Shown: positions 1-22,165 of the stretch, piece after piece
Position numbering within the stretch: the first letter of the stretch is position 1
How the letters are laid out: every line of letters starts with the position of its first letter
Source of the DNA: a virus
Length of the DNA: 22,165 bases
IMG/VR virus record: IMGVR_UViG_3300001589_000041
Coordinates: 11,112-33,276 of that record
Reading direction: 5' to 3' (one strand)
The notes under the pieces: generated by a model
Told to the model about the DNA's origin: nothing
The model's input: the letters and a program-made list of their open reading frames with translations, nothing else
Database searches by the model: none
Translations under genes and position numbers: made by a program

Positions 1-636
1 GGTGCTGCTGATCCTGGAGCTGGATCTGATGGTATTTTCTATGCTGTACAACAAAGAGGTAATATCTGGGACGGTGGAAACCCAACAGTGTTAGCTGACT
101 TTGATAATGTAATTAGTCGTCTAGACAAGCAAGGAGCGATTGAAGAAAACGTATTATTCGTTGACAGACAATTTGCTTTTGATATTGATGATATGTTAGC
201 TGCCCAAAACTCTTACGGAGCAGGCGGTACTTCATATGGTCTTTTTGACAATGACGAAGAGATGGCGTTAAACTTAGGTTTCTCAGGATTTAGAAGAGGT
301 TATGACTTCTACAAGACTGACTGGAAATACCTGAATGACCCAACTATGAGAGGTGGACTTCCAACAGGAGCAGGATCAGGACGTGTAAACGGACTACTTG
401 TGCCCGCTGGATCAACTAGTGTTTACGACCAAATCCTTGGTAAAAACGCTAAGAGACCTTTCTTACATGTTAGATATAGAGCTTCAGAAACTGAAGACAG
501 ACGTTACAAAACTTGGATTACTGGTTCTGCTGGTGGTGCAAGAACAAGTGATGTTGATAACATGCAAGTAAACTTCTTGTCAGAGAGAGCTGTTTGTACT
601 TTAGGTGCTAACAACTTCTTTATCTTCCAAGAATAG
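1..636 (+). CDS. Major capsid protein, 3' part (5' truncated by window edge)
   Basis: The reading frame is open from base 1, so the gene starts outside the window; 211 C-terminal residues are visible. The GTG at 88 is internal and should not be used as a start. The segment G-Y-D-F-Y-K-T-D-W-K-Y-L-N-D followed by T-M-R-G-G, and a late stretch ending in N-N-F-F-I-F-Q-E, resemble capsid proteins of crAss-like and related Bacteroidetes podoviruses, which have the HK97 fold. The position fits: a strong terminator follows at once, then small structural genes, neck proteins and the tail nozzle. The role would be the shell subunit of the head. The family is assigned from remembered motifs and gene order; the N-terminal arm and any scaffold or protease region cannot be seen. 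Confidence 0.72.
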   Translation, partial: GAADPGAGSDGIFYAVQQRGNIWDGGNPTVLADFDNVISRLDKQGAIEENVLFVDRQFAFDIDDMLAAQNSYGAGGTSYGLFDNDEEMALNLGFSGFRRGYDFYKTDWKYLNDPTMRGGLPTGAGSGRVNGLLVPAGSTSVYDQILGKNAKRPFLHVRYRASETEDRRYKTWITGSAGGARTSDVDNMQVNFLSERAVCTLGANNFFIFQE

Positions 637-647
637 TACACTATCTT

Positions 648-680
648 AATGGGGGTGTAAAAGCCCCCATTATTTTTATT
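648..680 (+). terminator. Rho-independent terminator after the capsid gene
   Basis: An 8-bp perfect stem, AATGGGGG (648-655) pairing with CCCCCATT (664-671), encloses an 8-nt loop and is followed by ATTTTTATT. It begins 11 bases after the capsid stop codon. The five G:C pairs make it the strongest hairpin noticed in the window. It probably separates abundant capsid mRNA from the genes downstream. Confidence 0.85.
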
Positions 681-701
681 ATAAATTTTAAATCTAATCT
701 A
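671..701 (+). promoter_or_regulatory. Putative variant promoter and AATCT-repeat leader of the next gene
   Basis: After the terminator lies TATTTTTA (671-678), a TAnnTTTA variant of the Bacteroidetes -7 box, then an AT-rich spacer and AATCTAATCTA placed directly before the ATG at 702. The stretch from TAnnTTTA to the start codon closely resembles the stretch before the gene at 10117; the last 16 nt, AATCTAATCTAATGAA, are identical (691-706 and 10106-10121). There is no Shine-Dalgarno sequence. That it is a promoter is inferred from position and from the second copy. Confidence 0.4.
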
Positions 702-1454
702 ATGAATACGACTACCAAATACGTAGATAAAATCTACAAGCTTACACGAGAAACTGCACCTTTATCCTTAATCTTAGCGTCAAGACATACACAGAGATTT
801 CCTCTGCTATGGTTTGATGAAGAAACAGGATCCAACAAAGCATTAAGGTATGCAAGAAATCAAAACTCACCTTTTCAGGATGAACAAGATAATAATGCTA
901 TTTTAGAGCCTATTGTTTTTGAAAATGGGTTTTTAACAGTTCCTAAGAATAATCAAGTACTTCAGAAGTTTTTAGAATACCACCCTGGTAAAGGGCGTGT
1001 ATATGTAGAAGTGGACAAAGCTAAAGATGCTGCACAAATTGTAGAAGAGTTAAATGCTGAAGTTGATGCGCTTATAGAAGCTAGACAACTTAGTGTTGAT
1101 CAAGTGGAAAACATAGCTAGGGTTATATTTCAAATAGATATAACAACAGTAACAACAGCGGAGCTTAGACGAGATATATTAGTCTTTGCTAAAAATCAAC
1201 CACAAGATTTTTTACTATTATTAAAAGATCCAGCGTTAAAACTAAATTCTAAAATACAGTTATTCTTTGACAAAAAGTTACTTCAATTTAGAAATAGCAA
1301 TAAAGAGGTTTGGTTTAATACTCCATCCAATAAAAAGAAAATGTTAAATGTTCCTTATAAAGAAGATCCCTACTATATCATTGCATCTCATTTTCAATCA
1401 GATGAGGGATTGGAAGCGTTAAAGCATCTATCTAATCTAGCAAAAAACGTATAA
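702..1454 (+). CDS. Conserved phage structural protein, function unknown
   Basis: This is a 250-residue soluble protein with no signal peptide or membrane segment. Around residues 30-65 it has a block reading R-F-P-L-L-W-F-D-E-E-T-G and later R-Y-A-R-N-Q-N-S-P-F, then a helical middle rich in Glu, Ala and Lys (about 105-165) and a C-terminal block containing V-P-Y-K-E-D-P-Y-Y. I recall similar proteins next to capsid genes of marine phages but cannot name a function. Between the capsid and the adaptor genes, a head-completion or auxiliary capsid role is possible. The ATG at 702 directly follows the AATCTAATCTA leader, which supports this start. The gene ends 58 bases before the next gene's ATG. 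Confidence 0.75.
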   Translation: MNTTTKYVDKIYKLTRETAPLSLILASRHTQRFPLLWFDEETGSNKALRYARNQNSPFQDEQDNNAILEPIVFENGFLTVPKNNQVLQKFLEYHPGKGRVYVEVDKAKDAAQIVEELNAEVDALIEARQLSVDQVENIARVIFQIDITTVTTAELRRDILVFAKNQPQDFLLLLKDPALKLNSKIQLFFDKKLLQFRNSNKEVWFNTPSNKKKMLNVPYKEDPYYIIASHFQSDEGLEALKHLSNLAKNV

Positions 1455-1474
1455 ATTCATCGTTTTTATTTTTT
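1443..1474 (+). terminator. Possible weak terminator overlapping the stop codon
   Basis: AAAAACG (1443-1449) can pair with CGTTTTT (1461-1467), with the TAA stop of the preceding gene in the loop and a T-rich tract after the stem. Only two G:C pairs stabilise it, so it may be a chance AT-rich dyad. Confidence 0.28.
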
Positions 1475-1475
1475 G

Positions 1476-1483
1476 TATATTTG
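1476..1483 (+). promoter_or_regulatory. Bacteroidetes-type -7 promoter box
   Basis: TATATTTG matches the TAnnTTTG -7 consensus recognised by the primary sigma factor of Bacteroidetes. It lies 29 bases before the ATG at 1513. No clear TTG -33 element is seen at the usual distance. Together with the terminator at 1823-1859, it makes the 95-residue gene a single-gene transcription unit. Confidence 0.5.
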
Positions 1484-1512
1484 TTTTTTGTTTAACCCAT
1501 AAATTTTTTAAC

Positions 1513-1800
1513 ATGGCAAAATATATTACATTCGATACTGCAAGTAACGGAAATGTTCACCTTGCAACAGATGACATTCTTTATGCAGAAACCACAAGTT
1601 CAACTGCTGGAACAATCTTTTTGAAAGGCGGAAGCCACAAATTTACTGTTACTGGAACAGGTTTAACTTCAGGTTTTGCAGCAAATGTAAACGCCGCATT
1701 AGTTAACGCAGCTGAAACAAGTTGGACTAACGCAGTAGTTCCTGTAAGTAAATCAGGAGGGCTTTTAGTATTTACTAGCGTAGCTGTAGCTACTATTTAA
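1513..1800 (+). CDS. Small structural protein, possible capsid decoration protein
   Basis: A 95-residue protein rich in Ala, Thr, Ser and Val with a predicted all-beta character and almost no charge. It begins M-A-K-Y-I-T-F-D-T and ends in a hydrophobic V-F-T-S-V-A-V-A-T-I. No signal peptide or enzymatic motif is visible. The gene is framed by its own TAnnTTTG promoter and a good terminator, so it is probably made at a level different from its neighbours, as expected for an abundant decoration or head protein. The position between capsid and neck genes fits that role, but function is inferred from size, composition and context only. The start is the only ATG consistent with the promoter spacing. 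Confidence 0.72.
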   Translation: MAKYITFDTASNGNVHLATDDILYAETTSSTAGTIFLKGGSHKFTVTGTGLTSGFAANVNAALVNAAETSWTNAVVPVSKSGGLLVFTSVAVATI

Positions 1801-1822
1801 CATTACCTTTTTATTAGGTACT

Positions 1823-1859
1823 AGAGAGAGGTCATGAAAAATTGACCTCTTTTTTTTTT
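1823..1859 (+). terminator. Rho-independent terminator after the 95-residue gene
   Basis: AGAGGTCA (1827-1834) pairs perfectly with TGACCTCT (1843-1850) across an 8-nt loop, extended by weaker pairs from 1823, and is followed by nine T residues. It lies 23 bases after the stop codon. Its 3' arm overlaps the likely -33 element of the next promoter. Confidence 0.88.
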
Positions 1860-1870
1860 ACCTATCTTTG
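1842..1870 (+). promoter_or_regulatory. Bacteroidetes-type promoter fused to the terminator
   Basis: TTG (1842-1844) lies 18 bases before a perfect TATCTTTG -7 box (1863-1870), close to the Bacteroidetes -33/-7 arrangement. The -33 element lies in the descending arm of the terminator hairpin, so one transcription unit ends exactly where the next begins. The next ATG, at 1885, follows the box by 14 bases, implying a very short leader. Confidence 0.6.
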
Positions 1871-1884
1871 TGAAAAGACTATTA

Positions 1885-2841
1885 ATGATAAATGCTGTTA
1901 GAAATACAGTTTTAGCAATATTAAATAAGAATAATTACGGTTACATATCGCCTGCTGATTTTAATCTTTTTGCTAAACAAGCTCAATTAGACATATTTGA
2001 TGAATATTTTATTTCTTACAACCAGCAAGTTAATGAAGAAAATGCTAGACTTTCTGGCACGGGATATGCTGATATAAAAAAAGGCTATGAAGAGGTTATT
2101 GACACTTTTTCAGTAACGGGATCATTAGCTAACACATCTACAAATGTTTACACGGTACCGACCAGCGCAACAACAGGATCAGATTATTATTTGTTAAATA
2201 AAATATTAATATATAGTAAAACAATTTCAACTGGAACAACCACTGGAGTATCGGGAAATAATACTTTAGTTGATGCCACTGCAACCTTTCAAACTGATGG
2301 AGTTTTAGTGGGCGATGTAGTATCTGTTATAATTAATGCTTCTAATGTTTCAAACCTTACTGTTACAGCAGTAACAAATAATACACAAATAGTTGTCACC
2401 CCTTCTCTATTAAACACTTCTCCTTTAGCTTACTCGATTTATAGACCTTCCGACTTAACTAGTGAAGCGGAGTCCGTTAGTCATAGTAAAATTACATTGT
2501 TAAATAAATCATCTTTAACCTCACCCAACGCAACCTATCCTGCTTATACATTAGAGGGGAATTCAATCTCTATATTTCCAACCACAATTAATAATGTCGG
2601 TCGTGTGACTTCGCAATATATAAGATATCCAAAAGACCCAAAGTGGACTTATATAAGTCTATCGGGAGGTGAACCTTTATTTGATCAAACACAAACTGAT
2701 TTTCAAGATTTTGAACTTCCGGAGGACGATGTAAATAATCTTGTAGCTCGAATTTTACAATACGCAGGTCTTTCTATAAGAGAAATATCAACGGTACAGT
2801 TTGGTCAAGCGTTAGAACGACAAGAAACACAAGAACAATAA
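1885..2841 (+). CDS. Head-tail adaptor / ring-type structural protein
   Basis: A 318-residue protein. I place the start at the ATG at 1885, not the in-frame GTG at 1870, because that GTG overlaps the -7 promoter box and cannot lie in the mRNA made from it. The N-terminal ~70 residues are helical (D-F-N-L-F-A-K-Q-A-Q-L-D-I-F-D-E-Y), followed by a Thr/Ser/Val-rich beta domain (about 75-200) and a C-terminal helical tail rich in Asp, Glu and Gln. This helix-beta-helix layout and the position just before the next neck gene and the nozzle suit a ring or adaptor protein of the T7 gp11 or crAss-like ring type. The family is inferred from context; no catalytic motif is seen. Confidence 0.68.
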   Translation: MINAVRNTVLAILNKNNYGYISPADFNLFAKQAQLDIFDEYFISYNQQVNEENARLSGTGYADIKKGYEEVIDTFSVTGSLANTSTNVYTVPTSATTGSDYYLLNKILIYSKTISTGTTTGVSGNNTLVDATATFQTDGVLVGDVVSVIINASNVSNLTVTAVTNNTQIVVTPSLLNTSPLAYSIYRPSDLTSEAESVSHSKITLLNKSSLTSPNATYPAYTLEGNSISIFPTTINNVGRVTSQYIRYPKDPKWTYISLSGGEPLFDQTQTDFQDFELPEDDVNNLVARILQYAGLSIREISTVQFGQALERQETQEQ

Positions 2842-2842
2842 G

Positions 2843-3757
2843 ATGGCATATATAAATCAAAAAAAATATTACACTAATGACGGTGTTGTACCAACTGATT
2901 TGAATTGGGGTTCATATCAATACATAAGCTTAAAAGATATAGTAAATAATTTTTTACTTATGTATGATGGAAATCATTCACTTATTAACAATGAAGAAAG
3001 GTTTAAGATATTATTTCACGCAAAAAGAGGTATTCAAGAATTAAACTATGATGCGTTTAAAGAAATCAAATCATTACAACTTACAGTGTATTCAGACTTG
3101 AGATTTGTTATGCCTTCCGATTATGTTAATTGGGTTCGAATATCTTTATTTAAAAATAACACCATAAGACCACTGCTTGAGAATATTCAAGTTCAATCAG
3201 CGCTATCATACGTACAAAGCGCTACGTCTTCCTTTACTTACGATGCAAACGATAATGTTAACACTCAAACATCAAGTATAGATACAGCTAGAACTGACGG
3301 TTCATTAAACAGTATATACTTAAACCAAGCTAATCTTGATCAAGATAACAATCCACCTTATAATGAGGATTTTTATGATACGCATATAGGGGCCCGTTAC
3401 GGCCTTAACACAGAGACAGCCAACATGAACCCTACCTTTACTATAGATAAGAAAGCAGGAGTTATTAATTTTAACTCAACGATGGCAAATGAGCAGTGTA
3501 TATTGGAATACATATCAGACGGTATGGAGGGAGGAGATGATTCTTTAATTACTGTAAATAAATTATTTGAAGATTATATATATGCTTTTATCAAATACGC
3601 AATACTAAATAATAAATTTGGAGTTCAGGAATACATAATTAATCGTGCACGAAAAGACAAAACTTCCTTGTTGAGAAATGCTAAAATTAGATTAAGCAAT
3701 ATTCATCCGGGTAGATTGTTAATGAATATGCGCGGAAATAATAAGTGGATTAAATAG
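2843..3757 (+). CDS. Tail ring / adaptor protein of podovirus type
   Basis: A 304-residue protein starting one base after the previous stop, so it is probably translationally coupled. Features: a helical stretch F-K-I-L-F-H-A-K-R-G-I-Q-E-L-N-Y-D (residues about 52-70), typical of phage neck proteins that begin with an 'alpha-helix then L-Y-D' segment; a segment V-M-P-S-D-Y-V-N-W-V-R-I (about 89-100), common in ring or gp4-like adaptors; a Ser/Thr/Asn-rich variable insert (about 125-200); and a basic C-terminus. I recall similar proteins in crAss-like and marine Bacteroidetes phages, always next to the nozzle gene. Likely role: one ring of the connector between portal and tail nozzle. The exact family cannot be proved here. 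Confidence 0.7.
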   Translation: MAYINQKKYYTNDGVVPTDLNWGSYQYISLKDIVNNFLLMYDGNHSLINNEERFKILFHAKRGIQELNYDAFKEIKSLQLTVYSDLRFVMPSDYVNWVRISLFKNNTIRPLLENIQVQSALSYVQSATSSFTYDANDNVNTQTSSIDTARTDGSLNSIYLNQANLDQDNNPPYNEDFYDTHIGARYGLNTETANMNPTFTIDKKAGVINFNSTMANEQCILEYISDGMEGGDDSLITVNKLFEDYIYAFIKYAILNNKFGVQEYIINRARKDKTSLLRNAKIRLSNIHPGRLLMNMRGNNKWIK

Positions 3758-3758
3758 A

Positions 3759-6700
3759 ATGGCAAATCTTCAGAGAAATTTTATTAAAGGAAGAATGAAT
3801 AAAAGCCTTGATGAAAGGCTACTTCCCAATGGTGAATATATAGACGCTCTTAACGTTAGGCTTGGTTCCACTGAAGATAGCGAGATAGGGTCCGTAGAAA
3901 ATTCGAAAGGTAATACAGTCTTAACTCAACTTTCATATTCAGGAGCTGATACTAGTCTAGCAGCTCGATGCATAGGGGCTTTCGAGGATGGTGTGAATCA
4001 AAGGATATATTGGTTTGTACACGATCCTTCTTTTACTTTAGGCTTGCCACAAAAACTAGATTTAATTGTTTCATACAATGTTCATACAAGTAACTTAACG
4101 TACCACATTATTAGCATTAATGACGGAAGTGACACCTCTACCACTCTTAACTTTAGTTCTGATAGTTTAATAACAGGGGTTAACTTGGTCGACGATCTGC
4201 TGTTTTTTACTGATAATTTAAATCCTCCTAGGGTAATAAACATAAACAAAAGCTATGATGTTCCAGTAAATAATATAGATCAATTTATTGCTGAAGATAT
4301 ATTAGTTATAAAAAGACCTCCTGTTGAAGCGCCAACCTTAAAACTTTTTAATGTCGCGGGACAACAAGATAATTTCTTAGAAGAAAGATTTATTTCTTTT
4401 GCTTATCGTTATAGATATTCAAATGGAGAGTATTCTGCGACATCTCAGTTTAGCAAGTATGCGTTTGACCCTGGAACTTTTAATTTTAGCTTTAATAGTT
4501 TTTTAAATGAAGGAATGAAAAACAGTAAGAACGCTGTTATCATAACATTTAATGCCGGAGGACCTTTAGTAAAAGATATACAATTATTATTTAAAGAGTC
4601 TACGACCAATACTATTAAGGTAATAGAAACTTTTAATAAGAGTAATTTAGGTTACGCAGATTTTAATAATTATACTTTTACTTTTGATGAAAGTAAAATA
4701 TTTACCGTTTTACCTGAAAGCGAAATATTAAGGTTATTTGATAATGTTCCTAAGATAGCCAAAGCTCAAACTATTATGGGCAACAGACTTGTTTATGGAA
4801 ACTACAAAGATGGTTATGATTTAGTAGATAAATTTAATGATCCATTAAAATTAGAATTTATTTCAAATCTAACTTCTCAACCAATAGATGTTGAGGCTAT
4901 AAATACGCCCGTAGGCCCACATACATATACAATAAATACCTCTCAAACTATTATAAACCCTGTTTTATATATAGATTTATCTAATTTTGAATTAATAAAA
5001 GGTTCTGTTGTTACTATAGATTTTAGAATTATACATAAATCATTTTCTGGTAATACTCCCGGTGGAACCACACCACCAACTGATTTAATATTTGAATACA
5101 TTCTTCCTCAAGATTTTGCTAATGTATATTCATTAGCCACAAGTACAGATTTTATAGAAAAAGTAGGAACTGCTACAAATATACAAACTGTTCCTAATGC
5201 GAGTCTTGGAACAACCCTAACAGACCAAGTTAACGCCGCTATCCCATCATCCTTAGGAACGTATACCAAAACAGCAAGTGGTATTACAGCGGACGGTGAA
5301 CCTATTGCAATTATTGCAGAACCAACAAATAACACCATTGGATTAGTTTTGATTGCAATGAAATATGTTGATGGTTCAAACATTGCTTACGAATATTATA
5401 ATATAAATTTTGCTTCTGGTGATTATCAAGGAAAGAACAATATATTAAGTTTACATAGTAACCGAGGGTATGAGATTGGCATTGTTTATATGGACGAATA
5501 TAACCGCTCATCTACAGCTTTAGTAAGCCCAAGCAATACTATTCAAGTCCCCTGTGCTAATTCTGTAAACCAAAATAAAATTCAAGTTACTATACCAATA
5601 CAGCAGCTAGCACCAAAGTGGTCGACAAGATATAAGTTTGTTATAAAACCATCTGAAGACACTTACGATACTATTTACTCCAACATATATTATAAGCCTG
5701 TAGGATCAAGTTTTGTTTGGTTTTTACTAGAGGGGGAAAGTTCAAATAAAATAGAAGAAGGAGATCGTTTAATAGTTAAATCTGACAGTCAAGGTCCAGT
5801 TTTAAGATGTGTGGAAACTACGGTTTTAGAAAAATCGGCTCAAATAGCAGATTTCATAACAGCTAAAGATGATAGCGGTAATACCATATCGATTGCTGCT
5901 GGTACATACATGAAGTTAAATCCAAGTAACTTTTCAGCTGCCGTTACAGATAATGGAATAGTTGCTCCAGGGTCTAAGTACACCGCTAGAAATGCACCTG
6001 GAACCTTTCCAATAATGGCTTATAATTTAAATATAGAAGACCCCTCTAATTCAGGTCAATATTTAGATTATAACGTTCCCTCTGGTAGTAGAATTACTTT
6101 AAATATAAGACAGGAAAGGGTTGGACCTAGATCAGGTAATAGTTTGTGCGAAAGAAGGATAAATGAAATTGATGTAAATCTTATTACCACTAGAGATTAC
6201 TCTAGTATGGAGAACTGGTTTTATGGTGACAATATTGGTGATGTTTTACAAACAGCAGCACAGACCGAAGTTGGCGGAGGCGATGCTCCTATTTTAAACG
6301 AAGTACAACCATTTTTATCTCAGGCTGGGGCTCCAAACTTAGATTCTACAACGTCGACAGACATTGCAACTAATCTAACAACAAATTATTATAGAGTATA
6401 TAGGAACACAACTACAAATCAATTATCTCTTTTAATTACGGGAACAGAAAGGTGTTCGGGACGCACAGGAATTAGCAAACGAAGGTCAAGCATTACAGCA
6501 GAAATACAAGTATTTAGATCTGAATCCGTTATTACTTTTGAGAGTATACCTCAAGACGCAGCGGCTGATGTTTGGTATGAAAACCATTTGTCTTTTCCTA
6601 TAGACGAGGACGGACATCACCAAGCAAATGTGCAGAATCAAACCGATAACGTGTCAGCTATAGTTGATACCGAATTTGCAAATGTCTATACTTTTGGAAA

Positions 6701-9050
6701 TGGAGTAGAAAGTTATAAAATATTAGATTCTTTAACTGGGAGAACCTTAAACTATGGGGAAAGAGTAACTACCACTACTTCACAAGAATATAAAGAGAGT
6801 GACAGAATAGCTGACCTAACTTATAGCGGGGTTTACAATGATGAGTCTAATGTAAATAAATTAAACGAATTTAATTTAGGGTTAGCTAATTTTAAAATAT
6901 TAGAAGATAGTTTTGGCGGCATACAAATACTTCATTCAAGAAAAACGGATATTTTAGTATTACAAGAAGATAAAATATCTTACGTGTTATCAGGTAAAAA
7001 TTTACTAACCGATGCCATCGGGGGTGGGGCATTAACCTCTATTCCTGAAGTTTTGGGTACACAAATATCGAGAATAGAAGAATACGGTATAAGCAAAAAC
7101 CCCGAAAGCTTTGCTTCGTGGGGAGCAAACAAATATTTTACGGATGCAAAAAGAGGAGTTGTATTAACCTTAAAAGGTTCAAGTGCGCAGAATGAACAGC
7201 TAGAGATAATCTCTCAATACGGAATGCGTGGGTGGTTTAGAGACACTTTTATAGAGTCTTTTGACACAGAAAAAATTGGTGGATTTGATCCTTACATGAA
7301 TGAGTATGTTTTGGCTACGTCTTTATCTACAGGGTCCTTATTAGCTGAGTGTGTAAATTGTGGTATTAACAAATCTATTACTTTAACTCCTAACGTGCCA
7401 TTTACATATTGTGTTGACTTAACAGAGTTTTTAGGAGAAACAGAGATAAAGTATACTATTCCTTTTGAGGGAAACGATGCGGTTAATAGTGAGGCGGGAG
7501 TAAATATAGTAACTGAATTAAACTCAAATCAGATTGTTAGTGAAAATGTTTTATCTGGAACAGGATATGTTATAACGGCAGTTTATAATGGAATTACCTA
7601 TTCCACTGGAAATGTGTTTAAAAGTGGAGTTTTAACATTTAACAAAAACTCAGTTACTGCAACCAAGGTGGACATTACTATAACCACAAGCTCAACATTA
7701 GCTGATACCATTCAAGTGGATGTCGAATGTCCAAACTCACAAATTATTAATATTTATAACATAGCTGTAACTAGTAACTCGGATGCAGAAAAATTTATAA
7801 CAAATGAATACAGGTGGAGTTCGGGAACTTATAACTCGCCTCTTCACTCAGAAAGAGTAGAGTTTTCTACTAGCACCACTAATCCTATAGTCTCACAATA
7901 CTCTTTGGTTTCAGGACGCGAAGGCGGTGGTGTTATACCAGGTGCAAATGCAGTGGTTTCTATTATAAGTAGAAAAGAAGGTTTTGACAACTACGTTTTT
8001 AATTCAGCAAATAGATTAAAATATTATAGAAGTGATACTCTCTTTCAAAATAATGGGGCTGATATAACAAGACTTTTAGCTCTTGCTAGTGATGCTGTTC
8101 CAATATTGTCACAAGCTAACCCTCCTCAAGACTTTGCTACATTTACTCTACCCTCTACAGGCCAAAACCTATATTTAATATGGGACTATAGAGAGCCAAC
8201 AGCAGGAATATTATGTCAGTCCACAACATCGGCTAATGATGCGTGTACAGGATGTGCTGCCGTTCCTACGCCACCTATACCACCTGTACCACCAACGCCA
8301 AATTTTTACGGATGGAATATAGAAGCTTCGGGGTCTACGACTAGCCCTTCTTCTTGTCCTTTAACTGGGCAATTAATATACTCTAGCGCTGCAAGCATAA
8401 ATGCTGTGTTTGCTAATAGCACTGTTTTTTACACCACCCCAGGTTTACAGGCTGGAACAGAATTTAATGGAGAAAATAAATATTTTGGAGTAAGGGATCC
8501 TTCATCTGGAAGCGGAACATCTCAAGCGATATTTAGATTTACTAGCGTTGGAACAGTTTCAAATATTGATACTACAGGTGTATGCTCAACTAACCCTGGG
8601 CCTAATCCTAATATTGAAGCGTGGGACTTGCAGTTGTGTGATGGAAGTAGCGCTAACAAACAAGCTCTTCAAGAGGTTAATGGAGATAGACTCTTTGCTG
8701 ACATGGTTATTGGACATGACGGTTCCTGTTACAGAGTGCTTTCTCTAGCACCGAGTGTTTTAGCTGACGGCTTTAGTGAATGGGCAGAGTTTAATGACTA
8801 TGCTGATGGCGGATGTACTCAATGTGACGGTACTATTAAATATTACGAGGTAGCCAACTGTAGCAACCTTGGAAGTCTTACAGACGTAAGAATTGACATA
8901 GGGGGTACATTAGCGGTAGGAGGAGCATATTTTTATAATGGGGCCTGTTACACAGTAACTAAAAACATTGGAGTTAGTAGCGGAGCAACCGTAGTACCTT
9001 CAAAATATTATGGGAATTGTGACCAATGTAACGAAGATAATAACCTTTAA
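3759..9050 (+). CDS. Giant tail nozzle / muzzle ('tail stabilization') protein
   Basis: 1763 residues. The N-terminus (residues 3-45), with N-F-I-K-G-R-M-N-K-S-L-D-E-R-L, P-N-G-E-Y-I-D-A-L-N-V and later V-E-N-S-K-G-N, is the signature of the P22 gp10-like/crAss-like muzzle family, which closes the tail tube and probably touches the cell surface first. The middle (about 50-1200) is beta-rich. A conserved block at about 985-1187 holds L-N-E-F-N-L-G, D-I-L-V-L-Q-E-D-K and G-G-F-D-P-Y-M-N-E-Y. A CxxC and a Pro-rich linker (about 1497-1515) lead to a variable C-terminal region. This ends in two Cys modules (C1627-C1657-C1686xxC1689 and C1701-C1730-C1754xxC1757). No signal peptide. The gene starts one base after the previous stop. 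Confidence 0.8.
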   Translation: MANLQRNFIKGRMNKSLDERLLPNGEYIDALNVRLGSTEDSEIGSVENSKGNTVLTQLSYSGADTSLAARCIGAFEDGVNQRIYWFVHDPSFTLGLPQKLDLIVSYNVHTSNLTYHIISINDGSDTSTTLNFSSDSLITGVNLVDDLLFFTDNLNPPRVININKSYDVPVNNIDQFIAEDILVIKRPPVEAPTLKLFNVAGQQDNFLEERFISFAYRYRYSNGEYSATSQFSKYAFDPGTFNFSFNSFLNEGMKNSKNAVIITFNAGGPLVKDIQLLFKESTTNTIKVIETFNKSNLGYADFNNYTFTFDESKIFTVLPESEILRLFDNVPKIAKAQTIMGNRLVYGNYKDGYDLVDKFNDPLKLEFISNLTSQPIDVEAINTPVGPHTYTINTSQTIINPVLYIDLSNFELIKGSVVTIDFRIIHKSFSGNTPGGTTPPTDLIFEYILPQDFANVYSLATSTDFIEKVGTATNIQTVPNASLGTTLTDQVNAAIPSSLGTYTKTASGITADGEPIAIIAEPTNNTIGLVLIAMKYVDGSNIAYEYYNINFASGDYQGKNNILSLHSNRGYEIGIVYMDEYNRSSTALVSPSNTIQVPCANSVNQNKIQVTIPIQQLAPKWSTRYKFVIKPSEDTYDTIYSNIYYKPVGSSFVWFLLEGESSNKIEEGDRLIVKSDSQGPVLRCVETTVLEKSAQIADFITAKDDSGNTISIAAGTYMKLNPSNFSAAVTDNGIVAPGSKYTARNAPGTFPIMAYNLNIEDPSNSGQYLDYNVPSGSRITLNIRQERVGPRSGNSLCERRINEIDVNLITTRDYSSMENWFYGDNIGDVLQTAAQTEVGGGDAPILNEVQPFLSQAGAPNLDSTTSTDIATNLTTNYYRVYRNTTTNQLSLLITGTERCSGRTGISKRRSSITAEIQVFRSESVITFESIPQDAAADVWYENHLSFPIDEDGHHQANVQNQTDNVSAIVDTEFANVYTFGNGVESYKILDSLTGRTLNYGERVTTTTSQEYKESDRIADLTYSGVYNDESNVNKLNEFNLGLANFKILEDSFGGIQILHSRKTDILVLQEDKISYVLSGKNLLTDAIGGGALTSIPEVLGTQISRIEEYGISKNPESFASWGANKYFTDAKRGVVLTLKGSSAQNEQLEIISQYGMRGWFRDTFIESFDTEKIGGFDPYMNEYVLATSLSTGSLLAECVNCGINKSITLTPNVPFTYCVDLTEFLGETEIKYTIPFEGNDAVNSEAGVNIVTELNSNQIVSENVLSGTGYVITAVYNGITYSTGNVFKSGVLTFNKNSVTATKVDITITTSSTLADTIQVDVECPNSQIINIYNIAVTSNSDAEKFITNEYRWSSGTYNSPLHSERVEFSTSTTNPIVSQYSLVSGREGGGVIPGANAVVSIISRKEGFDNYVFNSANRLKYYRSDTLFQNNGADITRLLALASDAVPILSQANPPQDFATFTLPSTGQNLYLIWDYREPTAGILCQSTTSANDACTGCAAVPTPPIPPVPPTPNFYGWNIEASGSTTSPSSCPLTGQLIYSSAASINAVFANSTVFYTTPGLQAGTEFNGENKYFGVRDPSSGSGTSQAIFRFTSVGTVSNIDTTGVCSTNPGPNPNIEAWDLQLCDGSSANKQALQEVNGDRLFADMVIGHDGSCYRVLSLAPSVLADGFSEWAEFNDYADGGCTQCDGTIKYYEVANCSNLGSLTDVRIDIGGTLAVGGAYFYNGACYTVTKNIGVSSGATVVPSKYYGNCDQCNEDNNL

Positions 9051-9053
9051 ATT

Positions 9054-10076
9054 ATGGCAACACAAGCAACATTTTATTTTGATACAGCAAGTTTTGCAAA
9101 TGCAACTACGGTTTTTACAGACCAAAACTTAACCAATATAGCTCCAAATGGATGGTATTCTGACCAGACAATTGTCCGTCAGCAAAGTGCAGGAGTTTTA
9201 TTTGCGGCTCAGTCTTGCTCTGCGCCCATTCCTGTACCGCCTACTCCGCCTACTCCGCCTACGCCTACGCCTACTCCTACGCCTACACCGCCTACTCCTA
9301 CGCCTCAGCCTACGCCTATAGGAACTTCAACAGTTACTTATGCATTGACTACTAATATTACCAGCGGAGGAACGCCAGCACCATCATCAATTTATAATTT
9401 AGTAGATAACCTAAGTGGCGAAACACAAACAGGAACTATTGGGCAACAAGAATATGATTTTAAAACTAACCTTACTGTCCCTAGTTCTTACGTTATTGCC
9501 TCTGTAACTCCCGCGACCGCAAAAGACTATTTCCCTGGTGCTCCAGCCACAGTTACAGGAACGTTAACAGCGGTAATAAGTCCTAGGAACATTACGGTTA
9601 CACAGGCCGCAACGCTTAGTCCGAGCTTGGCTCCCGCTGCCCCAGCCTTAACAATTTCTGTAAATCCCTCCTCGGCTTCGGTTCAGTATGATACCAATTA
9701 TAACACAACAGTTAGCATTGCAGCAAACACAGGGTCGCTAACTGGCGTTACCATAGGAGGAACTCCTGGAACATCAAGAGGCTTTACTCATCTTGTTAAC
9801 ACTGCTACACCAGGTTATGAGAATTTTACAACTGAAATAGATGGAACCTACACAGCACCAACACCGACACCACCTGCTCCAACAGGTTCATATGATTTAT
9901 TTTATTGTAGCGGAGGAGGAGCTAATTTAAGAGTTGTAGATGATGGAAATATTTCTACAGGGATGGTAATTAAATATGCAGGTTACTGTTATACTGTAGA
10001 CAATTATACATCTTATACAGGAAACATAGTAGATTATGATGAGTTCAGTGATTGCGCTGAATGTTTAGCTTCATAA
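9054..10076 (+). CDS. Fibre-like tail protein with Pro-Thr linker and terminal Cys module
   Basis: 340 residues in three parts. Residues 1-58 form a small N-terminal domain beginning M-A-T-Q-A-T-F-Y-F-D-T, likely to be the virion attachment part. Residues about 58-90 are a Pro-Thr linker. Residues about 92-270 are a Thr/Ser/Ala-rich beta region. Residues 280-340 are a Cys module (C285, C312, C334xxC337) with the pattern Y-C-Y-T-V then C-A-E-C, the same pattern as the two modules ending the preceding nozzle protein. It starts three bases after that protein's stop, so it may be a partner or a split-off fibre of the nozzle. Function is inferred from modularity, linker type and position; receptor binding is plausible but unproved. 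Confidence 0.66.
   Translation: MATQATFYFDTASFANATTVFTDQNLTNIAPNGWYSDQTIVRQQSAGVLFAAQSCSAPIPVPPTPPTPPTPTPTPTPTPPTPTPQPTPIGTSTVTYALTTNITSGGTPAPSSIYNLVDNLSGETQTGTIGQQEYDFKTNLTVPSSYVIASVTPATAKDYFPGAPATVTGTLTAVISPRNITVTQAATLSPSLAPAAPALTISVNPSSASVQYDTNYNTTVSIAANTGSLTGVTIGGTPGTSRGFTHLVNTATPGYENFTTEIDGTYTAPTPTPPAPTGSYDLFYCSGGGANLRVVDDGNISTGMVIKYAGYCYTVDNYTSYTGNIVDYDEFSDCAECLAS
9237..9317 (+). repeat. Pro-Thr codon microsatellite
   Basis: A run of CCN and ACN codons, mostly of the forms CCTACT, CCTACG and CCGCCT, encodes residues 62-88 of the fibre-like protein as alternating Pro and Thr. Its base composition is much richer in C than the AT-rich surroundings. The repeated hexamers make it prone to slippage in steps that keep the frame. 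It acts as a stiff spacer between N-terminal and distal domains. Confidence 0.85.
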
Positions 10077-10088
10077 ACGAAATATATT

Positions 10089-10116
10089 TATCTTTATAAA
10101 AATTTAATCTAATCTA
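10089..10116 (+). promoter_or_regulatory. Putative variant promoter and AATCT-repeat leader of the oxygenase gene
   Basis: TATCTTTA (10089-10096) differs by one base from the TAnnTTTG box. It is followed by an AT-rich spacer and AATCTAATCTA directly before the ATG at 10117. The arrangement copies that before the gene at 702, including 16 identical bases around the start codon. No Shine-Dalgarno sequence is present. Confidence 0.42.
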
Positions 10117-11292
10117 ATGAAAGAGACACTCAATTTTTTATCACAAGAGGAGTGCGCTTATTTTATTGACATGATTGACAAGAATCATGCACCGTCCTCC
10201 GTTGTAGAAGGGGGAGATGAAATAAGCAGCTACTCTGAAACACGAACTTCAAGCACTTGCAATCTTAATCATTCAGAAGAAAAAGTACAGCAACTTCAAA
10301 AAAAGATAGCTGATTTTTTGGGTATTGATATTCTTAAAGGGGAACACTTACAAGGACAGCTTTACGAAGAAGGAGAGTATTTTAAACCTCATCAAGACTT
10401 TTTTTTAGGGCCTGGATATAACAAACATTGTTTGGCTTCAGGCAACAGAACCGAAACCTTGATGATATATCTTAATGATGATTTTGAAGGGGGTGGTACA
10501 AATTTTGTAAATCAAAACAAAATAGTAAAGCCACAGCAAGGAATGGCTTTGAGCTGGAAGAATATGATTGACGGCCAAGTTCAAGACAATGCAATGCATG
10601 AGGGCATGCCAATAACAAAAGGCAAAAAGTATATTCTTACTTCTTGGTGGAGAGAAAGGGATTGGAATCCCTCTAAAGACATAGAGGCTTTTCAGCAACA
10701 AAAACAACCTCCAGTATATGCCAACCCATCTGAAGTCCCTAAGCTTACAGAGTCAGGATTCAAAGTTGTTAAGTGTCCTCCAGCGGCATGGGCGTTAATA
10801 CAAGACTGTTACACTATGTTAAAAGAAAAGGGTGTTACAGAAAATTGGCAAGGTATAAAAGCTATTATTCCCACAGGAGAAAGCGAGATGCTAGACTTTG
10901 AAAAAATTCCTTTTATTAGGTCGATGGTACATCAAGAGCTTTTACCCCTACACAAAGAGTTTGCCAACAGAAATGTCAGACCATCATTTATATATGGTAT
11001 AAGGTCATATAAAAAAGGCGCAACTTTAACAACTCACACAGACAGAGTTGAAACGCACCATGTCTCTTCAATTATAATAGTGGATAAAGATTTAAGATGT
11101 GGGTGTCAACATAAAGAGTTTGGTGATGATTGGGCCTTAGATATACGAGACCACGCAGGCTATTGGCATAAAGTGTATGCGGAGCCTGGGGATATGATTA
11201 TGTATGAATCAGCCGTATGTCCTCATGGGAGGGTCGAAGCTTTTCAAGGTAATTATTTTAGGAACTTATTTGTACATTACCAACTAACATGA
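10117..11292 (+). CDS. Tandem two-domain 2-oxoglutarate/Fe(II) oxygenase (prolyl-4-hydroxylase-like)
   Basis: 391 residues, two complete jelly-roll oxygenase domains. Domain 1 (1-185) resembles prolyl 4-hydroxylase. Its iron ligands would be H92 and D94 (HQD) and H161 (M-H-E-G); K171 in K-G-K-K-Y would bind 2-oxoglutarate at the usual +10 spacing. A linker (about 186-205) leads to domain 2 (206-391), with H307 and D309 (HTD), H370 (P-H-G-R) and R382 (F-R-N-L-F) as the matching set. Such enzymes hydroxylate protein side chains or small molecules using O2 and 2-oxoglutarate. The gene has its own leader and lies between two fibre-like genes with Pro-rich linkers, so proline in virion proteins is a possible substrate (inference). 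Both domains look intact. Confidence 0.86.
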   Translation: MKETLNFLSQEECAYFIDMIDKNHAPSSVVEGGDEISSYSETRTSSTCNLNHSEEKVQQLQKKIADFLGIDILKGEHLQGQLYEEGEYFKPHQDFFLGPGYNKHCLASGNRTETLMIYLNDDFEGGGTNFVNQNKIVKPQQGMALSWKNMIDGQVQDNAMHEGMPITKGKKYILTSWWRERDWNPSKDIEAFQQQKQPPVYANPSEVPKLTESGFKVVKCPPAAWALIQDCYTMLKEKGVTENWQGIKAIIPTGESEMLDFEKIPFIRSMVHQELLPLHKEFANRNVRPSFIYGIRSYKKGATLTTHTDRVETHHVSSIIIVDKDLRCGCQHKEFGDDWALDIRDHAGYWHKVYAEPGDMIMYESAVCPHGRVEAFQGNYFRNLFVHYQLT

Positions 11293-11330
11293 CCACATGG
11301 GGTTTAAAAAATAACATCAATTAAAATTTG

Positions 11331-11338
11331 TAAATTTG
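11331..11338 (+). promoter_or_regulatory. Bacteroidetes-type -7 promoter box
   Basis: TAAATTTG fits TAnnTTTG and lies 16 bases before the ATG at 11355, in the 62-base gap after the oxygenase gene. No -33 element is obvious. The box implies a leader of about ten bases. Confidence 0.5.
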
Positions 11339-11354
11339 CTATAAATAGAAATTT

Positions 11355-13118
11355 ATGAACGGTTGGAAGTTTACGGCAGGTGCTGCAAATATATCTGGTA
11401 TTGCTGCTGTTGGCTATAATAAAGGCGCTTTAGTTGATTGTCCTAGTGCAGCAAGTATGGGCACAGGGTTTACACCAACAACTTTAACAACTAATCTACC
11501 TGGTTTTGGGTGCTATAATGACTCCTCTGGCAGCGGAGGTATTGCTCGAACTATAGGTTTTGCTCTCAATGGTTCTGGAGCTCAATCAAACATCTCATTA
11601 GCTAGTTTTTATTACACAGTATCTACAGGTGTAACTACTGCTGCATTTATGACAACCTCCTCTCAGACCAATATAGGTAGCGGTACTTTGTCAGGAACAA
11701 TAACGGGTGACGATGGCTCTTCAGGAACTTGGACCGTTACTTATAGTAAACAGTCATCACCATTTTTTGATGACAATGGTTTTGGTAGTTCATATGAGCC
11801 ATTATCAGAAGGATCTGTTACAGTATCAGGGCTTACAATTACTAATGCAGTTACATATGATGTGATTACATCGGGATCACCTGCACCTGTTCCTGCGCCA
11901 ACACCTATAGCTATACCAGATTTTTGTTTAGCCTCAAGCAATACAGTAAGTTTTCAGACAATAAATGGCGTAAACTCTTATGTGTTTGGGTCTACTTATG
12001 GTAAGTACGGGTCAAGCACAGGTATATTTGTTCTTCTTTCAGTTCCCTCTACTCACCCTATAGCATTTTACAATACAGGCAAAACCACTCTTTTAACTTA
12101 TTCGGGGCAGTTTAGTGCTGGTAAAAAACAAGCTTTAGACGGAAACACTTATGAATATTATTATGGTGATGTAACTTTAGTAGTTAGTGGTGATTATGGA
12201 ACAACGAGCTACGAGTGTTTTAATCACGGATATATGGGAGGGCAAAATAATTTAGTTTATAACGACTTTGTTTGCCCGCCTTTAGGACCCCCTATAGTAC
12301 CACCGATAGAGGATCCTACAAAACAATACACCTTAAGTTATAGCGAAGGCGTAACAGGCTGGCCTTCTTTTTATTCCTATAATCCGGACATGATGATTGG
12401 TATGAATAATTATTTTTACACATTTAAACGTGGCCAATTATATAGTCATAATACTAATCCAACGAGAAATAATTACTACAACGTACAGTATAATTCTCAA
12501 ATTACATCTGTGTTTAATGCAAATGCTTTAGAAAATAAAATATTTAAAACCATAAATCTTGAGAGCGACAGCTCGTGGACAGCTTCTTTATCAACAGATA
12601 TACAAACTGGAGGAACTATTAATAGTGAGTGGTTTGTAAAAAAAGAAGGGGCATGGTTTGCATTTGTCCGAGCAACCCAAAGCGAGCCAGCTGTAGCGCA
12701 GGCATACTCTATGAGGTCTGTAAACGGCATTGGAAAAAGTAGTTTTATTGCAGATTCAGGAGGATCAACACAAATAGGTTTTTCAACTTCCCCTTACGTG
12801 TCAATAGGAAGTGAGGTTAGTGTGGGTGATCTTATTTATTTTTCGTTATCTCCTTATACTACAATTGATTTAGCAGGTGAGATAATTAATATAAATGTAG
12901 ACCTAAGTCAATCAATAAACACCATTGTAATAAATACCAATATACAGGGTGCAGTAGCTCTGTCCACACAAGACCCATACATAGCCTACATTAAAAACCA
13001 GCAAGCGGAATCACATGGCATGCTTGGTCATTACTGTTTATTTACTTTAAAAAATACCGACACATCTGCAACGGAGCTGTTCGCTGTTGAATCAGAGGCA
13101 ATGAAAAGCTATCCATAA
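11355..13118 (+). CDS. Tail surface protein with cupredoxin-like domain and conserved phage C-terminal domain
   Basis: 587 residues. Residues 1-175 are a Gly/Ser/Thr-rich beta domain, ended by a short Pro-Ala linker (about 176-188). Residues about 190-312 form a beta domain with H234 (T-H-P-I-A-F), then C288, H291 and M294 in E-C-F-N-H-G-Y-M-G-G. The H...CxxHxxM set is the ligand pattern of blue-copper (cupredoxin) proteins. A second short Pro-rich linker (about 312-322) precedes a C-terminal domain with F-Y-S-Y-N-P-D-M-M-I-G-M-N-N-Y-F and L-Y-S-H-N-T-N, a block I recall from structural proteins of other marine phages. Likely role: peripheral tail or fibre protein. Copper binding is a motif-based prediction. 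The start fits the promoter at 11331. Confidence 0.66.
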   Translation: MNGWKFTAGAANISGIAAVGYNKGALVDCPSAASMGTGFTPTTLTTNLPGFGCYNDSSGSGGIARTIGFALNGSGAQSNISLASFYYTVSTGVTTAAFMTTSSQTNIGSGTLSGTITGDDGSSGTWTVTYSKQSSPFFDDNGFGSSYEPLSEGSVTVSGLTITNAVTYDVITSGSPAPVPAPTPIAIPDFCLASSNTVSFQTINGVNSYVFGSTYGKYGSSTGIFVLLSVPSTHPIAFYNTGKTTLLTYSGQFSAGKKQALDGNTYEYYYGDVTLVVSGDYGTTSYECFNHGYMGGQNNLVYNDFVCPPLGPPIVPPIEDPTKQYTLSYSEGVTGWPSFYSYNPDMMIGMNNYFYTFKRGQLYSHNTNPTRNNYYNVQYNSQITSVFNANALENKIFKTINLESDSSWTASLSTDIQTGGTINSEWFVKKEGAWFAFVRATQSEPAVAQAYSMRSVNGIGKSSFIADSGGSTQIGFSTSPYVSIGSEVSVGDLIYFSLSPYTTIDLAGEIININVDLSQSINTIVINTNIQGAVALSTQDPYIAYIKNQQAESHGMLGHYCLFTLKNTDTSATELFAVESEAMKSYP

Positions 13119-13125
13119 AAAATAG

Positions 13126-13133
13126 TATCTTTG
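13126..13133 (+). promoter_or_regulatory. Bacteroidetes-type -7 promoter box giving a near-leaderless mRNA
   Basis: A perfect TATCTTTG, identical to the box at 1863, lies only 7 bases before the ATG at 13141. Transcription from it would begin within a few bases of the start codon, so the acetyltransferase mRNA would be leaderless or nearly so. Confidence 0.58.
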
Positions 13134-13140
13134 TTAGTGT

Positions 13141-13551
13141 ATGGAGTTTGATATAAGAAAACTAAATTCCACTGACTATGACGAGGTATTAGTTGGTTGG
13201 TGGAAGGACTGGGGATGGGAGCCTCCAGCCAAAGACTTTCTACCAGAAAACGGCGAAGGCGGTTTAATAGTATTAGAAAATAACGTACCTGTGTGTGCAG
13301 GATTTATATATGTAACAAATTCAAAAGTAGCTTGGGTAGACTGGATTATATCAAACAAAAAATACATTAATAAAAAAGGTAAGTATAAAGCAGTAAATCT
13401 GCTTATTGATTCCCTTACCAATACATGTAAAAAAAATGGTAACAAATATGTATACGCTCTTATAAAGCACGACGGATTGATTAAAACTTATGAGAATTTT
13501 GGATACATTAAAGGCGACACATACACACAAGAAATGATTAAAGTATTATAA
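13141..13551 (+). CDS. GNAT-like acetyltransferase of phage type
   Basis: 136 residues. The N-terminus M-E-F-D-I-R-K-L-N-S-T-D-Y, a W-W-K-D-W-G-W segment (20-26) and D-F-L-P-E-N-G-E-G-G (32-41) are typical of a short GNAT-like family I recall from marine phage structural regions. V-C-A-G-F-I-Y-V marks strand beta-4, and K-K-G-K-Y-K-A (about 78-84) sits where the acetyl-CoA pyrophosphate loop is expected, although it departs from the classic R/Q-x-x-G-x-G/A. The end, F-G-Y-I-K-G-D, matches the last GNAT strand. It would transfer an acetyl group from acetyl-CoA to an unknown substrate, perhaps a virion protein. It has its own promoter at 13126. Codons 32-42 lie in one arm of a 34-bp inverted repeat. 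Confidence 0.76.
   Translation: MEFDIRKLNSTDYDEVLVGWWKDWGWEPPAKDFLPENGEGGLIVLENNVPVCAGFIYVTNSKVAWVDWIISNKKYINKKGKYKAVNLLIDSLTNTCKKNGNKYVYALIKHDGLIKTYENFGYIKGDTYTQEMIKVL
13234..13267 (-). repeat. 34-bp perfect inverted repeat, left arm
   Basis: These 34 bases are the exact reverse complement of 15984-16017. This arm encodes D-F-L-P-E-N-G-E-G-G-L of the acetyltransferase, a segment that looks native to that family, so this is probably the source copy. It contains a small dyad, TTTCT-ACC-AGAAA. The strand is arbitrary and shows orientation opposite to the right arm. Confidence 0.93.
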
Positions 13552-13552
13552 T

Positions 13553-14392
13553 ATGGCAATAATAACAGCAACAGCAATAGCCGGTGGCTCTATAGCTGCA
13601 GGTACTATAACTGCAGGTACTATAGCTGCAGGGGCAGCATTTGCAGCTTCTACAGCCGGTACAGCAGTAAGTCTATCGCAATCAAGTAAACAAAAAAAAG
13701 CACAACGTGATGCAGAAAAAGCAGCTGACGAGGCACTTAAATCAGCAAAAAAACAATTAGAGGTAAATTATTTGGAAGGACTTTCTGTCCCCAAAGAGAC
13801 TTATGAATTACAAAGGGAAGCCGGCCTTATTGGGTCAGCACAACTTTTGCAAGCCGCTACCGAGGGCGATCAAAGAGGTGCTGCAGCTGGAGCAGGAAGG
13901 GCTAACGTATTTAATCAAGCAGCGCAGACTAAAGCTAGAGTGGATATGTCAAAAGAATTAATGGATTTACAAAAAGTTGCAGCGGAAGAAGACGCAAGGT
14001 TACAAGGGTTAAAGACAAAAGTTGACCTAGCGGAAGTAGCAGGTCAGCAAGCAGCCGCTCAACAAGCGGCCTTAAATAGATCTGCTGCCCAAGGCCGGGT
14101 AATGAAGGGTATTGCAAGCATGGGTGCCATAGCTGGTAAACAAATACCAGAGTATTTAAATCAAGGGAATCGTTTTAACACTGGAACACCATTGCCTGGC
14201 GGTACTTTGCCAGATGTGGATACATCTATTCAAGGCATGGTCAATACTGTACAGCCTCAGTATAATAGAAGTTTTGGTGATCCGTTTCCTAGTATATTTG
14301 ATAGGAATTTTCAAACACCACAAATAGCGTTTCCTGAATTAATAAACATACCAAGTATTTCAGCGGGAGGACAATTTTCAAATTTTCAATAA
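13553..14392 (+). CDS. Internal virion protein, T7 gp14-like in layout
   Basis: 279 residues. Residues 3-42 are a long Ala/Gly/Ile/Thr-rich hydrophobic segment with G-T-I-x-A repeats, able to enter a membrane. Residues about 43-175 are helical and coiled-coil-like, rich in Ala, Gln, Lys and Glu (for example R-D-A-E-K-A-A-D-E-A-L-K). A Gly/Pro/Asn-rich tail follows. A small protein with a hydrophobic N-terminus and a helical body, ahead of two larger proteins, is the layout of podovirus ejection genes (T7 gp14, gp15, gp16), which form a channel through the host envelope. That role is inferred from layout and composition. It starts one base after the acetyltransferase stop and directly abuts the next gene. 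Confidence 0.72.
   Translation: MAIITATAIAGGSIAAGTITAGTIAAGAAFAASTAGTAVSLSQSSKQKKAQRDAEKAADEALKSAKKQLEVNYLEGLSVPKETYELQREAGLIGSAQLLQAATEGDQRGAAAGAGRANVFNQAAQTKARVDMSKELMDLQKVAAEEDARLQGLKTKVDLAEVAGQQAAAQQAALNRSAAQGRVMKGIASMGAIAGKQIPEYLNQGNRFNTGTPLPGGTLPDVDTSIQGMVNTVQPQYNRSFGDPFPSIFDRNFQTPQIAFPELINIPSISAGGQFSNFQ
13583..13630 (+). repeat. Short tandem repeat in the hydrophobic segment
   Basis: Two 15-bp units, GGTACTATAACTGCA (13601-13615) and GGTACTATAGCTGCA (13616-13630), differ at one base and follow a diverged 18-bp relative at 13583-13600. Each unit encodes G-T-I-x-A of the membrane-like segment, so unit number could vary without changing the frame. Confidence 0.75.
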
Positions 14393-16369
14393 ATGGCAAC
14401 TAAAATAGGGTTTAAAGTACGAGATAAAGCAATAATACCAGATGTCTCTCCTTTGTTTGATTTGTCAAAAACGCTTTTAGAGCAAGAAGATACAAGAGAA
14501 AAACAAAGGCAGACTTGGAGAGATGAGCAGGATGCTCTTAGGAAAAGTCAAACCGAATTAACGCCAACGGTAAACCAAGACGCTAACCAATTCTTTGGTA
14601 AGTTTAGCCAAGGTATAATAGACGAGTCTTTAGATCTTCAAAAAATGTTAGAGTCAGGACAAATTAACTCAAGCGACTACTCTGCCCAGTGGCGAAACTT
14701 AAATCAATCTAATGAGCAGATGATAGCTGCGCAAACATCCTACCAAGAAACTGCTCAAAAAATAACTGAAGATGTGGCCAATGGGATATCTAGTGAGGTA
14801 AACACAAAGAATTTAAATCATTTTAACAAAGTTTTCCAGCCTGGAGCAATGGAGGTCGAGCGAGATGGAAGGGGTGGATTAAGATTATTTAACAAAAAAA
14901 CAGGAGATATAGTAACCCCTTCATACCTTAGTAATTTAACGAATAGTAATCTACCTCTGTATGACTACATGAAAGTAGCTGACACATTAGTGAAACAATT
15001 TGGAGTAAGAGGTATTACAGATGCAGCGGGTAATACCATAAAGGGAGTATACGCAAACATGGATGAAGGTAAATTAGATGAGTTAATGTTAATAGAAGCT
15101 AAAGCTCTTTTAGACGGCGCACAAGCTCCAATTGTATCAATATTAGTTGATGGTATGGGGCATGATGTGGTTTATAATGAAGATGAATTAAAAGATGGGA
15201 GTGTATATAGAAAACCTGATGGCACCTTCGCTTTTTCTGAAAAAGATAAAGAGAAAGCAGAAGTGTTTATGAGGAACGCTCTTAAAAATGCATTGCCTTT
15301 AGAGAAAAAAGAAGCTCAAGATTTAACTGCTGTACAAAAAGAAGAATTAAAACTTAAAAAACAAAGATTAGCACTAGACATTGACAAGCTAAACTTAGAC
15401 AAAAAGAAATTTAGTAAAGAAGATCGAGACAAGGCGACAGACTTAAAAACAAAAGCTCAACTTATAAGCACCTTGTACTCTGGAACAATTGCTGATATTA
15501 ACGCGACAGTAGATTACTACAGAGACTACGGGGGTAACACCAATGTTCTTGAGGTTAAAAGAAATGATACCGGAATTGTTGTGACCTTTGAAGACGAAAA
15601 TGGAAACGCTCAAACAAGGTCCGTGAGTTTCTTTACGGCTGATAGCACTTCAGATACCAATGTCCCCAACCCTGACTTTGATCCAAGCCAACCCGAAAGT
15701 GAAACAAATCAAAAGTTTGTCAAAGGTAGACAATTGACTGAGGCCCAGTTTGTAAATTCAGCTTCACAGCTATTAATAGGTGAAGACGTGTCAACTGAAA
15801 TAAAAAGCAGAGGAGATGACGGCGAATTATTATATAACCGAGCCCTGACATCGGTCGACAGTCCGATTACTGCCACCACAACGATTGAAGAGGGTGAAAC
15901 ATTAGCTCAATCCGAAACGTATAATGTTTCAGCTGATCAGTATTTTGATAAAATTATTGCTGATCCAGAAATTGATTTTGGTTTTAAACCGCCTTCGCCG
16001 TTTTCTGGTAGAAAGTCATCGAACAAGCCCGGTCTGGGACTTGGAGTTGGTCCCCTATTGCTTAATTCAGCTGATGAAGATTTAGCTACTGTTTTAGAAT
16101 CTAGTTTTAAGGATATAGGATTAATTGCTACAGATACTGGTGGTTTGAATAATGAAGTAAATGTAAGAATCCCTGGGGTTACTGAGACAATTACAATAGA
16201 CGCTAACAATTATACAGGTTCGGGACAATTAGAGGAAACACAAAAGCTTAGAGAATTTATAACTAACGCCCTTAAAAGAAGCCCTGACTTGCAAGAAAAA
16301 CTTAATTTAAAAGCTGACGTAAAAAAGCGAGGCGGGCGGGGATCAAAATACAATAAAGTAGGAGGATAA
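14393..16369 (+). CDS. Internal virion protein, unknown family
   Basis: 658 residues, starting immediately after the previous stop. It is helical and charged, with no signal peptide. Residues about 20-130 are rich in Gln, Glu and Ser, followed by a mixed region to about 290. A strongly coiled-coil stretch lies at about 303-356 (many Lys, Leu, Glu, Asp). The C-terminal half is acidic and ends with a basic Gly-Arg-rich tail (K-K-R-G-G-R-G-S-K). By position between a gp14-like protein and a giant multidomain protein, it corresponds to the middle ejection protein of podoviruses. No enzymatic motif was recognised. Residues 531-542 (K-P-P-S-P-F-S-G-R-K-S) are encoded by the right arm of the 34-bp inverted repeat and may be acquired sequence. 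Confidence 0.7.
   Translation: MATKIGFKVRDKAIIPDVSPLFDLSKTLLEQEDTREKQRQTWRDEQDALRKSQTELTPTVNQDANQFFGKFSQGIIDESLDLQKMLESGQINSSDYSAQWRNLNQSNEQMIAAQTSYQETAQKITEDVANGISSEVNTKNLNHFNKVFQPGAMEVERDGRGGLRLFNKKTGDIVTPSYLSNLTNSNLPLYDYMKVADTLVKQFGVRGITDAAGNTIKGVYANMDEGKLDELMLIEAKALLDGAQAPIVSILVDGMGHDVVYNEDELKDGSVYRKPDGTFAFSEKDKEKAEVFMRNALKNALPLEKKEAQDLTAVQKEELKLKKQRLALDIDKLNLDKKKFSKEDRDKATDLKTKAQLISTLYSGTIADINATVDYYRDYGGNTNVLEVKRNDTGIVVTFEDENGNAQTRSVSFFTADSTSDTNVPNPDFDPSQPESETNQKFVKGRQLTEAQFVNSASQLLIGEDVSTEIKSRGDDGELLYNRALTSVDSPITATTTIEEGETLAQSETYNVSADQYFDKIIADPEIDFGFKPPSPFSGRKSSNKPGLGLGVGPLLLNSADEDLATVLESSFKDIGLIATDTGGLNNEVNVRIPGVTETITIDANNYTGSGQLEETQKLREFITNALKRSPDLQEKLNLKADVKKRGGRGSKYNKVGG
15984..16017 (+). 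repeat. 34-bp perfect inverted repeat, right arm
   Basis: These 34 bases are the exact reverse complement of 13234-13267, 2.7 kb upstream. Identity stops sharply at both ends. About half of its bases are G or C, above its surroundings. In this gene it encodes K-P-P-S-P-F-S-G-R-K-S, while its complement encodes a conserved acetyltransferase segment. Confidence 0.93.
16361..16366 (+). promoter_or_regulatory. Shine-Dalgarno-like site with TAATG stop-start overlap
   Basis: GGAGGA lies 2 bases before the ATG at 16369, and the preceding gene's TAA shares its last A with that ATG. It is the only good Shine-Dalgarno-like sequence among the start sites here. The spacing is shorter than ideal, and the bases also encode the final Gly-Gly of the upstream protein, so it may be fortuitous. 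Confidence 0.4.
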
Positions 16370-19300
16370 TGAACGAACAAGCTTTAAAAGACGCTTATGA
16401 TTTATTTCGTGCCGAGGGGTATGAGGGATCTATAGAAGAGTTTATTAGTTTAATGCAAACCAATCCGGAAGCAGTAAATGATGCTTTTTCTATTTTTCAA
16501 GATGAGGGATATGAGGATAGTATTGACGACTTCCAAAACTTAATAGGCGTAAAAAAAAAAGACCCGATCGCTATGGCTTCCGTATCGGGGGATGGTTCTT
16601 CGGTTTTACCAGAGTCTCCAGAGCAGCCTACTGAAAAAGATTACTTTGAAGGAACCTTTGGCGACATACTCCGAGGGTTTGATAACGTTACACAGACAGG
16701 ATTAGGTGATTTTGTAGATGACATGGCGCGTAGTGTAGCGTCTGGTTATTATCAGGGCGTTGCTTCAGAAAATGCATCCGACCTTCTCCTTGCAGGGTCA
16801 ATGGCTTCGGAAGAAGATATAGCTAGTTTTATAGAAGCAAATAAAAACACACAGATGTACGGCCCATCAGCTGAGATGCAAGAGTATCAAAAGGCTTACG
16901 AAGATGAGGGTAAAAGCTTTTGGGGCGTTGTAAAAGGCTTAAGTAAAAGTGGTCTAACTATATTGCCAGAGTTAATTGTAAGCTCTCTTACATCTATGGC
17001 AACAAACACGGACTCTCTTTTAGCTGGTGCAGCTACTATAGGTACAGGAGCAGCAGTCGGAGGAGGTCTTCCTGGTGCAGCCGCCGCCGTACCTTTTGCT
17101 TTTGGAGCGGCAAGCTCCGCTTTAGAGATGGGCGCTACATTCTCAGAATTGTTACAAGAAGAGCTTGATGGTAAAGATTTAACTTCTGAAAACGTTAGAG
17201 CTGTCTTAGAAGATCCTGAGGCTTTTAATAGTATAAGAAATAAGGCTATCACTAGGGGTATTGCTATTGGAACAATAGATGCGTTTACGGGTAAACTGGC
17301 GGGAGGCGTAGGCGCAAAACTTTTAACTAAAGGAGGTAAGAGTCTTTCTGCCGCTAGTAAATTAGACAAAATTAAATCCGTTGGCGCGGCTGGTTTAATA
17401 GAGGGGGCTGGCGGGTCAATTGGCGAAGCCACTGCTAGAGGGCTGATTGGTCAGGAGATGGACATATCTGAGATTGCTTTAGAGGGATTGGCTGAAACCC
17501 CAGGGGGGATAAAAGACATAGTCTCGGCTAGATTCAGCAAGCCTAAGTATAGGATAAACGGTCAGAGAGTAGACGTAGAAGAGATTGATAATGTAATTAA
17601 TAACTTTACTTTAGAGCAAATACAAGCCACTAAAATAAAAATTGACAATGATTACTCCGGAAAATCTAAGGAGTTAAACGATAGAGTGATAAGGTTGTCT
17701 GTGGAGCGTGAGCTTTTACAAGCTAACCCAGATTTAAACAAGCCTACACTCGAAGCATTGACCGATCTTCAGTTAGAATTAAACGAGCTAGAAGGAAACA
17801 AAACAGAGCCAGCCAAAGAAAAAGCTTCTTTACTAAGGCAACAAATGAAAGACTTGCAAGCCGCTCCCCTACAAGAAGAGGTAGAGGTAGAAGCGGGGCG
17901 TGCGCGATTTAGCATGCAAGATGACGTAGAGATAGACGCGGCTTTATCCGAGGCATCAGGTACCACGCAAGTCGCCACTACTAAAGGTAGTTATGATAAG
18001 GTTGCTAGGGAAATAAAAAAGGATGGCTCTAAAAGTACTTTAGATTATGGCGCGGGGCTTGGCATAGGCACAGACTCTATGTCCTCTATATTAGAAGATG
18101 ATGTAGATTCATTTGAAATTAATACCGAAAGGTGGAAGGGAAAAAACCCTCCCACTTATACCTCATCCGACCAAATTACCAAAACATACGACAATATTGT
18201 TTCTCTTAATGTTCTTAATGTAGTACCCGCAAATGTTAGAAATTTTATAGTAAAAGATATTGCCTCTAAACTTAAGGTTGGTGGTAGGGCATATATAAGT
18301 ACAAGAAAATTTAAGGGTGATATAGATAACGCAAAAAACTTTGAGCCTGGCCCTGAAGATAAAAGCTATATAATTAAAAGGAAACAAGGCAATGAGGTTA
18401 TTGATGTATATCAAAAAGGATTTGATGGCAATGAACTTGTAACTTACATAGAAGAAACATTAGGACCAGGATTCGAAGTACAAAAAGATAATAGTTTCGG
18501 GTCTTCAGGCGTTATAATAACTAAAGTTACAGCAGATACCCGCTTTGAAATACAAGATCAAGGAGATGCTTTAGTGCAAACAACGGAGGAAAATATTGAC
18601 GCTATAACGGAAGAGATGAATGCCTTAGATGAGGAGGAAGTAAACTTTACTACTCCAGAAGGAGAGACTACCGTTACTGTCAACCCCTTAGAAGAAAGCA
18701 CAACGCCTGAGACAATAACAGAGGAGGAACTTGCAGAGCTTGGATATGAAACCACGGATGATCTCGTAAAACCTATATCCTTTTTTAATGGCATCCCAAT
18801 GATTACTGGTATATCTGATATACTTGCAACCGGTACAGTAAAGGATGCATCAGGTAAAGACATGCAAGTCAACGGAGGTTTACTGTTTAATGTAAAAGGT
18901 AAAAGTAAAAATGCTGCGTGGGCAGGAGTGGCTAAAGACAAGTCTGAGGGTCAGTATGACAACGCTGTTAGGACCTACCAAAAAAACAAAGAGTTATTTG
19001 ATAGATTATGGCAAGAGGGCAAATTGCCAAATGGCCATGTGCCAATGGCTATTATAAGAATGAGTAACGATGCTGTTAATTCTAATGAAGCTGCATTTAG
19101 GTTTTTTATATCTGAAATAAACTCTCAGTCAAAAGAAAACCAAGTCGCTGCAATGACAGATGTCAAGTCTATATTTGAAAACAAGACAGGACAACAAGCA
19201 AAGCAAGGGCGGGTCGTTTTATCTTTTATTAATAGAAACAATATTCAAACCCTTGGGCAGTTTTTTGATGCCATTGTAAAAGATGCAAATGATAGAGCTA

Positions 19301-20601
19301 AGGGTGATGTAGATAATACATTAAGTTTAAATGAGCGAGAATATATATTTAAAAATTTAATTTCTGCTGAAGGGGTTAAAAAGGCAAACAAACCTTTTAT
19401 TAAATCACTTTACAAAGGAGGTGAGGTGAATGAAAGCATGTTTACGGCAAATAATCTCTACAATTCTATCGGGGAGCCTTCGATGCTAAAGTCTAATAAA
19501 GGAGATGTTGTGGCCGTTGTTGGGATCGACGTATTAAATGGAGGAGTAATAGATATAGATCATGAAAACTATGGGACTGGGCCTAAAGGAAGGGCTATAG
19601 CTTTAATAGAAAACCCTACAAATGGGGTGGAGGTTTTTCCTACATGGAAGGCTAAGGCTAACAGGGTGTTTAAAAAGGATACGCGCGGAAAAAGACCAAC
19701 CGAGCAAGAAGTAGCGGCACAGACAATGGGAACGGCTCCGATAGACAAGGCTTTTCAAGGAGATGTTGTTAGTACTGATATGAACTCGCTTGATGTATTA
19801 ATAGGAAAGCTAAGATTTGCTTTCCCAAACGTTAGCGTTACTAGAACGATAGAGGAATTTAACAACATACTGTCACAACCTGGAGTCAGAACTAAAGAGA
19901 CAGAAGGAAAGACAATACTTGGTTTAACTACCGAGGGAAAAATATTTTTAAATCCAGAGTTTGAATCATTAGCTACTCCTATACATGAGTTTGGTCATAT
20001 CTGGTTGGATTTTTTAAGGTCTAAAGCGAGCGGTGAAAAAGGAACTAAGCTTTTTAATAGAGGTATTAAGCTTGTTGAAGGAACGCCCGAGCTTACAAGA
20101 GCTATAGAAAAATATGGTGATACAAAACTAGCAAGGGAAGAGGCATTAGTAGAATTGTTAGCTACTAAGGGCGATACTATAGCTAAGGCCAGTCTAAAGT
20201 CTAGATTCAAAGAGTGGATGAATGCTATGTTTAAATACATACAACAAAAGTTTTCTACTTCAGAGCAAAGATTTAAGACTCAAGAAATTAAAGACGTTAA
20301 GAAACAATTCAAAGACAAGAAAATAAATCAAAAGCAAAGAGATAAATTGTTGCGGCGGATAGATCGTCAAGTTGAATTTGATATATCTAATTTAAGCTTA
20401 CAGGAGTTTATTGACACGGGGTTAGCTGATCTGTTTAAAGGAAAAGAACTTTCAGCTCGTTTTGATGCCACAGCCGAATCAACAGGCTCCGCAGTAAGGA
20501 TGAGAAAAGGAGAAAAATCTCAGGAGCAAAGAGTAAGAGAGGGCCTTAAAAGAACTGACGATCAAGGCAAAGAAATCCCAAGGGAAAACTCCATCTGTTA
20601 G
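16369..20601 (+). CDS. Polyvalent ejected virion protein, N-terminal part: methyltransferase and zinc metallopeptidase domains
   Basis: 1410 residues before a TAG at 20599. In order: two ~30-residue repeats (5-29 and 34-58) of the form D-A-[YF]-x-[LI]-F-x-x-E-G-Y-E-x-S-I-x-x-F; an Ala/Gly-rich membrane-like segment (about 216-256); a helical region (to about 510); a class I SAM methyltransferase domain (about 540-725) with L-D-Y-G-A-G-L-G (558-565), E583 and Y-D-N-I-V-S-L-N (607-614); an unassigned domain (about 825-1130); and a zincin peptidase domain with H1206-E-F-G-H1210 and a possible third ligand at E1257 or E1258. This matches phage polyvalent proteins, which are packaged and ejected to protect the DNA or disable host defences. 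Reading seems to continue in frame 2 downstream, so this is probably not the true C-terminus. Confidence 0.75.
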   Translation: MNEQALKDAYDLFRAEGYEGSIEEFISLMQTNPEAVNDAFSIFQDEGYEDSIDDFQNLIGVKKKDPIAMASVSGDGSSVLPESPEQPTEKDYFEGTFGDILRGFDNVTQTGLGDFVDDMARSVASGYYQGVASENASDLLLAGSMASEEDIASFIEANKNTQMYGPSAEMQEYQKAYEDEGKSFWGVVKGLSKSGLTILPELIVSSLTSMATNTDSLLAGAATIGTGAAVGGGLPGAAAAVPFAFGAASSALEMGATFSELLQEELDGKDLTSENVRAVLEDPEAFNSIRNKAITRGIAIGTIDAFTGKLAGGVGAKLLTKGGKSLSAASKLDKIKSVGAAGLIEGAGGSIGEATARGLIGQEMDISEIALEGLAETPGGIKDIVSARFSKPKYRINGQRVDVEEIDNVINNFTLEQIQATKIKIDNDYSGKSKELNDRVIRLSVERELLQANPDLNKPTLEALTDLQLELNELEGNKTEPAKEKASLLRQQMKDLQAAPLQEEVEVEAGRARFSMQDDVEIDAALSEASGTTQVATTKGSYDKVAREIKKDGSKSTLDYGAGLGIGTDSMSSILEDDVDSFEINTERWKGKNPPTYTSSDQITKTYDNIVSLNVLNVVPANVRNFIVKDIASKLKVGGRAYISTRKFKGDIDNAKNFEPGPEDKSYIIKRKQGNEVIDVYQKGFDGNELVTYIEETLGPGFEVQKDNSFGSSGVIITKVTADTRFEIQDQGDALVQTTEENIDAITEEMNALDEEEVNFTTPEGETTVTVNPLEESTTPETITEEELAELGYETTDDLVKPISFFNGIPMITGISDILATGTVKDASGKDMQVNGGLLFNVKGKSKNAAWAGVAKDKSEGQYDNAVRTYQKNKELFDRLWQEGKLPNGHVPMAIIRMSNDAVNSNEAAFRFFISEINSQSKENQVAAMTDVKSIFENKTGQQAKQGRVVLSFINRNNIQTLGQFFDAIVKDANDRAKGDVDNTLSLNEREYIFKNLISAEGVKKANKPFIKSLYKGGEVNESMFTANNLYNSIGEPSMLKSNKGDVVAVVGIDVLNGGVIDIDHENYGTGPKGRAIALIENPTNGVEVFPTWKAKANRVFKKDTRGKRPTEQEVAAQTMGTAPIDKAFQGDVVSTDMNSLDVLIGKLRFAFPNVSVTRTIEEFNNILSQPGVRTKETEGKTILGLTTEGKIFLNPEFESLATPIHEFGHIWLDFLRSKASGEKGTKLFNRGIKLVEGTPELTRAIEKYGDTKLAREEALVELLATKGDTIAKASLKSRFKEWMNAMFKYIQQKFSTSEQRFKTQEIKDVKKQFKDKKINQKQRDKLLRRIDRQVEFDISNLSLQEFIDTGLADLFKGKELSARFDATAESTGSAVRMRKGEKSQEQRVREGLKRTDDQGKEIPRENSIC

Positions 20602-22165
20602 TTCCGCTATTAAAACCTTTGAGCGTTTATTTACAAACATAAAAGATCCCTCTAAGATTACCCTGACCCAAAGACAGGCAATAGCAACACAAATAAAACT
20701 TTTGAATCGAGGAGCTAGAACCGCAACATCAGCATTGAAAAAGGCTCAACGGGAACAAATAAAACTTTTGAATCGAGGAGCTAGAACCGCAACATCAGCA
20801 TTGAAAAAGGCTCAACGGGAACAGAAAAAAGTCGACAACGCTGCAATGCGAAAAGTCCAACAGGAACAGAGAAAAGAATTAATACAGCTTAAAAAAGCAT
20901 TAAATTCTCAATTAAATGAAATGAGACGTGGGGGCAAAATATCAGACGCTCAACTTACCGCCGTTCTCAATAGATTTTCTAAGGTTAATATGTTTAACCC
21001 TACATCTATAGACCGATTTGTGGACTATATGGCTAAAGTGTTTGCTGATGCCGAGTATGCAGCAAAAATAAATTTTGCGAGTAAAGCCCGTAGGAATAAA
21101 GCAAAGAAAGCGGCGCAGTCTAAAATTGGTATGGCTGATTCAATAGTGCCTCAGTTGTTGGAGATATTTAGTGTTAATCCAACTTTAATACCCGATAGTG
21201 TATTAGATCAGTATATATCTTTAGTTGATTCGTTTAGCAAAGCCGAATCGGTATTGTCTCTTCCATCAATATCCGAGGTAAAAAGACAGGTTGAAAAGGT
21301 ATTGAAGCAGTTAGATGAGGAGCAATCAATGGCGATTGATCTTGCTGACAGATTTGCAAATACAGATAGCAAGGTCTTTGACTCAGACAACAAGTTAGAT
21401 TATGCAGCTACCCTTAAAAAAATGCTTGATAACGGTGAGATAAACGAGCGGGAGCTTGAGGTAATGCGTAAATATAAGTCACAGATATCCCCGCCCCAAC
21501 TTAAAAAACCAAAAACCGAGGCTGAATTAGAAGCTGAAAGAGAATTACTTTTGGAGGGTATAGACGAATCAACTGATTTTTCTGTGTCTGAATTGGCATT
21601 ACCATACGCTAGAGATTTAGCTAAACAGTTTAAAAAACTAATACAAACAGATGCAATTAATAAATTCGATAATGTTGAATTAAAGAATGTATTAAAACTA
21701 ATAGACAATATTAATAATGGTTATGCGCCACATCTTATACAGAGATATAACGAAAAATTAGAATCAATCACCAAAGCCTCCGGCTTGGCCACATCGATTA
21801 ATACTGCTAAACCGCTAACGTTTAGTGCAATGTATGCTAGGGTTAAGGGTTTAATAACGGGTAAAGACAGCATCCAAGAATTGGTACGACGTAATCCTTT
21901 ATTTTATATTGACCAAGTCTTTGGAGATTTTAAAACCAAGAATATATTTAACGCTGTTTTTGGAGAGGCTTCTAAAGCTGTAACTAAATATAGATCGGAG
22001 TTTGACATTATACAAGAAAAGATAAATGAGGCTGAAGCTAATGTCCTTAAATCTTTAGGTAGTGATCCTAACAAGTTTAGCAAGTCGAAGTATAAACAGA
22101 TGGCTTATATGATACAAGAAGAGTATCTGAGTAACCCTGATAGCGAACAAGTTAATCCAGTTACT
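20537..22165 (+). CDS. Continuation of the polyvalent protein in frame 2 (frame break; runs off window)
   Basis: Frame 2 is open from 20537 to the last base, about 543 codons, with no in-frame ATG before 20846 and no start-site signals. Its first ~100 codons already encode ordinary protein sequence (S-V-S-S-A-I-K-T-F-E-R-L-F), so it appears to continue the preceding 1410-residue frame and not to be a new gene. Both frames are open between 20537 and 20598, and the run CCCAAGGGAAAA (20577-20588) is the most likely place for the shift: losing one base there joins the frames smoothly. The encoded part is Lys/Gln/Glu-rich and helical (to about 20935), then a mixed helical region. No catalytic motif was recognised. 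A sequencing error, a mutation or +1 programmed frameshifting are all possible. Confidence 0.62.
20689..20823 (+). repeat. 66-bp perfect in-frame tandem duplication
   Basis: Bases 20689-20757 and 20755-20823 are identical (69 bases at a period of 66). The unit encodes 22 residues containing I-K-L-L-N-R-G-A-R-T-A-T and L-K-K-A-Q-R-E-Q. The absence of any difference indicates a very recent duplication or an assembly fault. The two copies sit about 90 bases after the frame break. Confidence 0.93.

Follow-up and report, generated by a model that had tools for sequence, protein, structure and literature searches.

A twin-domain phage oxygenase beside proline-rich tail genes: candidate first enzyme of a hydroxyproline O-glycosylation cassette

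Introduction

Why would a tailed phage keep a gene for two fused oxygenase domains among the genes of its Pro-rich tail proteins? The question is raised by a stretch of 22,165 bases, here called the window, which is part of a 41,033-base IMG/VR virus record. It is the virion-gene region of a podovirus; its kin are Cellulophaga phage phi13:2 and the Flavobacterium elemo phages. We propose that the oxygenase catalyses the first step of a hydroxyproline O-glycosylation cassette which phages encode to modify their tail proteins. We consider this fairly probable; because of the exceptions described below our confidence is moderate. So far, hydroxyproline O-glycans have been described chiefly in plants, algae and protists. 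In the open-licence literature on phage hydroxyproline, prolyl hydroxylase or HPAT we found no report of such a cassette.

Two oxygenase domains in one protein

The oxygenase gene occupies positions 10117 to 11292 of the window (plus strand, as all features below), starts with ATG and codes for 391 residues. Open reading frame, translation, a PF13640 match and homologues characterize its product as a fused two-domain 2-oxoglutarate/Fe(II) oxygenase. Domain 1 (residues 1-185; 10117 to 10671) is supported by a structural match to 3gze and by invariant ligands. Residues 79-179 scored 55.8 bits against PF13640 (cut-off 27), and a domain profile of 53 rows compared with solved structures matched 5iax with an E of 2.1e-34. 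The top structural match was 3gze itself, an algal prolyl-4-hydroxylase (P4H) in complex with a (Ser-Pro)5 peptide (Foldseek E 3.3e-15; Z 26.2, rmsd 1.3, 181 residues). Bacterial P4Hs with EF-Tu as substrate were also among the best matches. Among 62 non-redundant homologues 60 have domain 1, and all 60 possess H92, D94 and H161 of the HxD...H triad together with the 2OG-binding Lys (K171). A substrate-contacting Tyr is absent: Tyr140 of the algal P4H, described as such in a passage of PMC9676403, corresponds in the alignment to Phe89, which is present in 60/60 phage sequences. This Tyr is highly conserved in P4Hs and was not counted as defining. With a family score above cut-off, an intact triad and P4H structures as best matches, domain 1 is prolyl-4-hydroxylase-like, as a preceding sequence-only reading of this DNA had it.

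Domain 2 (residues 208-391; 10738 to 11289) is a second DSBH oxygenase, assigned by phrog_2954, 6n1f_B and its triad. Its Pfam score was under the cut-off (PF13661, 15.4 versus 27 bits). It matched phage families which are called 'ferrochelatase' in PHROGs (phrog_2954, E 7.6e-15), and 6n1f_B was a structural match across model residues 208-391 (Z 15.3). H307, D309 and H370 were found in all 62 homologues. R382 is replaced by D or N in six of the 62, therefore its role in 2OG-binding is less sure. Thus, the earlier claim of two intact domains in one protein was borne out by invariant metal triads, and of the complete ligand sets that it listed both triads and K171 stood, whereas R382 is in some doubt. 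The structure prediction which it had called for yielded an AlphaFold2 model with a mean pLDDT of 90, in which both parts are rich in beta-strands and match known oxygenase structures; at a pTM of 0.55 the model does not define how the domains sit relative to each other. In other phages domain 2 occurs on its own together with an HPAT-like glycosyltransferase. Seven such domain-2-only records were searched, two of them of the main backbone, and in each the sole match covered domain 2.

Compared with its relative at locus L002 the window oxygenase had a dN of 0.0129 and a dS of 0.241 (dN/dS about 0.05), and in domain 2 there were 21 synonymous changes versus one non-synonymous change. Judged by these codon changes both domains are under purifying selection.

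Pro-rich linkers in the adjoining tail proteins

The tail proteins which flank the oxygenase contain Pro-rich linkers, in agreement with the sequence-only reading. Directly upstream an open reading frame (9054 to 10076) codes for a 340-residue tail-associated protein with counterparts of 196-344 residues in L001-L005. It carries the main Pro/Thr tract, with 17 Pro in 30 residues (residues 55-88; 9216 to 9317), which we regard as the proposed modification site and the protein as the proposed substrate. A second, short Pro-rich linker covers residues 266-276 (9849 to 9881). Further upstream is a 1763-residue virion structural protein (3759 to 9050; phrog_14478) with a C-terminal Pro-rich linker at residues 1500-1514 (8256 to 8300). 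Downstream, a 587-residue tail protein (11355 to 13118) has a crAss-like muzzle C-terminal domain (PF25729, crAss_MUZ_C, 3.6e-18). Its linker 1 spans residues 173-188 (11871 to 11918) and its linker 2 residues 305-321, directly before the conserved C-terminal domain (12267 to 12317). The linkers of the 1763- and 587-residue proteins are shorter than the tract of the 340-residue protein. On family evidence the 1763- and 587-residue proteins are virion proteins: the former matches a PHROG 'virion structural protein', the latter crAss_MUZ_C, and homologues in Cellulophaga phage phi13:2 are annotated as structural.

Two observations on the virion proteins may be added. Similar Cys-rich C-terminal segments (CYxV ... 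CxxC) end the 1763- and the 340-residue proteins; seemingly these are duplicated small domains after Pro linkers. A 1410-residue protein (16369 to 20601), presumably ejected or cargo, contains DYGAGLGIG and HEFGH, which we take to be a glycine-rich methyltransferase-like and a zinc-protease-like motif; neither is backed by a Pfam family.

Co-occurrence of oxygenase and Pro-rich tracts

Is the oxygenase linked to the Pro-rich tracts? Loci were gathered from the 587-residue protein (80 kept of 512), the 281-residue gene described below (14) and domain 2 (80 kept of 155) and yielded the 62 non-redundant oxygenase loci. A protein was called Pro-rich when it had at least 13 Pro in 30 residues. Such proteins were present in 62/62 oxygenase loci, and the tracts were mostly rich in Thr and Ser. 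In 78 loci the interval was complete. The 39 with oxygenase all had 13-21 Pro in the densest 30 residues of a tail protein. In the 39 oxygenase-free loci of the same backbone the values were 3-7, and none was Pro-rich. The 23 partial oxygenase loci all reached at least 14 Pro in 30; L029, a short contig with neither flag, is outside both complete-interval counts. The N-terminal part of the 587-residue protein was present in 32/39 oxygenase loci versus 0/39 oxygenase-free loci, i.e. its N-terminal half and the linkers were found only in oxygenase-bearing phages. On a tree of the C-terminal domain of the 587-residue protein the oxygenase changes only two times; therefore, the contrast of 39/39 with 0/39 represents about one evolutionary event. 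A Fisher's test of this contrast was dropped as a measure for this reason.

The association recurred in other backbones. By our own reading eight backbones carry the oxygenase, the 25 backbone clusters including many short fragments, and six of the eight show the association. Independent support outside the main backbone comes from the L208, L111, L197 and L205 types and from L123. The L208 type combines domain 2 alone with an HPAT-like gene and a (TP)n protein. The Pro-rich protein matched 'virion structural protein' PHROGs in L197 and L121, and had no family match in L111, L208 and L205. G011 (L200/L201 type) has an oxygenase and an HPAT-like gene and no Pro-rich tract in its whole 63-kb record; G010 (L236 type) has only a weak tract (11 Pro in 30). 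Thus the earlier idea that oxygenase and Pro-rich genes belong together held in every oxygenase locus of the set, and the refuting case it had named, oxygenases regularly devoid of Pro-rich genes, did not turn up there, yet the main-backbone contrast counts as about one event and G011 lacks a tract.

These data also bear on another target. The oxygenase might hydroxylate a host protein or some other phage protein, as do the EF-Tu P4Hs of Bacillus anthracis and Pseudomonas, and be close to tail genes through inheritance in one lineage. The EF-Tu-modifying enzymes among the best matches and the one main oxygenase transition on the backbone tree agree with this, as do free-standing domain-1 homologues in other contexts. 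In Erwinia phage Y3 and Salmonella phage Sen-NF these are located beside asparagine synthase, and no Pro-rich proteins were detected within 6 kb. The recurrence in other backbones argues against it, and so do tracts which change in sequence while their prolines are kept. We consider another target to be quite unlikely.

Glycosyltransferases follow the oxygenase

The sequence-only reading did not mention that glycosyltransferases lie downstream of the oxygenase. A transferase-type gene was present within 4.5 kb downstream in 60/62 oxygenase loci versus 0/39 oxygenase-free loci, the exceptions being the window and L066. The 60 loci comprise 25 with an HPAT-like gene, 22 with a GT32/GlcNAc-type gene, six with an O-FucT-like gene and seven with both a GT32/GlcNAc-type and an O-FucT-like gene. 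In 31/62 loci the gap from the oxygenase to the next called gene was -4, a stop/start overlap, and in the closest relatives the start of the glycosyltransferase overlaps the oxygenase stop codon. Some cassettes have extra genes for a GDP-mannose dehydratase, a carbamoyltransferase or a radical SAM protein.

In L001 and L002 a 207-residue PF04488 protein follows the oxygenase (Pfam was run on the L002 copy); we take PF04488 to be GT32. In L003-L005 it is a 281-residue protein. Members of the 281-residue family scored above the cut-off for HPAT, the hydroxyproline O-arabinosyltransferase family (PF23452, 23.9 bits), in L163 (33.3) and L023 (30.7), and one distant phage copy reached 45.4 bits. 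Only 11 of the 25 HPAT-like members had an HPAT match at E≤0.01, and for the proteins of the close relatives L004 and L005 Pfam gave nothing at E≤1. HPAT matches were absent from all 14 control genomes. The HPAT-like model has a GT-A fold with an invariant DXD (D107, D109) and matches GT-A structures, glycogenin among them (Z 15.3); these matches are not specific to GT95. By sequence, a comparison of the HPAT-like gene with solved structures gave chance matches only, and tblastn of phage isolates uncovered no HPAT-like proteins. PF11397, the family to which the hydroxyproline GlcNAc-transferase of the Skp1 pathway belongs, was matched in L022 with 115 bits, and O-FucT in L154 with 49.9 bits (cut-off 31.5). 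Family matches place the downstream transferases in groups with known hydroxyproline glycosyltransferases among them (HPAT and GlcNAc/Skp1-type) and in GT32-like and O-fucosyltransferase-like groups.

We also scanned blindly with the HPAT-like family alone, ignoring the oxygenase. The scan returned 80 loci, of which 70 new ones were analysed. An oxygenase domain (1 and/or 2) flanked the HPAT-like gene in 60/70, and 47 of these 60 flanks carried a tract of at least 13 Pro in 30. Among the ten without a flanking oxygenase L207 and L242 start at a contig edge and L245 has domain 1 elsewhere in the record. In the remaining seven the oxygenase profile A6 detected no oxygenase in the record, and a PF13640 search of five of them gave no match. 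Two of the oxygenase-free cases have (TP)n, G002 in a protein of the record and L196 in a protein of the flank. Scans of bacterial genome contigs for the oxygenase (A6) and the HPAT-like family (A7) revealed no bacterial relatives, a weak test with few patterns.

The transferase is exchanged between lineages. A tree of the oxygenase requires 16 or more changes of transferase type. L001 (1-2313) and L005 (397-2709) share 2,313 identical bases upstream and differ in their oxygenase alleles and glycosyltransferases; they are from different metagenomes and a chimeric assembly is possible. Between window and L002 dS was 0.24 for the oxygenase, far below 2.5 for the 587-residue gene and 1.4 for the GNAT gene, which points to a recent exchange of the cassette. 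PPX-type tracts were present in 12/19 loci with a GT32-like gene, versus 1/25 with HPAT and 0/16 with others. On independent pairs this pairing was 3.7/8 in the same direction and 0 in the opposite one (p 0.125); we take it as a hint.

Hydroxylation and glycosylation could also be separate reactions, the transferases acting on Thr/Ser of the tracts (mucin-like, or similar to Ser-galactosylation by SGT1) and the oxygenase modifying another virion residue. The tracts are after all mostly Thr/Ser-rich, and seven HPAT-like loci have no oxygenase, G002 and L196 with tracts among them. PMC8012813 and PMC8724618 describe a kinship of GT95 (HPAT) with GT96, to which the serine galactosyltransferase of extensins, SGT1, belongs, and they count polypeptide alpha-GlcNAc transferases among the members of GT60. 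Yet the (VP)n tracts of L028, L118 and L112 contain almost no Thr or Ser in their densest 30 residues, and these loci still have an oxygenase and an HPAT-like gene; moreover, the oxygenase stays the same across switches of transferase type. Two separate reactions therefore appear unlikely to us.

The GNAT-like gene, which the sequence-only reading had placed in the same cassette, does not belong there: it was present in 28/39 oxygenase-bearing versus 26/39 oxygenase-free loci, and with so similar a frequency it was ruled out as a member. Because this gene of 136 codons (13141 to 13551) is conserved beside the 587-residue gene with or without oxygenase, its role is probably in the virion module.

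Loss of the transferase in the window

The window retains a stub of a deleted glycosyltransferase gene of 207 codons (11289 to 11324, 36 nt), which also had escaped the sequence-only reading. Comparison with L002 by eye showed an in-frame fusion of the first two codons (MT) and the last six (TWGLKN) of the L002 gene, about 597 nt being lost relative to L002 11179-11775. The breakpoints were read by eye; the MAFFT alignment misplaced the gap. The rest of the 41-kb record contains no glycosyltransferase of the cassette kinds. Accordingly, the window phage has an oxygenase without its transferase partner.

Is the cassette of the window phage then decaying and without current function? A transferase gene cut to a 36-nt stub would fit, and L066 too is without transferase. 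Against it stand the low dN/dS of the oxygenase compared with L002 and two intact active sites, although the loss may be so recent that it has left no trace yet. On balance decay in the window phage is very unlikely. Elsewhere cassette decay was seen: in L125 (2351-3097) the HPAT-like gene is shortened to 249 residues, and in L228 (around 5001) both the oxygenase and the HPAT-like gene are broken.

Discussion

From domains, conserved active sites, gene order, co-occurrence and the deletion, all observed, we infer hydroxylation, a substrate, an acceptor residue, an order of reactions, a sugar and its function. Most likely the enzymes would hydroxylate Pro-rich tail linkers and, in most relatives, O-glycosylate them afterwards. 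Late in infection domain 1 would hydroxylate prolines in the Pro-rich linkers of the adjoining tail proteins, and domain 2 is probably a second prolyl hydroxylase for the same linkers. The downstream glycosyltransferase would then put a sugar on hydroxyproline or on a neighboring Ser/Thr of the tract. With the oxygenase kept and the transferase exchanged between lineages, phages may vary the sugars on their tail linkers. The window phage, which lost its transferase by an in-frame deletion, would have linkers which are hydroxylated without sugar, or would rely on a host enzyme.

The proposed cassette resembles the plant and algal pathway for hydroxyproline-rich glycoproteins (P4H with HPAT/GT95 and SGT1/GT96) in the P4H-like enzyme, the HPAT-family transferase and the repetitive acceptor tracts of Ser/Thr/Val-Pro or Pro-Pro-X. 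It differs from it in that the phage genes are co-linear with their putative substrates, transferase families are exchanged and two oxygenase domains are fused. With the protist Skp1 pathway (P4H and hydroxyproline GlcNAc-transferase) it would share the cytoplasmic setting and, in some phages, a PF11397 GlcNAc-type transferase downstream of the P4H. Unlike the one proline of Skp1 the phage targets would be structural repeats, and nothing suggests a role in oxygen-sensing. Another virus-encoded P4H is that of chlorella virus PBCV-1 (5c5t; structural match with Z 20.3), which presumably has a single domain; PBCV-1, unlike the phage here, is a virus of algae. The tandem prolyl hydroxylases OGFOD1/Tpa1p likewise have two DSBH domains per protein and gave whole-length matches. 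According to a passage of PMC4396695 their C-terminal DSBH binds no metal; the phage domain 2 departs from this with an HxD...H in 62/62. Finally, mycobacteriophages have virion glycosylation, for which, likewise, phage-encoded glycosyltransferases are thought to modify virion proteins. Capsid glycosylation is suggested in the abstract of PMC11256854; in the parts of this literature that we consulted a prolyl hydroxylase step, as in the cassette here, is not reported.

A broader and more tentative proposal, to which we give somewhat less than even credence, is that marine tailed phages run a plant-like hydroxyproline O-glycosylation with a twin-domain prolyl hydroxylase and an interchangeable transferase (HPAT-like, Skp1 GlcNAc-type, GT32-like or O-fucosyltransferase-like). 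Tail linkers would be sugar-coated, the transferase would be swapped like an antigen locus and fit the type of repeat (PPX versus PX), and beyond plants HPAT-type enzymes may have a reservoir in viruses. If true, a co-linear phage enzyme pair next to its likely substrates would be a compact study system and a new kind of virion modification. It might also be a route by which phages alter receptor binding or escape without a change in protein fold.

The cassette reading makes a testable claim on an isolate. In the cyanophage Synechococcus phage S-SCSM1 a domain-2 homologue adjoins an annotated GDP-fucose protein O-fucosyltransferase, and a scan of about half of the genome showed a 2603-residue virion protein with a PQPQPRP tract. 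A further tract was seen in the 141-kb phage record G008, the contig of L245. An extensin-like protein there, at about 40951-44078 and beyond, gives 320 overlapping matches to a (P-X)n DNA pattern; the record also has a domain-1 hydroxylase (at 132427) and, near 138267, an HPAT-like gene.
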